Positions 1 to 64,000 of a stretch of 64,000 nucleotides of DNA are shown here, one piece after another (positions within the stretch are counted from its first letter, which is position 1; the number at the start of each line of letters is the position of its first letter). Source of the stretch: Prevotella sp. HUN102 (GTDB lineage Bacteria; Bacteroidota; Bacteroidia; Bacteroidales; Bacteroidaceae); NCBI RefSeq assembly GCF_000688375.1, contig NZ_JIAF01000004.1, positions 1,922,001 to 1,986,000 of the forward strand. The letters are read 5' to 3'. The notes under the pieces were generated by a model that searched no databases, had not been told where the DNA came from, and saw nothing but the letters and a program-made list of their open reading frames with translations. A program made the translations under genes and the position numbers.

Positions 1-771
1 TCGCCATCGCTACATCAACCTTGAGCCTATCATAGCCAACTTTGCCTTTGAGGTTCGTGCATCCCAAGAACATCTCCTTGGATTTGCCACACGTCCATTT
101 GTCGTTGCAGATAATAGTAGTGATTCTGTCGCAACCTCTAAACATACTTTCCATATTCATTACTTTCGCAGTATTGAAGTTGGCAATGTCAAGCGTAACC
201 AATCCAGCACAGTAAAGGAACATACTGTTCATATCGGTAACTTTCTCCGTGTTGAACTTCGAGAAATTAAAGACAGACACGCTCGAACAATAGAGGAACA
301 TACCACTCATATCTGTAACGTTGTCCGTATTCAGCTTTGAAACGTCGATAGATTTCAGTTTCTTGCAATAGTTGAACATATTGCTCATATTGGTAACTTT
401 AGAGGTATTGAGATTTTCCAACCCTTTAATCTGCGTCATTTCCGTAAGACTGAAGAACCAATACTTGGTGCTTGTAGGCTGATAATTCTTGAATTGCTTG
501 TCAAATACCACCTCAGTAGTTGTAGTATTCTCCTTCTCATAAGTCCCTGTCCAAGTTGGATAAGTATCGTATTTATCACTATGTGTAGCGTTGATTTCAT
601 ACACGGTACCCGCTGCTTTCTGCTTCGCCTTGTCCTTGTCATAACGGAACGTGACAGTCTTTCCGTCTTTACTTTTCACTACATAAGCTTCCTGTGCCTT
701 CAGTTGTGAGGCAAGGCGAACATCGCCACAGTCATAGCGAGGACGAATGTGATTAATGTCTTTTTTCTCAT
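1..771 (-). pseudogene. BspA-like leucine-rich-repeat surface protein, frameshifted, partial
   Basis: The C-terminus lies beyond the left edge. The reverse strand encodes repeats of the DUF285/BspA type, with the unit N-T-x-x-V-T-x-M-x-x-M-F-x-x-C (for example NTDNVTDMSGMFLYC near 260-300 and TSKVTNMSNMF near 380). These are Bacteroidales cell-surface or secreted proteins, often tied to adhesion. The only plausible start is the ATG at 771. It encodes a signal-peptide-like segment beginning MRKKTLITFVLAM but reaches TGA after 23 codons (700-702). The mature protein continues in the -1 frame as QLKAQEAYVVKSKDGK and has no upstream ATG in that frame. One missing base near 705-712 would join the two parts. 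It is either a genuine pseudogene, a switched-off gene or a sequencing error. Confidence 0.8.
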
Positions 772-1164
772 CTTTTTTAATGGTTTACATAAATTTACCC
801 TATCGCACTGAATGGGTGAAAACCTCAAGCAACAAGCATACACAACAATTCCTTACCGCACTTTTTCTCTGTGCGCACAAGCACGTAATACTGCATTTCG
901 CTGTTTGTTTCAACGTGGTCAGGTTCGATGGGTTTATTAAATCGGCTGCAATATTAATTATTTTTCCGAATATAACAAAGGGATGGATAAAAAATATTGC
1001 CATCTTCGTCCCCCCTCTCATTGATTTTTACGATTTTCAGACCTTAAATCTATCTCGATTTTACGAACAAACCTGTCCTCCTGTTGTCTTATTTCTATGA
1101 GTTCAGCCCTGTATTGAATTCAGATTATAAAGCTGTCATTTTGCGTAATTGAAGATGCGTTTTT
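772..1164. other. Intergenic stretch, no gene seen
   Basis: AT-rich DNA between the BspA-like start and a repeat locus. The open frames on either strand have no recognisable family, promoter or start context. It presumably holds the upstream control region of the BspA-like gene, but I see no clear TAnnTTTG box. Confidence 0.5.
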
Positions 1165-1250
1165 AATTGACCGAAGAATGCCGTGCAATCTTCGCACATT
1201 TGCATTCCATTTTTGCGAAGATTGGAACGCATTCTTCGCAAGAATGGAAA
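1165..1250. repeat. TGCGAAGA intergenic inverted repeat, copy 1 (two units)
   Basis: Two imperfect palindromes of about 29 bases, at 1170-1197 and 1213-1241. Each pairs CGAAGA(A/T)TG with CA(A/T)TCTTCG around a 4-6 base loop. This is the first of eight loci in the window with the same core. Confidence 0.8.
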
Positions 1251-1400
1251 TAGGTAAATTACCTATTGATTTTCAAGTACTTACATTCGTTATCGATTAC
1301 AGTTATACGACAATATTCGTAGCCGCTGAAAGATTGCGCTAATAAAACATATCCACAACACTATCGACATTAATAATCAGGGCGGTTGCTACAAATAATA

Positions 1401-1427
1401 ATGGCGCATCAAAACGATGCGCCATCA
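1401..1427 (-). terminator. Rho-independent terminator after mscL
   Basis: Perfect 10-bp stem ATGGCGCATC/GATGCGCCAT with a 5-base loop. It is followed on the minus strand by TTATTATTT and lies about 45 bases past the mscL stop. Confidence 0.75.
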
Positions 1428-1470
1428 CTATATTGCTTATCTAATTCCCGAACGAGCAGGAATTGAGGAA

Positions 1471-1851
1471 TTACTTGTTCTTCAACAAGTCGCGAATTTC
1501 GCCAAGGAGTTTTTCTTCGTTGCTTGGTTCTGCCGGAGCAGCAGGCTCTTCTTCCTTCTTTTTAGACAGGCTGTTCATCCCTTTAATCATCAGGAAGATA
1601 CAGAATGCGATGATGAGGAAGTCGATTACGTTCTGGATAAACAGTCCGTAAGCAATCTTGGCATCACCAATCGTTGCAGACAGTTCCTTGAAATCTATTC
1701 CACCTGTTGCCATACCTACGAGTGGCATAATGATATCATCAACAAGTGAGGTTACAATCTTACCAAATGCACCACCGATGATCACACCGACAGCCATGTC
1801 CATAACATTGCCACGCACGGCAAATTCTTTGAATTCTTTAAGAAATCCCAT
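1471..1851 (-). CDS. mscL: Large-conductance mechanosensitive channel MscL
   Basis: The 126-residue product matches the MscL family in length and sequence. It starts [20 protein letters not shown], the amphipathic N-terminal helix. The glycine-rich first transmembrane helix ([13 protein letters not shown], about residues 22-34) lines the pore, and the second helix is about 75-95. A charged C-terminal bundle ends in [15 protein letters not shown]. MscL is a homopentamer in the inner membrane that opens under membrane tension to release solutes on hypo-osmotic shock. The loop region includes an insert typical of Bacteroidetes members. The gene appears monocistronic, with a terminator about 45 bases downstream. 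No unambiguous promoter box was found. Confidence 0.97.
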
Positions 1852-1981
1852 AAACTTAATTTTTTAATCAAATGACTGCCGTCTGCACTATGAGCATTTG
1901 TCTTTCTCAATTTATTGCAAACTTGACTTTGCAATACGGCAAACCTGACCTTCATTTAATATTGTTTAATACTCAATTCGG

Positions 1982-2012
1982 TTGCAAATTTAAGAATAAT
2001 TTTGTAACTTTG
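1982..2012 (+). promoter_or_regulatory. Bacteroidetes-type promoter of gapA
   Basis: TTG at 1982-1984 and TAACTTTG at 2005-2012, 20 bases apart, match the known -33/-7 consensus. The predicted leader is about 75 nt with no SD-like motif before the ATG. Confidence 0.75.
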
Positions 2013-2047
2013 CACGTGAAAAGGTAAGAAAATTGATTCTTTCATAG

Positions 2048-3112
<1,065 letters not shown>

Positions 3113-3135
3113 TCAATTTTAGCATAAAACATATT

Positions 3136-3172
3136 AAAAGCCATTCGGTATGATGCCGAATGGCTTTTTTTT
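3136..3172 (+). terminator. Rho-independent terminator after gapA
   Basis: Stem AAAGCCATTCGG/CCGAATGGCTTT with a 6-8 base loop and a run of eight T, starting 24 bases past the stop. Confidence 0.9.
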
Positions 3173-3189
3173 ATTATTTTTGCCAATAA

Positions 3190-4122
3190 ATGGAGAAGTT
3201 GATAACGATAATCGGTCCTACTGCAAGTGGAAAGACACCTTTTGCCGCTGCGTTGGCATCGCAAATCGGGGCTGAAATCATCAGTGCCGACAGCCGACAG
3301 GTGTATAGAAGAATGGATCTCGGTACGGGAAAAGACCTCGAAGACTACCTCGTAGATGGTGTAAAGATTCCCTATCATCTGATAGACATTGCCGAACCCG
3401 GCACCAAATACAACCTTTTCCAATATCAGCAGGACTTTCAGAATGTGTATTCTGCCTTGAAAGAGAGTGGGAAACCCACGATTCTCTGTGGAGGAACAGG
3501 GCTTTATGTAGAAGCTGTGCTGAAAGGATATGCACTTTCCCCAGTACCGCAAAACCCAAAGTTAAGGGAAGAATTAGCCGGAAAGTCGCTCATTGAACTG
3601 ACAGAGATTCTCAAGGATTTGAAGGAACGCAACAAATCGGCTATGCACAATCGCACGGATGTTGATACAGCAAACCGTGCTATGCGAGCGATTGAGATTG
3701 AAACCTACGAATTGGAACACCCTACTCCCGACCGGCAGATGCCATCCGTCGATTCCGTCATCATCGGACTCGACATCGGCAGAGAAGAAAGGAGGCATAA
3801 AATCTCCTCACGCCTGAAGAAACGGATAGACGGAGGAATGGTAGATGAAGTGAAATCCTTGCTGGATTCAGGCATCCCGGCCGATGACTTGATTTATTAT
3901 GGTCTTGAATACAAATTCCTGACACAGTACGTCATCGGACAGATAAGCTATGACGAGATGTACAGGTCGTTGGAAATAGCCATTCATCAGTTTGCCAAGA
4001 GGCAGATGACGTGGTTCAGAGGAATGGAACGGCGTGGTTTCAGGATTCATTGGATTGATGCAATGCTGCCGATGGACGAGAAGCTGAGGCTTGCAAAAGA
4101 AATAATACGTGAAACAAAATAA
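3190..4122 (+). CDS. miaA: tRNA dimethylallyltransferase (MiaA), divergent paralogue
   Basis: The 310-residue product is of MiaA length. It has the P-loop GPTASGKT (residues 9-16), the DSRQVY substrate motif (33-38) and the GGTGLY motif near residue 100. MiaA transfers a dimethylallyl group to N6 of A37 in tRNAs reading UNN codons. After DSRQVY this protein reads RRMDLGTGKDLEDY, where the usual family sequence is closer to G-M-D-I-G-T-A-K-P. Bacteroidetes commonly carry two MiaA-like genes and this resembles the divergent copy, so activity is likely but less certain. It is only 18 bases past the gapA terminator T-tract and has no clear promoter of its own; the lipid-kinase gene follows after 54 bases. 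Confidence 0.92.
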   Translation: MEKLITIIGPTASGKTPFAAALASQIGAEIISADSRQVYRRMDLGTGKDLEDYLVDGVKIPYHLIDIAEPGTKYNLFQYQQDFQNVYSALKESGKPTILCGGTGLYVEAVLKGYALSPVPQNPKLREELAGKSLIELTEILKDLKERNKSAMHNRTDVDTANRAMRAIEIETYELEHPTPDRQMPSVDSVIIGLDIGREERRHKISSRLKKRIDGGMVDEVKSLLDSGIPADDLIYYGLEYKFLTQYVIGQISYDEMYRSLEIAIHQFAKRQMTWFRGMERRGFRIHWIDAMLPMDEKLRLAKEIIRETK

Positions 4123-4176
4123 TATAAACTGCAAACAACATAAGCGCGTGAGCAGTCTGCTTAAAGAAAGGAAGTT

Positions 4177-5115
4177 ATGGTAGACGAAAAGAAATGGGGC
4201 ATCGTGTATTGTCCAAAGGGAGGAATCTTCGGAAATTCCCGTAAAAAATGGGAACGCGTTGAGCGCATTCTCAAGGAACGCAATATTGACTTCGATATGG
4301 TTCAGAGCGAGAACGTAAGAAGCGTGGACCGTCTGATACGAATGCTGATTAATAATGGTTACAAAACCATTATTATATATGGTGGCGACTCTGCGCTGAA
4401 CGATGCCGTAAATTGCGTTATGCAAGAGAAAGAAGAAGTGAGAAGGAGCATCGTTTTCGGTGTTATTCCCAATGGTGTGATGAATGATTTTGCGCATTTC
4501 TGGGAGTTTGATGAGGACAATGTTGAGCAAACCATAGCCTGGCTGCAAAAGCGTCGCGTGAGAAAAATCGACCTCGGCTGCATCCGTTACAAGAACAGAA
4601 AGGGCGAACGCTGCCACCGTTATTTCCTGAACTGTATCAACGTTGGTTTGATTGCAACGATTATGAACCTTCGCCGCCGTACCAGACACGTCTTGGGTTC
4701 GCGCACGCTTTCGTTTATATTCTCTTTCATTCTGCTCGCTTTTCAGCGAATGGACTACCGTATGCACATCAAAATCAATACGGACGAAATCAAGCGAAAG
4801 GTAATGACCGTCTGCATTGGCAATGCTCTGGGCTACGGACAGACACCGAATGCAGTCCCCTACAATGGTCTTCTCGATGTTTCGGTGGTTCATCATCCAC
4901 AGGTTACGCAGCTTTTTGAAGGCATTTACCTGTTCCTCAGAGGCAAATTCCTCAATCACCGCAGCGTGCATCCATACCGAACGCGTGAGATTGAAATGCA
5001 CGTTGAGCCTCATACACTTGTCGGAATAGACGGAAGACTGATGAGCAACACGCCCGTTGGTCCGTTCAAGATTACCGTGGAAAAAGAAGTTATCAACTTC
5101 CTGATTCCAGAATAG
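4177..5115 (+). CDS. Diacylglycerol kinase / YegS-BmrU-type lipid kinase
   Basis: The 312-residue product has the fold order of the diacylglycerol kinase catalytic family. An N-terminal nucleotide-binding lobe contains YGGDSALNDAVNCV (about residues 68-81) and VIPNGVMNDFAHFW (about 96-110). A C-terminal beta-sandwich carries the ALGYGQTPNAVPYNGLLDV and GIDGR segments. The family phosphorylates lipids such as diacylglycerol with ATP. The usual GGDGT(L/I)N loop is changed to GGDSALN, and G-T-G-N-D is changed to G-V-M-N-D. The fold is therefore sure but the substrate and even the activity are not. The ATG is preceded by AAGGAAG, an SD-like site. Confidence 0.85.
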   Translation: MVDEKKWGIVYCPKGGIFGNSRKKWERVERILKERNIDFDMVQSENVRSVDRLIRMLINNGYKTIIIYGGDSALNDAVNCVMQEKEEVRRSIVFGVIPNGVMNDFAHFWEFDEDNVEQTIAWLQKRRVRKIDLGCIRYKNRKGERCHRYFLNCINVGLIATIMNLRRRTRHVLGSRTLSFIFSFILLAFQRMDYRMHIKINTDEIKRKVMTVCIGNALGYGQTPNAVPYNGLLDVSVVHHPQVTQLFEGIYLFLRGKFLNHRSVHPYRTREIEMHVEPHTLVGIDGRLMSNTPVGPFKITVEKEVINFLIPE

Positions 5116-5165
5116 AGGCACGAAATCCGCAATAAGACACACCATCTCTGCGAATTAAATCGAAA

Positions 5166-5204
5166 GCAGATGACACGATAACACCGAGAAATCGTACCAT
5201 CTGC
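5166..5204 (+). terminator. Stem-loop after the lipid kinase
   Basis: GCAGATG pairs with CATCTGC, with an inner ACGAT/ATCGT stem. It has no tight T-tract but a T-rich stretch begins about 20 bases on. Likely the 3' end of the gapA-side transcripts. Confidence 0.45.
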
Positions 5205-5275
5205 CAATACAGAACAGGCATTTCTTTTGTCTTTATTTGTTCCTTTCTTACAACGGATAAAAACAGGAATTACAA

Positions 5276-5352
5276 CTGTGCGAAGAATGCGTTCCATTCT
5301 TCGCACGTTTGCAATGCGTTTTTGCGAAGATTGCCGTGCATTCTTCGCACGA
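5276..5352. repeat. TGCGAAGA intergenic inverted repeat, copy 2 (two units)
   Basis: Unit 1 (5278-5306) is a perfect 12-bp inverted repeat, GTGCGAAGAATG/CATTCTTCGCAC. Unit 2 (5322-5350) has the same core with mismatches. This is the cleanest copy of the family. Confidence 0.85.
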
Positions 5353-5606
5353 TAGAAAACCAATATTTTACCTATTGATTATCAATCAATTACAAACAGG
5401 CTGTTCAAAGACGGCAATCAACACAAAGTTAAGGGTATATTGCATACCCGAAAGACTTTCCACATAGTCAAATTCCACGTTACTACACAATGCTCCTTGA
5501 TGTATTGAAAAACTGTCATCAGGGAGTTTTTCATCGCCAATAATCAAGACGGAAATTAATATCCTGTGAAAAACGTATCAACGACTATTATTTTTATCTC
5601 ATTGCA

Positions 5607-5637
5607 TTGTTTATTTCATATATTTTTCGTAATTTTG
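5607..5637 (+). promoter_or_regulatory. Promoter of the alpha-glucan operon
   Basis: TTG at 5607-5609 and TAATTTTG at 5630-5637 with 20-base spacing. Predicted leader is about 85 nt. Confidence 0.7.
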
Positions 5638-5729
5638 AAGTGCTAACCGGACCTTGACAAATAAGATCTGACCGACAACACAAAAATAAAAGCAAGATTA
5701 TCAATTTAAATATATAAACCTAAAAGAAG

Positions 5730-7679
5730 ATGAGCTATCTAAAATTTGAAAAGGCTCTAATGACCAATTTGCAGGACTCGCTGCCGAAAGAGTTGTTGAG
5801 AACAAATCGTTCGGGGGCTTATTCGTGTTCAACCATCGTGGATTGCAACACACGCAAGTATCACGGACTGCTTGTAGTGCCGGTTCCTGAACTGGACAAC
5901 GAGAACCACGTGCTGCTGAGTTCGCTCGACCCTACGGTCATTCAGCACGGTGCTGCATTCAATCTTGGGCTACATAAGTATCAGGGAGATAATTTCAGTC
6001 CGAACGGACACAAGTACATCAGGGAGTTTAATTGCGACAACGTGCCGACAACGGTTTACAGAGTCGGTGGCGTGATATTGAAGAAAGAGGTTGTTTTCCA
6101 ACATTACGAAGATAGAATCCTCATCCGCTATACTCTGGAAGATGCGCATTCGCCGACAACCTTACAGTTCAGACCGTTCCTCGCATTCAGAAGCGTGCGA
6201 CAGTTCACACACGAGAATGCTGCCATCAACAGGGAATATCAGGAGATTGACAACGGCATCAGCACCTGTCTGTATGCAGGTTATCCGTCGCTCTTTATGC
6301 AATTCTCAAAGAAGAACGAGTTCCACTACGAGCCCTACTGGTATCGGGGACTGGAATATCCGAAAGAACAGGAACGAGGCTACGCATCCAATGAAGACTT
6401 GTACGTGCCGGGCTACTTTGAAATGACGATAAAGAAGGGCGAAAGCATCGTGTTTTCTGCATCAACGTCCGAAATCAAGACTTCATCCCTGAAGCACCTG
6501 TTCGATAAGGAGGTGGAATCCCGCAGTCCACGCGACAATTTCTTTCATTGTCTGGTCAATGCCGCACATCAGTTCCACAACAGAACAGCGAACGACGACC
6601 GTTATATCCTCGCCGGCTATCCTTGGTTCAAGTGTCGCGCGCGCGACCAGTTCATAGCTCTTCCGGGGCTTACATTGAGCATTGAGGAGCAAGACTATTT
6701 TGAACTCGTGATGAAGACTGCCGAAAGGGGATTGCGAGAATTTATGGTTGGCAAGCCTTTATCGGTTGAAATAGATGAAATAGAAAAACCGGATGTTCCC
6801 CTCTGGTGTATATGGGCTATTCAGCAATATGCCAAAGAAGCTGGCAAAGAGCGTTGCACAAAGCTCTATTCCACATTCCTGAAGGATATTCTCCAATACA
6901 TAGAAAGCGGCAGACACCCCAACCTGCAACTTCACGACAACGGATTGCTCTATTCGGAGGGAAAAGAAGAAGCCATCACGTGGATGAACTCTACCATCAA
7001 TGGCCGTCCCGTAGTTCCACGTTCGGGCTATATCGTTGAGTTTAATGCACTTTGGTATAATGCTCTTCGTTTCGGAGCTGCCATCGCACGTGAAGAAAAC
7101 AACGAAGAACTGGCAAATCATTACGAAGCATTGGCTGAAAAATGCAAGCAATCCTTTGTTCCGATGTTCCTCAATGAGTACGGCTATCTGTACGACTACG
7201 TAGACGGTAATATGACGGATTGGAGCGTGCGCCCGAATATGATAATTGCCGTTGCACTGGATTACTCTCCCTTGGAGCAAAATCAGAAGAAAAGCGTCAT
7301 AGACATCTGCACGCGCGAACTGCTTACACCAAAGGGATTGCGCTCGCTTTCACCAAAGAGTGGCGGCTATAATCCGATGTATGTAGGCCCTCAGGACCAA
7401 CGCGACAAGGCATACCATCAAGGAACGGCGTGGCCTTGGTTAGGAGGATTCTACCTTGAAGCGTGTCTGAAACTCTATAAGCGCACCCGTCTAAGTTTCG
7501 TTGAGCGGCAGATGGTGGGCTATGAAGACGAGATTTTCTATCATTGCTTAGGCACACTCCCCGAACTGTTCGACGGCAATCCGCCGTTCCGTGGCCGTGG
7601 AGCCATATCCTTCGCAATGAATGTTGCAGAAGTGCTCAGAACGCTGGAGCTTCTTGAGAAATATAAATATCAAAACTAA
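5730..7679 (+). CDS. Glycogen debranching enzyme (amylo-alpha-1,6-glucosidase family)
   Basis: The 649-residue product has the two-domain layout of the bacterial/archaeal debranching family (GDE N-terminal domain, then an alpha/alpha-barrel GDE C domain). The N-terminal hallmark RKYHGLLV is at residues 42-49, and AGYPWFKCRARDQFIALPG begins the catalytic barrel near residue 297. The family hydrolyses alpha-1,6 branch points in glycogen or limit dextrins. It is first in a three-gene operon. The next gene starts 12 bases after its stop behind AAGGAGGG, one of the few strong SD sites in this window. The operon suggests storage or turnover of intracellular alpha-glucan. Confidence 0.92.
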   Translation: MSYLKFEKALMTNLQDSLPKELLRTNRSGAYSCSTIVDCNTRKYHGLLVVPVPELDNENHVLLSSLDPTVIQHGAAFNLGLHKYQGDNFSPNGHKYIREFNCDNVPTTVYRVGGVILKKEVVFQHYEDRILIRYTLEDAHSPTTLQFRPFLAFRSVRQFTHENAAINREYQEIDNGISTCLYAGYPSLFMQFSKKNEFHYEPYWYRGLEYPKEQERGYASNEDLYVPGYFEMTIKKGESIVFSASTSEIKTSSLKHLFDKEVESRSPRDNFFHCLVNAAHQFHNRTANDDRYILAGYPWFKCRARDQFIALPGLTLSIEEQDYFELVMKTAERGLREFMVGKPLSVEIDEIEKPDVPLWCIWAIQQYAKEAGKERCTKLYSTFLKDILQYIESGRHPNLQLHDNGLLYSEGKEEAITWMNSTINGRPVVPRSGYIVEFNALWYNALRFGAAIAREENNEELANHYEALAEKCKQSFVPMFLNEYGYLYDYVDGNMTDWSVRPNMIIAVALDYSPLEQNQKKSVIDICTRELLTPKGLRSLSPKSGGYNPMYVGPQDQRDKAYHQGTAWPWLGGFYLEACLKLYKRTRLSFVERQMVGYEDEIFYHCLGTLPELFDGNPPFRGRGAISFAMNVAEVLRTLELLEKYKYQN

Positions 7680-7691
7680 GGAGGGTACAAT

Positions 7692-8960
7692 ATGAAAGTA
7701 TTAATGTTCGGATGGGAATATCCTCCACACGTTTACGGCGGACTCGCCACAGCAAATTTTGGTATATCAGAAGGACTGCACGCACAGGGAGATGTAGAGA
7801 CAATTCTCTGTCTGCCACATCCGTTTGGCGATGAAGACAGAACCTATGCCAATATCGTTGCGATGAACTGTGTGCCAATCGCATACCGAGACGTTGATTT
7901 CGGCTATGTTCAGTCGCGTGTCGGGCACATAATGAACCCTGAACTTTATTACAAGCTGAGGGAAAACATCTACGCCGACTTCAATATGATGAACGTGAAC
8001 GACCTTGGCGCATTGGATTTTGCAGGTGGCTATCCTGCAAATCTCCACGAGGAAATCAACAACTATTCCATTATTTCAGGCGTTGTAGCCCGTACATTCG
8101 ATTTCGATATCATTCACGCGCACGACTGGCTCACTTTCCCCGCAGGCATCCATGCGAAGAAAATTTCCGGAAAACCCTTGTGCATCCACGTGCACGCAAC
8201 CGATTTCGACCGGTCTCGTGGACAAGTGAATCCCACTGTGTACGCCATTGAAAAGGACGGAATGGACAATGCCGACTGCATAATGTGTGTTTCGGAACTT
8301 ACCCGTCGGACAGTTATCAACCAGTACCATCAGAATCCCAACAAGGTGTTTACTGTTCACAATGCCGTTTACCCATTGCAAGAAGAAATTGTCGCAATTC
8401 CACGTCCCACCCACAAGGGAAAGGAAAAGGTTGTTACCTTTCTTGGCCGCCTGACGATGCAGAAAGGTCCGGAATATTTCGTTGAGGCAGCCAGTATGGT
8501 ACTCCACCGAACACGCAATGTTCGCTTCTGTATGGCCGGTTCGGGCGATATGATGGAGCAGATGATAAATCTTGCCGCCGAAAGAGGCATTTCCGACCGT
8601 TTCCATTTCCCCGGATTTATGCGCGGCAATCAGGTTTATGAGTGCCTGAAAGCGTCAGATGTGTACGTTATGCCGTCCGTGAGCGAGCCATTCGGCATAT
8701 CTCCATTGGAAGCGATGCAATGCGGAACGCCCACCATCATTTCAAAGCAGAGCGGATGTGCCGAAATCCTGAACAACTGCATCAAGGTAGACTACTGGGA
8801 TGTCCACGCAATGGCCGACGCGATGTACTCCATCTGCCACAACGAAAGCCTGTTCGACTATCTTTCCACCGAGGGAAAGAACGAGGTAGACCAGATTACG
8901 TGGGAGAAAGTGGGTGCGTGGATTCGCGAACTTTACCTGCGGACGCTCGGCTGGGCGTAA
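7692..8960 (+). CDS. Glycosyltransferase family 4, probable glycogen synthase-like
   Basis: The 422-residue product has the GT-B fold of GT4 enzymes. The N-terminal nucleotide-sugar motif YPPHVYGGLAT is at residues 10-20, IIHAHDW is near 140, and the C-terminal E-x7-E motif lies in SEPFGISPLEAMQCGTP, around residues 330-346. Between a debranching enzyme and a GH57 enzyme it most likely elongates or rearranges alpha-1,4-glucan, and Bacteroidetes glycogen synthases are often of this type. The donor (ADP- or UDP-glucose) cannot be read from the sequence. Translation starts behind a strong AAGGAGGG site at 7679-7686, consistent with co-translation with the upstream gene. Confidence 0.87.
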   Translation: MKVLMFGWEYPPHVYGGLATANFGISEGLHAQGDVETILCLPHPFGDEDRTYANIVAMNCVPIAYRDVDFGYVQSRVGHIMNPELYYKLRENIYADFNMMNVNDLGALDFAGGYPANLHEEINNYSIISGVVARTFDFDIIHAHDWLTFPAGIHAKKISGKPLCIHVHATDFDRSRGQVNPTVYAIEKDGMDNADCIMCVSELTRRTVINQYHQNPNKVFTVHNAVYPLQEEIVAIPRPTHKGKEKVVTFLGRLTMQKGPEYFVEAASMVLHRTRNVRFCMAGSGDMMEQMINLAAERGISDRFHFPGFMRGNQVYECLKASDVYVMPSVSEPFGISPLEAMQCGTPTIISKQSGCAEILNNCIKVDYWDVHAMADAMYSICHNESLFDYLSTEGKNEVDQITWEKVGAWIRELYLRTLGWA

Positions 8961-9009
8961 TCAACCGTGAGACTATCAATCATCCAAACAATTTCAAATA
9001 GAAGAATAT

Positions 9010-10458
9010 ATGAAAACAATTTGTTTATATTTCGAGATACATCAAATCATTCATCTTCGCCGTTACCGTTTCTTCGACATCGGAACCGACCATTACTACT
9101 ACGACGATTTTGAAAACGAGCAGACCATTTCCGACATTGCCCGACGAAGCTATATGCCGGCATTGGATATGCTCCAGCAAATGATTCGCGAAAACGGCAA
9201 GTTCTTCAAGGTGGCATTCTCACTTTCGGGCGTAGGCATCGAAAGTCTGGAACAGTATGCACCTGAAGTAATCGAGAAACTTCAGGAACTCGCAGCCACA
9301 GACTGTGTGGAATTTCTTGCAGAACCCTATTCGCACGGCTTGTCGGCACTCGGAAACGAAGATTGCTTCAAGGAAGAAGTAAAGCGGTTGAGCCGGAAAA
9401 TAAAGGACATGTTCGGGCAAACTCCAAAGGTATTGCGCAATTCATCGCTGATTTACAGCGACAAAATCGGCTTTCTTGCCTCTCAGATGGGCTTCAAGGG
9501 TATGCTTACGGAAGGGGCAAAGCAGGTTTTGGGATGGAAAAGCCCACACTACGTCTATAATTGTGCAATGGCTCCATCGCTGAAACTCCTCCTGCGCGAT
9601 TACAACTTGAGCGACGACATATCATTGCGCTTCAATAATTCCGACTGGGAGGAATACCCACTGTTCGCAGATGCCTATATGAACAAGATTGCCGCCCTTC
9701 CCGACGAGGAACAGTTCGTGGGAATCTTTATGAATCTTTCGGCATTGGGCATAGAGCAACCCCTGTCGAGCAACATTCTCGAGTTCCTCAGAGCACTTCC
9801 CTACTGCGCAAAGGACAGAGGGATTACCTTCTCTACGCCGACGGAAGTATGTATGAAGATGAAGAGCGTCGGAGCACTGGAAGTTCCCGAGACAATCAGT
9901 TGGCTGGATGAAGAGCGCGACGCGAGCACTTGGCTCGGAAATGCGATGCAGCGCGAGGCTTTCAGCAAGTTGTACAGCGTGGCAGAAAGAGTGCGTATAG
10001 CCAATGATCCACGCATCAATCAGGACTGGGACTATCTTCAGGCAAGCAACAATTTTCGTGCAATGTCCACCAAGTCCTCATTGATAGGTATCAACCGCGG
10101 CATCTACGACAGTCCTTTCGACGCCTTTACCAATTATATGAATATCCTCGGCGATTTCATCAACCGTGTGAATAATCTCTATCCGGATGATATAGACAAT
10201 GAGGAACTCAACGGACTGCTGACCACCATCCGTAATCAGGGCGAGGAAATCTCGATGAAGGACAAGGAGGTAGCACGCTTACAGGCAAAGGTCGAGAAAC
10301 TCGAGGAAGAGGGCGACAAACTCCGCGAACAACTGGAAAAGAAACCCGTAAGGAAAACTGTCCCCCGAGCAAGGACAACTGCCGCAAAAGCCAAGACTAT
10401 GACTGCAAAAGCCAAAGCGGCAAAGCCTGCTTCGGATGCAAAGGATACGAAGGAATAG
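9010..10458 (+). CDS. Glycoside hydrolase family 57 alpha-amylase-type enzyme with basic tail
   Basis: The 482-residue product begins with the GH57 signature (CLYFEIHQIIHLRRYRFFD, residues 5-23). It has the conserved FLAEPYSHGLSALG segment near residue 100 and SSLIYSDKIGFLA near 150. The family contains retaining alpha-amylases, 4-alpha-glucanotransferases and branching enzymes. After the catalytic part, residues about 410-445 form a predicted heptad coiled coil (EEISMKDKEVARLQAKVEKL). The last 40 residues are a low-complexity Lys/Ala/Thr tail. This appendage may mediate oligomerisation or attachment, which is inference. It is the third gene of the glucan operon and no SD site is visible. Confidence 0.9.
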   Translation: MKTICLYFEIHQIIHLRRYRFFDIGTDHYYYDDFENEQTISDIARRSYMPALDMLQQMIRENGKFFKVAFSLSGVGIESLEQYAPEVIEKLQELAATDCVEFLAEPYSHGLSALGNEDCFKEEVKRLSRKIKDMFGQTPKVLRNSSLIYSDKIGFLASQMGFKGMLTEGAKQVLGWKSPHYVYNCAMAPSLKLLLRDYNLSDDISLRFNNSDWEEYPLFADAYMNKIAALPDEEQFVGIFMNLSALGIEQPLSSNILEFLRALPYCAKDRGITFSTPTEVCMKMKSVGALEVPETISWLDEERDASTWLGNAMQREAFSKLYSVAERVRIANDPRINQDWDYLQASNNFRAMSTKSSLIGINRGIYDSPFDAFTNYMNILGDFINRVNNLYPDDIDNEELNGLLTTIRNQGEEISMKDKEVARLQAKVEKLEEEGDKLREQLEKKPVRKTVPRARTTAAKAKTMTAKAKAAKPASDAKDTKE

Positions 10459-10483
10459 ACCTTGTCTTTTACATAATACGAAA

Positions 10484-10517
10484 GTGCCATTGCCGACTCC
10501 CGACAATGGCACTTCCG
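10484..10517 (+). terminator. Terminator-like stem-loop after the GH57 gene
   Basis: AAGTGCCATTG pairs with CAATGGCACTT around an 11-base loop, starting about 25 bases after the stop. The following T-tract is weak (CCGTTTAT). Confidence 0.65.
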
Positions 10518-10605
10518 TTTATAGACGGACGAACAGAGTTTTTCATCCAGTATTCATTCAAGCATATTTATTCATCAAAATGAATATCGCTTCATCATCT
10601 TGTAA

Positions 10606-10640
10606 ACGTGCGAAGATTGCATTCCATTCTTCACACATTT
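10606..10640. repeat. TGCGAAGA intergenic repeat, copy 3 (single unit)
   Basis: One unit, GTGCGAAGATTG...CATTCTTCACAC, with one changed base in the right arm. It sits between the GH57 gene and the IS element. The rest of 10518-10784 is AT-rich with no gene. Confidence 0.7.
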
Positions 10641-10784
10641 GGGACTCACTTTTTATACACCTAACTATCAGTTGTTTACAGTGTGTATAAAACTATTGCA
10701 TTGCATAATATTTATATATGTCAGAAAAAGAAATTTTATAAATAGTATTTCTCAATCAATACGCATAATAAAAGAATATAAAAT

Positions 10785-10789
10785 AGTTT
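10785..10789 (+). repeat. Target-site duplication, left copy
   Basis: AGTTT directly outside the left inverted repeat. It is repeated exactly at 11989-11993 outside the right one. Confidence 0.7.
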
Positions 10790-11988
10790 GAGACCTTTGC
10801 AAAACTACCTCTACTTCTCACAAATTCGCTTATTCTCACATCAATACTATAAATTGGAGTCTGTGTAAAGGGTAAAAGGGCTTATATTGCCCTCACAAAG
10901 TATATATTTCTCCCTTATTTGAGAGAATTTGACACAATTATCCCAGGACTTCGGTAAAGGTTATATGCTACTGCCTCCATGATGTGCTGTGCATGTGTCT
11001 TGTCCAATCCGACGTATCTTGCCACTCCTGCACGAAACCACCTGCGCATGGAGCCGAAAGTACGTTCCACCTTGTATCTGATCTTACTGATACAGGCATT
11101 GACACGTTGCTCCCTCCCTGTAATCTTCCTGCCTCTGCTCCCCTTGTGCATGATTCGGCTCTTGAGTCTCATCCGGACAAGGACGTCCCTGTTCTCCGAT
11201 GAGTCATAGCCTTTATCGGCATAAACAGGTGTTCCCTCCGGGAGATTGGCTTTTTGCAAGGGAGTTTCAAGATGCTTGATGTCGCTTGCGTTGGCAGCCG
11301 TTGTCTCCTCGGCCAGGACCATCCTGTTCCCGTCCGTCACGGTATGCCGCTTATAACCGAAGTGGAGTTTGCCCATCTTCCTAATCCACCGTGCCTCTCC
11401 GTCCACATTAGGCTTGACAACCTCCTTGAGCATCGCCTGTCCAGAACTGTCACCGTCCGCCGCTTCATTGCGGTCCTCCACCACTTCATACTCCTTACGG
11501 ACACGCTTAACGAGAACGCCCTGGGCGGAAAGTTGACTATTGATCTCGTTGAGCACCACGTCATAGAGGTCCGCCTCCACCAACGTGTTGCGAAAGCGGC
11601 ACACCGTGGTACTGTCCGGAGCGGTGTCTTCCAGGCCCAGGCCGACGAAGCGGCTGAAGGAGAGACGGTCGTTCACCTGTTCCTCGACCTCACCGTCACT
11701 AAGGCCATACCATGTGCGAAGAAGCTCTATCTTGAGCAGAATCAGGCTGTCATAGCTTGGACGACCGGTTGGTTTGTAACCTTTGGTATAAGCGATTTCT
11801 ATGATACCACGGATAGGGTTCCAATCGATTAGTTTATCGATTTGGGAAAGAAAGCCTGCTTGACTTTACGCTGACCGAGAACGACATCGGCGAAACTGGG
11901 AGAAGAGGGATTTTGTTTCATACGATAAAAGTACAAAAAATAAAGGAGATGAACAAGGGTTGGGAGGGAATAGTTTTGCAGAGGTCTC
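10790..11988. mobile_element. IS5-family insertion sequence, 1,199 bp
   Basis: The ends are inverted repeats: GAGACCTTTGCAAAACTA at 10790-10807, and at 11971-11988 the complement GAGACCTCTGCAAAACTA, one mismatch in 18. The element is flanked by AGTTT on both sides, as expected for a recent insertion. Most of its length is one transposase gene on the minus strand. The GAGACCTTTGCA terminus resembles Bacteroidales IS5-type elements such as IS1126 (from memory). It lies between two genes and breaks neither. Confidence 0.92.
10915..11921 (-). pseudogene. IS5-family transposase with one frame break
   Basis: The ATG at 11921 opens MKQNPSSPSFADVVLGQRK and runs to a TAA after KSIN. The transposase body then continues in the -1 frame (QIDKLIDWNPIRGI, then SYDSLILLK) through to the stop at 10915. 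The body carries the DDE-type features of the IS4/IS5 group: TPDSTTVCRFR, PVYADKGYDS with a catalytic Asp, and the C-terminal R-x3-E-x6 segment (RYKVERTFGSMRRWFR). The switch must fall between codons KVKQAFFPK, near 11836-11870, most simply by loss of one base near CCCAAA. No classical X_XXY_YYZ slippery heptamer is present in that overlap. It is probably inactive unless the break is a sequencing error. Confidence 0.88.
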
Positions 11989-11993
11989 AGTTT
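11989..11993 (+). repeat. Target-site duplication, right copy
   Basis: AGTTT immediately after the right inverted repeat, matching 10785-10789. Confidence 0.7.
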
Positions 11994-12168
11994 TTTGTAA
12001 TTTATACAAGATTTGTTAATCTATTGCCTCCATTAGTTAATACGTGTTAGTATTGCGCTTATTTTCTATTGGAAATTTGTTTATTGAGAAATAATAGCAT
12101 AGCTTTGCGATGATTTCCAAAGGAAACAAAGAATGTGTCATTAACGAATAAATAAAATTACAATACGT

Positions 12169-12660
12169 ATGAATAAGGTGTTATTTGCAAGTTTGGCATT
12201 TTTTGCTCTTGCATTAAGTAGCTGCAACAGTGCAAATGGAAAGAAGAACATAAACGAACAACAGAAAAGTATTAACAATAAAGAAAGAAAGGACAAAAAA
12301 ATGAAGACAATAGAAATGAATGTTGCAATGTTTAAGGAAAAGGTAATGGATTATACCAATAATACAAGCGAATGGAAATTCAAGGGAGACAAGCCTGCCA
12401 TCATTGATTTCTACGCTACTTGGTGTGGTCCTTGCAAACAAACTGCTCCTATTCTCGAAGAGATTGCAAACGATTACGATGGGAAAATCGATGTATATAA
12501 AGTGGATGTTGATAAGAACGAGGAACTTGCCGCTATGTTCGGCATCCGTTCTATCCCTACCCTGCTCTTCATTCCAAAGGAAGGCGACCCGACAATCTCT
12601 GTTGGTGCAAAGATGAAGCCTGAATTGGAAGAGATGATCAAGCAATATCTATTGAAGTAA
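12169..12660 (+). CDS. Thioredoxin-like lipoprotein
   Basis: The 163-residue product starts with a lipoprotein signal peptide ending LALSSC (lipid-anchored Cys19), followed by a charged Asn/Lys linker to about residue 46. The thioredoxin domain has active site WCGPC (residues 85-89) and the cis-proline segment SIPT. It is therefore predicted to sit on the periplasmic face of a membrane and to reduce or oxidise disulfides in exported proteins. The alternative start at Met45 would give a cytoplasmic thioredoxin; that ATG follows an A-rich stretch, so a second internal start is possible. The gene lies 180 bp past the IS element. Confidence 0.9.
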   Translation: MNKVLFASLAFFALALSSCNSANGKKNINEQQKSINNKERKDKKMKTIEMNVAMFKEKVMDYTNNTSEWKFKGDKPAIIDFYATWCGPCKQTAPILEEIANDYDGKIDVYKVDVDKNEELAAMFGIRSIPTLLFIPKEGDPTISVGAKMKPELEEMIKQYLLK

Positions 12661-12668
12661 CAACGCTT

Positions 12669-12696
12669 TGCCTATCCCGGAAAGTCGGGTTAGGCA
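12669..12696 (+). other. Stem-loop between the thioredoxin and MarR genes
   Basis: GCCTATCCCG and CGGGTTAGGC form a 10-bp stem with one mismatch, 9 bases after the thioredoxin stop and about 23 bases before the MarR start. No T-tract follows. It could attenuate or stabilise the two-gene transcript. Confidence 0.4.
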
Positions 12697-12718
12697 GGGA
12701 TTGAAAAAACAAGCGTTA

Positions 12719-13081
12719 ATGAATAATCTGTGTATCAATAGAATCAGAAACATATACAGAGCTATCGGAGCCTTTGAAATAAAATTGGAAAAGAACTTCC
12801 AACTCAACATAAATGAGGCTATGCTGCTAAGTATTCTTCTGGAACACGATAATTTGCTGTCGGGAGAGTTGGCTGATGAACTGGGCATTTCGCGCTCCAA
12901 TGCTTCAAAAGTGATTGCATCGCTGGAAAAGAAGAAATTGATCAGTCGCGAAACTTGCAAGAAAGACACTCGCTGCCAACGTTTCAGTATAACAGAAGAT
13001 GGGAGGGAACGAATGTCGCACATCAACTGTGAAAGCTTTGCAGTGCCCGATAATCTCCAAGAACTTGTGAAGATAAGCTAA
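12719..13081 (+). CDS. MarR-family winged-helix regulator
   Basis: About 120 residues from the ATG at 12719 (MNNLCINRIRNIYRA). An upstream in-frame ATG would fall inside the stem-loop and is less likely. The centre shows the MarR winged helix: AMLLSILLEHDNLLSGELADELGISRSNASKVIASLEKKKLISR, with the recognition helix in ISRSNASKVI, and a wing containing the DTRCQRFSITEDG segment. MarR proteins bind as dimers near promoters and respond to small molecules or oxidants. Placement 58 bases after a thioredoxin gene suggests a redox-linked role, which is inference. Confidence 0.85.
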   Translation: MNNLCINRIRNIYRAIGAFEIKLEKNFQLNINEAMLLSILLEHDNLLSGELADELGISRSNASKVIASLEKKKLISRETCKKDTRCQRFSITEDGRERMSHINCESFAVPDNLQELVKIS

Positions 13082-13090
13082 TCTGCCAAT

Positions 13091-13128
13091 AAACTCGTTT
13101 GTATCATTTCATAATACAAGCGAGTTTA
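13091..13128 (+). terminator. Rho-independent terminator after the MarR gene
   Basis: A 14-bp stem (AAACTCGTTTGTAT with ATACAAGCGAGTTT, one G-U pair) and a 9-base loop, 9 bases past the stop. Confidence 0.8.
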
Positions 13129-13333
13129 TTTAGTTTCCTCCCAAAAGAAGATTTCATTGTCATTTAATATAGCAATCCCCTTGACTTACTCTACTTTTTC
13201 TGCCTCATCAGAACATTACATAGCTTAATGAATTAAACAACAAAAGTTTACAAAAAAAACAGTATGTGCAACTATTTTATCATAATAATTTCTACAAATT
13301 AATTCAACAAACAAGTATTAAATTACCTTTCTA

Positions 13334-13897
13334 TTAAATTGGAACGCAGCACCATTTTGTTACCTTCAACATCATACTGATACCGGGGATCTCTTTGAGG
13401 AGATAATACTTCTTGCTCGAACGAACCAGTCTGCCCGTCATTCCCTTCAATGGACCGAACTTCACATACACAGGATCGCCCGCTTTCATACTGGCTTCTT
13501 CAGGAGAAATAAACTTCTTAATCGTGATATCAGGATTGCACATCAACCTGAATTCATACATCTGATTATGTGGAATAAGATAAAAGTCTCTGGTTTCGCT
13601 GCTTGTCATTATCACGCTCATCTTTAAATTAGAGTCATAGACAATGGATCTGAACGCAGAGTCTTCAACCGTTTTCTTCACAAAGATAAGGTTTCGCACA
13701 ACTGGTTTCAGTCTTCGGCGCACCTTACCATTCTTATCTTTCTCATCAAAATAATTCATTGGAATAAAACTCTCCAAATCTTTTTCTTCAAAATATCTGG
13801 CTGCTTCTTCCTGGCGAGCTGCATATAGCCGGATGGCATACCAAGAATTGCCATCGTCAATTATCTCATCCACGTACTTATCTTGAGTTTTTTCCAT
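13334..13897 (-). CDS. UpxY/LoaP-type NusG paralogue (transcription antiterminator)
   Basis: The 187-residue product has an N-terminal NGN domain starting SWYAIRLYAARQEEAARYFE (about residues 18-37). The C-terminal half has a KOW-like segment AGDPVYVKFGPLKGMTGRLVR near residues 138-160. These specialised NusG relatives ride RNA polymerase and suppress premature termination. In Bacteroidetes they usually lead capsule or polysaccharide operons. Here the gene is an orphan: it follows trpG on the same strand after 89 bases, and downstream there is only an AT-rich gap and a convergent gene. TACTTTTG lies 9 bases before the ATG, implying an almost leaderless mRNA. Confidence 0.83.
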   Translation of the reverse strand: MEKTQDKYVDEIIDDGNSWYAIRLYAARQEEAARYFEEKDLESFIPMNYFDEKDKNGKVRRRLKPVVRNLIFVKKTVEDSAFRSIVYDSNLKMSVIMTSSETRDFYLIPHNQMYEFRLMCNPDITIKKFISPEEASMKAGDPVYVKFGPLKGMTGRLVRSSKKYYLLKEIPGISMMLKVTKWCCVPI

Positions 13898-13905
13898 TGC
13901 AAATA

Positions 13906-13913
13906 CAAAAGTA
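13906..13913 (-). promoter_or_regulatory. -7 promoter box of the UpxY-like gene
   Basis: TACTTTTG on the minus strand, ending 8 bases before the start codon. No TTG is seen at -33. Confidence 0.5.
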
Positions 13914-13986
13914 ATGATTTAAAATAAAATTGCGAAAGATTAATTTATGAAAATCATCATATTCTGCAAAATCGACAAATAAGGTT

Positions 13987-14559
13987 TTAAAGCAACAGCC
14001 AATTACGAATCATCTGCTTCCCTTCCGGTGTCAGTATACTTTCGGGATGAAACTGAATGCCGTGAATATCATAAGAACGATGACGCAAAGCCATAATCAA
14101 ACCTTCATTGCTTTCAGCCGTAATTTCCAATTCTGACGGAAAATCATCTTTTGAAATTACCCAACTATGGTATCGACCGACTGTGAATTTATTCTTTATC
14201 CTCTTGAATATCGGATCATCGGCTATCAGGCGTGCTTCGGTAGTTACACCGTGAAAGACATCGGACAGATTTTCAAGCTTGCAACCAAATACTTCGCCGA
14301 TGGCCTGATGCCCGAGACAGACACCGAGAATTGGCTTCTTCCCTGCATAGGTCTTGATTGCATCTAACAGCAATCCTGCTTCTGAAGGTATGCCGGGGCC
14401 AGGGCTCAGAATAATCTTATCGAAAGTTTCGAGCTGCGAAAGTTCAAAATCGTCGTTACGACACACCGTAACCTCGGCACCGAGTTCGCGTACAAGCTGA
14501 GCCAGATTATAGGTAAACGAATCATAATTATCTATTATAACGCAATTGACTTTCATCAT
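13987..14559 (-). CDS. trpG: Anthranilate/aminodeoxychorismate synthase glutamine amidotransferase subunit
   Basis: The 190-residue product is a class I glutamine amidotransferase. It has the N-terminal DNYDSFTYNLAQ motif, the oxyanion motif SPGPGIPSEAG, the nucleophile motif GVCLGHQAIGE (Cys near residue 81) and catalytic His/Glu in GIQFHPESILTPEG. It supplies ammonia from glutamine to the chorismate-using subunit TrpE or PabB, in the tryptophan or folate pathway. It is third after trpC and trpF. No TrpE or PabB is present nearby, so an amphibolic TrpG/PabA role is possible. Confidence 0.92.
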   Translation of the reverse strand: MMKVNCVIIDNYDSFTYNLAQLVRELGAEVTVCRNDDFELSQLETFDKIILSPGPGIPSEAGLLLDAIKTYAGKKPILGVCLGHQAIGEVFGCKLENLSDVFHGVTTEARLIADDPIFKRIKNKFTVGRYHSWVISKDDFPSELEITAESNEGLIMALRHRSYDIHGIQFHPESILTPEGKQMIRNWLLL

Positions 14560-14607
14560 TCTCTTCTCTCTTTATTTTTCCTCCATTCCCTTCCTTTGCC
14601 TCTGATT

Positions 14608-15309
14608 CTATTCCTTTATCTGCTTTATAAACGTTTCCAACTTACTTACATCCTTCATTGCAGGCTTGATTTCAAAGCGACTGTTCAGGTCGATTCCTAT
14701 AAACTGTGGATGCTTGAATGCCTTTATATTCTCCACATCTTCAGGAGCAATTCCACCTCCCAAGAGGAACGAAACATTGCCTTCGTAAGCATCAAGCACA
14801 GTCCAGTCAAATTGTATTCCATCTCCTTCGGCAGCATCATCCTTTGTATCGAAAAGGAAATAGTCCACAACGTTTTCATATTCCCTATATTTCAAGACAT
14901 CTTCTCGCGAGGCAACCTGCAACACTTTCATAATCTTAATGCCCGGACAGATATCAGGATCGAGCGTGCAACGGAGATTATCTATCATCACGGCACTCTC
15001 TGTTCCCTGAAGCTGCACTATATCCAACTTATAATTCACTACTCGGGTTACGATGTTCTGTGGCATATCATCCACAAACACACCACATAGTTTGATTCGT
15101 TTCTCTTCTGCCAGCACCAACTTTGAATCCTTGCGACCACGAGCTGCTTCCTGACTTCCGAAATCTGGAATAATGCCGGCGCGCGATGAGATTTGCTGAA
15201 CAAAACGAGGACTATCCCGGTAGAACACAAAGCCCATCCAATCGATTCCCAATTGTGCTACGTCGTGAATATTCTCGGCATCACGCAGACCACATACTTT
15301 TATTATCAT
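14608..15309 (-). CDS. trpF: Phosphoribosylanthranilate isomerase
   Basis: The 233-residue product is a TIM-barrel PRAI. It starts MIIKVCGLRDAENI, with catalytic Cys6 or Cys-equivalent in KVCG. It has LGIDWMGFVFYRDSPRFV (25-41), VQLQGTES, DYFLFDT (catalytic Asp), and a C-terminal phosphate-binding FLLGGGIAPEDVENI followed by GIDLNSRFE. It converts N-(5-phosphoribosyl)anthranilate to the carboxyphenylamino-deoxyribulose phosphate. It is about 25 residues longer than many TrpF proteins because of a charged insert at about residues 48-65 (SQEAARGRKDSKLVLAEEKR). It lies 30 bases after trpC. Confidence 0.94.
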   Translation of the reverse strand: MIIKVCGLRDAENIHDVAQLGIDWMGFVFYRDSPRFVQQISSRAGIIPDFGSQEAARGRKDSKLVLAEEKRIKLCGVFVDDMPQNIVTRVVNYKLDIVQLQGTESAVMIDNLRCTLDPDICPGIKIMKVLQVASREDVLKYREYENVVDYFLFDTKDDAAEGDGIQFDWTVLDAYEGNVSFLLGGGIAPEDVENIKAFKHPQFIGIDLNSRFEIKPAMKDVSKLETFIKQIKE

Positions 15310-15339
15310 AGGTTTATTTATGTTTTCTGAAAGATTTTT

Positions 15340-16140
15340 CTAATTGTTGATATTTTCAATGAACCGTTTCAATGCTTCGCCCGGGTTTTCTTCCTTCATA
15401 AAGTATGCGCCTATGAGGAATCCTTTGTACCCAATTTCCCGTAAATCTCTGACAACTTCAGAATGACTGATACCTCCTGCACTGACTTTCACAGCATCCT
15501 CTGGCAGCATTTCTGCCATCTTGAACGACTTTTCCATATCAGTTGCAAACGAACCGAGGATTCTGTTGTTGATTCCGTACATATCCGGCTCACATTCAAT
15601 GTATTCTAAATCTTCAATACTGTGCATTTCCAAGAGCACTTCCATCTTCAGATGATGCGCCAGAGATATCAACGAATGGCATTGTTCCTTTGTAAGAATG
15701 GCTGCCATCAGAAGAATTGCCGACGCTCCGGCATGCTTTGCCTGAAACAATTGGTATTCATCTATCACAAAGTTATTATATAATATAGGTAGACTCACAC
15801 CTGTTGCGCGTGCTTCCTGTATAAATTCATCGTAACCACCGAAATACGCATTGTCGGTGTGAATGCTCAATGCGGCGGCACCGTTCCTTTCGTAGCTCAA
15901 TGGTATTTCTCTTGCTTTGCCATCTTGTTTTATCCATCCCTTTGAAGGACTTTTGCGCTTAAACTCTGCAATGACACCCGTGGAAGAATAGAGCAATGCC
16001 TGCTTCATAGAAGGAATTTCCCTGTTCATTGCTCCTTCATATTCTATGATGCCAAACAGTTGTTTCATCGGAATGAACTGCCGCCATTGCTCAAGTTCGC
16101 ATCGCTTGTTGGCTACTATTTCCTCTAAAATATCTTTCAT
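15340..16140 (-). CDS. trpC: Indole-3-glycerol phosphate synthase
   Basis: The 266-residue product is a full TrpC. It starts MKDILEEIVANKRCELEQW and has IAEFKRKSPSKGWI (catalytic Lys), LSIHTDNAYFGGYDEF, LYNNFVIDEYQ, the MYGINNRILGSF segment and SAGGISHSEVV near the C-terminus. It performs the penultimate ring-closing step of tryptophan synthesis before TrpAB. The start is fixed by conservation, yet a TAACTTTG box ends only 3 bases upstream, so the message would be leaderless or nearly so. It appears to be the first gene of a trpC-trpF-trpG unit. trpE, trpD, trpB and trpA are not in the window. Confidence 0.95.
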   Translation of the reverse strand: MKDILEEIVANKRCELEQWRQFIPMKQLFGIIEYEGAMNREIPSMKQALLYSSTGVIAEFKRKSPSKGWIKQDGKAREIPLSYERNGAAALSIHTDNAYFGGYDEFIQEARATGVSLPILYNNFVIDEYQLFQAKHAGASAILLMAAILTKEQCHSLISLAHHLKMEVLLEMHSIEDLEYIECEPDMYGINNRILGSFATDMEKSFKMAEMLPEDAVKVSAGGISHSEVVRDLREIGYKGFLIGAYFMKEENPGEALKRFIENINN

Positions 16141-16143
16141 ATC

Positions 16144-16151
16144 GCAAAGTT
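16144..16151 (-). promoter_or_regulatory. -7 promoter box abutting trpC
   Basis: TAACTTTG on the minus strand, 3 bases from the ATG at 16140. No TTG was found 19-21 bases upstream. Confidence 0.45.
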
Positions 16152-16292
16152 AATGAAAAAGAAATATTATTCCTTATAATTCTACATTTAATTCTATCAA
16201 GAGGCTTTAAATTTTGGATTACCTTACCATTTCCCATCACATCTTTACTCCAATTCCACAAGTATAAAATTGAGAAGTTGTAAGAACTTAAA

Positions 16293-16443
16293 CCCAAATC
16301 GGTCATTAGAAAAATCCGCTTTCTTTTTGCAACGGAACCAATAACATGTGCACGCCATAGTTAGTAGCGACACTGTGTTTTACACGATTCTGTTGGACTC
16401 TTATAACATTTTGCTATCAAAAATCTCTAATGAACGATTTGGG
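16293..16443. mobile_element. Candidate MITE, 151 bp, no coding capacity
   Basis: An 18-bp terminal inverted repeat: CCCAAATCGGTCATTAGA at 16293-16310 and TCTAATGAACGATTTGGG at 16426-16443, 17 of 18 matched. The interior has no open frame of note. Size and ends fit a miniature inverted-repeat transposable element whose parent transposase is not in the window. No clear target duplication was recognised. Confidence 0.6.
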
Positions 16444-16614
16444 ATAAATCTTTACTCAAACTCTTTTTGTCGAGCCTAAAAATGCTTTTACAAACTAATG
16501 GCGGCATAAGTTTTGCCTAAGATTTGCTGCTCTTTTATGTTTTCTTTAATTCTTCAGAAGAACAGTATTGTAAACTCTGTACAACAATAATCATTGCAGC
16601 AGTTAAAAACACGA

Positions 16615-16705
16615 TTTTCAAATGACCGAAGAATGGAAAACAATCTTCGCAAGAATGCAATGCAAATGTGCGAAGAATAGAATGCAATCTTCGCACATTT
16701 GAAAA
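16615..16705. repeat. TGCGAAGA intergenic inverted repeat, copy 4 (two units, framed)
   Basis: Units at 16624-16651 and 16668-16696. The whole locus is bounded by a perfect inverted pair, TTTTCAAATG (16615-16624) and CATTTGAAAA (16696-16705), so it can fold as one large stem carrying two hairpins. It lies in the divergent gap between trpC and tRNA-Ser. Confidence 0.8.
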
Positions 16706-17114
16706 TGGAGGAATATGTAAAGAAAAAACATAACCAGTATCGCTGTATGACGTGAGTTCGATGAGTTCAGAATAAAGCAAGCTGTGTGATCCAAAACAAT
16801 AAACCTCTTTCTATGCATTATAGGGAAAGAGAGACTTTAAAAATATGAATGGACTTATCAGGCAGTATATAATAAAGAAAGAGGACCTCATAAGAACACT
16901 TGGCAGAATAATATACTGGATGCAGATTAAACAAAACAACAAATCAGAAACAATGAATTTTAAAAGTCAAAACAGACAATTTACCTGAAATACAGATAGA
17001 CTCGCACTTTCTTATGGAATTTGTCCACAGCTATTTCAAAGTTAAAGAATTGTAAACATTATTTATTTTTAGATATTTTCTGCCATTTTATGCGATTAAT
17101 CCGTAGAAAATAGA

Positions 17115-17122
17115 TAATTTTG
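17115..17122 (+). promoter_or_regulatory. -7 box of tRNA-Ser and possibly the exbB operon
   Basis: TAATTTTG, 17 bases before the tRNA 5' end. The -33 element is weak. Confidence 0.5.
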
Positions 17123-17139
17123 CAGCACCAATTGCATAA

Positions 17140-17227
17140 GGAAAGGTGCTCGAGTGGCTGAAGAGGCACGCCTGGAAAGCGTGTAACCGTCAAAAGCGGT
17201 TCGGGGGTTCGAATCCCCCTCTTTCCG
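17140..17227 (+). tRNA. tRNA-Ser (anticodon GGA)
   Basis: An 88-nt cloverleaf. The acceptor arm is GGAAAGG with TCTTTCC (last pair G-U) and a G discriminator. The anticodon loop CTGGAAA carries GGA, reading UCC and UCU. The long variable arm (TAACCGTCAAAAGCGGTT) is typical of class II serine tRNAs, and the T-arm is GGGGGTTCGAATCCCCC. The 3' CCA is not encoded; CA is followed by T. Confidence 0.97.
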
Positions 17228-17262
17228 CATTTTATTATTGAACCAAAAAGAGGTTACCGAAT

Positions 17263-18102
17263 ATGAAGAAATTGATTGCACATTTTGCAATGATGACTCT
17301 CCTCGTTTTTTCTTTCTCAACAAGCGTACTTGCACAAGATTCATCGGCCAACATTCAGGAAAAAACGGCTGCGAGTGTTGCTGCAACTGATACGCTGACG
17401 GATGAGGCACTCGATGAAAGTGGCGTTATTGACACGACAGAAGTGGCTGGAGCAAGTAGTGGCGATGGAAATTTGCACAAGTCTCTGAAACGGAAATTCA
17501 TTGACGGCAACGCAGGTTTTATGTCCTTGGTAGCCCTTGCATTGGTACTTGGACTGGCGTTCTGCATCGAGAGAATCATCTATTTGAGCCTTTCAGAGAT
17601 AGACACAAAGAAATTTGTGGCAGAACTGGAGAAGAAGATTACCGAAAACGATATTGAAGGAGCAAAGGAACTCAGCAGAAACACACGTGGCCCGGTGGCT
17701 TCCATCTGCTATCAGGGCTTGGCGAGAATCGACAGCAGCATAGAAGACATAGAACGGAGCATTACCGCCTACGGAAGCGTACAGAGTGCAAATCTTGAAA
17801 AGGGTTGTTCGTGGATTACGCTTTTCATTGCTATGGCACCGTCGTTAGGATTCCTCGGCACGGTTATCGGTATGGTAATGGCATTCGACCAGATTCAGAT
17901 GGCAGGCGATATAAGCCCTACTATCGTTGCATCGGGTATGAAGGTGGCGTTGATTACGACAATCTTCGGTATTATCGTGGCTTTGGTGTTGCAGGTTTTC
18001 TACAATTACATACTTTCCAAGATAGAACATCTGACTGCTCAAATGGAAGAATCGGCAATTTCCCTGCTCGATTCCATTATGAGATACAAATTGAAGAGGT
18101 AG
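17263..18102 (+). CDS. exbB: ExbB/TolQ/MotA-family proton channel protein
   Basis: The 279-residue product has an N-terminal signal-like segment (to about residue 24, ending VLAQ). An acidic, low-complexity periplasmic stretch of about 50 residues follows, then three membrane helices near 88-108, 185-207 and 227-250. The conserved family region MAPSLGFLGTVIGMVMAF is around residues 193-210. ExbB forms the pentameric inner-membrane motor that, with ExbD, uses the proton gradient to drive TonB and so energise outer-membrane receptors. The extended N-terminus is common in Bacteroidetes ExbB. The gene begins 35 bases after tRNA-Ser and leads a four-gene operon. Confidence 0.93.
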   Translation: MKKLIAHFAMMTLLVFSFSTSVLAQDSSANIQEKTAASVAATDTLTDEALDESGVIDTTEVAGASSGDGNLHKSLKRKFIDGNAGFMSLVALALVLGLAFCIERIIYLSLSEIDTKKFVAELEKKITENDIEGAKELSRNTRGPVASICYQGLARIDSSIEDIERSITAYGSVQSANLEKGCSWITLFIAMAPSLGFLGTVIGMVMAFDQIQMAGDISPTIVASGMKVALITTIFGIIVALVLQVFYNYILSKIEHLTAQMEESAISLLDSIMRYKLKR

Positions 18103-18104
18103 CA

Positions 18105-18614
18105 ATGAGGGAGAATAAAGTAGATAAAAAGCTGAATGCAGAACGCTTGTCTCAACGAGTGCTCTACATTCTGATAGTATTCATTGCCGTTTCCTTCGCA
18201 GCGTTCTATCTCATTGGCTTTGATATGCCCTTCGTTGAAAACCCTGCTTTCAACGCACCACTGCTCACAGATTTAGTGATTATCACAATGTGGGTATTAT
18301 TTGCTGGTACGCTCGCCATTGCAGGATTCTCTCTTTATAAGGCAATCCATTCAACGGCAAAAAGCGAAAGCGTGGTGAACAACATACCGGTAAGAAAGAT
18401 TTCCATTGCTGTTTTCAGCGCAACGCTCCTTTGCCTCGTACTTACATTCATTCTCGGCTCATCAGAAGCAATGCAAATCAACGGCGAGGAATTTACAGAC
18501 AGGTTTTGGCTGAAGGCAGCCGATATGTTTATGTCTTCATCCATCATTCTGTTGGTGTCAGCTATTGGCGTTGTCATCTTCGGTGCAACACGCTATTACA
18601 GGAAAAGAAAGTAA
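18105..18614 (+). CDS. Small integral membrane protein of the ExbB/ExbD operon
   Basis: The 169-residue product starts at ATG 18105, two bases after the exbB stop. Four hydrophobic helices are evident, near residues 20-40, 58-78, 97-115 and 140-160, with a basic C-terminal RYYRKRK. I do not recognise a characterised family. The tight spacing to exbB and the 6-base gap to exbD argue that it works with the motor, perhaps as an assembly or regulatory subunit; that is inference. Confidence 0.75.
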   Translation: MRENKVDKKLNAERLSQRVLYILIVFIAVSFAAFYLIGFDMPFVENPAFNAPLLTDLVIITMWVLFAGTLAIAGFSLYKAIHSTAKSESVVNNIPVRKISIAVFSATLLCLVLTFILGSSEAMQINGEEFTDRFWLKAADMFMSSSIILLVSAIGVVIFGATRYYRKRK

Positions 18615-18620
18615 GGAAAT

Positions 18621-19157
18621 ATGTTCAGAAGAGAGAAGAGAAAAGTTCCGGGATTGAATACTTCATCGACAGCAGACATTTCGTTTATGCTGTTGATTCT
18701 CTTCCTCGTAACCACTTCGATGGACGCAGACAAAGGTGTTTCCGTTCAATTGCCTGCCATCGAGAAGACACAAGACGAACAACCGTCGATGGTGGATGTA
18801 GGTAAGATACTGAATTTCAAGATAACGGCAGACAACAAGATATTGCTGAATGGTAAGAATGTAGAGCTTTCCACCATAAAGAGCACTGTATCACAGTTTG
18901 TTACAGAAAAAGGAAAGGAGCATATCATTCAAATGGAATCGGACAGAAAGGCATCGTATGATACCTATTTCAATCTTCAAAATGAGATTATTGCAGGCTA
19001 TCAGATACTGAGAAACAAGCGTTCGGAAGAACTTTACGGAAAATCCTATGCACAGTGCAGCATAGAACAACAGTCAGAAATAAACAAAGAAGTTCCCCAA
19101 CGTATCTCGGAAACGTATGATTCTCAAGCACCTGTCGGGGAAGGAGGTGGCGAATGA
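18621..19157 (+). CDS. exbD: ExbD/TolR-family biopolymer transport protein, first copy
   Basis: The 178-residue product has a single N-terminal membrane helix with the family motif. After RKVPGLNTSSTADISFMLLILFL the conserved Asp (in TADIS, about residue 20) is the proton-carrying residue. The periplasmic domain (about 45-178) is longer than E. coli ExbD (141 residues) and ends in a glycine-rich VGEGGGE. It overlaps the next gene by four bases (ATGA), so the two ExbD copies are translationally coupled. Confidence 0.92.
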   Translation: MFRREKRKVPGLNTSSTADISFMLLILFLVTTSMDADKGVSVQLPAIEKTQDEQPSMVDVGKILNFKITADNKILLNGKNVELSTIKSTVSQFVTEKGKEHIIQMESDRKASYDTYFNLQNEIIAGYQILRNKRSEELYGKSYAQCSIEQQSEINKEVPQRISETYDSQAPVGEGGGE

Positions 19158-19618
19158 GCATTTACCGAAAGCGAAGCCACGAGATTCCCGCATTGAACAC
19201 GGCTTCCCTACCCGACCTTATCTTTACCATTCTTTTCTTTTTTATGCTCGTTACACAGATGAGAAAGGTGGCAGTAAAAGTGAAATATCAGTTGCCACAA
19301 GGCACGGAACTCACAAAATTAGTGAAGAAATCAGCCATTTCCTATGTTTACATTGGTCAGCCAATGGATGAACTGGGAAACATACAGAGCGATTCTACAA
19401 TGATTCAGCTCAACGACAAGTTTGTTTCGCTCCCCGAAATGCAGGAATATCTCATCAACGAGCGTGCGGGAATGGACGAAACAGACCGAAAGCAGATGTC
19501 AGTGAGCATACGGGCCGACAAAGATGTACCAATGGGAACCATCATCGACCTGAAACAGACCTTGAGAAAGGCCAACACGCTCAACATCAACTACACGGCA
19601 ATAGCCAGAACAGATTAA
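19154..19618 (+). CDS. exbD: ExbD/TolR-family biopolymer transport protein, second copy
   Basis: The 154-residue product has N-terminal IPALNTASLPDLIFTILFFF, with the conserved Asp in LPDLIF, then a periplasmic domain with DKDVPMGTIIDLKQTLRKAN. It pairs with the preceding ExbD. Two unequal ExbD proteins downstream of one ExbB are usual in Bacteroidetes and may form heterodimers in the motor. No terminator with a T-tract was seen before the Lrp promoter. Confidence 0.92.
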   Translation: MSIYRKRSHEIPALNTASLPDLIFTILFFFMLVTQMRKVAVKVKYQLPQGTELTKLVKKSAISYVYIGQPMDELGNIQSDSTMIQLNDKFVSLPEMQEYLINERAGMDETDRKQMSVSIRADKDVPMGTIIDLKQTLRKANTLNINYTAIARTD

Positions 19619-19668
19619 TATTTTATATTATATTAGGATTATAAATTAAAACAAAGCACTAAAAACAG

Positions 19669-19699
19669 TTGGGGTTTTAAAAGTTTAATTGTAACTTTG
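19669..19699 (+). promoter_or_regulatory. Promoter of the Lrp-family gene
   Basis: TTG at 19669-19671 and TAACTTTG at 19692-19699, 20 bases apart, with about 19 bases from the box to the ATG. Confidence 0.75.
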
Positions 19700-19718
19700 C
19701 ACCAAATTATTTAAAGAA

Positions 19719-20231
19719 ATGGCACATAGAAGTTTAGATCAACTTGACAAAAAGATTTTGCGTCTCATTGCTGAAGATGCTCGTATTCCATTCTTGGAAG
19801 TTGCCCGTGAATGCAATGTCAGCGGCGCAGCTATTCATCAAAGAATACAAAAGCTCACGAATCTCGGCATTCTTAAAGGTTCACAATTCGTCATTGACCC
19901 GGAGAAAATCGGATATGAGACTTGTGCATTCATCGGATTGAACTTAAAGAATCCCGAAAATTTCGACACCGTTGTTGAAGCACTGAAGATGATTCCCGAA
20001 GTGGTGGAGTGTCACTATACAACGGGCGAATATGACTTGTTCTGCAAAATTTACGCTTACAACAACCATCACTTGCTGAACATCATCCACGATAAGCTCC
20101 AGACTTTGGGATTGTCGAGAAGTGTGAGCATAATCTCTTACAATGCTGTGATTGATCGCCCTCTTCCTATCGTCGATTTTCCATTCGAAGGTGGTGAAGA
20201 CGACGAAGAGGATAACGAGATCGGAGCATAA
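19719..20231 (+). CDS. Lrp/AsnC-family transcriptional regulator
   Basis: The 170-residue product has an N-terminal helix-turn-helix (LDQLDKKILRLIAEDARIPF, then VARECNVSGAAIHQRIQKL, residues 6-45). The C-terminal RAM ligand-binding domain runs from about 65 to 140 and includes VVECHYTTGEYDLFCKIYA. An acidic tail (EGGEDDEEDNE) follows that standard Lrp proteins lack. The family senses amino acids and forms octameric DNA-wrapping assemblies. The gene has its own promoter and terminator. Confidence 0.93.
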   Translation: MAHRSLDQLDKKILRLIAEDARIPFLEVARECNVSGAAIHQRIQKLTNLGILKGSQFVIDPEKIGYETCAFIGLNLKNPENFDTVVEALKMIPEVVECHYTTGEYDLFCKIYAYNNHHLLNIIHDKLQTLGLSRSVSIISYNAVIDRPLPIVDFPFEGGEDDEEDNEIGA

Positions 20232-20258
20232 TACAAAGGAAATAAGTATAAAAAAATG

Positions 20259-20300
20259 AAGTCGAGTTGATTGCAAAGCTACAATTAACTCGACTTTTTA
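20259..20300 (+). terminator. Rho-independent terminator after the Lrp-family gene
   Basis: AAGTCGAGTT and AACTCGACTT form a 10-bp stem, with a further ATTG/CAAT stem inside, followed by TTTTTATTTTT. Confidence 0.88.
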
Positions 20301-20324
20301 TTTTTAAAGAAAGAGAAATCTTTA

Positions 20325-20332
20325 TATCTTTG
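20325..20332 (+). promoter_or_regulatory. -7 box for the 20399 lipoprotein
   Basis: TATCTTTG directly after the Lrp terminator, about 65 bases before the ATG. Confidence 0.6.
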
Positions 20333-20398
20333 CGATAGAAATGCGTTACAGCAAAAACAAAAGAACAATCAGAAACAACTCATAAAACATTCAAGACA

Positions 20399-20884
20399 AT
20401 GAACATTGGAAAGAAAACATTATTATCCTTGCTCGTTATCGGTGCAGCAATGAGCCTTTCAAGCTGCAAGGAAAACTATTCAAATGGCGAAAAAGTAGGC
20501 AACCTTATAGAATTCACGAGCAAAGGAGTATGGTGGGATTCGTGGGAAGGAAGACTGAATATGACACAGACTGGTATGAATACCAGTGGCGAACCTTTCT
20601 CGTTCTCGTTCGACAACGACCGTGATGATCAGGATTCGCTCATCAATCTGATGAAACAGGCACAAGTGGAAGGATGGAAACTGAAGATTCGTTATCACGA
20701 GGTATGGGGCTTGAAGAATTTCTTTCACAACCGTGGAGAAACCGATTATTTCGTTGATGACGTAACCGTACTCGACAAGGATTTTGCAAATCCACTGAAA
20801 AGGAGTGCTGTAAGTAATGGTAAAGGAAAGGTTGTTGATACGATTTACGTGGTAATCGACAAATCTGAACTCAAGAACAGATAA
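20399..20884 (+). CDS. Small lipoprotein of unknown function
   Basis: The 161-residue product begins with a lipoprotein signal peptide ending MSLSSC (Cys23). The mature part starts GEKVGNLIEFTSKGVWWDSW and contains SFDNDRDDQDSLINLM and YHEVWGLKNFF. It is soluble-looking, with no further membrane segment. Similar small proteins occur in other Gram-negatives, but I know of no function. It has its own TATCTTTG promoter box and no co-transcribed neighbour within 200 bases. Confidence 0.8.
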   Translation: MNIGKKTLLSLLVIGAAMSLSSCKENYSNGEKVGNLIEFTSKGVWWDSWEGRLNMTQTGMNTSGEPFSFSFDNDRDDQDSLINLMKQAQVEGWKLKIRYHEVWGLKNFFHNRGETDYFVDDVTVLDKDFANPLKRSAVSNGKGKVVDTIYVVIDKSELKNR

Positions 20885-21108
20885 GCTCTTTAAACATAAT
20901 CAAAGATTAAGTGGGAGCGTTTTCAGACAATTCTTGTGCATAATTCCGCAAAGCTGAGAAGAAAGCATTCTGAACATTGCAATCAATGAACACAGTAAAG
21001 GAATACAAGAAAACGAGAACAGCAGAAATATGAATTTGATGAAGAAGAATATTTTGCACATCTTGATTTTCCATAAACGCTCTTCTTAATTATCAATATT
21101 GAAACAAG

Positions 21109-21990
21109 ATGGCAAAAATCATTGAAGGCTATATGCCATTCCGTGGATACAAGACCTACTATCGTTCGGTAGGCGAATGCAAAGATGGCAAAAAGCCACT
21201 CCTGTTATTACACGGAGGACCAGGAAGTACGCACAATTATTTTGAATTATTGGACGTTTTGGCTGATGATGGCAGACAAGTTATCTCCTATGATCAGTTG
21301 GGTTGTGGCAATTCGTTCGTGGAAGGACATCCGGAATTGTGGACGCTGGAAACGTGGATAGAAGAATTGGAAACGCTCATCGAACATCTGCAACTCAAGG
21401 ATATTCACATTCTCGGACATTCGTGGGGAGGAATGATGATTATTGCTTGGCTGATAGAATACAAGCCTTGCAGCGTCAGTTCTGCAATATTGTCCAGCAC
21501 GCTGTCATCGAGCAAGTTATGGGGAAGCGAACAGCATCGTCTGATTTCCTTTATGCCACAGGAACATCAGGAAGCAATACAAAAAGCTGAAGCAAACAAC
21601 GACTGGAAAAATCCCGAATATCTTGCGGCAAACGACTATTACACCATTCGGCACGCTTGCGATATCAAGGGCGAAAGACCAGAATGCCTGATGCGAAAGA
21701 AGCGTTTCGGTACAGAATCATACATTACTGCGTGGGGACCAAACGAATATACCCCACTCGGCAATCTTAAAGATTTTGACTATACCGACAGACTGAACGA
21801 AATTTCGCAACCCTGTCTGGTTATTAATGGCACAAACGACGAAAGCACGCCACTACTGGCAAAGACTATGTACGACAACATTCCCAATTCTGAATGGGAA
21901 TTACTGGACGGTGCCCGCCATTTAACCTTTGGCGATCAGACAGAAACATATTGTAGAATCCTCAGAAACTGGATGGAGAAGCACGATTGA
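21109..21990 (+). CDS. pip: Proline iminopeptidase (alpha/beta hydrolase, S33)
   Basis: The 293-residue product has the prolyl aminopeptidase signature: HGGPG at residues 35-39 (oxyanion hole) and GHSWGG with nucleophile Ser105. The acid is probably in NGTNDESTP and the catalytic His in GARHLTFGD near the C-terminus. It removes N-terminal proline (or related) residues from peptides, and as there is no signal peptide it should be cytoplasmic. This fits an amino-acid- and peptide-fermenting Bacteroidete. The gene stands alone, ending at a long terminator shared with the convergent rhodanese gene. Confidence 0.92.
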   Translation: MAKIIEGYMPFRGYKTYYRSVGECKDGKKPLLLLHGGPGSTHNYFELLDVLADDGRQVISYDQLGCGNSFVEGHPELWTLETWIEELETLIEHLQLKDIHILGHSWGGMMIIAWLIEYKPCSVSSAILSSTLSSSKLWGSEQHRLISFMPQEHQEAIQKAEANNDWKNPEYLAANDYYTIRHACDIKGERPECLMRKKRFGTESYITAWGPNEYTPLGNLKDFDYTDRLNEISQPCLVINGTNDESTPLLAKTMYDNIPNSEWELLDGARHLTFGDQTETYCRILRNWMEKHD

Positions 21991-22038
21991 ATCGTATATT
22001 TTCAGCCTCTTCTTAAATAAAGAAAGGCAAGGAACAAC

Positions 22039-22091
22039 AAAATTTTGTCCAAAAACAACGTGGCGTTGCCGTTGTTTTTGGACAAAATTTT
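22039..22091. terminator. Bidirectional terminator with 22-bp perfect arms
   Basis: Arms at 22039-22060 and 22070-22091 are fully complementary, with a 9-base loop. A-rich and T-rich edges let it terminate in both directions between the convergent pip and rhodanese genes. Confidence 0.88.
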
Positions 22092-22113
22092 TATTATTTT
22101 CTACCCTTTGCAA

Positions 22114-22512
22114 CTACTTAACAGCTTCGACTGGCTTCTTTTCGTTGGTCCAAGCTATGATTCCTCCAAGAAGATTGGTAGTCTTGTATCCCTTTTTTTC
22201 AAGTATCGAGCAAGCCAGCGCAGAGCGTTTTCCCGAACGGCAATACACAGCAACTGGGCGATTCTTGTCCAATCGTTCCAATGCCTGAGCTTCAAAATCG
22301 CCGTCGTGAACATTGATATTCATTGCTCCGTGAATATGAAACTCATTATATTCTCCCGGTGTACGCACATCGAGCAGTTGAACAGAGTCTGTTTTAATCA
22401 TCTTCTCAAACTCTGAAACCTCAACATTTGCTACTGATGGCGATGTGCATTGTGCTGTAACTCCGACAGCGAAACCAAAAAGTGCCAATATGGTTGCTTT
22501 TATCTTGTTCAT
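22114..22512 (-). CDS. Exported rhodanese-domain protein
   Basis: The 132-residue product has a signal peptide (to about residue 20, ending GVTAQ) and one rhodanese domain. The domain shows LLDVRTPGEYNEFHI near residue 46 and active-site loop CRSGKRS with Cys91. Single-domain rhodaneses carry sulfur as persulfide. An exported version suggests periplasmic sulfur or cyanide handling, though physiological roles are poorly known. The next minus-strand gene, encoding a YgbA-like protein, lies 65 bases upstream. Confidence 0.88.
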   Translation of the reverse strand: MNKIKATILALFGFAVGVTAQCTSPSVANVEVSEFEKMIKTDSVQLLDVRTPGEYNEFHIHGAMNINVHDGDFEAQALERLDKNRPVAVYCRSGKRSALACSILEKKGYKTTNLLGGIIAWTNEKKPVEAVK

Positions 22513-22577
22513 ATATTTCTAAATATTTTATTGCTTTTAATTTATTTGTATATATCTGATACAAAACCTATTTCTAT

Positions 22578-22871
22578 CTATCTTCTAAGATAATGCTTTA
22601 ATGTGAGTATCGGATGGCGAAGAAGCATTCTCGGACCTGCCCAACGCATCACTTTTCTGATTTCTGCACGCTTTTCCTTGCCGTAACAATGTATCGGGCA
22701 AACCTTGCAAACAGGTTTCTTCTCGCCCCAATGACAGTTTTCCAAACGCAACTCACAATAATCAGCCAAATCCCTGTAATGCCCTTTCAACTCCTTCTCG
22801 CCAGTCTTGCTTTGGGCATACATCTTAATCATTTCCCTTACAATAACCTTCTCCCTTTCAATCTTTTTCAT
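22578..22871 (-). CDS. YgbA-like, nitrous-oxide-stimulated-promoter family protein
   Basis: The 97-residue product matches this small cysteine-containing family. It has EREKVIVREMIKMYAQ at the N-terminus, then LADYCELRLENC and CKVCPIHCYGKEKRAEIRKVMRW. The grouped cysteines (C-x6-C, then C-x2-C-x3-C) suggest metal or Fe-S binding. E. coli YgbA is induced by nitric oxide through NsrR and linked to recovery from nitrosative stress; applying this here is by homology only. It may be co-transcribed with the rhodanese gene downstream. Confidence 0.85.
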   Translation of the reverse strand: MKKIEREKVIVREMIKMYAQSKTGEKELKGHYRDLADYCELRLENCHWGEKKPVCKVCPIHCYGKEKRAEIRKVMRWAGPRMLLRHPILTLKHYLRR

Positions 22872-22918
22872 TCTATAAACATTTCAGTGGGCGCGATGAT
22901 TGGCTGACCGAAGCCGCA

Positions 22919-23221
22919 TCAGGCATTCGCCAAAGGATTTGACGCAGTAGTCTCAAGATGATAGTAGCTGTGGTCGATACCTTGCTCCGCAAGATAAGTC
23001 TTCGCAGCATAATAAATCTCATTATCATTGTTCTCAGCTGAATAAGCAATTACAGCCTGATGCTTGTCTGCCGACAACATATCCATATCCTCTATTGCCA
23101 ATCCGTGATCATCAAGATAACTGATCAGATTATTGATGTGTCTCGCTACAACGCCCATCGTGTTATCATTCTCGGTAATGTGGAGAAAATGAGTCCCCAC
23201 AGGTAAAACATTCGCTTTCAT
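22919..23221 (-). CDS. Hypothetical protein, 100 residues
   Basis: Unrecognised. The sequence starts MKANVLPVGTHFLHITENDN, has DMLSADKHQAVIAYSAENND, and ends HYHLETTASNPLANA-like (YYHLETTASN). There is no signal peptide or membrane helix, so it is probably cytoplasmic. A CAAAAATA box (minus-strand TATTTTTG) at 23251-23258 lies 30 bases before the ATG. Base composition matches neighbouring genes, supporting a real gene. Confidence 0.65.
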   Translation of the reverse strand: MKANVLPVGTHFLHITENDNTMGVVARHINNLISYLDDHGLAIEDMDMLSADKHQAVIAYSAENNDNEIYYAAKTYLAEQGIDHSYYHLETTASNPLANA

Positions 23222-23250
23222 TTGGGTAAATAATGTAATAAAATGTTTTG

Positions 23251-23258
23251 CAAAAATA
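23251..23258 (-). promoter_or_regulatory. -7 box for the 22919 gene
   Basis: TATTTTTG on the minus strand, 30 bases upstream of the start. The rest of 23259-23550 is AT-rich with no gene or hairpin seen. Confidence 0.45.
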
Positions 23259-23554
23259 GCAAAAATAAACGATTCCCACGTATAGTTTCAAAAGTAATAC
23301 TCTCGCAATTAAAACATATTAACGAATGATTTTTTACATATATATTATATAATTGAAAAGCAACAACTTGCTGCGTATTACTAAATTTTCTATTGAACAG
23401 AAATAATTAACTCTCAAGAGAACAAAAGGAGTACGAAGAGCAATGGCAAAAGTTCAGCATTTCATTCCCGTGAGATTACAAATTCTTCCTAAATTTTATT
23501 TCACACTATCGGTAATTTATAAAGCCTTAAAGTAATGGAATCAATTTAAAATTG

Positions 23555-23562
23555 TATCTTTG
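23555..23562 (+). promoter_or_regulatory. -7 box for the 23620 gene
   Basis: TATCTTTG, about 57 bases before the ATG. No TTG at the expected -33 spacing. Confidence 0.55.
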
Positions 23563-23619
23563 CATCGAACACTATTCGTGTATATCATATTAATCGTACA
23601 CGTACATTAATTATAACAG

Positions 23620-24342
23620 ATGGAAAAAGCTGAATACTTTCAGTTGCTTCAATTCAGACTTCTTAAACGTTTGGAGTTGAAGGAGGCAAAGGATATGCAA
23701 GGAATGCACATCCGATGGTTCCGGTATGGCAAACATCTGATGAGTGCAAGAGAGGTTACTATCGGCAGTATCATCGACCTTGTGGCAGAGGCAACCACCC
23801 TTTCATCGCAGCTCGGCCATGAATCCTTAGCCGATGAATGGCTCAGCCAACTGACGATAGAGGAAATGCAGGCGAAATCCAGAACATTCAGAATACTCGA
23901 TCCTGACGGACTCCCCACTCCATTGATTACCGAACTCGACAAAGCCACCGGCCAGACGGTGTTCATCGACGAGATTACCCACAAACCTGTCCACTATCTG
24001 CTCGACGAACACTATACAGGCACGCCACATCGTCCCGACCCGAAAGACATTATCGACATTCTCATCTTCCTCAAACGGCAACAGACGCTCGGCAATTACG
24101 TTACATTCTATAATCAAGGATGCTTCGCCGACAGTGGCTTGGAATGGATTCCACCCGGCAAAAACGATTCAGAACTGAAAGCAATGATGGAACTCTATGG
24201 CAGTTTGAACTTCGACGGAGAGGTACCATCAGAGGCATTGGACGAGGAATTTACATCATACGTCTCTCCGATTGAATACGATGCCGTTTACAGGCTTTCC
24301 GACGACAAGCTCAACACGCTCTATCTGGCGTGGATAAGATAA
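23620..24342 (+). CDS. Hypothetical protein, 240 residues
   Basis: Unrecognised. The product starts MEKAEYFQLLQFRLLKRLELKEAK and contains LDPDGLPTPLITELDKATG and HRPDPKDIIDILIFLKRQQ. It is acidic overall and has no signal peptide or membrane helix, so it looks cytoplasmic. Consistent codon use over 720 bases and a promoter box support it. The 60-base gap to the next lipoprotein gene suggests possible co-transcription. Confidence 0.75.
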   Translation: MEKAEYFQLLQFRLLKRLELKEAKDMQGMHIRWFRYGKHLMSAREVTIGSIIDLVAEATTLSSQLGHESLADEWLSQLTIEEMQAKSRTFRILDPDGLPTPLITELDKATGQTVFIDEITHKPVHYLLDEHYTGTPHRPDPKDIIDILIFLKRQQTLGNYVTFYNQGCFADSGLEWIPPGKNDSELKAMMELYGSLNFDGEVPSEALDEEFTSYVSPIEYDAVYRLSDDKLNTLYLAWIR

Positions 24343-24402
24343 ATGACAATGCAAACTAAATGGAGAAATAAGATTCAGATATCTCTTCAAAATCAAAATT
24401 AA

Positions 24403-25029
24403 ATGCAGATGAAAACGGGAAAAACAATTATGTCTCTAATGCTTTCTGCAATCTCAATGATTGCGATTTCGTGTTCAACAGCCAAAATACAAGAACAGAC
24501 GGCAACCCTCTTGCCGGAACTTGTTTTCACTTTCAACAGCAAAGGAGAATGTATCGTGAAGAACGCACAAAAAATTTCAAAGAAAGACTTCAGCAAATTA
24601 TCACAAAAAGATGGTTTACAATGGATTTCCACACGTGAGATTATGCCTTCAGGAGAACTCGCAAAGAATGATTCTTACCACCTAATCAGAGGACGAAGCC
24701 CGATGAGTTACTTCTTTGAAGACGGCAAAATCCACTCCTTTTTCTTCAATTCTGCAACCGGGAGAATCGCATCCAATCCCTACCCTTTTGAATATGACGA
24801 GAAAGAATGCAGACTGATCATCAACAATTTTGCTACGATGCAGATTGTAAGACTGACAAACGATGAAGTAGGTGCAGTCAGTCTGTTGGGAACCGATGCC
24901 GAAGGAAAGCCAACCTACGCATACACAATCTACAAACAACTTTCTGCTGCCGAAGTACAGGCTATGAAAACGAAGTATGGATATGAAGAACCAATTCAGA
25001 TAATTGAAAAAAGAGAAGAAAAAGAATAA
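24403..25029 (+). CDS. Lipoprotein of unknown function
   Basis: The 208-residue product has a lipoprotein signal peptide ending MIAISC (Cys24; Met3 is an equally possible start). The mature domain contains LPELVFTFNSKGECIVKN, RGRSPMSYFFEDGK and ASNPYPFEYDEKECRLIINN, a beta-rich pattern. It ends with a charged IIEKREEKE tail. No known family is recognised. It probably shares a transcript with the 23620 gene. Confidence 0.78.
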   Translation: MQMKTGKTIMSLMLSAISMIAISCSTAKIQEQTATLLPELVFTFNSKGECIVKNAQKISKKDFSKLSQKDGLQWISTREIMPSGELAKNDSYHLIRGRSPMSYFFEDGKIHSFFFNSATGRIASNPYPFEYDEKECRLIINNFATMQIVRLTNDEVGAVSLLGTDAEGKPTYAYTIYKQLSAAEVQAMKTKYGYEEPIQIIEKREEKE

Positions 25030-25261
25030 GCCTGAAAACTTAATTCACGATTGCTTTATGACAAGGTTTTGCAAGAAACCGGCTGCCTGCATATTCAAAG
25101 GCTATCAATTTTTCTGCTTGAAATATTTTTACAATATAGTTGAAAATACGGCGATATTTTGAAAAAATATTTTTCTATTCGCAAATATGCCCGTTATTTG
25201 ATAATTTTATAAAATACTGATATTTAACGATTTATAAATATTATCTCGATTAGTGAAATTT

Positions 25262-25412
25262 ATCTGACGTGCATTCTTGCGAAGAATGCACAGTTCCAAG
25301 TTGATTTTATCAAGGAGTTGTGCTTCCATTCTTCGCAATTTCGTTTTGCGTTTATGCGAAGAATGGAAAACATTTATCGCACACTTGTATTGCATTCTTC
25401 GGACAAATGGAA
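25262..25412. repeat. TGCGAAGA intergenic repeat, copy 5 (rearranged)
   Basis: About 150 bases with at least four TGCGAAGA/TCTTCGCA half-units (for example near 25278, 25328, 25357), but in scrambled order and spacing compared with the paired units elsewhere. It may be a decayed or recombined copy. The rest of 25030-25261 and 25413-25635 is AT-rich with no gene seen. Confidence 0.65.
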
Positions 25413-25638
25413 AATTAGAAGTGAAAACAAAGTGTGAATTGATGAAAAACCATTGCCGAAATTCCTATTTTGAGATTTTACAGAAGCCTTTTTTCAGAAA
25501 GATTTATTTACAAGTCATTCGTAGAATGACAATCCTGAAAAAATATAATAATCTATCAAAAATTAAATATAATGCTAATATCGTGCTTGATATATGTCAA
25601 TAAAATGAACTTTCAATGAGTTTTTCCATTAAAAAACC

Positions 25639-25668
25639 TTGCTGTGTCCGATAACAGTCGTATCTTTG
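25639..25668 (+). promoter_or_regulatory. Promoter of the 25674-25936 transcript
   Basis: TTG at 25639-25641 and TATCTTTG at 25661-25668, 19 bases apart. No coding region follows on this strand. Confidence 0.7.
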
Positions 25669-25673
25669 CATCA

Positions 25674-25936
25674 TCATAAGATAACAAGTAATGATTGTTT
25701 TAGATTAGTAACAGTTAATAGGCTACTTATAAGGTAAAGAACTGAATTGTTTTCAGAAAATAGGATTAGTAAAATTGAGGTTAAAGATTGATTCAAATTT
25801 CAGGATTACAGGTTGATTTAGGTAGATTAGTTATATAAGGAAAAAGATTTTAAGAGTTCAAGAGAGACACTTTAGGTTGTCTGTCGACAGCCAAGAGGTG
25901 CACAACGAGCAAGAAATTGCTGTTGCGCACCTTTTT
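25674..25936 (+). ncRNA. Probable non-coding RNA, about 260 nt, family unknown
   Basis: A good Bacteroidetes promoter (25639-25668) is followed by about 220 bases with no open frame longer than a few codons, then a strong terminator at 25896-25936. The body is purine- and AT-rich with recurring (A/G)GATTAG(T) words at about 25702, 25762, 25802 and 25824. A 7-bp stem GGTTGTC/GACAGCC lies at 25875-25892, just before the terminator. The next gene downstream is convergent, so this is not a leader. It lacks the hallmark sequences of RNase P RNA, tmRNA, SRP RNA or a 5S rRNA. A lineage-specific 6S-like or other regulatory RNA is possible. Confidence 0.65.
25896..25936 (+). terminator. Terminator of the candidate ncRNA
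   Basis: AGGTGCACAACGAGCAA pairs with TTGCTGTTGCGCACCT (one mismatch, one bulge) around a 3-5 base loop, followed by TTTTTATTTT. Confidence 0.85.
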
Positions 25937-26049
25937 ATTTTATATTTAAATTTAGGAATGCGCTACATTTTTTCATAGATTTATTTGGGAAAAACTCTTT
26001 GCTCCCACATAGAAAAAAAATCAAGAGCAATAAGAAATAAAAACAAATT

Positions 26050-26077
26050 GGTCATATCTTCATTTGAAAATATGACC
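26050..26077 (-). terminator. Terminator of the yecH-glutaredoxin operon
   Basis: GGTCATAT/ATATGACC with a 12-base loop. On the minus strand it is followed by AATTTGTTTTTATTT, 28 bases past the glutaredoxin-like stop. Confidence 0.75.
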
Positions 26078-26104
26078 GTCTATTTTGAAAAACTTATGAT
26101 TTTC

Positions 26105-26401
26105 TTAGCAACCACTACCATCCAGTCGGCACGATGGAGCATCTGAGTCAGCCGACTTCAACCCAGCATCTTCAGGATTGAGCGTTATCGTACCATCTTC
26201 GAGCACAAAACAGGGGATGCCTGCGTATCCCATCTGTTTCGCTTCATCGAACACAGGGCTGTTATCTCGCAGACGGAGAAATTCCTTGAGATAGCGCACG
26301 TGTTCGCCGATATCAATGATTTTGTAATTATTGTTTCCCTTTACCTGCTCGTCCACGGCCACACAGTCGGGACAAGACTTCATTCCATATATCTTTATCA
26401 T
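26105..26401 (-). CDS. Glutaredoxin-like protein
   Basis: The 98-residue product starts MIKIYGMKSCPDCVAVDEQV, with a CPDC redox motif at residues 10-13 and the cis-proline region GYAGIPCFVLEDG. It has the length of a glutaredoxin but an unusual C-terminal tail containing further cysteines (SCRLDGSGC). It probably performs thiol-disulfide exchange in the cytoplasm. It is 12 bases downstream of a YecH-family metal-binding gene and shares its transcript. Confidence 0.87.
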   Translation of the reverse strand: MIKIYGMKSCPDCVAVDEQVKGNNNYKIIDIGEHVRYLKEFLRLRDNSPVFDEAKQMGYAGIPCFVLEDGTITLNPEDAGLKSADSDAPSCRLDGSGC

Positions 26402-26413
26402 AGTTGCAGGGAA

Positions 26414-26647
26414 TTAATGGTTACAGATTTTGCTTGAATCCACCGTAAATTCATCTTCCTGAGAAGGCATAAACTTGCCACGCTGTTCCAGAAAATCAAC
26501 AAGCTCTTCGGCAGAAAGCCCTTCAACAGAGCAAGTATGGAAGGTTTCTTCCGGTCCGAATTTCTCAATAATAGCTTTCACAAGGCTTTCCTTTGTAGTG
26601 TAGCTATTACCCTCCATCATATGCAATACGTCGTGTCCGTGTGTCAT
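26414..26647 (-). CDS. YecH-family putative metal-binding protein
   Basis: The 77-residue product starts MTHGHDVLHMMEGNSYTTKE, the family's His-rich N-terminus, and has FGPEETFHTCSVEGLSAEELVDFLEQRGKF. It ends DSSKICNH. Conserved His and Cys residues suggest metal binding; the biological role of the family is unknown. The pairing with a glutaredoxin-like gene suggests redox or metal homeostasis, which is inference. Confidence 0.85.
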   Translation of the reverse strand: MTHGHDVLHMMEGNSYTTKESLVKAIIEKFGPEETFHTCSVEGLSAEELVDFLEQRGKFMPSQEDEFTVDSSKICNH

Positions 26648-26688
26648 ATTCTATTTCCTTTCGTTTTATTTGTTTATTAAATTCTGCG

Positions 26689-26696
26689 CAAAGATA
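26689..26696 (-). promoter_or_regulatory. -7 box of the yecH-glutaredoxin operon
   Basis: Minus-strand TATCTTTG, 42 bases before the yecH ATG. Confidence 0.55.
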
Positions 26697-27130
26697 AACT
26701 ATTTAATATGTATGGAGAGTAACATTTGTGCCCTTTCAAGTGTTTTTAACTTAAATTAGTAGGACTGGAAGAAGGAAGGAAGACTACAAGAAAAGTGAAC
26801 GCTTTCCCATTGTTTTTAGAGAAATATGATTTATCTAGGTAAAAACAAATGGTGCGAATACGATGTATTGGTTCGCAATACGGTTGATTTGCTTGAAAAA
26901 AGAAAACATTGAAACAACAAAGCTGCCGACACGATGAAATCATTATTCTCAAAAGATTAGAAAGAGAGTTGAATATGGCTTAAAGGAGAAAGTTTGTTAT
27001 TCCGTAAGTATCAAAAAGTCAGCAATATAACTACATTTATTGTTTTTGTTTCTATGTTTTCATAGAGGCAAAAACTTGAAATCAGATACCTATTCCGTTG
27101 GTTAATTTATGCAAAAAAGAATATATATTC
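26697..27130. other. Intergenic stretch, no gene seen
   Basis: AT-rich DNA between two divergent promoters. Small open frames here have no recognisable family or start signals. No hairpin or repeat stood out. Confidence 0.5.
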
Positions 27131-27162
27131 TTGCGTGAATAAAAGAATATTTCATATTTTTG
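27131..27162 (+). promoter_or_regulatory. Promoter of the SPFH operon
   Basis: TTG at 27131-27133 and TATTTTTG at 27155-27162, 21 bases apart. ATATCAATTTGATAT, a near-palindrome at 27165-27180, lies in the leader and could be an operator. Confidence 0.6.
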
Positions 27163-27210
27163 TGATATCAATTTGATATCATTTAATCGTATAACTTAAA
27201 ACAAGAAAAT

Positions 27211-28179
27211 ATGGAAAATAAAGAATTTTCATTTCAGGGAAAAGTCTTCAGTGGCTTAGGTATGCTTTTCGTAAACATCCTAATGGGAATCGCTGCACTG
27301 GCAATCGGCATTTATGGGATAGTATTACTCGATAATGGAGCCGACTTCGGAGGATGGCTGTTGGGAGGCGGGATTTTGTTGCTGCTCCTGTCGATTTTCG
27401 TATTAGCGGGATTTATTAAAGTAGAACCCAATGAAGCACTTGTAATGATGTTTTTCGGGCAATACAAAGGTACGTTTACCAAAGTGGGATTTCATTGGGT
27501 AAATCCTCTTATCTACACGAAGAAACTTTCGTTCCGTGCCCGAAACATTGATGCGGAGCCTATCAAGGTAAACGACAAGACGGGTAATCCGGTTATGATT
27601 GGTATGATGCTCGTGTGGAAACTGAAAGATACGTACAAAGCTATCTTTGAAATCGACTCGGAAACGATGGCACAGGGGAACGTGGCCACCGACGGAACGC
27701 AAAAGCCCGGCGACCTTATGTCGGCCTTTGAAAGGTTTGTCAGAGTACAGGGCGATGCAGCCTTGCGACAGGTGGCAGGTCAGTATGCCTACGACAACAT
27801 CGAGGACGACAATGATTCGCAGACGCTCCGCGACAATAGCGACGAAATAAACAAGCTCCTTGAAGCCACGCTGGACGAGCGTTTGGATATGGCGGGAATA
27901 GAGATTGTAGAAGCCCGAATCAATTATCTCGCCTATGCACCAGAGATTGCCGCTGTAATGTTGCGTCGCCAGCAGGCAAGTGCCATCATTTCGGCACGCG
28001 AAAAGATTGTGGACGGTGCCGTTTCGATGGTGGATTTGGCGTTGAAACGACTCAGCGAAGACAATATCGTGGACTTGGACGAGGACAAGAAGGCTGCAAT
28101 GGTAAGCAATCTGATGGTGGTTCTTTGCAGCGAGAACAACACGCAAGCCGTAGTAAACACCGGAACCTTGAATATGTAA
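27211..28179 (+). CDS. SPFH (band 7/stomatin-like) membrane protein
   Basis: The 322-residue product has two N-terminal hydrophobic segments (about residues 18-38 and 48-68). An SPFH domain follows, beginning FIKVEPNEALVMMFFGQYKGTF and continuing through GFHWVNP, FRARNIDAEPIKVNDKTGNPV and MLVWKLKDTYKAIF. Then comes a helical region and DMAGIEIVEARINYLAYAPEIAAVML. SPFH proteins form large rings in membrane microdomains and modulate proteases or other partners. The next two genes, an Arc-type DNA-binding protein and a small membrane protein, are in line and probably co-transcribed. Confidence 0.92.
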   Translation: MENKEFSFQGKVFSGLGMLFVNILMGIAALAIGIYGIVLLDNGADFGGWLLGGGILLLLLSIFVLAGFIKVEPNEALVMMFFGQYKGTFTKVGFHWVNPLIYTKKLSFRARNIDAEPIKVNDKTGNPVMIGMMLVWKLKDTYKAIFEIDSETMAQGNVATDGTQKPGDLMSAFERFVRVQGDAALRQVAGQYAYDNIEDDNDSQTLRDNSDEINKLLEATLDERLDMAGIEIVEARINYLAYAPEIAAVMLRRQQASAIISAREKIVDGAVSMVDLALKRLSEDNIVDLDEDKKAAMVSNLMVVLCSENNTQAVVNTGTLNM

Positions 28180-28305
28180 GAGACAAAGGATACAAGGATT
28201 GTATTAAGTGTTGGCTGACCAGACTTCCACCGTCAGACGGATAAGATGAAAATTCTGAATCAGAAGCATTCGGTCGCCGATACTTAATACTTTCAATCAA
28301 CCGTT

Positions 28306-28491
28306 ATGGCAAAAAAAGAAAGTGCAAACAAAAGTTTTATCCTTCGAATGGATGCTGAAACTATGGCTGCCATTGAAAAATGGGCTGCCGACGAATTCCG
28401 TTCCACCAACGGACAGCTTCAGTGGATTATAACTGAAGCACTGCGCAAAGCCCGCCGTCTGCCGAAGAATAAAAAAGCAACTGAAGAATAA
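28306..28491 (+). CDS. Arc/MetJ-like ribbon-helix-helix protein
   Basis: The 61-residue product has an Arc-type RHH fold: strand KSFILRMDAETMAAIEKWA (residues 9-27), then helix FRSTNGQLQWIITEALRKA. Such proteins bind DNA as dimers with the strand in the major groove. In Bacteroidetes this gene is often next to an SPFH gene, and it may regulate the operon or act on the SPFH partner; that is inference. It starts 127 bases after the SPFH stop. Confidence 0.83.
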   Translation: MAKKESANKSFILRMDAETMAAIEKWAADEFRSTNGQLQWIITEALRKARRLPKNKKATEE

Positions 28492-28582
28492 GCAATAGTA
28501 ATACTCGTGGCGAGGCTCGTTCTCGCCAACGCTTGTTTACATACCTTCAAACCCAAGTATAGTAAAATCAATACGCAAGAAA

Positions 28583-28999
28583 ATGACACTTCCAAGAACA
28601 AAACAAGGAACCATACTGGAACTTCTATGCGCATCTGCGCTCATCATCAGTTGGGCTGTCTCCATAGTTGGATTCCACAATGGGAAAATATCTGTTAATG
28701 GCATTATTGGTGTGGGCATTATGACTCTTTCTGTGGTTGTACTGCTCGCCGCTGCCTATAAACCACGGATGAAGTGGGTAAACTTCACTTTCGACCGTAA
28801 GCTGAGCAATCACAAGCAATACCATCTCAACGCTATGATGTTGCGATTGGTGGCTTTATGGGTATCGTGCAGTATCATTCTCAAATCGATTGTGAGAAAC
28901 TTTTCCGACCCTCTCCAAACCGTGATGGACATTTGCTTCTCAGTGGTTATAGCGATTATCGTGATTTATTTCACGAATAAAATCAATGAAGCAGGATAG
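28583..28999 (+). CDS. Small membrane protein, unknown function
   Basis: The 138-residue product has four predicted membrane helices, near residues 13-32, 40-58, 84-104 and 115-133. They are separated by a basic loop YKPRMKWVNFTFDRKLSNHK. No characterised family is recognised. It is the third in-line gene after the SPFH and Arc-like genes and is followed by a terminator. Confidence 0.72.
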   Translation: MTLPRTKQGTILELLCASALIISWAVSIVGFHNGKISVNGIIGVGIMTLSVVVLLAAAYKPRMKWVNFTFDRKLSNHKQYHLNAMMLRLVALWVSCSIILKSIVRNFSDPLQTVMDICFSVVIAIIVIYFTNKINEAG

Positions 29000-29027
29000 T
29001 TTTCGGCTTGTAAGGAAGAAAAAAACG

Positions 29028-29093
29028 GATGCAAATTGTGCTAAATTCCATTATGCTTTTTAAGCAGGAATGCAGCCATTTGCATCTTTTTTT
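29028..29093 (+). terminator. Terminator after the 28583 gene
   Basis: GATGCAAAT and ATTTGCATC pair perfectly across a 41-base loop that holds a smaller stem, followed by seven T. Confidence 0.65.
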
Positions 29094-29150
29094 ACCTGAA
29101 TTTTGAATAAATCCAGAATCAGGAAACGACTTTATTGGAACGCCTTTGGA

Positions 29151-29259
29151 AAATATCACGTAATATTTCAGTAAATATCACGTAATATCTCGGCAAATAT
29201 CACGTAATATTTCAATAAATATCACGTAATATTTCGGCAAATATCACGTGATATTTATG
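29151..29259. repeat. Palindrome array A: five units, exact 22-bp period
   Basis: Units begin at 29151, 29173, 29195, 29217 and 29239. Each is AAATATCACGTAATATTTC plus a variable 3-base spacer (AGT, GGC, AAT, GGC). The core ATATCACGTAATAT is nearly self-complementary, and the last unit is a perfect palindrome (AAATATCACGTGATATTT). It lies between the 3' ends of convergent genes. Confidence 0.9.
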
Positions 29260-29296
29260 TGGAAATGATTTCTGATTCCCGAAAGGCGAAAATAAT

Positions 29297-29333
29297 ATAA
29301 CCTGAGTTCGTGATAAATCCGAACTCAGGTTAT
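29297..29333. terminator. Terminator between convergent genes
   Basis: ATAACCTGAGTTCG and CGAACTCAGGTTAT form a perfect 14-bp stem with a 9-base loop. It lies about 170 bases past the TonB receptor stop on the minus strand. Flanks are only moderately T-rich. Confidence 0.65.
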
Positions 29334-29504
29334 TGCAGAAACGACAGCGCTCTGTCATCCTGAATTATATGAAATGAGGACTGTGAAAAGGGGAACAAAC
29401 AGGAATCCTTGTATGTAACCATTCGCAAGGTGTACGCCTACACCCAACATAAATGAAGCATTCATAAAGGTTCCTCTTCCCATTCATCCCCATATATCGC
29501 GAGG

Positions 29505-31862
29505 TCAATATGTTATTTTCAGACCCACGTAATAGCATCGTGGGAGCGACGGACCATAGATATAGCCGGCATCACGGTTCCATCCCTTGTCAATGTCTTT
29601 CTGATAAGCGTCCGTGATGTTCTGAATGCCGCCATTCAACTGTGCCTTCACGCTCTTGTGAATCTTGAAATCATAGGCAAGTTTTAGGCTCAGCGTCATA
29701 AACGACGGCGTATTCACGGCCACCGGTGCATCAACACCCGAACCGGCAGCGTGTCCCACGAGCATTTTGCCCGTATAATTGCCTGAAAGGGATGCTGTGA
29801 AGTTCTTTACCGGAGTTATCTGCGCCGTGAAATAACCGTAAATATCGGGCGTGCGCAACATTTTCTTCTCGGCGGGCGCACCCTCGTCCCACTCCACGGC
29901 TTCCTTGTATTCGCTCTTCTGCCAAGTGAAACCTGCCTGAAGTTGCAGCCAACGGCTGAAAACAGCCTTGCCCTCGAGGTTCAAGCCAATGACGGTTGCC
30001 GAATGGGCGTTGTATCTTTCAAGGATTCCGATACCATTTTCATCCGTCTCCTCCAGTTTGCGCTGTGCAAAAACATTATTAAGATGCGTAAAGAATCCTT
30101 CCACAAGCAGGTTGGTCTGCACGGAGCCGAAGCTGTGATACATATCGGCCGAGAGGCTGATACTGTTGGAACGTTCCTCCTTCAGATCCTTGCTGAGCCG
30201 TGTCTTGATGCGCTCGCCGCCGGCAAGCGTCGTGTGCAGGTCTTCGTCGAAAGCCTGTGGAGCACGGAATCCACCGGCATAAGTGAGTCGGAGGTGGACG
30301 TCGTCCGTAGGATTGTAGCGGACGTTCACACGGGGGCTGAATATCAGATGGCTGATGAGGTTGTGTTTGTCGAACCGTCCACCGAGCAAGAAGCTCCATT
30401 GGTCGTTTTTCCATTCATTCTGAAAGAACATACTTCCCGTTCTCACGTATTGTTTCGTGATGGCGTCATAGCCCAGAGCGTGGTCCTTGAGCCCGTCGTA
30501 GCTATATTCTGCACCCAGTGTAAGGTCGGCGGGCATAAAAAGAAGGCTTGCAAAATTATGGATAAACTGAACCCCACCCATAATATTCAAATCACGTGTC
30601 TTGCTGTAAGCCTTCATAGCATCCTCCTTGCTCTCATCCGACCCGTTGCCCGTGCCACCATAGTAGCTGTCGCGTGAGATGGACTGGAACGAAGCATAGG
30701 CAGAAAGATGGTTCAAGCCATCAGGAGTGAAGAGGTCATAGCCCAGATTTCCTCCGTGAATATTGTGCCGGAGCTGTTCGGCAATGTTCGATTCGTGGGC
30801 GGGAAGATGGAGATTGTTGCCCCCGCGACGGAACTCGCTCTGCGTATGGTAGTGTAAAGTCAGCTTGGAATAGCTGTTCAGACGAAGGAAAGAACTCAAT
30901 CCAATCGTCTTGTTGATGAGTTTCGGCAAATCGGTATAGCCGTCAGCATCACGGTCGTATCCCCCACGGTTTCTGCTATGGCCGTAGACAGAGAATCCGG
31001 CCTTGTTGTCGCTCGACACCACCGATGCGTTTACCGTGGTGTTGTTTTCAAACGTCTTGCCTCCTTTGAACGCCATAAAGGTGTGCGAAAGGTCGGCAGA
31101 GTTGCTGCTTGGCTCTTTCGTTATGATGTTGATTGTACCACCGATGGCAGACGAACCGAAGAGAGCCGAACCTCCGCCACGCACCACTTCCACACGCTCT
31201 ATCATATTTGCCGGAATCTGCTCCAGTCCGTAAACGCCCTGAAGCGCAGAGAACACCGGTCGGGAATCAATCAGTATCTGCGAATAATGCCCGTCAAGTC
31301 CGTTGATTCTCACTTGTGAGAAACCACAGTTTGCACAGTTGTCTTCCGTTCTCACACCGGGCTGGAAATTCAGTCCCTGTGCAAGGCAGAGTGACTGCGT
31401 TACATCAAACATCTTCGTGTCTATAACGCTTACCAGCGTCGGAGCATTGCGTCGCAACGATGCGTAACGGTTCGACGAAACCACCACTTCGTCGAGCGCA
31501 ATATCATCCACTTCCATTGAGAAGTCCAAAGTCTGCGCCCCATTTGCCGCCATTACCACGGTTTTCGTAATCGCACGATAGCCCGTTGCTCTCACTTCTA
31601 TCTTCTGATTGCCCACCGGCAAATCCTCCAGATGATAATATCCGTCGGCATTTGTTACACAGGCTATCATCGTGCCCAATACTCTCACGCTCACGTGCGA
31701 CATAGGTTCGCCGCTTTCCTTCTCAACAACAGTTCCCGTAACATTGGCACCGCTCTTGTTGTCGTCTATGCTTTCGGCACCAACGAGCGATGGCAGGCAG
31801 CAGAACAGTGCCACCATCGCCGCAATCAGCCCACTTCGGGCTGTCAGTCTTTCTTTCTTCAT
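29505..31862 (-). CDS. TonB-dependent outer-membrane receptor with CarboxypepD-like domain
   Basis: About 785 residues from the ATG at 31862 (MKKERLTARSG); a longer in-frame extension lacks a signal-peptide start. Order: signal peptide, then a carboxypeptidase-regulatory-like domain (GTVVEKESGEPMSHVSVRVL, residues about 45-125). The plug follows (DEVVVSSNRYASL, NCANCGFSQVRINGLDGHYS, VEVVRGGGSALFGSSAIGG), then a 22-strand barrel ending in aromatic GLKITY. The plug most resembles BtuB/ferrienterochelin-type receptors, so the ligand is probably a small cofactor, siderophore or metal complex rather than a polysaccharide; no SusD partner is present. The plug carries an unusual C-x2-C. Confidence 0.92.
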   Translation of the reverse strand: MKKERLTARSGLIAAMVALFCCLPSLVGAESIDDNKSGANVTGTVVEKESGEPMSHVSVRVLGTMIACVTNADGYYHLEDLPVGNQKIEVRATGYRAITKTVVMAANGAQTLDFSMEVDDIALDEVVVSSNRYASLRRNAPTLVSVIDTKMFDVTQSLCLAQGLNFQPGVRTEDNCANCGFSQVRINGLDGHYSQILIDSRPVFSALQGVYGLEQIPANMIERVEVVRGGGSALFGSSAIGGTINIITKEPSSNSADLSHTFMAFKGGKTFENNTTVNASVVSSDNKAGFSVYGHSRNRGGYDRDADGYTDLPKLINKTIGLSSFLRLNSYSKLTLHYHTQSEFRRGGNNLHLPAHESNIAEQLRHNIHGGNLGYDLFTPDGLNHLSAYASFQSISRDSYYGGTGNGSDESKEDAMKAYSKTRDLNIMGGVQFIHNFASLLFMPADLTLGAEYSYDGLKDHALGYDAITKQYVRTGSMFFQNEWKNDQWSFLLGGRFDKHNLISHLIFSPRVNVRYNPTDDVHLRLTYAGGFRAPQAFDEDLHTTLAGGERIKTRLSKDLKEERSNSISLSADMYHSFGSVQTNLLVEGFFTHLNNVFAQRKLEETDENGIGILERYNAHSATVIGLNLEGKAVFSRWLQLQAGFTWQKSEYKEAVEWDEGAPAEKKMLRTPDIYGYFTAQITPVKNFTASLSGNYTGKMLVGHAAGSGVDAPVAVNTPSFMTLSLKLAYDFKIHKSVKAQLNGGIQNITDAYQKDIDKGWNRDAGYIYGPSLPRCYYVGLKITY

Positions 31863-32102
31863 TGTTTTTTTTAGTTCTAATTCTAATATTTTCGGAGACC
31901 AGTCCGTCTCCTCATTTGTGATTAATCTTTCGGTCAGTATCAAAACCTCAGCTTCTCTTCCGAGTCCAATCGGTCTTCATTTATCCCCCCTTCTCACTTG
32001 AACGCTATTTCTCCATCTTAAACATTATTATATATAAAGTGAGAAAGATAGCGTAAAGATGAAATGAGTGGGCACAAGTCCAATTCCCTCATTAAGACGA
32101 TG

Positions 32103-32133
32103 CAAAGGTAGCAACTTTCCTTTTACCGAACAA
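32103..32133 (-). promoter_or_regulatory. Promoter of the TonB receptor at 29505
   Basis: Minus-strand TACCTTTG (32103-32110) with TTG (32131-32133) 20 bases upstream. The predicted leader is about 235 nt, unusually long, but I recognise no riboswitch in it. Confidence 0.7.
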
Positions 32134-32304
32134 TACCTAAATACTATGAATTTAACAATCGCACAAATACCTAAAGATATATCCACTCGCATTCTCCTTT
32201 TTGTTAAATTCCTTTACTGAAAAACAGCCTCTGAAAAATTTCAAAATAGAAATCGAAAAGCAAAATTCCGATGATTCCAGACCTATTTTCCAATGACTTC
32301 ATCG

Positions 32305-32395
32305 CGTTTCTGCGAAGTATGTTTTCCAATCTTGCGAAGAACGCAATGCAATCTTCGCAAGAATGTTTTTCAAACTTGCAAAGAATGAAGCGTAA
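32305..32395. repeat. TGCGAAGA intergenic repeat, copy 6
   Basis: A central unit at 32332-32360 (TTGCGAAGAACG...TCTTCGCAA) is flanked by degenerate half-units at 32311 and 32372. It lies in the divergent gap between the TonB receptor and ABC-F genes. The rest of 32134-32730 is AT-rich with no gene. Confidence 0.72.
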
Positions 32396-32721
32396 AAACT
32401 ATCCGATTATCCACCTTTATTGTCCTTTACCACGGCTTTTATCATCAAAACACTTTACAAGAATTTCATCTTTAATGATAATCTATTAGTATTCAACAAG
32501 TTACAAAAACGACCAAAATTCGCATATTTGAAAAATTTTCTCTCCCTGCTCCAAAATATTGAAGTTATGAAAACCCTTTTGTAAAATTTATTCATTGAAT
32601 TTTTCTATCTCGCAACTGCTGCATATAACGATATAAATACCTACTTCCGTTCTTTTCAAAGTGCTTTTTGGGATTATCAATTAATTATTGTACCTTTGCA
32701 CGAAAATAAAAATAGGTATAA

Positions 32722-34350
<1,629 letters not shown>

Positions 34351-34435
34351 GTCTCTCAATGGCTTTCTCAATAGAGAGAATGTATTTTGATTATTGGCAC
34401 GCAATTTGTCTTTATGCAATAAAAATATTCCAATT

Positions 34436-35023
34436 ATGACTGATAAAAAGAAAAAGATAGAAATCGAAGACGAAGAAATAGAAACCGCCGTTGATTCCCA
34501 AGAGGAAGTAAACAACGAGAATGCAGAAAATTCTGAGGAAACAGATTCTTCAGAAGAGCCAAGTGAGGACGAAGAAAAAGAAAATTCCGAGGAAGTTAAA
34601 GACGAAGCCGAGGAATGGAAAGACAAGTATATCCGTCTTTTTGCCGAGTTTGAAAACTACAAGAAACGCACTTTGAAGGAGAAAACGGAGCTTATACTCA
34701 ATGGTGGCGAAAAGACTATCAAGGCCGTTCTTCCTATTCTCGACGATTTTGAGCGTGCTATCGCTGACAAAACAGAGGATGCCAACGCCATCAAAGAAGG
34801 GTTTGAACTTATCTATAAGAAGTTCCTCAAGTCTTTGGAAGGTCTTGGTGTAAGCAAGATTGAGACAGAAGATCAGGATTTCAATGTAGATTTCCACGAG
34901 GCTATCGCAATGGTTCCGAATATGGGCGACGACAAGAAAGGCAAAATCATCGATTGCGTACAGACGGGTTATACATTGAATGAAAAAGTAATTCGCCACG
35001 CTAAAGTAGCAGTAGGTCAGTAA
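34436..35023 (+). CDS. grpE: GrpE, nucleotide exchange factor for DnaK
   Basis: About 195 residues from the ATG at 34436 (MTDKKKKIEIEDEE); an upstream TTG in frame is less likely. A highly acidic N-terminal tail (to about residue 58) leads into the long dimeric helix (WKDKYIRLFAEFENYKKRT). The four-helix and beta domain carries IYKKFLKSLEGLGV and HEAIAMVPN, and it ends in NEKVIRHAKVAVGQ. GrpE releases ADP from DnaK. dnaJ follows after 223 bases; dnaK is not in the window. Confidence 0.95.
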   Translation: MTDKKKKIEIEDEEIETAVDSQEEVNNENAENSEETDSSEEPSEDEEKENSEEVKDEAEEWKDKYIRLFAEFENYKKRTLKEKTELILNGGEKTIKAVLPILDDFERAIADKTEDANAIKEGFELIYKKFLKSLEGLGVSKIETEDQDFNVDFHEAIAMVPNMGDDKKGKIIDCVQTGYTLNEKVIRHAKVAVGQ

Positions 35024-35246
35024 CTTAAAGAAGTTATCGGAAGTTTGAAAGAATTTTAAAGGAAAATAAAAGGAAGGAAACTTTTAATCTGAGGCTGACA
35101 GACAGAACTTTGATGACTGATTTGAAGACAAACTCAAAAGAATCATCGCTTTTCAATGCTGTTCACAAGATGAGTAAATTTCCTTATCAACCTTCTGATA
35201 AATTCAAAAATAAGTACAAACTTCCATTCAACTACAATCAACAACA

Positions 35247-36398
35247 ATGGCAAAAAGAGACTACTACGAAGTGCTTGGCGTTGACAAGAACGCTTCGGAA
35301 GACCAAATAAAAAAAGCTTATAGAAAGATTGCTATCAAGTATCATCCGGACAGAAATCCGGATGACCCTGAAGCGGAGGAGAAATTCAAGGAAGCTGCCG
35401 AGGCTTACAGCATCCTCAACGATGCTCAGAAGCGTCAGCAATACGACCAGTTCGGGTTTGATGGACCCGGAGGAGGCTTTGGTGGATTCAGCGGAGGTGG
35501 ATTCTCAATGGACGATATATTCTCTATGTTCGGGGATGTATTCGGAGGTGGAGGCTCTGGCTTTGGAGGATTCGGTGGTGGTGGCTCACGTACACGCCAG
35601 CATCGAGGCTCCGATTTGCGACTGAAAGTAAGTCTTACACTTCAGGAAGTTGCAACCGGCGTAACCAAGAAATTCAAGGTAAGAAAGGATGTAACCTGTG
35701 AACATTGCCACGGAAGTGGTGCTGAGGCAGGCAGCGGCAAGGAAACGTGCCCTAATTGTCACGGAAGTGGTATGGAAATACGCACCCAGCAAAGTATTTT
35801 TGGAATGATGCAGACCCAGACAACCTGTCACGTATGTGGTGGCGAGGGAAGCATTATCAAGCAAAAATGCACACATTGCCACGGCGATGGAGTTGTTAAG
35901 GGCGAAGAAGTTGTAGAAATCAATATTCCTGCCGGCGTAGCTGAAGGTATGGTTCTCAACGTTTCGGGCAAAGGTAATGCCGGAAAGCGAAACGGTGTGA
36001 ATGGCAATATTCAGGTATTCATCGAAGAAGAGGAAAACGAAACGTTTATCCGTGATGGTCAGAACATCATCTACAATCTTTTGCTCGACTTCCCGACAGC
36101 CGTACTTGGTGGTCAGGTAGACATTCCAACTATCGATGGTTCAAGCGTAAAGATAAAGATTGAACCCGGAACACAGCCCGGCAAGACGCTTCGCCTTCGT
36201 GGAAAGGGTTTGCCGGCAGTGCAAGGTTATGGAAATGCTACCGGAGACTTAATCGTCCAGATAAGTATCTACGTGCCTAAGGAACTTACAAAGGAGGAAA
36301 AGAAAGCCGTAGAACAATTCCGTGAAAGTGATAATTTCAAGGGAGACAAGTCTACCAAGAAATCAATATTTGAGAACTTCAAGAAGCTATTCAGCTAA
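35247..36398 (+). CDS. dnaJ: DnaJ chaperone
   Basis: The 383-residue product has the full class A layout. The J domain has HPD at residues 33-35. A Gly/Phe-rich segment lies at about 70-115. Four CxxCxGxG zinc motifs follow ([32 protein letters not shown], about 150-220). The C-terminal substrate-binding domains contain [17 protein letters not shown]. DnaJ delivers clients to DnaK and stimulates its ATPase. The 223-base gap after grpE has no clear promoter box, so an operon is likely. Confidence 0.97.
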
Positions 36399-36583
36399 TT
36401 GTAAAAGGGGAAGTCAGGAAAAGAATCGGATACTTTCGGTTTGCAGCCAATGGGTAATATCAATAATTGAGCTTTAATCTTGATGTAAAGCAAACTATTG
36501 CCCGCAATCGCTGCAAACAAAGTGAACTAAAATCCGAATGGCTTCCCCTTTTACCACAATACAGAACCACAAACATTATTACA

Positions 36584-37873
36584 ATGTCCTTCCAAGAAAC
36601 CATAGAATACCTATTCAATACCACTCCAGTATTCGAGCGCGTAGGCAGCACAGCCTATAAGGAAGGTTTGTCAAACACGCATTTGCTTGACGAGCATTTC
36701 GGACATCCACACCAGAATTTCCGTTCTATACATATAGCAGGAACCAATGGAAAAGGTTCTTGTTCGCACACTTTGGCTTCTATTTTACAGGCAGACGGTT
36801 ATAAAGTGGGACTTTACACGAGTCCACACTTAGTAGATTTCCGTGAGAGAATAAGAGTGAACGGCGAAATGGTTTCCGAGCAATACGTCATTGACTTTGT
36901 TGAAGAGCATAAGGATTTTTTTGAACCTCTGCACCCTTCTTTCTTTGAACTGACCACGGCAATGGCATTCAAATACTTTGCCGAACAGAAAGTTGATTTT
37001 GCTGTCATAGAAGTGGGACTGGGTGGAAGACTGGACTGCACGAACATCATCAATCCCCTACTCTCCATCATTACGAACATTTCGCTCGACCACACGCAAT
37101 TTCTGGGCGACACGCTGCCTAAAATAGCGTATGAGAAAGCAGGCATCATCAAGCATCAGACTCCAGTCGTAATAGGAGAAGCTGATAGAGACACGCGTGT
37201 TGTGTTTGAAGCGCAGGCTCAAAAAATGGATTCCCTCATTGTTTTTGCCGAGGATATTCCTGCCATTCTGTCTTCTTCAAGTCTGCCCAATGGAGGAAGA
37301 AAATACCAAACTCGCTTTTATGGCGAAATAGAAGGCGAACTGGGGGGCATTTATCAGGATAAGAATGCAAACACCATTCTTACAGCCACGATGCAACTCT
37401 ATAACAATAATATTATCAGGAATATAGATAGCATTGGAAAAGGCTTTAAGGAAGTATCTAAACGAACAGAATTGATGGGCAGATGGCAAACCATTCAAGA
37501 GAACCCAAAAGTGGTTTGCGACACAGGCCACAATGAAGCCGGTTGGAAATACCTTTCACGGCAGATTGTCAATCAACCTTGCAAGACAAGAAGGATTGTA
37601 TTTGGAATGGTGGACGACAAGGATTTGAAAGCTGTTATGAGAATGCTACCCAGCGATGCAAGGTACTATTGGACGCAACCAAGTACCAAACGTGCTTTCC
37701 CTGTCGATAAAATTGCTGAACTGGGCAAAGAACTTGACTTGAATGGAAACTCCTTCGCTACTGTTAAGGAGGCTTACGAGCAAGCTCTGAATGATGCCTC
37801 TGAAGAAGATTTCATCTTTGTAGGTGGTTCAAGCTATGTTGTTTCGGATTTCTTGACCATCATTAAGAAATAA
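36584..37873 (+). CDS. folC: Folylpolyglutamate synthase / dihydrofolate synthase
   Basis: About 429 residues from the ATG at 36584 (MSFQETIEYLFNTTPVF); the open frame extends upstream without a credible start. It has the Mur-ligase-type P-loop GTNGKGSCSHTLASI near residue 50, the EVGLGGRLDCTNIINP segment, ISLDHTQFLGDT, and KAGIIKHQTPVV. It adds glutamate to dihydropteroate and to folates in the cytoplasm. It lies 186 bases after dnaJ on the same strand. Confidence 0.94.
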   Translation: MSFQETIEYLFNTTPVFERVGSTAYKEGLSNTHLLDEHFGHPHQNFRSIHIAGTNGKGSCSHTLASILQADGYKVGLYTSPHLVDFRERIRVNGEMVSEQYVIDFVEEHKDFFEPLHPSFFELTTAMAFKYFAEQKVDFAVIEVGLGGRLDCTNIINPLLSIITNISLDHTQFLGDTLPKIAYEKAGIIKHQTPVVIGEADRDTRVVFEAQAQKMDSLIVFAEDIPAILSSSSLPNGGRKYQTRFYGEIEGELGGIYQDKNANTILTATMQLYNNNIIRNIDSIGKGFKEVSKRTELMGRWQTIQENPKVVCDTGHNEAGWKYLSRQIVNQPCKTRRIVFGMVDDKDLKAVMRMLPSDARYYWTQPSTKRAFPVDKIAELGKELDLNGNSFATVKEAYEQALNDASEEDFIFVGGSSYVVSDFLTIIKK

Positions 37874-38028
37874 AAAACTGTTCTGAACGATATGCAAACT
37901 TCATCTTATTCTTTTCGTTTACGAAATACAAAGATGCTAAAATAGACTTACCCTCCTTTATAAGCCCGCATCCGCTCAAATAGGAAAAGCCAGAAAATCA
38001 ATACATATATAATGTATAGGAAAAGAAA

Positions 38029-38060
38029 AGCAGAATCTTTCAGATGAAAGATTCCGCTTA
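38029..38060 (-). terminator. Terminator after the DUF1573 gene
   Basis: GAATCTTTCA/TGAAAGATTC stem with outer AGC/GCT pairing, 18 bases past the stop on the minus strand. Confidence 0.65.
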
Positions 38061-38077
38061 ATATTGTTAGGCAATTA

Positions 38078-38467
38078 CTATTTCTTAGCCTCCATAACTC
38101 CTTCAATATAAAGACGAGTCATTTCCGTTTTGCCGTTTGTACGAACCGTGATGCTCTTCTTGAAGTGTCCCGGGAATTTACCCTGACCATTATAGGTAAT
38201 GTCGATAGAACCTTTCTGCCCCGGAGCGATAGGTTTCTTGTCGTAACGAGGCACCGCACATCCACAACTGGCCACAACCTGATTGATAACCAAAGGTGCC
38301 TTGCCTGTATTTGTGAAAGTAAATGTAACCTTCTGAATCGGAGTGCTTTCAGAGAAAGTGCCGAAATTGTGATTAACCTTGTCGAACTTGATTTCAGATT
38401 GATTCTGTGCCATTGCAAATGAAAGGCCGAAAAACATCATCAAGGCTATCATTAAAAACTTTTTCAT
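38078..38467 (-). CDS. DUF1573 exported protein
   Basis: The 129-residue product has a signal peptide (ends near SFAMAQ, residue 21) and a single DUF1573 Ig-like domain. The domain starts FDKVNHNFGTF and includes FTNTGKAPLVINQVVASCGC, GQKGSIDITYNGQGK and FKKSITVRTN. The conserved C-G-C pair is present (ASCGCAVPRY). The family is abundant in Bacteroidetes and presumed periplasmic or surface-associated, with no defined function. It appears monocistronic. Confidence 0.9.
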   Translation of the reverse strand: MKKFLMIALMMFFGLSFAMAQNQSEIKFDKVNHNFGTFSESTPIQKVTFTFTNTGKAPLVINQVVASCGCAVPRYDKKPIAPGQKGSIDITYNGQGKFPGHFKKSITVRTNGKTEMTRLYIEGVMEAKK

Positions 38468-38812
38468 AATTATAATCCTTTTATGATTTATATCTTCTGA
38501 TGCAAAAGTAACCAGAAAGTTTAGAGCGATTGATAGTTTTTACAATTATTAAATGCTTTTTACATAATATTTAATAAACTCTTTAACTGAATTGAATTTA
38601 TAGGATATAAATAGCGATATATCGGCTATACGCCTTATAATTAGATGCTTATTGATGCTCATAAAGTAAAAATAGAGAGAAGTCTACAATCGAGAAAGGA
38701 AAGATTTTTACTTATATACTCTTATTTAACCAACGTACTGACAGCGTTTTTCCATCATCTTAACCGGCTCTGTAAGTATCTGTAAATCAACTGATAATAA
38801 TTCTGTTTCCAA

Positions 38813-38890
38813 ACGTGCGAAGATTGCGATGCATTCTTCGCAAAAACGCAAGGCAAATGTGCGAAGAATGGAATGCAATCTTCGCACAAT
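38813..38890. repeat. TGCGAAGA intergenic repeat, copy 7 (two units)
   Basis: Units at 38815-38842 and 38859-38887, both close to GTGCGAAGA(A/T)TG...CA(A/T)TCTTCGCAC, 16 bases apart. It lies in the divergent gap between the DUF1573 gene and aspS; the rest of 38468-39030 is AT-rich without a gene. Confidence 0.85.
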
Positions 38891-39039
38891 TGCAAATCGT
38901 GCTTTATCATCTGTCTAAAATGATAATTATTTCGTTCAAATGATGATATTATTCCGTTTTAACAAACGCATTCCATATAAAAACTTCCGGACTGTCATAT
39001 ATTTTTTGTTTACCGTTATACTAATTCGTCAAAAGTTTG

Positions 39040-39047
39040 TACCTTTG
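39040..39047 (+). promoter_or_regulatory. -7 box of aspS
   Basis: TACCTTTG, 29 bases before the ATG. The -33 TTG is not clear, and there is no T-box-like leader. Confidence 0.65.
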
Positions 39048-39075
39048 CAGTTAGAAACAAAAATATTGATATTAT

Positions 39076-40836
39076 ATGTACCGTACAAATACTTGTGGTG
39101 AACTTCGTGTTTCGGACTGTGGCAAAGAAGTAACACTTTCCGGATGGGTTCAGCGTTCACGTAAAATGGGGGGTATGACCTTTATCGATCTCCGTGATCG
39201 CTACGGCATTACCCAGTTGGTTTTCAACGAAGCAGAAAATGCAGAACTTTGCAATGAAGCTAACAAGCTTGGACGCGAGTATTGTATTCAAGTGAAAGGT
39301 ATCGTAAATGAGCGTCAGAGTAAGAACAGCAAGATTCCTACTGGCGATATAGAAATCATTGCCAAGGAACTTGTACTCTTGAGTTCTTCGCTCACTCCTC
39401 CATTTACCATTGAAGATAATACAGACGGCGGCGACGACCTTCGGATGAAATACCGCTATCTCGACCTTCGCCGCCCTGCTGTCCGCAATAATATGGAATT
39501 GCGCCACAAGGTTACCATCCTCATTCGCAATTTCCTCGACAGCCATAAGTTCATCGAAGTGGAAACTCCGATTCTCATCGGCTCTACTCCCGAAGGAGCA
39601 CGCGACTTCATTGTGCCTTCGCGTATGAATCCCGGCCAGTTCTATGCGCTTCCACAAAGCCCACAGACCTTGAAACAGCTGCTGATGGTGGCAGGTTTCG
39701 ACCGTTATTTCCAGATAGCAAAGTGTTTCCGCGATGAAGATTTGCGTGCAGACCGTCAGCCCGAGTTTACTCAGATAGACTGCGAAATGTCTTTCGTGGA
39801 TCAGGACGATGTTATCAATATCTTTGAAGATATGGCCCGCCATCTGTTCAAGGAAGTGCGTGGCGTTGAGTTGCCTGAAAAGCTGGAACAGATGACGTGG
39901 CACGAGGCAATGAGAAAGTATGGTTCTGACAAACCTGACTTGCGATTCGGAATGGAGTTCGTGGAACTGATGGACGACCTGAAGGGTACGAGCGAATTTT
40001 CCGTATTCAATGAAGCTGAATATATCGGCGGTATCGTTGTGCCGGGCTGTGCAGATTACAGTCGCAAGCAGCTGAACGAATTGACAGATTTCGTGAAACG
40101 CCCACAGATTGGCGCGCAAGGTCTTGTTTTCATCAAGTATGGTGCCGACGGCGAAGTGAAAAGTTCTATCGACAAGTTCTTCACTCCCGAACAACTTCAG
40201 AAGGTTAAGGAGACCACCGGAGCAAAGGATGGCGACCTCGTGCTGATCCTTTCAGGCGACAAGCCCAACAAGACACGTGTGCAGCTATGCGCCTTACGCT
40301 TGGAAATGGGCAGCAGACTCGGTTTGCGCGACAAGAATGTATTCAAGTGCCTGTGGATTGTGGACTTCCCTCTCTTCGAGTGGAGCGATGAAGAGCAGCG
40401 TCTGATGTCTACCCACCATCCATTCACGATGCCAAACCCTGACGACCTTCACTTGCTGGACGAGCATCCGGAGCAGGTGCGCGCCAAAGCCTACGATTTC
40501 GTGTGCAACGGTATCGAAGTCGGTGGTGGTTCCATCCGTATTCACGATACAAAGTTGCAGGAAAAGATGTTCGAGGTGCTTGGTTTCACACCTCAGCAGG
40601 CCGAAGTCCAGTTTGGTTTCCTGATGAATGCTTTCCGATATGGTGCACCTCCTCACGCAGGTCTTGCATTCGGTCTCGACCGTTACGTCAGCATCTTTGC
40701 AGGTTTGGACTCCATCCGAGATGTGATAGCATTCCCTAAGAACAATAGTGGCCGCGACGTGATGCTCGATGCGCCGTCTGCAATTGCCGACAAACAGCTT
40801 GATGAATTACAGATTAAACTGGACCTAAAGAGCTAA
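39076..40836 (+). CDS. aspS: Aspartyl-tRNA synthetase
   Basis: The 586-residue product has the bacterial class II AspRS layout. The OB-fold anticodon domain begins [21 protein letters not shown] near residue 19. Motif 2 lies in [18 protein letters not shown], and the bacterial GAD insertion spans about 290-420. Motif 3 is [15 protein letters not shown] near the C-terminus. It charges tRNA-Asp (or tRNA-Asn too if non-discriminating, which cannot be told here). It appears to be a single-gene unit. Confidence 0.97.
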
Positions 40837-40937
40837 CAATCTTTGATTTAAATCAAAAAAAACTATAAATCATTGATTTTCAACTTAGAAGTGGCTACTT
40901 TTCCCGAAAAAAAATAGTTCCATCAAGATAATTGATG

Positions 40938-40945
40938 TACTTTTG
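40938..40945 (+). promoter_or_regulatory. -7 box for the 41007 gene
   Basis: TACTTTTG about 60 bases before the ATG; TTTGATTTAAATCAAA at 40845-40860 is a palindrome with a following A-run that could end the aspS transcript. Confidence 0.55.
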
Positions 40946-41006
40946 CAGCAAATAATTACAGATTGTTTTATTTGATTTGAATAGAAACCAATTATTGAAG
41001 GAAATT

Positions 41007-41294
41007 ATGGTAGAAAAGAAAGCAGCTGAGGCAAAGCCTACAACAAAAAAGGCCACAACTAAGAAAGTAGCTACAAAGAAAGAAGCAGCAATTGTTTATT
41101 TGTCAGCAGAAAACGCAGGTTTCAGAGCTGGCGACGTTTACAATGCACTCGCAGCAGCAGAGAAAGCTCTTTCAGCAGCCGAAATAGCAAAGGCAGCAAA
41201 GATTTCAGTAGAAGATACTTATCTTGGAATTGGCTGGCTCTTCAAGGAAGGCAAGGTTAAGGAAGGAAATGACAACAAGGTTGAACTTGCTTAA
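41007..41294 (+). CDS. Winged-helix protein with Lys/Thr-rich N-tail (DUF2582-like)
   Basis: About 95 residues from the ATG at 41007, which has GAAGGAAAT upstream. A 30-residue basic, low-complexity tail (KATTKKVATKKEAA) precedes a small winged helix: GFRAGDVYNALAAAEKALSAAEIAKAAKIS, then TYLGIGWLFKEGKVKEG. The tail resembles histone-like extensions and suggests nucleic-acid binding. The family is widespread in Bacteroidetes with no defined role. A terminator follows at once. Confidence 0.82.
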   Translation: MVEKKAAEAKPTTKKATTKKVATKKEAAIVYLSAENAGFRAGDVYNALAAAEKALSAAEIAKAAKISVEDTYLGIGWLFKEGKVKEGNDNKVELA

Positions 41295-41318
41295 AAAGAC
41301 AATTCAATAAACCAAAAT

Positions 41319-41353
41319 AAGGAGTCTGTATTTCAAATATGGACTCCTTTTTC
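41319..41353 (+). terminator. Terminator after the 41007 gene
   Basis: AAGGAGTC/GACTCCTT with a 13-15 base loop and TTTTTCTT. The next ATG is at 41356, directly at the end of the T-tract. Confidence 0.75.
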
Positions 41354-41355
41354 TT

Positions 41356-41688
41356 ATGCAATACGACAAAGAAATCATACGCATATTGCTTGAGGCTGGC
41401 GAAGATGGGCTTTCTGTCCAGAAAATCTCCCGCCACGTCTTCAATGCGTGCAATTCTCTCTTTTCGCCGATAGAACAGAAGGACGTACACGCGTATGTTC
41501 AGCAATACCTTATCAGGGTAACTAAAAATAAAAATTCGATTATAGAAAAGACACAAAAAGGCATTTACAGACTGAATCTGGACAATCAGGAAACCCAACA
41601 GCTTTGCCTTCAATTCACAGATGAAAAGGAAGCTGATAATGTTCAGGAAAAAGAAGTTGATAACAGCTTGTCGCTATTCGATTTTTAA
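41356..41688 (+). CDS. Small winged-helix-like hypothetical protein
   Basis: The 110-residue product is unrecognised. It starts MQYDKEIIRILLEAGEDGLS and continues VQKISRHVFNACNSLF, then VHAYVQQYLIRVTKNKNSII and KGIYRLNLDN, which reads as a winged-helix layout. The acidic C-terminus ends LSLFDF. The ATG abuts the upstream terminator, so expression depends on read-through or an unseen promoter. Codon use looks native. Confidence 0.65.
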   Translation: MQYDKEIIRILLEAGEDGLSVQKISRHVFNACNSLFSPIEQKDVHAYVQQYLIRVTKNKNSIIEKTQKGIYRLNLDNQETQQLCLQFTDEKEADNVQEKEVDNSLSLFDF

Positions 41689-41850
41689 CACGAAAGAACT
41701 TGCGTTTGGTTCTTTTACAAATAGAACTAAATAAAACTAGATAGTTATCAATAAGATAGTATAACAGAAGAACGCTATCAAAAAATCACGGAAAAATAAA
41801 GTTTTTATAATTTGTTGGCATTATTGCGTACTTTTTGTTTTATTTTCAAT

Positions 41851-41858
41851 ACCTTTGC
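41851..41858 (+). promoter_or_regulatory. -7 box of the 41894 small gene
   Basis: TACCTTTG, 35 bases before the ATG. Confidence 0.5.
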
Positions 41859-41893
41859 ACTCAGAACTATTTAACTGCATAAATTCAAATAAA

Positions 41894-42073
41894 ATGCTTA
41901 ATAAAGCAAATACAAGCAAAAAACATCGTAAATACGACCCATACAGCGCATTTGATTCACAGAAACACGCAAGCATTGCACATAGAAGAAAGATGTGGAA
42001 GCGTGCAATTTTAACTTTTACCTGCTGCATCGCGATTATCATTGTGATGCTTGTTGCGTGGTTGTATGTATAG
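41894..42073 (+). CDS. Small C-tail-anchored membrane protein, 59 residues
   Basis: Starts MLNKANTSKKHRKYDPYSAF from the ATG at 41894. The basic cytoplasmic part (to about residue 36, MWKR) is followed by one membrane helix (AILTFTCCIAIIIVMLVAWL) at the C-terminus, giving an N-in single-span protein. A promoter box supports expression. The family is unknown to me; similar short proteins are seen in Bacteroidales. Confidence 0.6.
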   Translation: MLNKANTSKKHRKYDPYSAFDSQKHASIAHRRKMWKRAILTFTCCIAIIIVMLVAWLYV

Positions 42074-42096
42074 AAACCTATCGTATTCTCACATTA

Positions 42097-43173
42097 TCAT
42101 CTGCCAATGTGCAAATGATAATGTGTTCCATCGAAAGCAATGTGCATAGTTTTGTGGATATCGATTCCTTTTCTGCTTAATGACAAAGCCACGTGTCCCA
42201 TTGTCCGCCTTAGATTAATTTCAATCATCGGATGAAGCAAATAAGCGTTTTCTTCTGAATTTGCTGCATTGGAATTTGAAACTATCATCATATCTACGCC
42301 TAAAGCTCCACGATAGCTGCAAGAAAGTTTCTCGGTCAATAGTTTTTCCAAAGTCCTACGAATACTATCCAATAGCCGCAAGTCGATATATCGCCCTATT
42401 ATTTCTCGTTTTTCATCTTCATTTGTCAATAGATTCCCTCTATAAACTCCATTGACAGTCTGGAACAACGACAAGCCTGCATACGAAACACCCTCTGAAG
42501 TTGAGAAAAACTCCATAGCAAAATCTGTTACCTTATTATAATAAGGTTCAATAGTGATTCCCCCTTGATTGGAAATGATGTTCCGAGCCCAGTTTATATG
42601 CACCCTGTCCATAACACGGTCAATGTATCGTATCCCTCTCCCACTACTGCTCCAAGGTGCTTTTATGACAGACATTTCATTATCTGCTGCAACTGCCTGC
42701 AATTCATCCAAGTCTGTAACGTATCGAGACTTGCCAATAACATTTTCGCCAATGCCTGATTGCTGCAATTGCAATAATATTTCAACTGAAAACTGTCTGC
42801 TGCTATAAGTCCTTATCGCGTGCAATTGCTCATCAGATAATAGCAATCCATCTTCTATCCCCAATGCTTTCAATTGAAATTTCAAGGCTTTGTCCCATCC
42901 CCACGGCGAAATCTCTGTGATTTTGCTTTGTAAAGCTGCAAGATTATTCTTATCAACAAAAACAACGTCGTTGGCAAAAGCCTTGAACCGTTGCAGATGA
43001 GTGTTTGCAGCTTCGGCATCATCCACCCAAACGGCATCGCCATTATTTGCCCAAAATGCAGGAATGTAGCCCAAATCCGAACGCAACTGCCGGGCAACGT
43101 GTGGAGCTGTGAAATTTCTGTCGTTATTTGCCAATGCAAGGTCGTGCTCGGGATTGAAAATATGTAATATCAT
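42097..43173 (-). CDS. ATP-grasp-like protein, Bacteroidetes-specific
   Basis: The 358-residue product starts MILHIFNPEHDLALANNDRN. The middle and C-terminal parts show ATP-grasp-like elements: a Lys-bearing strand VIKAPWSSSGRGIRYID (about residues 168-184), EPYYNKVTDFAMEFF, GALGVDMMIV and a metal-site-like EINLRRTMGHVA near the C-terminus. ATP-grasp enzymes ligate a carboxylate to an amine or thiol using ATP. I know of no assigned substrate for this group. A minus-strand TATCTTTG box lies at 43195-43202. Confidence 0.72.
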   Translation of the reverse strand: MILHIFNPEHDLALANNDRNFTAPHVARQLRSDLGYIPAFWANNGDAVWVDDAEAANTHLQRFKAFANDVVFVDKNNLAALQSKITEISPWGWDKALKFQLKALGIEDGLLLSDEQLHAIRTYSSRQFSVEILLQLQQSGIGENVIGKSRYVTDLDELQAVAADNEMSVIKAPWSSSGRGIRYIDRVMDRVHINWARNIISNQGGITIEPYYNKVTDFAMEFFSTSEGVSYAGLSLFQTVNGVYRGNLLTNEDEKREIIGRYIDLRLLDSIRRTLEKLLTEKLSCSYRGALGVDMMIVSNSNAANSEENAYLLHPMIEINLRRTMGHVALSLSRKGIDIHKTMHIAFDGTHYHLHIGR

Positions 43174-43194
43174 TTCATCTTATATTTGCTACTG

Positions 43195-43202
43195 CAAAGA
43201 TA
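43195..43202 (-). promoter_or_regulatory. -7 box of the ATP-grasp-like gene
   Basis: Minus-strand TATCTTTG, 22 bases before the ATG. Confidence 0.55.
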
Positions 43203-43260
43203 CACCAAAGTAAATATAATCCAAAATAAAAGCAAAAAAACGTTTTTTGTAATCTAGAGT

Positions 43261-43291
43261 TTGCAAATTAGGGAAATAAATATTACCTTTG
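43261..43291 (+). promoter_or_regulatory. Promoter of the AAA ATPase gene
   Basis: TTG at 43261-43263 and TACCTTTG at 43284-43291, 20 bases apart, 22 bases before the ATG. Confidence 0.72.
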
Positions 43292-43313
43292 CACATTATA
43301 ATATAGAAAGTTT

Positions 43314-44498
43314 ATGGACGCATTTTTTCGCACTCATACCTATCTTGTCGAACATAATGACGCATCGGTTCGTCGCATCCTGATGGATGAGATAGACTGG
43401 AATCATCGTATGATTGGCATAAAAGGTACGCGAGGAGTGGGCAAAACAACTTTCTTATTGCAATATGCCAAGGAAAAATTCGGGTCTACCGACAGACAAT
43501 GTTTATATATCAATATGAACAACTTCTACTTCCAAGGCAGAGGTATCGCCGATTTTGCAGGTGAGTTTTACAGAAGAGGTGGGAAAGTTCTGCTCATTGA
43601 TCAGGTTTTCAAACAGCCGAACTGGAGTCAGGAGTTAAGAAGGTGTTACGATTTCTATCCGAAACTGAAAATTGTATTTACCGGATCAAGCGTAATGCGT
43701 CTCAAAGAAGAGAATCCCGAACTCAACGGCATCGTGAAGAGTTACAACCTAAGTGGGTTTTCTTTCAGAGAATTTTTAAATCTCCAGACTGGCAACCAGT
43801 TCAAACCATACACTTTAGAGGAGATTCTTCAGAACCACGAGCAAATCACCAAGCAGATACTTCCTAAAGTCAGTCCACTCAAATACTTCAAGGACTATAT
43901 TCATCACGGGTATTATCCATTCTTCCTTGAAAACAGAAACTTTTCGGAGAATCTTCTGAAAACGATGAATATGATGACTGAGGTGGATATTCTGCTGATC
44001 AAGCAAATCGAATTAAAATACCTCACAAAGATTAAGAAGCTCTTTTACCTGTTGGCACTGGGAGGTCCGAAAGCTCCGAACATCAGTAATCTCGCAAAGG
44101 ACATCAATACGAGCAGGGCAACGGTAATGAACTACATCAAGTATCTGGCCGATTCAAGGCTGATCAACATTATTTACCCTGTCGGACAGGAATTTCCCAA
44201 GAAGCCCGCAAAGGTAATGATGAACAATTCCAATCTGATTTACGCAATTTATCCTATACAAGTCGAACAGCAACATCTGATGGAGACTTTCTTTGTAAAC
44301 GCACTTTGGAGGGAACATCTGATAAACGAAAGCAACAAGCAAGGAACATACATCGTAGATGAAAAGTTTAAATTCAGGATTTGCGATGCTGACAACCCCA
44401 AGATACGTCTAAGCGCAGACACCATCTACGCACGATACAACACCGAGGTGGGCAAGGATAACAAGATTCCACTCTGGCTTTTGGGATTTCTGTACTGA
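43314..44498 (+). CDS. AAA+ ATPase with C-terminal DUF4143-like region
   Basis: The 394-residue product has Walker A GTRGVGKTT (residues 38-46), a Walker B strand KVLLIDQ (Asp96, with Gln97 where Glu is usual) and the sensor strand IVFTGSS (about 120-126). A helix-turn-helix-like SNLAKDINTSRATVMNYIKYL follows near residue 265, then a variable C-terminal domain. This is the architecture of the DUF4143/archaeal-type ATPases common in Bacteroidetes, whose function is unsettled. The Glu-to-Gln change at Walker B could slow ATP hydrolysis. nifJ follows after 123 bases. Confidence 0.85.
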   Translation: MDAFFRTHTYLVEHNDASVRRILMDEIDWNHRMIGIKGTRGVGKTTFLLQYAKEKFGSTDRQCLYINMNNFYFQGRGIADFAGEFYRRGGKVLLIDQVFKQPNWSQELRRCYDFYPKLKIVFTGSSVMRLKEENPELNGIVKSYNLSGFSFREFLNLQTGNQFKPYTLEEILQNHEQITKQILPKVSPLKYFKDYIHHGYYPFFLENRNFSENLLKTMNMMTEVDILLIKQIELKYLTKIKKLFYLLALGGPKAPNISNLAKDINTSRATVMNYIKYLADSRLINIIYPVGQEFPKKPAKVMMNNSNLIYAIYPIQVEQQHLMETFFVNALWREHLINESNKQGTYIVDEKFKFRICDADNPKIRLSADTIYARYNTEVGKDNKIPLWLLGFLY

Positions 44499-44621
44499 CA
44501 AATGTAAAGGTAAAAAGGATAATTGGAATAACGGATTCCCTATACAAAAGAAACGACTGATTTCACGTCCTATACAAAATAAGACAAAAACATTATAAAG
44601 AATCATTTAATAAATTACAAA

Positions 44622-47600
44622 ATGGCTAAAGAAAAAAAGTTTATCACATGTGATGGTAACGAAGCTGCCGCACACGTGAGCTACATGTTCTCAGAGGTAG
44701 CAGCGATTTATCCTATCACTCCGTCTTCTCCAATGGCGGAGCATGTTGATACGTGGTCAGCAAAGGGTCGCAAGAATTTGTTCGGACAGACTGTTGCTGT
44801 TCAGGAAATGCAGTCTGAAGGTGGTGCTGCCGGTGCAATGCACGGCTCACTTCAGGCTGGTGCTCTCACAACTACATTTACCGCATCACAGGGCTTGCTC
44901 TTGATGATTCCTAATATGTACAAAATCGCAGGCGAAATGCTTCCTTGCGTATTCGATGTTTCTGCTCGTGCCATTGCCAGCCACGCTTTGTGTATCTTCG
45001 GAGACCACTCAGACGTTATGGCTTGCCGCCAGACTGGTTTTGCAATGTTCTGCTCCGGTTCAGTACAGGAAGTAATGGACTTGACGGCAGTTCCTCACCT
45101 CGCTACTTTGAAGACAAGCATTCCTTTTGTCAATTTCTTCGATGGTTTCCGTACTTCTCACGAGTACCAAAAGATAGAAATGATCGATCAGGAAGAAATT
45201 GCAAAGCTTGTTGATCCGGCAGATATCCAGCGTTTCCGCGACCGTGCGCTTTCTCCTGAGCGTCCTGTAACTCGTGGTACGGCTGAAAACCCTGAAACAT
45301 TCTTCACACACCGTGAGGCTTGCAACCAGTATTATGAAAACATTCCAGAGGTTGTTGAAGACTACTTGGTTAAGATTAAGGAAATTACTGGTCGCGAATA
45401 CCACCTCTTCTCTTACTATGGTGCAGAAGATGCAGAGAACATTATCATCCTGATGGGTTCTGCTTCAGAAGCTGCTCGTGAGGCTATCGACTTCCAAATG
45501 AAGCAGGGCAAGAAGGTTGGTATGATTTCAGTACACCTCTATCGTCCATTCTCTGTAAAGCATTTGCTTGCAGCAGTTCCTAAGACTGTTAAGCGCATTG
45601 CCGTACTCGACCGTACAAAGGAACCGGGTGCAGAAGGCGAACCACTGTACCTCGATGTTAAGAGCGCATTCTACGATGTTGAAAACAAGCCTTTGATCGT
45701 TGGTGGCCGTTATGGTCTCGGTTCTTCAGATACAACCCCAGGTCATATCATCTCAGTATTCAACAACCTTGAACTTGCTGAACCAAAGAACCACTTTACA
45801 GTAGGTATTGTTGATGACGTTACTTTCACATCACTTCCATTGATTGAAGAAGTTCCAATGGGTGGCGAAGGTATCTTCGAGGCTAAGTTCTACGGACTTG
45901 GTGCTGATGGTACAGTAGGTGCCAACAAGAACTCTGTAAAGATTATCGGCGATAACACAGACAAGTATTGTCAGGCATATTTCTCTTACGACTCTAAGAA
46001 GTCTGGTGGTTTCACTTGCTCTCATCTTCGTTTCGGCGATTCACACATCCACTCCACCTATCAGGTAAATACTCCTAACTTCGTGGCTTGCCACGTTCAG
46101 GCTTACTTGAATATGTACGATGTTATTCGTGGTTTGCAGAAGAATGGTACATTCCTTCTGAACACAATCTTTGAAGGCGAAGAACTTGTTAAGTTCATCC
46201 CTAACAAGATTAAGCGTTACTTCGCTCAGAACAATATCACTGTTTACTATATCAACGCTACAAAGATTGCACAGGAAATCGGTCTTGGCAACCGTACCAA
46301 TACTATCCTCCAGAGTGCATTCTTCCGTATCACAGAGGTTATCCCAGTAGATTTGGCTGTTGAACAGATGAAGAAATTCATCGTTAAGTCTTACGGAAAC
46401 AAGGGACAGGACGTGGTAGACAAGAACTATGCAGCCGTAGACCGTGGTGGCGAATACGCAACATTGGCAGTAGACCCAGCTTGGGCTAACCTTGCAGATG
46501 ATGCAGCAGACCCAACAGACGACGCTCCGGCATACATCAAGGAAATTGTCCGTCCTATCAATGCGCAGATTGGTAACGACTTGAAGGTTTCTGATTTCGT
46601 TAGATACGATATGGTAGATGGTACTATGAAGAATGGTGCATCTGCATACGAGAAGCGTGGTGTAGAAGCGTTCAATCCAGAATGGACTGCCGAGAATTGT
46701 ATCCAGTGTAACAAGTGTGCCTACGTTTGTCCTCACGCAGCAATCCGTCCGTTCGTTCTTGATGAAAACGAAATCAAGGCATTCGACGACAAGACATTGG
46801 AAATGAAGGTTCCGAAGCCTATGGCAGGTATGAACTTCCGCATTCAGGTCAGCGTTCTCGACTGTGTAGGTTGTGGTAACTGTGCTGACGTTTGTCCGGG
46901 CAACAAGAACGGCAAGGCACTTGCAATGGTTCCATTCACACGCGACGAGAAGATGATTTCAAACTGGAATTACTTGACAAAGAATGTAAAGTCTAAGCAG
47001 AACCTTGTAGACATCAAGAGCAATGTTAAGAACTCTCAGTTTGCTCAGCCATTGTTTGAATTCTCCGGAGCTTGTGCAGGTTGTGGCGAAACTCCATACG
47101 TTAAGTTGATTTCTCAGCTCTATGGCGACCGTGAAATGATTGCCAACGCAACAGGCTGCTCTTCTATCTACTCTGCATCTATCCCTTCTACACCATATAC
47201 TACAAACGAAAATGGTCAGGGACCTGCATTCGACAACTCATTGTTCGAAGACTTCTGCGAATTTGGTCTGGGTATGCACCTCGGTAACAAGAAGATGCGC
47301 GAGCGTATCGTAGTTCTTCTGAACGAATTGCTTGCCAAGGACGACACTCCTACTGACTTCAAGGAAGCTGCTACCGAATGGATCAACACAATGAACGACT
47401 CAGAAGCCTCTAAGGTTTCCAGCGCAGCATTGAAACCATTGATTGCCAAGGGTGCTGAAGCAGGTTGTCCAATCTGTGCAGAACTGAAGACTTTGGATCA
47501 CTACCTCGTTAAGCGTTCCCAGTGGATTATCGGTGGCGACGGTGCTTCTTACGACATCGGCTACGGTGGTCTCGACCACGTTATCGCATCAGGCGAAGAT

Positions 47601-48194
47601 GTTAATATCTTCGTTCTCGATACAGAGGTTTACTCTAACACCGGTGGTCAGAGCTCTAAATCAACACCTCTCGGTGCTATTGCTCAGTTCGCAGCATCAG
47701 GTAAGCGCATCCGTAAAAAGGACCTCGGCTTGATGGCAACTACATACGGTTATGTTTACGTTGCACAGATTGCTATGGGTGCCGATCAGGCTCAGACCTT
47801 GAAAGCTATCCGTGAAGCAGAAGCATATCCGGGTCCATCTCTCATCATCGCTTATGCTCCTTGTATCAACCACGGCTTGAAAGCTAAGGGAGGTATGGGC
47901 AAGAGTCAGGCAGAAGAAGCTCGTGCCGTAGAGAGCGGTTACTGGCACTTGTGGCGTTACAACCCACAGTTGGCAGACGAGGGCAAGAACCCATTCTCAC
48001 TCGACTCTAAGGAACCAGACTGGAGCAAGTTCCAAGACTTCCTGTTGGGCGAGGTTCGCTATCTCTCTGTAAAGAAGGCTTATCCTAACGAAGCACAGGA
48101 ACTCTTCGACGCAGCTGAACAGATGGCAAAACTCCGCTACCAGAGCTATGTCCGCAAGACTAAGGAAGACTGGAGCATTGAAACTGCTGAATAA
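44622..48194 (+). CDS. nifJ: Pyruvate:ferredoxin (flavodoxin) oxidoreductase
   Basis: The 1,190-residue product is a one-chain PFOR. An N-terminal pyrimidine-binding domain starts KKFITCDGNEAAAHVSYMFS. Two [4Fe-4S] ferredoxin motifs lie near residues 690-760 (CIQCNKCAYVCPHAAI and CVGCGNCADVCPGN). A C-terminal thiamine-diphosphate domain has SGACAGCGETPYVKL and the GDGASYDIGYGGLDH metal/TPP-binding segment. It splits pyruvate with CoA to acetyl-CoA, CO2 and reduced ferredoxin, the main pyruvate step of anaerobes. Codons are strongly biased, as in gapA, implying high expression. Confidence 0.98.
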   Translation: MAKEKKFITCDGNEAAAHVSYMFSEVAAIYPITPSSPMAEHVDTWSAKGRKNLFGQTVAVQEMQSEGGAAGAMHGSLQAGALTTTFTASQGLLLMIPNMYKIAGEMLPCVFDVSARAIASHALCIFGDHSDVMACRQTGFAMFCSGSVQEVMDLTAVPHLATLKTSIPFVNFFDGFRTSHEYQKIEMIDQEEIAKLVDPADIQRFRDRALSPERPVTRGTAENPETFFTHREACNQYYENIPEVVEDYLVKIKEITGREYHLFSYYGAEDAENIIILMGSASEAAREAIDFQMKQGKKVGMISVHLYRPFSVKHLLAAVPKTVKRIAVLDRTKEPGAEGEPLYLDVKSAFYDVENKPLIVGGRYGLGSSDTTPGHIISVFNNLELAEPKNHFTVGIVDDVTFTSLPLIEEVPMGGEGIFEAKFYGLGADGTVGANKNSVKIIGDNTDKYCQAYFSYDSKKSGGFTCSHLRFGDSHIHSTYQVNTPNFVACHVQAYLNMYDVIRGLQKNGTFLLNTIFEGEELVKFIPNKIKRYFAQNNITVYYINATKIAQEIGLGNRTNTILQSAFFRITEVIPVDLAVEQMKKFIVKSYGNKGQDVVDKNYAAVDRGGEYATLAVDPAWANLADDAADPTDDAPAYIKEIVRPINAQIGNDLKVSDFVRYDMVDGTMKNGASAYEKRGVEAFNPEWTAENCIQCNKCAYVCPHAAIRPFVLDENEIKAFDDKTLEMKVPKPMAGMNFRIQVSVLDCVGCGNCADVCPGNKNGKALAMVPFTRDEKMISNWNYLTKNVKSKQNLVDIKSNVKNSQFAQPLFEFSGACAGCGETPYVKLISQLYGDREMIANATGCSSIYSASIPSTPYTTNENGQGPAFDNSLFEDFCEFGLGMHLGNKKMRERIVVLLNELLAKDDTPTDFKEAATEWINTMNDSEASKVSSAALKPLIAKGAEAGCPICAELKTLDHYLVKRSQWIIGGDGASYDIGYGGLDHVIASGEDVNIFVLDTEVYSNTGGQSSKSTPLGAIAQFAASGKRIRKKDLGLMATTYGYVYVAQIAMGADQAQTLKAIREAEAYPGPSLIIAYAPCINHGLKAKGGMGKSQAEEARAVESGYWHLWRYNPQLADEGKNPFSLDSKEPDWSKFQDFLLGEVRYLSVKKAYPNEAQELFDAAEQMAKLRYQSYVRKTKEDWSIETAE

Positions 48195-48215
48195 TTCTAT
48201 TCAACATACTATTAT

Positions 48216-48247
48216 AAAGGAGATTCTCAAAAGGAATCTCCTTTTTT
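48216..48247 (+). terminator. Rho-independent terminator after nifJ
   Basis: AAAGGAGATTC/GAATCTCCTTT with a 7-base loop and TTTTTT, 21 bases past the stop. Confidence 0.88.
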
Positions 48248-48382
48248 AAATTCCTCCCCGAAGCGCATTGGCCGCACCATATAACCAGTTTGATAGCTCC
48301 ACAATCAGAAAGTTTTATAGGATATTCTGCCATTATTGCAGCAAAAAGTTAAAGAAATCTTCTGTCGTACAAAACATTTCCG

Positions 48383-48390
48383 TAACTTTG
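48383..48390 (+). promoter_or_regulatory. -7 box of the YhcH gene
   Basis: TAACTTTG about 122 bases before the ATG. 48248-48512 otherwise shows nothing. Confidence 0.5.
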
Positions 48391-48512
48391 CCTCGGCAAA
48401 TATGGAGATTGTTGCTTATGAACCTTTGTGAGATAATCACTATAAAATTTACAACGATTCTCGCTATATAACCATTTTGAAAGCACTTGCAAAATTTTGA
48501 ATTCACGTAACT

Positions 48513-48959
48513 ATGATTATCGGAGATTTAAGGGAAGTGAAAAGATATTACTGCCTTCATCCACGTATGAAGGAGGTATTCGAGTATGTTGCGAGCCACG
48601 ATTTCAGGGACGTGGCGGCAGGAAGGATTGTGTTGGATGGCGAGAAGCTGTTCATCAATCTTGATGAAGTGGAGCTGAAGAGGAAGGAAGAACAAGTGTT
48701 GGAGGTACATCGCAGATATATTGATGTGCAGATACCACTCGTTCTGGAAGAAACATTCGGATGGTCGGCATTGGCTAACCTTGGAGAAGCCGACGTTCCA
48801 TATTCTGAGGAAAAGGACTTTGCTTTCTATCGTCAGCAGGCAGAGGTATATGTGCCAGTGAAGCCCGGACAATTCATTATGTTCTTTCCGGAAGATGCGC
48901 ACGCACCACTCATCGGCAAAGGCAGACAAAGAAAACTGATTGTAAAGGTATTGGTATGA
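48513..48959 (+). CDS. YhcH/YjgK/YiaL-family (DUF386) beta-barrel protein
   Basis: The 148-residue product has the cupin-like family pattern: MIIGDLREVKRYYCLHPRMK, LEVHRRYIDVQIPL with conserved His/Glu, and FIMFFPEDAHAPLIG, where Pro-Glu-Asp-Ala-His is the metal-binding hallmark. E. coli members sit in sialic acid and sugar-acid operons and may act as sugar anomerases, but here the gene is solitary. It is followed by an octamer repeat array. Confidence 0.9.
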   Translation: MIIGDLREVKRYYCLHPRMKEVFEYVASHDFRDVAAGRIVLDGEKLFINLDEVELKRKEEQVLEVHRRYIDVQIPLVLEETFGWSALANLGEADVPYSEEKDFAFYRQQAEVYVPVKPGQFIMFFPEDAHAPLIGKGRQRKLIVKVLV

Positions 48960-48962
48960 GTG

Positions 48963-49003
48963 GCAAGGGGACAAGGGAACGAGGGGGACGAGTTTACAAG
49001 TAG
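48963..49003 (+). repeat. Octamer array 1 (8-bp period, plus orientation)
   Basis: Five near-octamers of the form (A/G)C(A/G)AG plus three bases (GCAAGGGG, ACAAGGGA, ACGAGGGGG, ACGAGTTT, ACAAGTAG), directly after the YhcH stop. Confidence 0.7.
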
Positions 49004-49092
49004 ATTTGCCGATTCATCATATCCTCAAGACTTAACTCTGGATTATCGTCTTGAATAAAAGGTAATTAACTTCGGATCCTTATTTTTGTATT

Positions 49093-49190
49093 AACTTGCC
49101 CACTTGTAAACTTGTTCTCCTTCTTCCCTTGTAAACTTATCTACTCGTAAACTTGTTCCCTTGTAAACTCGTAAACTTATAAACTTATCC
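49093..49190 (-). repeat. Octamer array 2 (8-bp period, minus orientation)
   Basis: About twelve octamers read on the minus strand as A(C/T)(A/G)AGTTT, ACAAGGGA, ACGAGTAG and similar. It is the inverted partner of array 1, about 90 bases away, in the same convergent gap. Confidence 0.75.
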
Positions 49191-49191
49191 T

Positions 49192-49217
49192 AAAGTTCGG
49201 GAATAAACCCGAACTTT
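49192..49217 (-). terminator. Stem-loop after the TPR gene
   Basis: AAAGTTCGGG/CCCGAACTTT with a 6-base loop, 4 bases past the TPR stop codon. Confidence 0.6.
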
Positions 49218-49220
49218 GGA

Positions 49221-50852
49221 TTATTTCACAATCGGATGTGCCTTCAGGAGCTTTTCATAGTCGGCATATCCCTTCAGGTTTTCCATCCAAGGATGATTGT
49301 GGAGAAGCGGCCAACTGTTGAAATTTTTGTCGATGGCGATTTCCAACTTGCGGACAGCCATAGCCTTGTCGTCCATCAGCGCATAGAGGCACGCCACGTC
49401 GAAACAATTCATAGCCCCATCGTTCTCTGACACACTTCTCTCGGCAGATACCACAGCCGTTTTGTCGATGCCGAGGAAATGCTGCGAAATGAAGGTAGCC
49501 TTGTATGGCGTACCTACGCTGTCGGCTTCAACCGCCTTTCTGAAATCGCCCTTAGCCTCAACAATCTTTCCGTCCTTTAGAGTCAGCCATCCACGGAAAA
49601 GATACAGGTTTGGATCTAAGGTTTCTCCGGTTTCTGCACTGTTTCCAATAGCTGCATTGAAATCGTCCATAGCTTCCTTGTACTTTCCCTGCAAAACATA
49701 GGCGTATCCACGACCAAGCCGAGTGGTTTCGTCATCGTAAGCACGTTTCAGCAAAGTGGTGTAATCTCTGACAGCGAGGTCGTAGTCGCCCTTGTCCAGA
49801 TAGATATTTGCCCGCTGACTTAGATAATAATCAACAGGCATTTCAGAAGCATCCGCAGAATCCTTTGCCAATTCCATAGCCTTGTTCATCCAACGGACAG
49901 CATCATCATATCTATTCAGACTGAAATGCTGCGCACTTATCAGTGCAGCATTCCTAGCAGACGGTTTCTGTTCATAGATTTTCTCGTAGGCTTTCAATGC
50001 TGCGGCATAGTTCTCCTGATATGTGTAGACCTCTGCCAAGAGCTTCGGCCATCTCGGGTTAGAAGGTTCCGCGACCTCGCGTGCCTTGATTTTCTGCTCC
50101 ACCAAATCCTTCGTGCTGATGGTATCGGCCATCTTGTAAAGATATGAATTCATCAATTCTCCCTCTTCAATTTCAAGGTCAAGGATGGCGTCGATGGCCT
50201 TGCCGTAATCCTCCATAGCATAATATGCTTGTACATTGCCGTATTTCGCTTCAGCGTTCAACGAGTCAGACTCCGTTGCACGCCTGTACCATCCCAGTGC
50301 TTCCGGATAATTTTCCTCCGCAAGATAAAGGTGTCCCATACTTACCATCGCTCCGGCATTATAGGCATCCAAATTGAGAACGCGCTCATAGTCTTTCCTT
50401 GCCAGACCGTATTTGTCCTGCTCCGCATAATACTCTGCACGCTTGGCCAGAAGTTTGATGCTCTTTGGCAGACGCTTCAATGCCTCTTCGTAGATAGCGG
50501 GAATCTTTTCGGCGTCTATATCCTCATAGAGCTTTATTTTCGTCTGATAGCATCCCAACAATCCATCCGTATCCGTGGCGGGCATAAACCTGATGGCATT
50601 GTCGAGAGCAGAGAGCGAACTGCCTTCTTCCCCATTATTAATTGCATTGCAAAGGGCGTTGAGCAGCCACGCATACGCATTTTTCGGATGCACCTTCAGC
50701 TCGCGCACGGCATAGGCCTGTGCCGTCTTGTAATCATCATACTGGAAGGATTCCAGAGCCTTTGTATAAAAGTATGTGTCCTTCTGGGCAAAACTAATCA
50801 ACGGAAGCATAGCTAACAGAACCGTTGCAAGAATGAATCTGATACTTTTCAT
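49221..50852 (-). CDS. Exported tetratricopeptide-repeat protein
   Basis: About 543 residues from the ATG at 50852 (MKSIRFILATVLLAML), which begins a clear signal peptide ending ISFAQ; a longer in-frame start lacks one. The mature part is a run of TPR units, for example YKTAQAYAVRELKVHPKNAY, YPEALGWYRRATESDSLNAEA, YAAALKAYEKIYEQKPSARN and YDLAVRDYTTLLKRAY. It is periplasmic and likely a scaffold for protein-protein contacts. It stands alone with a terminator right after the stop. Confidence 0.9.
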   Translation of the reverse strand: MKSIRFILATVLLAMLPLISFAQKDTYFYTKALESFQYDDYKTAQAYAVRELKVHPKNAYAWLLNALCNAINNGEEGSSLSALDNAIRFMPATDTDGLLGCYQTKIKLYEDIDAEKIPAIYEEALKRLPKSIKLLAKRAEYYAEQDKYGLARKDYERVLNLDAYNAGAMVSMGHLYLAEENYPEALGWYRRATESDSLNAEAKYGNVQAYYAMEDYGKAIDAILDLEIEEGELMNSYLYKMADTISTKDLVEQKIKAREVAEPSNPRWPKLLAEVYTYQENYAAALKAYEKIYEQKPSARNAALISAQHFSLNRYDDAVRWMNKAMELAKDSADASEMPVDYYLSQRANIYLDKGDYDLAVRDYTTLLKRAYDDETTRLGRGYAYVLQGKYKEAMDDFNAAIGNSAETGETLDPNLYLFRGWLTLKDGKIVEAKGDFRKAVEADSVGTPYKATFISQHFLGIDKTAVVSAERSVSENDGAMNCFDVACLYALMDDKAMAVRKLEIAIDKNFNSWPLLHNHPWMENLKGYADYEKLLKAHPIVK

Positions 50853-51029
50853 AATAGATAAAATTAATGTTTTCGTAAATACGGAATATAAGCCAATGAG
50901 TTCTTTATGTACATCTCTCCTCTTCAGTCTAAATTTGTAAAGAAAAAAGTACAATGTAAAATTAGATATTATATTTGAATTATGCAAATAAAATGTGCTT
51001 TATTATCGGGAAATCTACCAGAATTTTCA

Positions 51030-52012
51030 AGTGTGTAGAGTCAACCAGCAAGTGCAAAATTACAACACATATTTGAAGAACTCGCACTTTGGTGTGGAAA
51101 AGTTTAATTTTTCCCTTGGTCTTTCATTCAATTTCTTCTGTATGGCCATAATCCTCTTGTCCGTATAGTTCTCAAAGGAATCCTTTTTAGGGATATATTG
51201 CCTGATTAACTTGTTTGTATTCTCAATGGCTCCCTTTTGCCATGAACAATATGGATCTGCAAAGTACACAGGCACGCCCAACCATTTCGTGATATCCTTA
51301 TGTGCGGCAAACTCAGGTCCGTTGTCAGTGGTAATGGTCTTCAGTCTGTCCTTGTATGGCAGCAGCAGTCTCCTGACTGCTTTTGCCAGAGGCTTCGACT
51401 GCTTCCCAAATGGCAGTTTCCGCATAAGCAACATATTGGTGGGTTTCTCCACCAGTGTGAGTATGGCGCGCTGGGCAGGGTCGACGATCAGGTCCATCTC
51501 AAAGTCTCCAAATCTCTTCCCGTCCACTTCCTTGTTTCTCTCATGGATGCGCACCCTGTCCTTGACAGGAAGATGCCCCCCTTTGGGTGATGCCTGTATT
51601 TCATCTTGTGTCTTGTGTGCCCGGCAAGTTTCCCTGTCGGGTCATCGTGGATGATGTTGTAGATGGACTGATGGGACACCCTTATCCCATCATTCACACG
51701 CAGATACCCCGATATTTGTCTTGGAGACCATTGGTCATTAACGATATATTCCTTGATTCTCCAGACCAATTCGTCGGAGAGCTTGGAGTTCGTCCCCGTT
51801 CTCTCTCTGCGCTGCATGGCCATGTCGTGCGCCTTCGTCCAGATATACTTTCCCGAGGGCGTGCTGTTGCGTTTGATTTCACGTGAGAGTGTTGCCTGAC
51901 TGATGCCGACGATGGCGGCAATTTCTTTTCTTGCGATTTTCTTTTGAAGTAAGGCGAAAATTTGCGACCTTTGCTCCGAGATTAATTGATGATACATTTA
52001 CAATACAAAGTT
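51030..52012. mobile_element. IS30-family insertion sequence, approximate limits
   Basis: About 1 kb filled by one broken IS30-type transposase on the minus strand. The ends are not sharply defined. An imperfect inverted pair (minus 5' end TTAACTAAC near 52010, and TCAACCAGC near 51039) is suggestive. No target duplication was confirmed. It lies between the TPR gene and a palindrome cluster. Confidence 0.75.
51060..51997 (-). pseudogene. IS30-family transposase, split by a -1 frame break at a G run
   Basis: The N-terminal part starts MYHQLISEQRSQIFALLQKK at 51997 and has the IS30 helix-turn-helix region (RKEIAAIVGISQATLSREIKRN). It runs on past KYRHHPKGG into a wrong frame. The catalytic DDE core continues in the -1 frame: FGDFEMDLIVDP (first Asp), TITTDNGPEFAAH (second Asp) and WQKGAIENTNKLIRQYIPKK (Glu). 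The break is at a six-G run (51577-51582), and one extra G restores the frame. The same spot reads A_AAG_GGG, a classical -1 slippery heptamer, so programmed frameshifting is an alternative. Confidence 0.88.
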
Positions 52013-52023
52013 AGTTAATCCTG

Positions 52024-52047
52024 GGGAGACTTCGGTCTCCCTTTTTT
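52024..52047 (+). terminator. UUCG-loop terminator-like hairpin, no upstream gene
   Basis: GGGAGAC-TTCG-GTCTCCC followed by TTTTTT, a textbook intrinsic terminator on the plus strand, but no plus-strand gene precedes it. It is just outside the IS30 element. Confidence 0.75.
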
Positions 52048-52074
52048 AATTTGTATTGCCGGTTGTTGCTTTTT

Positions 52075-52138
52075 CCTCGCCGAGAGATGCAGACAACCTC
52101 TCGCTACGCTTCGAGAACGTCTGCATCTCTCGGCGAGG
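52075..52138. repeat. 64-nt perfect-armed inverted repeat
   Basis: Two perfectly complementary 20-base arms (52075-52094 and 52119-52138, beginning CCTCGCCGAGAG) and a 24-base loop with its own TCTCG/CGAGA stem. A further GCACTT/AAGTGC hairpin is at 52152-52178. GC-rich compared with surroundings. Confidence 0.85.
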
Positions 52139-52241
52139 GCTACTCTTTTTTGCACTTCGATTTGGAATCTTCAAGTGCACAATCTTGGGTTTCGGGCTTT
52201 GCTGTAATGCCTTTATTTTGTCCCTATATTCCTTTCTCCAG

Positions 52242-52323
52242 AAAAGTATATACTTTTTCATTAAAAGGTATATACTTTTTTGATGGAAAGTATATACTTT
52301 TGGGGCAAAAAGTATATACCTTT
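52242..52323. repeat. Palindrome array B: four units, exact 22-bp period
   Basis: GTATATAC cores at 52246, 52268, 52290 and 52312, each inside an AAAGTATATACTTT-type palindrome and separated by different short spacers. The same 22-bp spacing as array A with an unrelated core. Positions 52330-52565 are without a visible gene. Confidence 0.9.
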
Positions 52324-52569
52324 TTCAAGATCCAAAGTAGATTTCACAACTAACTGATTATCAAACTCTTGCAAGATAACGAAAAGTCGGAATGAAACTG
52401 GATTTGAAAGGAAAAGGAAAGGGGCGGAAACGTGCGGCATTTCCCATTTCAAACACGAAAAAGACTATGGACGGCAGAGGCTCCGGAGAGGCGTATCACG
52501 AATATGCGCCCGATTCTTTCGGAAGTCTGTTTCTGTAAAAATATTTCACGCCCATTCTTAAAGAAAAAA

Positions 52570-52604
52570 CCACTCCACTCCTCAACGGAGCAGAGTGGCC
52601 AAAT
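52570..52604 (-). terminator. Terminator after the TonB receptor at 52639
   Basis: Minus-strand stem CCACTC...GAGTGG with inner CTCC/GGAG, followed by TTTTTT. It lies about 40 bases past the stop. Confidence 0.7.
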
Positions 52605-52638
52605 CAAATTCTAACAGTTATTATTTAAAGTCTATTTC

Positions 52639-55134
52639 TCAGAAATGGAATGAAAGGTCTACACCTATCTGGAATGGATTCCCCAATTGGGCAAAGGTGT
52701 ATCTTGTCCCTGTTGCGGCACTCTGAACTGCGAACGTATCGTATCGGGTGTCCGTGAGGTTGCGCACCCAGAGATTGATGTTCAAAGGTCCGAAGTCGGC
52801 ATCTGCGTGCGCGCCGAGCGTTGCATAGAAGTTCTGTCCGATGCTGTTCGCCTCGTCCCAATAGGTTTTACCCTGTCCGGCGAGGTTCAAGCCAACGGTA
52901 ACGGAGCGCAGACGGAACTTGTTGGAAGGATCGAGCAGGGCTGCCGGGTCTACGTCTATCCGATAATCGGCATTTGCCGAGAGCGTGTGCTGCGGCACAA
53001 ACGGCACCTTGTTGTCGTTATAGTCAATGCGTCCTGTTGAGGTGGAGTCAGCATATTCGTCGAAACGGGCACTTGTGAAGCCGTAGCTCAAGGCATAGTT
53101 CAGCTTGTCGGCCAGTGCCTTTCCGCGCAATGTGGCTTCCAATCCACAGGAATGGCTGCGACCGGCATTGGTCATCATTCTGCCAAAGCCATAGTTGCCC
53201 GACATTACAGACAACTGCTGGTTGCGAATCTGCATATAATAGGCAGCAGCGTCGAGTTTCATCTGTCCGCCCATCAGATTAAGATGAGCACCCACCTCGT
53301 AGTTCCAGCTCGTTTCGGGCTTGTACTCAATCGTCCTTGCTATCTTATCGTAGTAGGCGTCGTCGTGAGGAATGTCGTAGTCCCCACGGGCAGTATTGGC
53401 CGCTGCCGAGATTTCGCTCTGCAATATGTCGGAGAACATCTGAAAGTTGTAGCCGCCGGCACGATAGCCCTTCGACCAAGTGGCGTAGACGTTGCCGCCG
53501 TTATCAAAGCGATAGGTCATACCTACTTTCGGGAGCAACTGTCCGAAATGGTTGCTGTGGCGGCGCGCAAGCGTGGAAGTGATTGTCGGCTTCAGGCTCA
53601 CGCCCATCACATTCTCGTCCATCAGCACGCGTGCCGATGTTTCATAGTCTATCGCCACGTGGGAATAGTCGTAGCGCAGACCCAGAGTGGCTCTCAAACG
53701 TTCGGTGAGATTGATGTTGCTCTCGTGATATACCCCGAAATTAAAAGTCGGCGTATGGAAAAGCCCCGGAATCGGTTCCATCATCATATTGATTGTGCAG
53801 CCGCCGGCACGCTTTATGTTCTCTGCCGCAATCTTCTTCGCCGCTGCCATCGCTTCGCTTTCAGGCATTCCGTTCTTTATCATTGGCTGCGCAATGCGCT
53901 TTGCCATAGAGTTCAGCATTCCGTTGTAGGCATAACCGGTAATCATCCTTGAGAGAAACGCATTCATATCCCCTTCGAAAAAGACCGGAGCCTGTGTCTT
54001 CAGCCATTCATAAGAGCCGAATGCGCCGAATGTCCACTGCCAGTTGCCCGTGTTCTTGCTCTTGATTGAGAGTTCTTCCGTGAGGGCGTTCTGGTGCTGA
54101 CGCTGCTCCAAGTGCATAAAATCCCTTGGCAGATAGTCCATATCCATCAGCATATAATCTTTCAGAAACTGCCACGAGGTCATAGAACTGAGCAGGTATC
54201 CATCGCCCTTGTAGCTGATTCCCAGACCGGTGTTCAGCATATTCCTGCGGTAGTTGCTCTGCCTGTTCTGACTGGGATGCTGCGTGCCTGCCTTCAGTCC
54301 ATAATAAGGAGAAGTAATGGGGGCATCGGCAATCTGCTCTTCGGTTACAATCTGTCCGTATGGGAAACCGTTCTGGCGTACATACTGATAGTCTGCTGTG
54401 AGACTGAGGCTCAGACGCTCGCCGGGATTCCACAGAAAGCGTCCCTTTCCGCCAAACTCATCGAACGCATCGGCACGCTTGCCATTGAACTGATTGCGGA
54501 AAAAGCCGTTCTGACCGTCGTAAAAAGCCGACAAGGAGAATGCCGCCTTATCATTAAGCCGTGCATAATGCCCCACTTCCGCCTTGCGCCAGAATTTATT
54601 CCCGACTGACAATTTCACGTCAGTACCCTGATATTCAAACGGATTCTTGCTGTAAATACGAATCAATCCTCCTTCGGTGTTCATTCCGTAGAGCGTGCCC
54701 TGCGGACCGTTCAGCACATCGACGCGCTCAATGCCATAGATGTGAAAGTTGAAGGCACTCTTGTTCTGAATCGGCATTCCGTCTACATAGATGCCCACAG
54801 CAGGAGAGTTGATGCGCGAACCAATGCCGCGAACATACATCGACGAAGTAAGCCGGCTTCCGTATTCGGGCATTGCAAACGAAGGCACGAATGCCGAAAG
54901 CTGACGGAGGTCCTGAACGTTCAGTCCCTTCAGTTGTCCTCCATTGAATGAAAGGCTGCTCAAGGGCTGCTGGCGCAATCGGAACGCCTCCTTCGGCTGT
55001 TCGATAACGAAGACTTCTTCAATATCGTAAACTCTGGATGTGTCGTTCAGCTCATCATTATCAGTCGCATTAGCCGTGGCTGGTAACAAAGCAGTACATA
55101 AAATACCTAAATATAATAATCTCTTGTTCATCAC
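52639..55134 (-). CDS. TonB-dependent outer-membrane receptor without CarboxypepD domain
   Basis: The 831-residue product has a signal peptide (MNKRLLYLGILCTALLPATA), then the plug: YDIEEVFVIEQPKEAF, SSMYVRGIGSRINSPAVGIYVDG and VDVLNGPQGTLYGMNTEGG. A long barrel follows, ending FQIGVDLSFHF with terminal aromatic. Plug sequence (VRGIGSR, GPQGTLYG) resembles FecA/iron-complex or general receptors of the FyuA type, not SusC. The substrate cannot be assigned and there is no SusD. A central insert (about residues 395-450) is rich in Met/Ala/Lys and has one Cys. Confidence 0.92.
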   Translation of the reverse strand: MMNKRLLYLGILCTALLPATANATDNDELNDTSRVYDIEEVFVIEQPKEAFRLRQQPLSSLSFNGGQLKGLNVQDLRQLSAFVPSFAMPEYGSRLTSSMYVRGIGSRINSPAVGIYVDGMPIQNKSAFNFHIYGIERVDVLNGPQGTLYGMNTEGGLIRIYSKNPFEYQGTDVKLSVGNKFWRKAEVGHYARLNDKAAFSLSAFYDGQNGFFRNQFNGKRADAFDEFGGKGRFLWNPGERLSLSLTADYQYVRQNGFPYGQIVTEEQIADAPITSPYYGLKAGTQHPSQNRQSNYRRNMLNTGLGISYKGDGYLLSSMTSWQFLKDYMLMDMDYLPRDFMHLEQRQHQNALTEELSIKSKNTGNWQWTFGAFGSYEWLKTQAPVFFEGDMNAFLSRMITGYAYNGMLNSMAKRIAQPMIKNGMPESEAMAAAKKIAAENIKRAGGCTINMMMEPIPGLFHTPTFNFGVYHESNINLTERLRATLGLRYDYSHVAIDYETSARVLMDENVMGVSLKPTITSTLARRHSNHFGQLLPKVGMTYRFDNGGNVYATWSKGYRAGGYNFQMFSDILQSEISAAANTARGDYDIPHDDAYYDKIARTIEYKPETSWNYEVGAHLNLMGGQMKLDAAAYYMQIRNQQLSVMSGNYGFGRMMTNAGRSHSCGLEATLRGKALADKLNYALSYGFTSARFDEYADSTSTGRIDYNDNKVPFVPQHTLSANADYRIDVDPAALLDPSNKFRLRSVTVGLNLAGQGKTYWDEANSIGQNFYATLGAHADADFGPLNINLWVRNLTDTRYDTFAVQSAATGTRYTFAQLGNPFQIGVDLSFHF

Positions 55135-55174
55135 AAATAAAATCTCAATTCATCAATCTGTCTTAATGTGAATG

Positions 55175-55205
55175 CAAAGGTACATAAAATATGCAGACAA
55201 GACAA
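55175..55205 (-). promoter_or_regulatory. Promoter of the TonB receptor at 52639
   Basis: Minus-strand TACCTTTG (55175-55182) with TTG (55203-55205) 20 bases upstream, 40 bases before the ATG. Confidence 0.72.
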
Positions 55206-55251
55206 TCCTTATTTATTAGGAAAACCTTTTTATCAGCCTTTTGCGAATTTT

Positions 55252-55355
55252 ACGAGAGGACGAAGGGACGAGAAAACAAGAGGACAAGGAAACGAGAAGA
55301 CGAGGGAACGAGAAGACGAGGGAACGAGAGGACGAGGGGGCAAGGAAATAAGGAA
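55252..55355 (+). repeat. Octamer array 3 (8-bp period, 13 units)
   Basis: Successive ACGAGAGG, ACGAAGGG, ACGAGAAA, ACAAGAGG, ACAAGGAA and so on, to GCAAGGAA. Purine-only on this strand except for C in each unit. It lies about 50 bases upstream of the TonB receptor promoter. Confidence 0.85.
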
Positions 55356-55499
55356 ACTTGCCGTTTGTATTGTAAAGATAAATGCCCTTAAAACCCACCT
55401 TTATTTTCTCGTCATTTAGGTTTTTTCAGCCCCTGATACGAACAATGGAATTGGGATTTCGGCATTTTCAGTTGTAAAAGTCCGAAGACCGTTCTGCGT

Positions 55500-55550
55500 T
55501 CTTGCGAAGAATGCAAACCAATCATCGCAAGAACACATTGCGAAAGTACG
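55500..55550. repeat. TGCGAAGA intergenic repeat, copy 8
   Basis: A unit at 55502-55530 (TTGCGAAGAATG...ATCATCGCAA) plus a half-unit TTGCGAAAG at 55539. Weaker than other copies. The remainder of 55356-55796 shows no gene. Confidence 0.6.
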
Positions 55551-55796
55551 AAGAAAAAGGCAAAAAACAAGGCTATTTATTCCGATTTATTGTTCATAAT
55601 ACGAACAATCACAGGGACTTTTAATGCACAAAAGTATTTCATTCATACATAGAAGGCTCATACTTAACGGTTTAGGTATGCACACGCATAACTCGCATAT
55701 TTGAAAAATAAAAATATTTTGTCCAGAATATGCGAATTATGGAGAGGCTTTTGTCAAGATTATTCACAGAAAAACACATTCAGATTTTGCCTGAAC

Positions 55797-56921
55797 CTAT
55801 TCATTGATTACGCCGCAATGCGGACATCTTCCCTTTCTGTGCAGACGGGCACCACAGTTTCCACATTCGTAAGTGTCGCTGTGCTTGCGATACCAAACTC
55901 TGACGGCATAGTAAATATAGACTATCAGAAGCAGATAACCTATATAATATAATGTGAGAATAGAAAAGACAATATAGTTTACAGCGCAGACGGCAGCCAG
56001 TCCGCTCAGGTAGAGCACGGCATCGCCCGACTTCAACAGACGTCGGACATCATCCAATGCGGCGATTCCGATTATCAACATTCCCCACACCAACACAAGA
56101 AATATGTTCAGCAATAAGGGTTGCGAGAAGGGATTGAGCGACGGGTGGAAATAGAACTCACGCCAAGTTTCGGGAGCAAAGAGCTGAATGCTCGCATAGA
56201 AAGCTGCCGAAAGGGCTACAATGAGTGCCAAGAGCGTTGGATAGAATGAATTGATGTCGTTCCAATGCACGATATTTGCATTCCTCCGGTGTATCTTCCG
56301 CATCAGATAGCCCACTGCTATCAGGGAAATCACAACAAGGAATATCAGCAAATGGGAATTGGAGAACATAGAAATGAACTGCGAAATAGGGTCGTCGGGA
56401 TCAACATTTTTCAGCAACCTGCCTTCCTGAATCCATCCAAAAGCGAAATCTTCTGTTGCCAACTGCACCCAAACAGAATCTATACTGTCGTTGGGTACGA
56501 TGCGAATATCGGCCACGGCCATTGATTTTCCCTGAATAACGGGGAAAGAATCTATCTCCAGTTTATTGACGGTTTCCTCGGGTTGCTGCCGAATCAGCAT
56601 CAGAGTATCCGTGCGCACCACGAAGTTGAATCCTTGCGAATAGTGGTGCCTCACACGGAAATTGAAAGAATCTATGGGATTCGTGCCTCCGTGCCATTCT
56701 GAACGCACCGTCTTTGCCTCTTCTATCAGAGAATCGTGATTAGAGAGAAGGCGTTTGGAAATCTGCGCTTCCTGAATACTGTCGGGAAGATGGAATGAAG
56801 ATGGGGTCTTCTTATGGTAACAGCCATCTGTAACCATTGCAAGAACAAAGGCTATAACCACAAACACAGAACTGAACCTGCGTGTGGACGATGATGGATT
56901 GTTAGCTGACTTTTTCTTCAT
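55797..56921 (-). CDS. Membrane protein with C-terminal zinc ribbon
   Basis: The 374-residue product starts with a basic segment and a hydrophobic signal/anchor (VFVVIAFVLAMV, about 19-31) followed by Cys34, which is possibly a lipid site (TDGCY) but a poor lipobox. A 150-residue extracytoplasmic domain follows, then a membrane part with helices near 188-205, 228-248, 268-290 and 302-340. The end is a zinc ribbon, YECGNCGARLHRKGRCPHCGVINE minus the first residues (C-x2-C, then C-x2-C). I know of no function. The U32 gene (minus strand) ends 15 bases upstream, so the pair is an operon. Confidence 0.78.
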   Translation of the reverse strand: MKKKSANNPSSSTRRFSSVFVVIAFVLAMVTDGCYHKKTPSSFHLPDSIQEAQISKRLLSNHDSLIEEAKTVRSEWHGGTNPIDSFNFRVRHHYSQGFNFVVRTDTLMLIRQQPEETVNKLEIDSFPVIQGKSMAVADIRIVPNDSIDSVWVQLATEDFAFGWIQEGRLLKNVDPDDPISQFISMFSNSHLLIFLVVISLIAVGYLMRKIHRRNANIVHWNDINSFYPTLLALIVALSAAFYASIQLFAPETWREFYFHPSLNPFSQPLLLNIFLVLVWGMLIIGIAALDDVRRLLKSGDAVLYLSGLAAVCAVNYIVFSILTLYYIGYLLLIVYIYYAVRVWYRKHSDTYECGNCGARLHRKGRCPHCGVINE

Positions 56922-56935
56922 ATCGCTTCAAAAAA

Positions 56936-58861
56936 TTATACTGAGTAAATATTCATCTGACAATTCTTGCAGTCAAACTCCAACTTGAAGCGTTTCTTGT
57001 CGCCCAATTCGAGGAACAACGGTTCTTTCCAAGTTGGTTTTCTGCCGCCGTGAATCACGCAATAGCCGAGAGAATAGCGTATGCAATGGCGGCATTGCAT
57101 CAGAATGGCAGGGTCGCTGGCAGCAGATTTCTGCCTGTTCCCTGCTTTCATGTCGGAACATTCATAGGCGGGCTGCATATTATCCAAGCCCTGTTCCTCG
57201 TAGAAAGAACGAGCTTCGTGATTAGAAATGTTATAAAGATAAGGAAATTTCTCGTATTGCGAGGGATTAACGTAAGTGAAATGCCGCTTCGTTTCCGTTG
57301 GTTTTGCAACTTTCACAGGCGAAATAATCGCCTTGCTGACCAAAGAAAGTTTGGAAAATCGTTCTACAACATTTCTTCTCAATTCGGCAAGTACACTACT
57401 GGGAACAAACAACTTATCTGCTCCTTCCTCAAGTTCTACATTATCGCAGGTATAGATGGTATTGCCAAACTTTGTCAGTTGTCTGACAATATTATCACGT
57501 TGTGGTTTCTGTGCTTCCTGATGGGCAAACGCTATCGTTGCCGTTGCTTCCTTATCCGTGTTTGGCAATGCCATCTTCAGCGAGAATCCATCTTCTGTAA
57601 GTCCGAATTTCATCGACACCTGTACTCTTCTTTCAGCACTCTTTCCACTCAATTCTTTCTCGAAAGCCTGATCTTGGTTTCTGTAAAGTGCCGTTCCCGG
57701 TTTCAGTCCCTGCGGCATCTTGAACGGATAGAGCCTGTTCCCTACGGCTCTGTTCACACGGAAGCCCTCCAGTATTTCTTTTCTGCCTTCATTGGTAGCC
57801 TGATGGTTGATGAAACACAGGCCATCGCCGTTTGCAAAAGTCGATGTACTGGAAACATTGAACGAATCCCTGCGAATCTCCTTCACTTTTCCAACATATT
57901 CGCCTAATGCTTTCGGCGTGTTTGGAGAGAAGATATTCTGCTGGCGGCCGTTCATAAAGTAGTTCGTGTAGCCACGATTGAAAGTCTTGTTCAGGTCGGG
58001 CGTAAAGTAATACTCCACCCTACCCTGTGATGCACGCCTGAATTCATTCGGATGCTTCGCAATGATGTCGTTCAGTCGCTGACTGTATGCAGAGACAACG
58101 TTCTTCACATAGTTTATATCCTTCAATCGTCCTTCTATCTTGAACGCACAGGCACCGGAACGCATCAAGGTTTCGAGATTGTCTATCTGGCACATATCTT
58201 TCAGAGACAACAGATAACGCTGTTTCTCTATTGTCGTTCCGTCTGAATCTTTCAGGTCGAATGCCATACGGCAGAACTGCGCACACGCACCACGATTGGC
58301 CGAACGGTCGAAACAATGCTGCGAAGCATAGCAGATGCCACTATAACTGACACATAATGCCCCGTGTACGAAGGCTTCAAGCTCTAATTCCGGGACAGCT
58401 TCGTGTATGGTCGAGATTTCCTTTGCAGACAGTTCGCGGGCCAGAACCACACGCTCGAATCCCAACGACTGCAACCATTTTACCTTGCCTATCGTTCGGC
58501 TGTCGCACTGTGTGCTCGAATGAAGGGCAACCTTCGTGTTCAGACGCTCTTTCACGGCTCTGAGCAAACCCATATCCTGTATGAGGAGTGCATCAACACG
58601 TGCTTCTTCCAACTGCTTGATGAGCTGAAGCATATCCTCCAGTTCATCGTCGTATATTATCGTATTGACAGTTACGTGTACCGTAGCCCCGAACTGGTGT
58701 GCATAATCGCATAATGCCTTTATATCCTCAACACTATTGCCCGCAGACTGGCGTGCGCCAAACTTTGCCGCACCAATATAAACGGCATCAGCACCGTGGT
58801 CTATTGCTGCAATACCACATTCCAAGTTTTTGGCCGGTGCCAATAATTCTATTGTCTGCAT
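56936..58861 (-). CDS. Peptidase U32-family protein, RlhA-like
   Basis: The 641-residue product begins ELLAPAKNLECGIAAIDHGADAVYIGA, the U32 TIM-barrel start. It contains LHSSTQCDSRTIGKVKWLQS, FVHGALCVSYSGICYASQH, NRGACAQFC and IEGRLKDINYVKNVV; these cysteine clusters bind an Fe-S centre in relatives. A long C-terminal extension ends in more cysteines (CRHCIRYSLGYC and FDCKNCQMN). Length and layout are close to E. coli RlhA (23S rRNA C2501 hydroxylation), more than to short protease-like members. RNA hydroxylation is therefore likely, by homology. It is the promoter-proximal gene of a pair with the zinc-ribbon protein. Confidence 0.85.
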   Translation of the reverse strand: MQTIELLAPAKNLECGIAAIDHGADAVYIGAAKFGARQSAGNSVEDIKALCDYAHQFGATVHVTVNTIIYDDELEDMLQLIKQLEEARVDALLIQDMGLLRAVKERLNTKVALHSSTQCDSRTIGKVKWLQSLGFERVVLARELSAKEISTIHEAVPELELEAFVHGALCVSYSGICYASQHCFDRSANRGACAQFCRMAFDLKDSDGTTIEKQRYLLSLKDMCQIDNLETLMRSGACAFKIEGRLKDINYVKNVVSAYSQRLNDIIAKHPNEFRRASQGRVEYYFTPDLNKTFNRGYTNYFMNGRQQNIFSPNTPKALGEYVGKVKEIRRDSFNVSSTSTFANGDGLCFINHQATNEGRKEILEGFRVNRAVGNRLYPFKMPQGLKPGTALYRNQDQAFEKELSGKSAERRVQVSMKFGLTEDGFSLKMALPNTDKEATATIAFAHQEAQKPQRDNIVRQLTKFGNTIYTCDNVELEEGADKLFVPSSVLAELRRNVVERFSKLSLVSKAIISPVKVAKPTETKRHFTYVNPSQYEKFPYLYNISNHEARSFYEEQGLDNMQPAYECSDMKAGNRQKSAASDPAILMQCRHCIRYSLGYCVIHGGRKPTWKEPLFLELGDKKRFKLEFDCKNCQMNIYSV

Positions 58862-58992
58862 ATTATTTGTTTAGTTGAACAAGTAGACGGAGAAACTACT
58901 TCAAGGTAGAATGTTTCACGTATTCTTGTTCTTCAAATACCTGTATTCTAATAATTAAATCTGCTTTATTACTGCTATCATTGCAAAACAGT

Positions 58993-59910
58993 CTATCCTA
59001 TCTCATCAATATTGAACGGAGTAGTCTGATAAACGTAATAGTTTATCCAGTTTGAAAACAACAAGTTGGCGTGAGCTCTCCACGTTACCAACGGTCCTAA
59101 TGCCGGATTATCGTCCTTATAATAATATTTGGGAAGCTCAACATCGTCCCGTTTGCCCAAATCGCGACGGTATTCGTTGTCCAAAGTGTCGGGAGCATAC
59201 TCCAAATGACCCGTAATAAAGAACTCTCTTCCCTCTCGTGCCATCACGATGGACACGTCGCTTTCGGGCGATTCGGCAATGATGGTCAGCCCGGACTTGT
59301 CTTCAATATCCTTTCTCTGCACTTCCGTATGGCGACTCTGCGGCATATAGAATACATCGTCGAATCCACGGAAGATGGAGATGTCCTTAATCAAAGGATT
59401 TGTTGGGAAGATACCGAACATTTTCTTGTTTAATGGATACTTCGGAACATCGTAGAAATGATAGAGACCGGCCTGCGCTGCCCAACATATATAGAGCGTT
59501 GAGGTTACGTGCGTCCGTGCCCAGTCGAAGATTTCCTTTATCTCGGCCCAGTATCCCACTTCTTCAAATTCCATTGTTTCGACTGGCGCACCTGTAACAA
59601 TCATACCATCGAACTTCTCTTCCCGAATTTTCTCGAAGTCCTTATAGAACATCATCATATGTTCTATCGGTGTATTCTTCGGTGTATGGCTGCGCAACTT
59701 CATAAAACTGATTTCCATTTGAAGAGGTGTGTTCGACAGCAGGCGCACCAAATCCGTCTCCGTAGTAATCTTCAACGGCATAAGGTTGAGAATCACAATG
59801 CGAAGCGGACGGATATCCTGCGTATGTGCACGCGAATCGTCCATCACAAAGATATTCTCCTGTTTAAGTATGTCTATGGCCGGAAGCCCGTCTGGTAGTC
59901 TTAAAGGCAT
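58993..59910 (-). CDS. metA: Homoserine O-acetyltransferase, MetA type (Glu111)
   Basis: The 305-residue product is MetA by sequence. It has nucleophile Cys142 in YICWAAQAGLYHFY, catalytic His/Glu in GHLEYAPDTLDNEY and GMIVTGAPVETMEFEEVGYW. Residue 111 is Glu. Published work on Bacillus MetA showed that Glu at this place gives acetyl-CoA use, whereas Gly gives succinyl-CoA, so this enzyme should make O-acetylhomoserine for methionine synthesis. A TATCTTTG box lies 82 bases upstream. I see no SAM riboswitch in the leader. Confidence 0.95.
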   Translation of the reverse strand: MPLRLPDGLPAIDILKQENIFVMDDSRAHTQDIRPLRIVILNLMPLKITTETDLVRLLSNTPLQMEISFMKLRSHTPKNTPIEHMMMFYKDFEKIREEKFDGMIVTGAPVETMEFEEVGYWAEIKEIFDWARTHVTSTLYICWAAQAGLYHFYDVPKYPLNKKMFGIFPTNPLIKDISIFRGFDDVFYMPQSRHTEVQRKDIEDKSGLTIIAESPESDVSIVMAREGREFFITGHLEYAPDTLDNEYRRDLGKRDDVELPKYYYKDDNPALGPLVTWRAHANLLFSNWINYYVYQTTPFNIDEIG

Positions 59911-59992
59911 CTTTCTTAATTAATTTTCAAATGTTCCGTATGTATAAATAGGTATTTGTATGCCTGCACATACAATCTTTTGCTGAACATTG

Positions 59993-60000
59993 CAAAGATA
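59993..60000 (-). promoter_or_regulatory. -7 box of metA
   Basis: Minus-strand TATCTTTG. No TTG at the usual -33 spacing. Confidence 0.55.
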
Positions 60001-60042
60001 ATAAATAAAATACAGAATTATGAAAAAGTATATACTAAAAGT

Positions 60043-60079
60043 AAAGGAGTATGCCAAACTTCAATGGGCATACTCCTTT
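60043..60079 (-). terminator. Terminator after the M13 peptidase gene
   Basis: AAAGGAGTATGCC/GGCATACTCCTTT, 13 bp, with an 11-base loop. The T-tract on the minus strand is interrupted (TTTACTTTT). It lies 90 bases past the stop. A lone AAAGTATATACT palindrome at 60025-60036 resembles array B. Confidence 0.65.
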
Positions 60080-60168
60080 TATAGGGTTTCAGATTGTCTG
60101 ATTAATGCAAAAAGAAAGGTTGAAGAGCGTTGTCTCTTCTTTGTTTCTTCATTCCGCAAGAATCTATT

Positions 60169-62202
60169 TTACCAGAGATTCAAACGCTGTGATTCAGGCA
60201 AGAAGAGCTTGTCGGACGGTTTTACGCCGAATGCGTCGTACCAAGCCTGAATATGTGGCAAAGCACCGTTCACACGCCATACGCCCAATGCGTGAGGATC
60301 GCTCTTTGTACGGTTGCGAATTTCGGCTTCCGTGATGTTTGCCGCCCATACACCTGCATAGGCAAGGAAGAAACGCTGCTCGGGAGTGAAGCCAAGCAAG
60401 TTCTTAGCCTTCTTACCCTTGCTTGCATTCTTCAAGGCATTGAATGCAACCATCAGACCTCCGTGGTCTGCAAGATTCTCTCCCAGTGTGAGACGACCGT
60501 TACCCTTCAGGTCAGGCAAGACGTTAATGTTGCTGAAGAAATCGGCAAATGGGTTTGTCAGTGCCTTGAACTTGGCTGCATCTTCCTCAGTCCACCAGTT
60601 CTTCATATTACCATCCTTGTCATAGTTTCGGCCGCGGTCATCGAACCCGTGCGTCATTTCGTGCCCGATAACAACACCGATGGCACCGTAGTTAAATGCG
60701 TCGTCGGCCTTCGGATCGAAGAATGGATACTGAAGAATACCTGCCGGGAAGCATATCTCGTTGGTAGTAGGATTATAGTAAGCATTCACGGTCTGTGGAT
60801 TCATATGCCATTCGTCCTTGTCTACCGGCTTACCGGCACGTTCCTGAACGCTGACGTTGCTCCAGAACTTACGGCAGTTCATCACATTTTCATAATATGA
60901 CTTTGCTGGATCAATGTTGAGATTGCTCAAATCCTTCCACTTGTTCGGATAACCAACCTTAACATAGAAGGTAGAAAGTTTGTCAAGACCAGCTTTCTTG
61001 GTAGTCTCGCTCATCCATTCCTGTGCATTGATGCGCTCAGCAAGGCTCACCTGAAGATTCTTGATAAGTTCCTCCATACGCTGTTTGCTGCTTGCAGGGA
61101 AGTAGCGTTCGCAGTAAATCTTGCCCAATGCTTCGCCCATCTGGCTCTCAACCTGTGATGTTGCAATTTTCCAACGTGGATAGTCTTCCTTCGTTCCACG
61201 CATAGTCTTGCTGAAGAAATCGAAGTATTCGGCACGGACATCATCGCTAAGATAGTTTACTGCACCACAGATGGCATTCCATTCCATACGGGCACGGAGT
61301 TCATCGGCAGTTTCCGTCTCGGTAAGTTTGTCAAGACCTGCCAAGAATGCCGGCTGACCTACGACCATTTCCTGAATAAATTCGCTCTTGATACCTTCCG
61401 CATTGGCAAATTTCTCCAATTCGATGTTCGGATATTTCTCCTTGAAGTCGGCCAAAGTCATCTTATTGTAGTTTGCCTCTGAGTTGCGAAGCTCCGTACG
61501 GCTCTTCGATACGAGAGCCAAAGCAGTTTCAAAGCGAATGATGGCGTCGCGTTTCTTCGCTGCTTCTTCCTGAGAGAAACCGAAGAGTTTGAACATATTC
61601 ACGATATGCTGCTTGTAAGCATTGCGAATATCCCTCGTAGCCTTATCGTTATCCAGATAGTAATCCTTCTGTCCGAGCGTCAGACCACTCTGATAGACAA
61701 TGAAGATATTCATCTTTGCATTCTTTTCATCGGCATCGAAACCATAGCTCATAGGAATGCCGTAACCGAACAAGGCATACTTAACCTGCACGGCACGAAG
61801 GTCGTTCAAGGTCTTTGCAGCCTCCATCTCGTTGAGCAAAGGCATTACCGGTGCCACGCCTTCTTTGTTGCGACGTACTGAATCCATTGCCAACTTGTAG
61901 AAGTTGCCCAGTTTCTGCTCAACAGTTCCTTCCTTGGTTTTCTTTTTCAACAATTCATTTAGAATCGTATTGATACGCTTGTTGTTGTCCTCTTGCAACT
62001 GGTCGAACGACCCAAAGCGAGAGAATGCACCCGGCAGAGGATTGTTCTTCTGCCAACCGCCCGTAGCAAACTGATAGAAATCATCAGCTGCACGCACCGA
62101 CTTGTCGAGATTCTCAGCCTTCACGCCCGGTTGGTTCTGTGCCATACCAGCCAATGGAGCTGAAGCAATCATCATCATTGGTAAGATAGATTTGATTTTC
62201 AT
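60169..62202 (-). CDS. pepO: M13-family zinc metallopeptidase (PepO-like)
   Basis: The 677-residue product has a signal peptide (ending LAGMAQ, about residue 21) and the neprilysin layout. The N-terminal domain starts VRAADDFYQFATGGWQK. The catalytic domain has NAYYNPTTNEICFPAGIL, the zinc motif VIGHEMTHGFDD (HExxH near residue 515) and ENLADHGG, where Glu is the third zinc ligand. It ends in PESQRLNLW, where the family usually ends in a C-x-x-W box (here Asn-Leu-Trp, without the Cys). M13 enzymes cut peptides of limited size outside the cytoplasm. A minus-strand TAAATTTG at 62315-62322 may be the promoter. Confidence 0.94.
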   Translation of the reverse strand: MKIKSILPMMMIASAPLAGMAQNQPGVKAENLDKSVRAADDFYQFATGGWQKNNPLPGAFSRFGSFDQLQEDNNKRINTILNELLKKKTKEGTVEQKLGNFYKLAMDSVRRNKEGVAPVMPLLNEMEAAKTLNDLRAVQVKYALFGYGIPMSYGFDADEKNAKMNIFIVYQSGLTLGQKDYYLDNDKATRDIRNAYKQHIVNMFKLFGFSQEEAAKKRDAIIRFETALALVSKSRTELRNSEANYNKMTLADFKEKYPNIELEKFANAEGIKSEFIQEMVVGQPAFLAGLDKLTETETADELRARMEWNAICGAVNYLSDDVRAEYFDFFSKTMRGTKEDYPRWKIATSQVESQMGEALGKIYCERYFPASSKQRMEELIKNLQVSLAERINAQEWMSETTKKAGLDKLSTFYVKVGYPNKWKDLSNLNIDPAKSYYENVMNCRKFWSNVSVQERAGKPVDKDEWHMNPQTVNAYYNPTTNEICFPAGILQYPFFDPKADDAFNYGAIGVVIGHEMTHGFDDRGRNYDKDGNMKNWWTEEDAAKFKALTNPFADFFSNINVLPDLKGNGRLTLGENLADHGGLMVAFNALKNASKGKKAKNLLGFTPEQRFFLAYAGVWAANITEAEIRNRTKSDPHALGVWRVNGALPHIQAWYDAFGVKPSDKLFLPESQRLNLW

Positions 62203-62387
62203 ATTTTAAAGATTTAGTAAAAAGACTGTCCCCACTCCCTATAATATATAAAAGGTAAATAGAAAACTCTACCGGGTTCAAGTCCTATGATATTTAATTC
62301 GATACTTTTATTTCAAATTTATTTCCTCGCATCTGCAAACAGACTCTGCCATTAGGGAAGACGAGCAGAAAAAGACGGAATATGTAT
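62203..62387. other. Gap between pepO and the ABC-F gene
   Basis: AT-rich, with a TAAATTTG box on the minus strand at 62315-62322. Nothing else recognised. Confidence 0.4.
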
Positions 62388-64000
62388 TTACAACAGAGCT
62401 TCCAGTTCTTCGGACAGTTCCATCCATCGTTCATTCTCTTCATCCAATCCTTTCTGCAACTCGGTGTATTCGGTTACGAGTTTCATATCGCTTGCATTCT
62501 CCGGATTCATCAGGAGATTGTCGAGTTCGCTCTTACGCTCTTCCATCTGGGCTATTTTCTTCTCCGATTCCTCAACGGCACGCTGCGCTTTCTTTATCTT
62601 CTTCTGCTGTTCCTTGCGCTCGGCGTAGGACAGCGCACCGACAGAATCTTCTTTCCGTGCAGGCGTTCCCTCCTTGCCGCTCTTTACAGTTGAGGCATTG
62701 TCGCTCTTTGCAGTTTCTCCCCTGCTCGGGAGCGTCAGCGAGAGTGTGTCCTTGTCCAGATTATGCGCCCTCAGATAATCGTAGATACCACCTAAATGCT
62801 CACGCACCTTTCCTCCTCCGAACTCATAAACCTTGCTTACCAGTCCGTCGAGGAACTCACGGTCGTGAGAAACGATGATGGCCGTGCCGTCGAATGCCCT
62901 GATAGCTTCTTTCAGCACTTCCTTAGAAGCCATATCCAAGTGGTTCGTCGGCTCGTCGAGTATCAGCAGATTCACAGGCTCGAGCAGGAGTTTTATCATT
63001 GCAAGGCGTGAGCGTTCGCCGCCCGACAGCACTTTCACTTTCTTCTCCGACGTTTCTCCTCCGAACATAAATGCGCCGAGCAGATCGTTGATTCGCAATC
63101 GCATATCGCCCTTTGCCACCTCGTCTATGGTTTGGAAGATGGTCAGTTCCTCGTCGAGCAACTGTGCCTGATTCTGTGCAAAATAGCCAATCTGAATATT
63201 ATGCCCTACCTTCAGGTTGCCGTCGTAAGATATCTCGCCCATAATACACTTCACGAGCGTGGACTTGCCCTCGCCGTTCTTGCCCACGAACGCCACTTTC
63301 TCGCCTCGTTTTATGGTAAGGTCCACGTTGGCAAACACCGTGTGCGCATCGTAATCCTTTCTCAAATCCTCCGTAATCACAGGATAATCGCCCGAACGAA
63401 GGCAGGGAGGAAACTTCAGTCGCATTGCAGAGTTATCCACCTCATCGACCTCTATGAGCACTATCTTCTCCAGTTGCTTCACACGCTGCTGCACCTGCAC
63501 GGCTTTTGAGGCCTGATAGCGGAACCTCTCAATGAATGCTCTGATATCTGCAATCTCCTTCTGCTGATTCTCATACGCACGGAGCTGCTGCTCACGGCGT
63601 TCCTTGCGCAATACGAGATACTCGTCGTATTTTACCTTATAGTCTTCCACCCGTCCACAGGTTATCTCGAGTGTACGGTTCGTTACGTTATTGATGAAAG
63701 CACGGTCGTGCGAAACGAGCACAACAGCCTTTGCACTCTGCGCCAAAAACTGTTCCAACCACTGTATGGACTCAATGTCCAAGTGGTTGGTAGGCTCATC
63801 GAGCAGAAGAACGTCAGGACGGCGCAGCAGAATCTTCGCCAGTTCGATACGCATACGCCAACCACCGGAAAACTCCTTCGTGGGTCTGTCAAAGTCGGAG
63901 CGCAGAAAGCCGAGTCCCGTGAGCGTGCGCTCAATCTCCGCCTCGTAGTTCTCGCCTCCGAGCATCATATATCGTTCGTGCTCTTGCGTGAACTTCTCCA
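62388..64000 (-). CDS. ABC-F ATPase with long C-terminal coiled coil, partial
   Basis: The start is beyond the right edge. The visible part (about 537 residues) enters in the first ABC domain: FSGGWRMRIELAKILL (signature) and [13 protein letters not shown] (Walker B). The linker contains RFRYQASKAVQVQQRVKQLEK. The second ABC domain has GKNGEGKSTLVK (Walker A), LSGGERSRLAM and NLLILDEPTNHLDM. The C-terminal 110 residues are Ser/Ala-rich and then coiled coil (EEQKKIKKAQRAVEESE to the end), as in Uup/YheS-type proteins. Unlike the ABC-F at 32731, the second domain here is intact, so both composite sites can be complete. It probably acts on the ribosome. Confidence 0.92.
   Translation of the reverse strand, partial: EKFTQEHERYMMLGGENYEAEIERTLTGLGFLRSDFDRPTKEFSGGWRMRIELAKILLRRPDVLLLDEPTNHLDIESIQWLEQFLAQSAKAVVLVSHDRAFINNVTNRTLEITCGRVEDYKVKYDEYLVLRKERREQQLRAYENQQKEIADIRAFIERFRYQASKAVQVQQRVKQLEKIVLIEVDEVDNSAMRLKFPPCLRSGDYPVITEDLRKDYDAHTVFANVDLTIKRGEKVAFVGKNGEGKSTLVKCIMGEISYDGNLKVGHNIQIGYFAQNQAQLLDEELTIFQTIDEVAKGDMRLRINDLLGAFMFGGETSEKKVKVLSGGERSRLAMIKLLLEPVNLLILDEPTNHLDMASKEVLKEAIRAFDGTAIIVSHDREFLDGLVSKVYEFGGGKVREHLGGIYDYLRAHNLDKDTLSLTLPSRGETAKSDNASTVKSGKEGTPARKEDSVGALSYAERKEQQKKIKKAQRAVEESEKKIAQMEERKSELDNLLMNPENASDMKLVTEYTELQKGLDEENERWMELSEELEALL

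Follow-up and report, generated by a model that had tools for sequence, protein, structure and literature searches.

Arrays of palindromes with a 22-bp period in Prevotella sp. HUN102 and their association with HU-HIG genes

Array B and its genomic site

The stretch of DNA analysed here (the window) comprises 64 kb of the genome of Prevotella sp. HUN102 (G000), and array B is located on a 2.33-Mb contig of this genome, in a gap bordered by a transposase region on one side and, on the other, by a TonB-dependent receptor gene whose 3' end faces it. Array B is thus upstream with respect to the transposase gene and 3' with respect to the TonB gene, and neither neighbour is a rep gene, beside which plasmid or phage iterons would be expected. 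The transposase element spans positions 51060-52173 and is presumably IS30-like; its HTH part (ORF 51488-51997) and its rve part (ORF 51060-51554) overlap in different frames, and a perfect 20-bp inverted repeat with arms 24 nt apart is found at the IS end (52075-52138). A small putative ORF (52392-52538, about 48 aa, basic), read by eye, occupies part of the gap that separates array B from the TonB gene.

An origin of array B as part of the IS element was considered and rejected. The end region of the element recurs in at least 13 other places of the genome with 97-100% identity (91-93% in genome G010), and the 13 copies among the matches listed stop at 52173-52175, before the beginning of array B at 52242; therefore, the array is not carried by these IS copies.

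Array B consists of four units with an GTATATAC core, with arms rich in A on one side and in T on the other, which stretch the palindrome to about 16-18 bp (Table 1). As the sequence-only reading had stated, the cores are found at 52246, 52268, 52290 and 52312 (spacings of 22, 22 and 22 bp), and direct reading bears out that the spacers are unlike in sequence. The same reading had placed every core inside one 14-mer, which is correct for copies 1 and 3 (AAAGTATATACTTT) but not for copy 2 (AAGGTATATACTTT) or copy 4 (AAAGTATATACCTT); the lone palindrome that it had noticed, located at 60025-60038, differs from the 14-mer by two mismatches, is isolated and is probably a chance occurrence. In the 64 kb of the window, GTATATAC is found 5 times, whereas 0.38 occurrences would be expected, and 0 of 100 shuffles contained as many as five. 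Furthermore, equally spaced triples of one 8-bp palindrome (lag 12-40 bp) occur twice in the window, both corresponding to array B, and were absent from all 200 Markov-1 simulations.

Table 1. Arrays with a 22-bp period in the 64-kb window, and units and spacers of array B
Feature	Position	Strand	Basis or remark
Array with family 4 core (GCGAAGA...TCTTCGC half-sites), period 22 bp	16620..16700	.	Repeat scan; no cognate protein identified
Array A: five units, core ATATYACGTRATAT, period 22 bp	29147..29262	.	Same core upstream of HU-HIG gene G000:C4:1725167
Array with family 4 core, period 22 bp	32311..32387	.	Repeat scan; no cognate protein identified
Array B: four palindromic units, core GTATATAC, period 22 bp	52242..52323	.	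Lag-22 identity 0.73, dyad score 0.93
Array B unit 1: GAAAA-GTATATAC-TTTTT	52241..52258	.	Direct reading; perfect palindrome is the inner 16 bp
Array B unit 2: AAAAG-GTATATAC-TTTTT	52263..52280	.	Direct reading; single G/T mismatch adjoining the core
Array B unit 3: GGAAA-GTATATAC-TTTTG	52285..52302	.	Direct reading
Array B unit 4: AAAAA-GTATATAC-CTTTT	52307..52324	.	Direct reading; single A/C mismatch adjoining the core
Array B 4-nt spacers, all unlike	52259-52262, 52281-52284, 52303-52306	.	Direct reading; likewise in 268 pairs of adjacent units from 22-bp arrays

Other arrays in the window and in the genome

Array A, the second array of the sequence-only reading, is real and has a 22-bp period; its repeats were detected at 29151-29256. 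Two more 22-bp arrays, which the finding on array B in that reading does not mention, were recognized at 16629-16695 and 32311-32387; both have a third core (family 4), and the window holds in total four 22-bp arrays with three cores. A larger sample of the genome (464 kb), in which 20 segments of 20 kb were added to the window (seven of these segments being placed on sites known from searches), displayed five types of 22-bp core, namely GTATATAC, GTACGTAC, ATATYACGTRATAT, the GCGAAGA/TCTTCGC type and AAAGCATAGCTTT, of which the first two may form one core family and the fourth, family 4, is the commonest. The dyad score in this sample averaged 0.73 at lag 22 (14 arrays) versus 0.45 at other lags (48 arrays). 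Lag 22 leads the array counts only modestly (14, followed by 11, 8, 8 and 7 for lags 16, 15, 24 and 21); thus, it is the palindromes, and not the count, that set this lag apart. The sample also contains recurrent repeats without palindromes, with lengths of 14-16, 21 and 24 bp, and the window has a non-palindromic tandem repeat of 16 bp at 55252-55357.

Regarding their location, 10 of 16 arrays examined were outside any ORF kept by a crude caller, and the other 6 overlap only ORFs of 80-117 aa, which we judged to be spurious. Copy number ranges from 2 to about 21 units; the array with most units, a core-A array (L018:2314-2805), has about 21 nearly identical ones and is likely a recent expansion. 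No common end was found in the 400-bp flanks of 20 arrays of this genome: two core-A arrays share 108 nt with 75% identity, inverted and close to the array (left flank of L425, right flank of L430), and the other matches were short (21-82 nt) and at inconsistent distances.

The 22-bp spacing across genomes and the constraint on units

In a collection of 84,980 genomes, a scan for GTATATAC triplets at 16-28 bp provided a sample of at least 120 stretches. Among the matches listed, 274 of 356 successive intervals are of 22 bp, followed by 23 bp (35), 21 bp (14) and 24 bp (12), with the consideration that several MAGs yield many rows, so that the rows of the scan are not independent. The excess of 22-bp spacing that the sequence-only reading required of a wide search is therefore found for the GTATATAC core. 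The same pattern in 42 viral contigs gave a broad distribution without a sharp 22-bp peak (16 of 108 intervals). From the 120 stretches listed, 103 were assigned by record title to Bacteroidales or near kin and the remaining 17, including two from other Bacteroidota, were dropped; a few of the dropped stretches from outside Bacteroidota also have a 22-bp interval, such as those of Treponema (L063) and Spiroplasma (L097). The 22-bp spacing is concentrated in Bacteroidales.

Some arrays also change their core in register: in L155, GTATATAC is followed by GTGTACAC after 23 bp, and in L103, from Porphyromonas pasteri, GTATATAC gives way to GTTATATTAC after 22 bp. The comparison of 268 neighbouring unit pairs revealed identities of 0.78-0.88 up to four bases beyond the core on both sides and of 0.52-0.59 in the middle of the spacer; as the units had been searched by their GTATATAC core, constraint can be read from the flanks only. 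Intrinsic curvature caused by A-tracts was set aside as a common cause of the arrays, given that several cores have no A-tracts (e.g., TTGGACA...TGTCCAA).

The conservation of one dispersed site was assessed at recA, behind which the HUN102 genome carries an array. This array was not found in 29 other recA loci, although different, weak repeats at lag 22 are present in one of them (L214); thus, the recA site is not conserved and turns over between species. Such turnover, together with the dispersed and mostly intergenic location of the arrays and their copy number of 2 to about 21, is compatible with selfish or neutral minisatellites, that is, short tandem repeats located in gaps, which would grow by slippage or be carried by miniature transposons, with an incidental link to HU genes. 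The 108-nt inverted flank shared by two core-A arrays points in the same direction, as do the BrickBuilt elements of Porphyromonas gingivalis, 23-nt repeats reported at 19 loci (PMC4596501). On the other hand, minisatellites would not account for palindromic units going with period 22, for cores that vary while the period holds, or for spacers that diverge while the palindromes are kept; the flanks of the 20 arrays mentioned above had no common end, their other matches being of 21-82 nt at inconsistent distances; and neither the position of arrays upstream of HU-HIG genes nor the joint divergence of core and protein, both described below, would be expected. We regard this origin as distinctly unlikely.

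Palindromes of this kind could also fold within transcripts, as rows of hairpins that stop transcription or protect mRNA. In accordance with this, GTATATAC arrays occupy convergent gaps in 23 of 66 cases versus 39 of 198 background gaps (p 0.018); the preference is weak, and the background includes the gaps with arrays. This count left out 18 arrays inside a crude ORF of at least 100 aa, arrays at locus edges, and the 17 of 120 loci that were dropped. Against this role, among 91 arrays with at least two G-T or A-C mismatches, 49 hold both kinds, array B included, which would speak for double-stranded DNA over an RNA hairpin, even though the arrays with a single kind exceed the number expected by independence (42 of 91 versus 17.7). 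The totals of G-T and A-C mismatches (216 versus 239) do not bear on the question, as the orientation of a locus is arbitrary and near-equal totals are expected anyway. In addition, the stems are short and AT-rich, and Rfam at gathering thresholds matched one tRNA only in the window. A function of the arrays as RNA is thus considered very unlikely.

Association of the arrays with HU-HIG genes

Among 182 proteins flanking GTATATAC arrays, the biggest cluster was HU-like (four proteins plus a pair) and was assigned by Pfam to HU-HIG (PF18291); no other family among these 182 proteins clustered above two. Since 489 non-flanking proteins of the same loci also clustered (up to eight members), this first HU-HIG clustering alone proves nothing, and the reverse test was run, starting from genes found by profile. 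The HU-HIG genes initially spotted next to GTATATAC arrays were six, and for two of them (L117, L148) the array is situated 3' of the gene.

Another reading of array B, as an operator row of an ordinary local regulator for the TonB-receptor or transposase gene, has in its favour that the array sits in the gap between both genes and upstream of the latter. However, it is the 3' side of the TonB gene that faces this gap, the IS-end copies described above stop before the array, and the proteins beside arrays of the same core form no cluster above two other than HU-HIG; hence, we consider a local operator very unlikely.

The HU-HIG set was obtained by profile searches of 28 genomes and included 77 loci among the matches listed, reduced to 76 because one had no ORF. 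PF18291 had 18 matches in the HUN102 genome (17 of 18 above the cut-off), and six relatives of the same genus had 6 to 30 HU-HIG or HU-type matches. Under a strict measure (a palindromic array of three units at 21-23 bp, no more than 600 bp from the gene), an array was found upstream of 26 of 76 HU-HIG genes, 1 of 26 ECF sigma genes and 0 of 29 recA genes (Fisher p 1.5e-6), and downstream of 4 of 76, 2 of 26 and 2 of 29, respectively (Fisher p 0.72). The rate is raised upstream and not downstream, so that the excess is restricted to the upstream side. The ECF sigma controls came from the first 13 genomes, leaving out four of 30 loci that were too short, and one of 30 recA loci was left out as well. 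A relaxed measure, which accepts shorter arrays, was applied to 75 HU-HIG genes after dropping nine that had entered via arrays or known orthology and a duplicate locus, and gave upstream arrays at 32 of 75 versus 0 of 55 controls. More than half of the HU-HIG genes have no array, either on any side (46 of 76, strict measure) or upstream (43 of 75, relaxed measure).

The first HU-HIG set, with an upstream array at 20 of 47 genes by the strict measure, was taken from 13 genomes of which nine (G000, G003, G026 and six others) were already known to hold GTATATAC arrays. In the second set, formed by 15 relatives not chosen for arrays, 6 of 29 HU-HIG genes had an upstream array versus 1 of 55 controls (p 0.006), at a lower rate than in the first set. 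The check proposed by the sequence-only reading, on whether core types go with particular regulators, was positive by the strict upstream counts given above and by the matching of core and protein described below.

Other features of these genes were recorded as well. A promoter-like TAnnTTTG motif was present in the last 200 bp upstream of 18 of 39 HU-HIG genes with arrays and of 12 of 26 ECF sigma genes, with no difference between them; it is found below the array in the four ortholog genes described in the next section. Two HU-HIG genes of the HUN102 genome with identical scores and identical upstream arrays (L269 and L270; G000:C1:390810 and 430067) apparently correspond to a recent duplication of gene plus array. 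As for family 4, none of the 18 PF18291 loci of this genome includes a HU-HIG gene with such an array upstream, and the sole one of these loci that adjoins a family 4 array is a HU gene of low score, which has the array on its downstream side.

Core types and their HU-HIG partners

Arrays of 22 bp with a GTAYRTAC core, which covers GTATATAC and GTACGTAC, are present in only 3 of 60 genomes (G000, G003 and G026), and exactly these three genomes possess full-length orthologs (at least 65% identity) of the HU-HIG protein whose gene is at C4:2257170 (p 2.9e-5). The next matches are a truncated remnant in G017 (74% over 66 residues), followed by paralogs at 39%. Since these four genomes are related, the events that enter the co-occurrence test are not independent. 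In G017 (L396 and L181), the truncated HU-HIG remnant is accompanied by a degenerate array at a contig end, a possible case of joint decay of protein and sites.

A 22-bp array is located upstream of all four ortholog genes, with GTACGTAC twice in G000, GTATATAC three times in G003:C23, an GTACTATC-type core in G003:C18, and GGAGGTAC in G026; the latter core recurs in a dispersed array of G026, beside GTATATAC units. The same pairing of HU-HIG gene and array was observed in P. histicola (L146) and P. vespertina (L158, whose genome is G003). Further, a HU-HIG gene of Porphyromonas pasteri (G064) has an GTAATATAAC array upstream, and elsewhere in that genome GTAATATAAC continues an GTATATAC array. 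Regarding array A, its core is found in at least 8 places of the HUN102 genome, one of them directly upstream of the HU-HIG gene at C4:1725167, and in none of 59 relatives; the closest relatives of this protein in the set (70-76% identity) carry other cores, which suggests that this pair of core and protein has recently changed.

The type of core tracks the relatedness of the HU-HIG proteins. In a comparison of 39 genes, the mean best 14-mer core match was 14.0 for pairs with at least 90% protein identity (2 pairs), 10.9 at 60-90% (18 pairs), 10.0 at 40-60% (19 pairs) and 9.4 below 40% (702 pairs), and 0 of 2000 permutations attained the value observed for pairs of 45-97% identity (32 pairs); nine of the 39 genes had entered via arrays or orthology, and several of the high-identity pairs are among five orthologs.

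The most likely partner of the GTAYRTAC core (GTATATAC/GTACGTAC) in the HUN102 genome is P0034, a HU-HIG protein of 150 aa (G000:C4:2257170-2257619). Its sequence had no match among PDB chains at E 0.01. The AlphaFold model of the monomer (mean pLDDT 85, pTM 0.63) predicts a HU/IHF fold: the best Foldseek match was 4fmr, a Bacteroides DNA-binding protein (E 2e-4), followed with weaker E-values by HU and IHF chains, several of them in complex with DNA. Judging from this fold, the protein would be a putative DNA-binding dimer. By profile, the partner protein at L022:7170-7622 obtained a PF18291 score of 73.3 bits (cut-off 26.2), and the core-A partner protein scores below the TIGR01201 (HU_rel) cut-off.

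Proposed function of the arrays and its significance

Considering the arrays, their period and palindromes, the upstream association, the co-occurrence and the co-divergence together, array B probably belongs to a class of Bacteroidales arrays whose cores are read by HU-HIG paralogs, with regulation of the paralogs' own genes and dispersed loading sites. The proposal of the sequence-only reading, one class of array with interchangeable cores and perhaps a dimeric protein for each, gains support from the co-divergence of core and protein and from the co-occurrence among 60 genomes, with binding as the inferred step. In the mechanism that we envisage, palindromes of about 16-18 bp would be repeated every 22 bp, corresponding to two helical turns, with a core that varies from array to array, and different HU-HIG paralogs, putative DNA-binding proteins of the HU/IHF fold, would read different core types. 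Both HU and IHF are active as dimers, on DNA at least about 20 bp long. Given the 22-bp repeat of a palindrome, each unit may take one HU-HIG dimer, with successive dimers facing almost the same side of the DNA. An array just upstream of many HU-HIG genes suggests that the protein most likely autoregulates, and dispersed intergenic arrays such as array B could serve as further loading sites, where HU-HIG dimers would lie side by side on the DNA. Candidate roles of these dispersed arrays are local gene control, insulation and chromosome organisation.

A narrower alternative would have HU-HIG proteins bind upstream arrays merely to tune their own genes, the dispersed arrays being functionless leftovers or accidental copies. 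The upstream enrichment, which is the strongest signal of this study, and the lack of conservation of the dispersed recA site would fit this alternative. Nevertheless, dispersed places prevail in the HUN102 genome for two cores (5 of 6 places for GTAYRTAC and, among the matches listed, 7 of 8 for core A), and palindrome bases outside the search key are more alike than spacer bases; therefore, we hold it to be unlikely.

In its most extended form, the preferred reading of arrays as HU-HIG loading sites becomes a multi-channel nucleoid code, in which each specific paralog would have a private palindrome in 22-bp rows, both upstream of its gene and dispersed, and duplicated paralogs would gain new cores and arrays; this form is put forward tentatively, as a possibility that falls somewhat short of probable. 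If true, one cell would contain several separate HU-like filaments or chromosome-marking systems. HU-HIG is a large family in Bacteroidales, and the arrays constitute candidate target sequences for single paralogs, which makes binding, autoregulation and effects on the chromosome testable in common bacteria of the gut and mouth. Furthermore, should every paralog indeed possess a separate site, HU-HIG would represent a HU-fold family evolving many specificities, with protein and site changing together, of use for studies on the evolution of DNA recognition.

Comparison with known systems

The partner proteins belong by profile to the HU-HIG clade (PF18291; NCBIfam TIGR01201 HU_rel) of the HU/IHF superfamily, and P0034 also by its predicted fold. 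HU is mainly a packaging protein of low specificity and IHF is specific for single sites, whereas here paralogs pair with distinct periodic arrays of palindromes. The expansion of HU-HIG was reportedly described by Burroughs and colleagues in 2017, who are said to have proposed a recognition of invading DNA. Our literature search, which mostly covered papers outside subscription journals, found no paper on the DNA targets of HU-HIG, and no description of palindrome arrays with a 22-bp period in this bacterial group or of a link between such arrays and HU-HIG.

The ParB-parS, MatP-matS and Noc-NBS systems consist of a dedicated DNA-binding protein and dispersed palindromic sites, with one protein and one type of site each; unlike them, the arrays described here involve several paralogs, several cores and phased rows. 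REP elements and the GTAG- or CGTC-tagged palindromes are dispersed intergenic sequences of 20-40 bp with the tag at one end. These arrays resemble them as dispersed intergenic palindromes and are set apart by that definition, of which, to our knowledge, a fixed 22-bp period is no part.

Among the repeats reported in the same bacterial group, PINSR of Prevotella intermedia and P. nigrescens is also intergenic and dispersed; it is a repeat of 188 bp, as described in the available part of its report, and not an array of palindromes at 22 bp (PMC4755523). The closest likeness is to BrickBuilt, intergenic tandem repeats with 1 to 22.8 copies per locus and predicted long stem loops, one of which, BrickBuilt_14, adjoins a PF00216 HU-type gene in the table of that paper (PMC4596501). 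The words "palindrom" and "hairpin" are absent from the main text of the paper, in the portion available (PMC4596501). BrickBuilt was defined there as a MITE, with a leader, a tail and terminal inverted repeats around a single repeat sequence (PMC4596501), whereas our arrays display several cores and, in 20 cases, no common end. The arrays do not have one repeat sequence for all loci, as five core types, two of them possibly of one family, share one period in the HUN102 sample. BrickBuilt may represent the same class of arrays, seen in one species.
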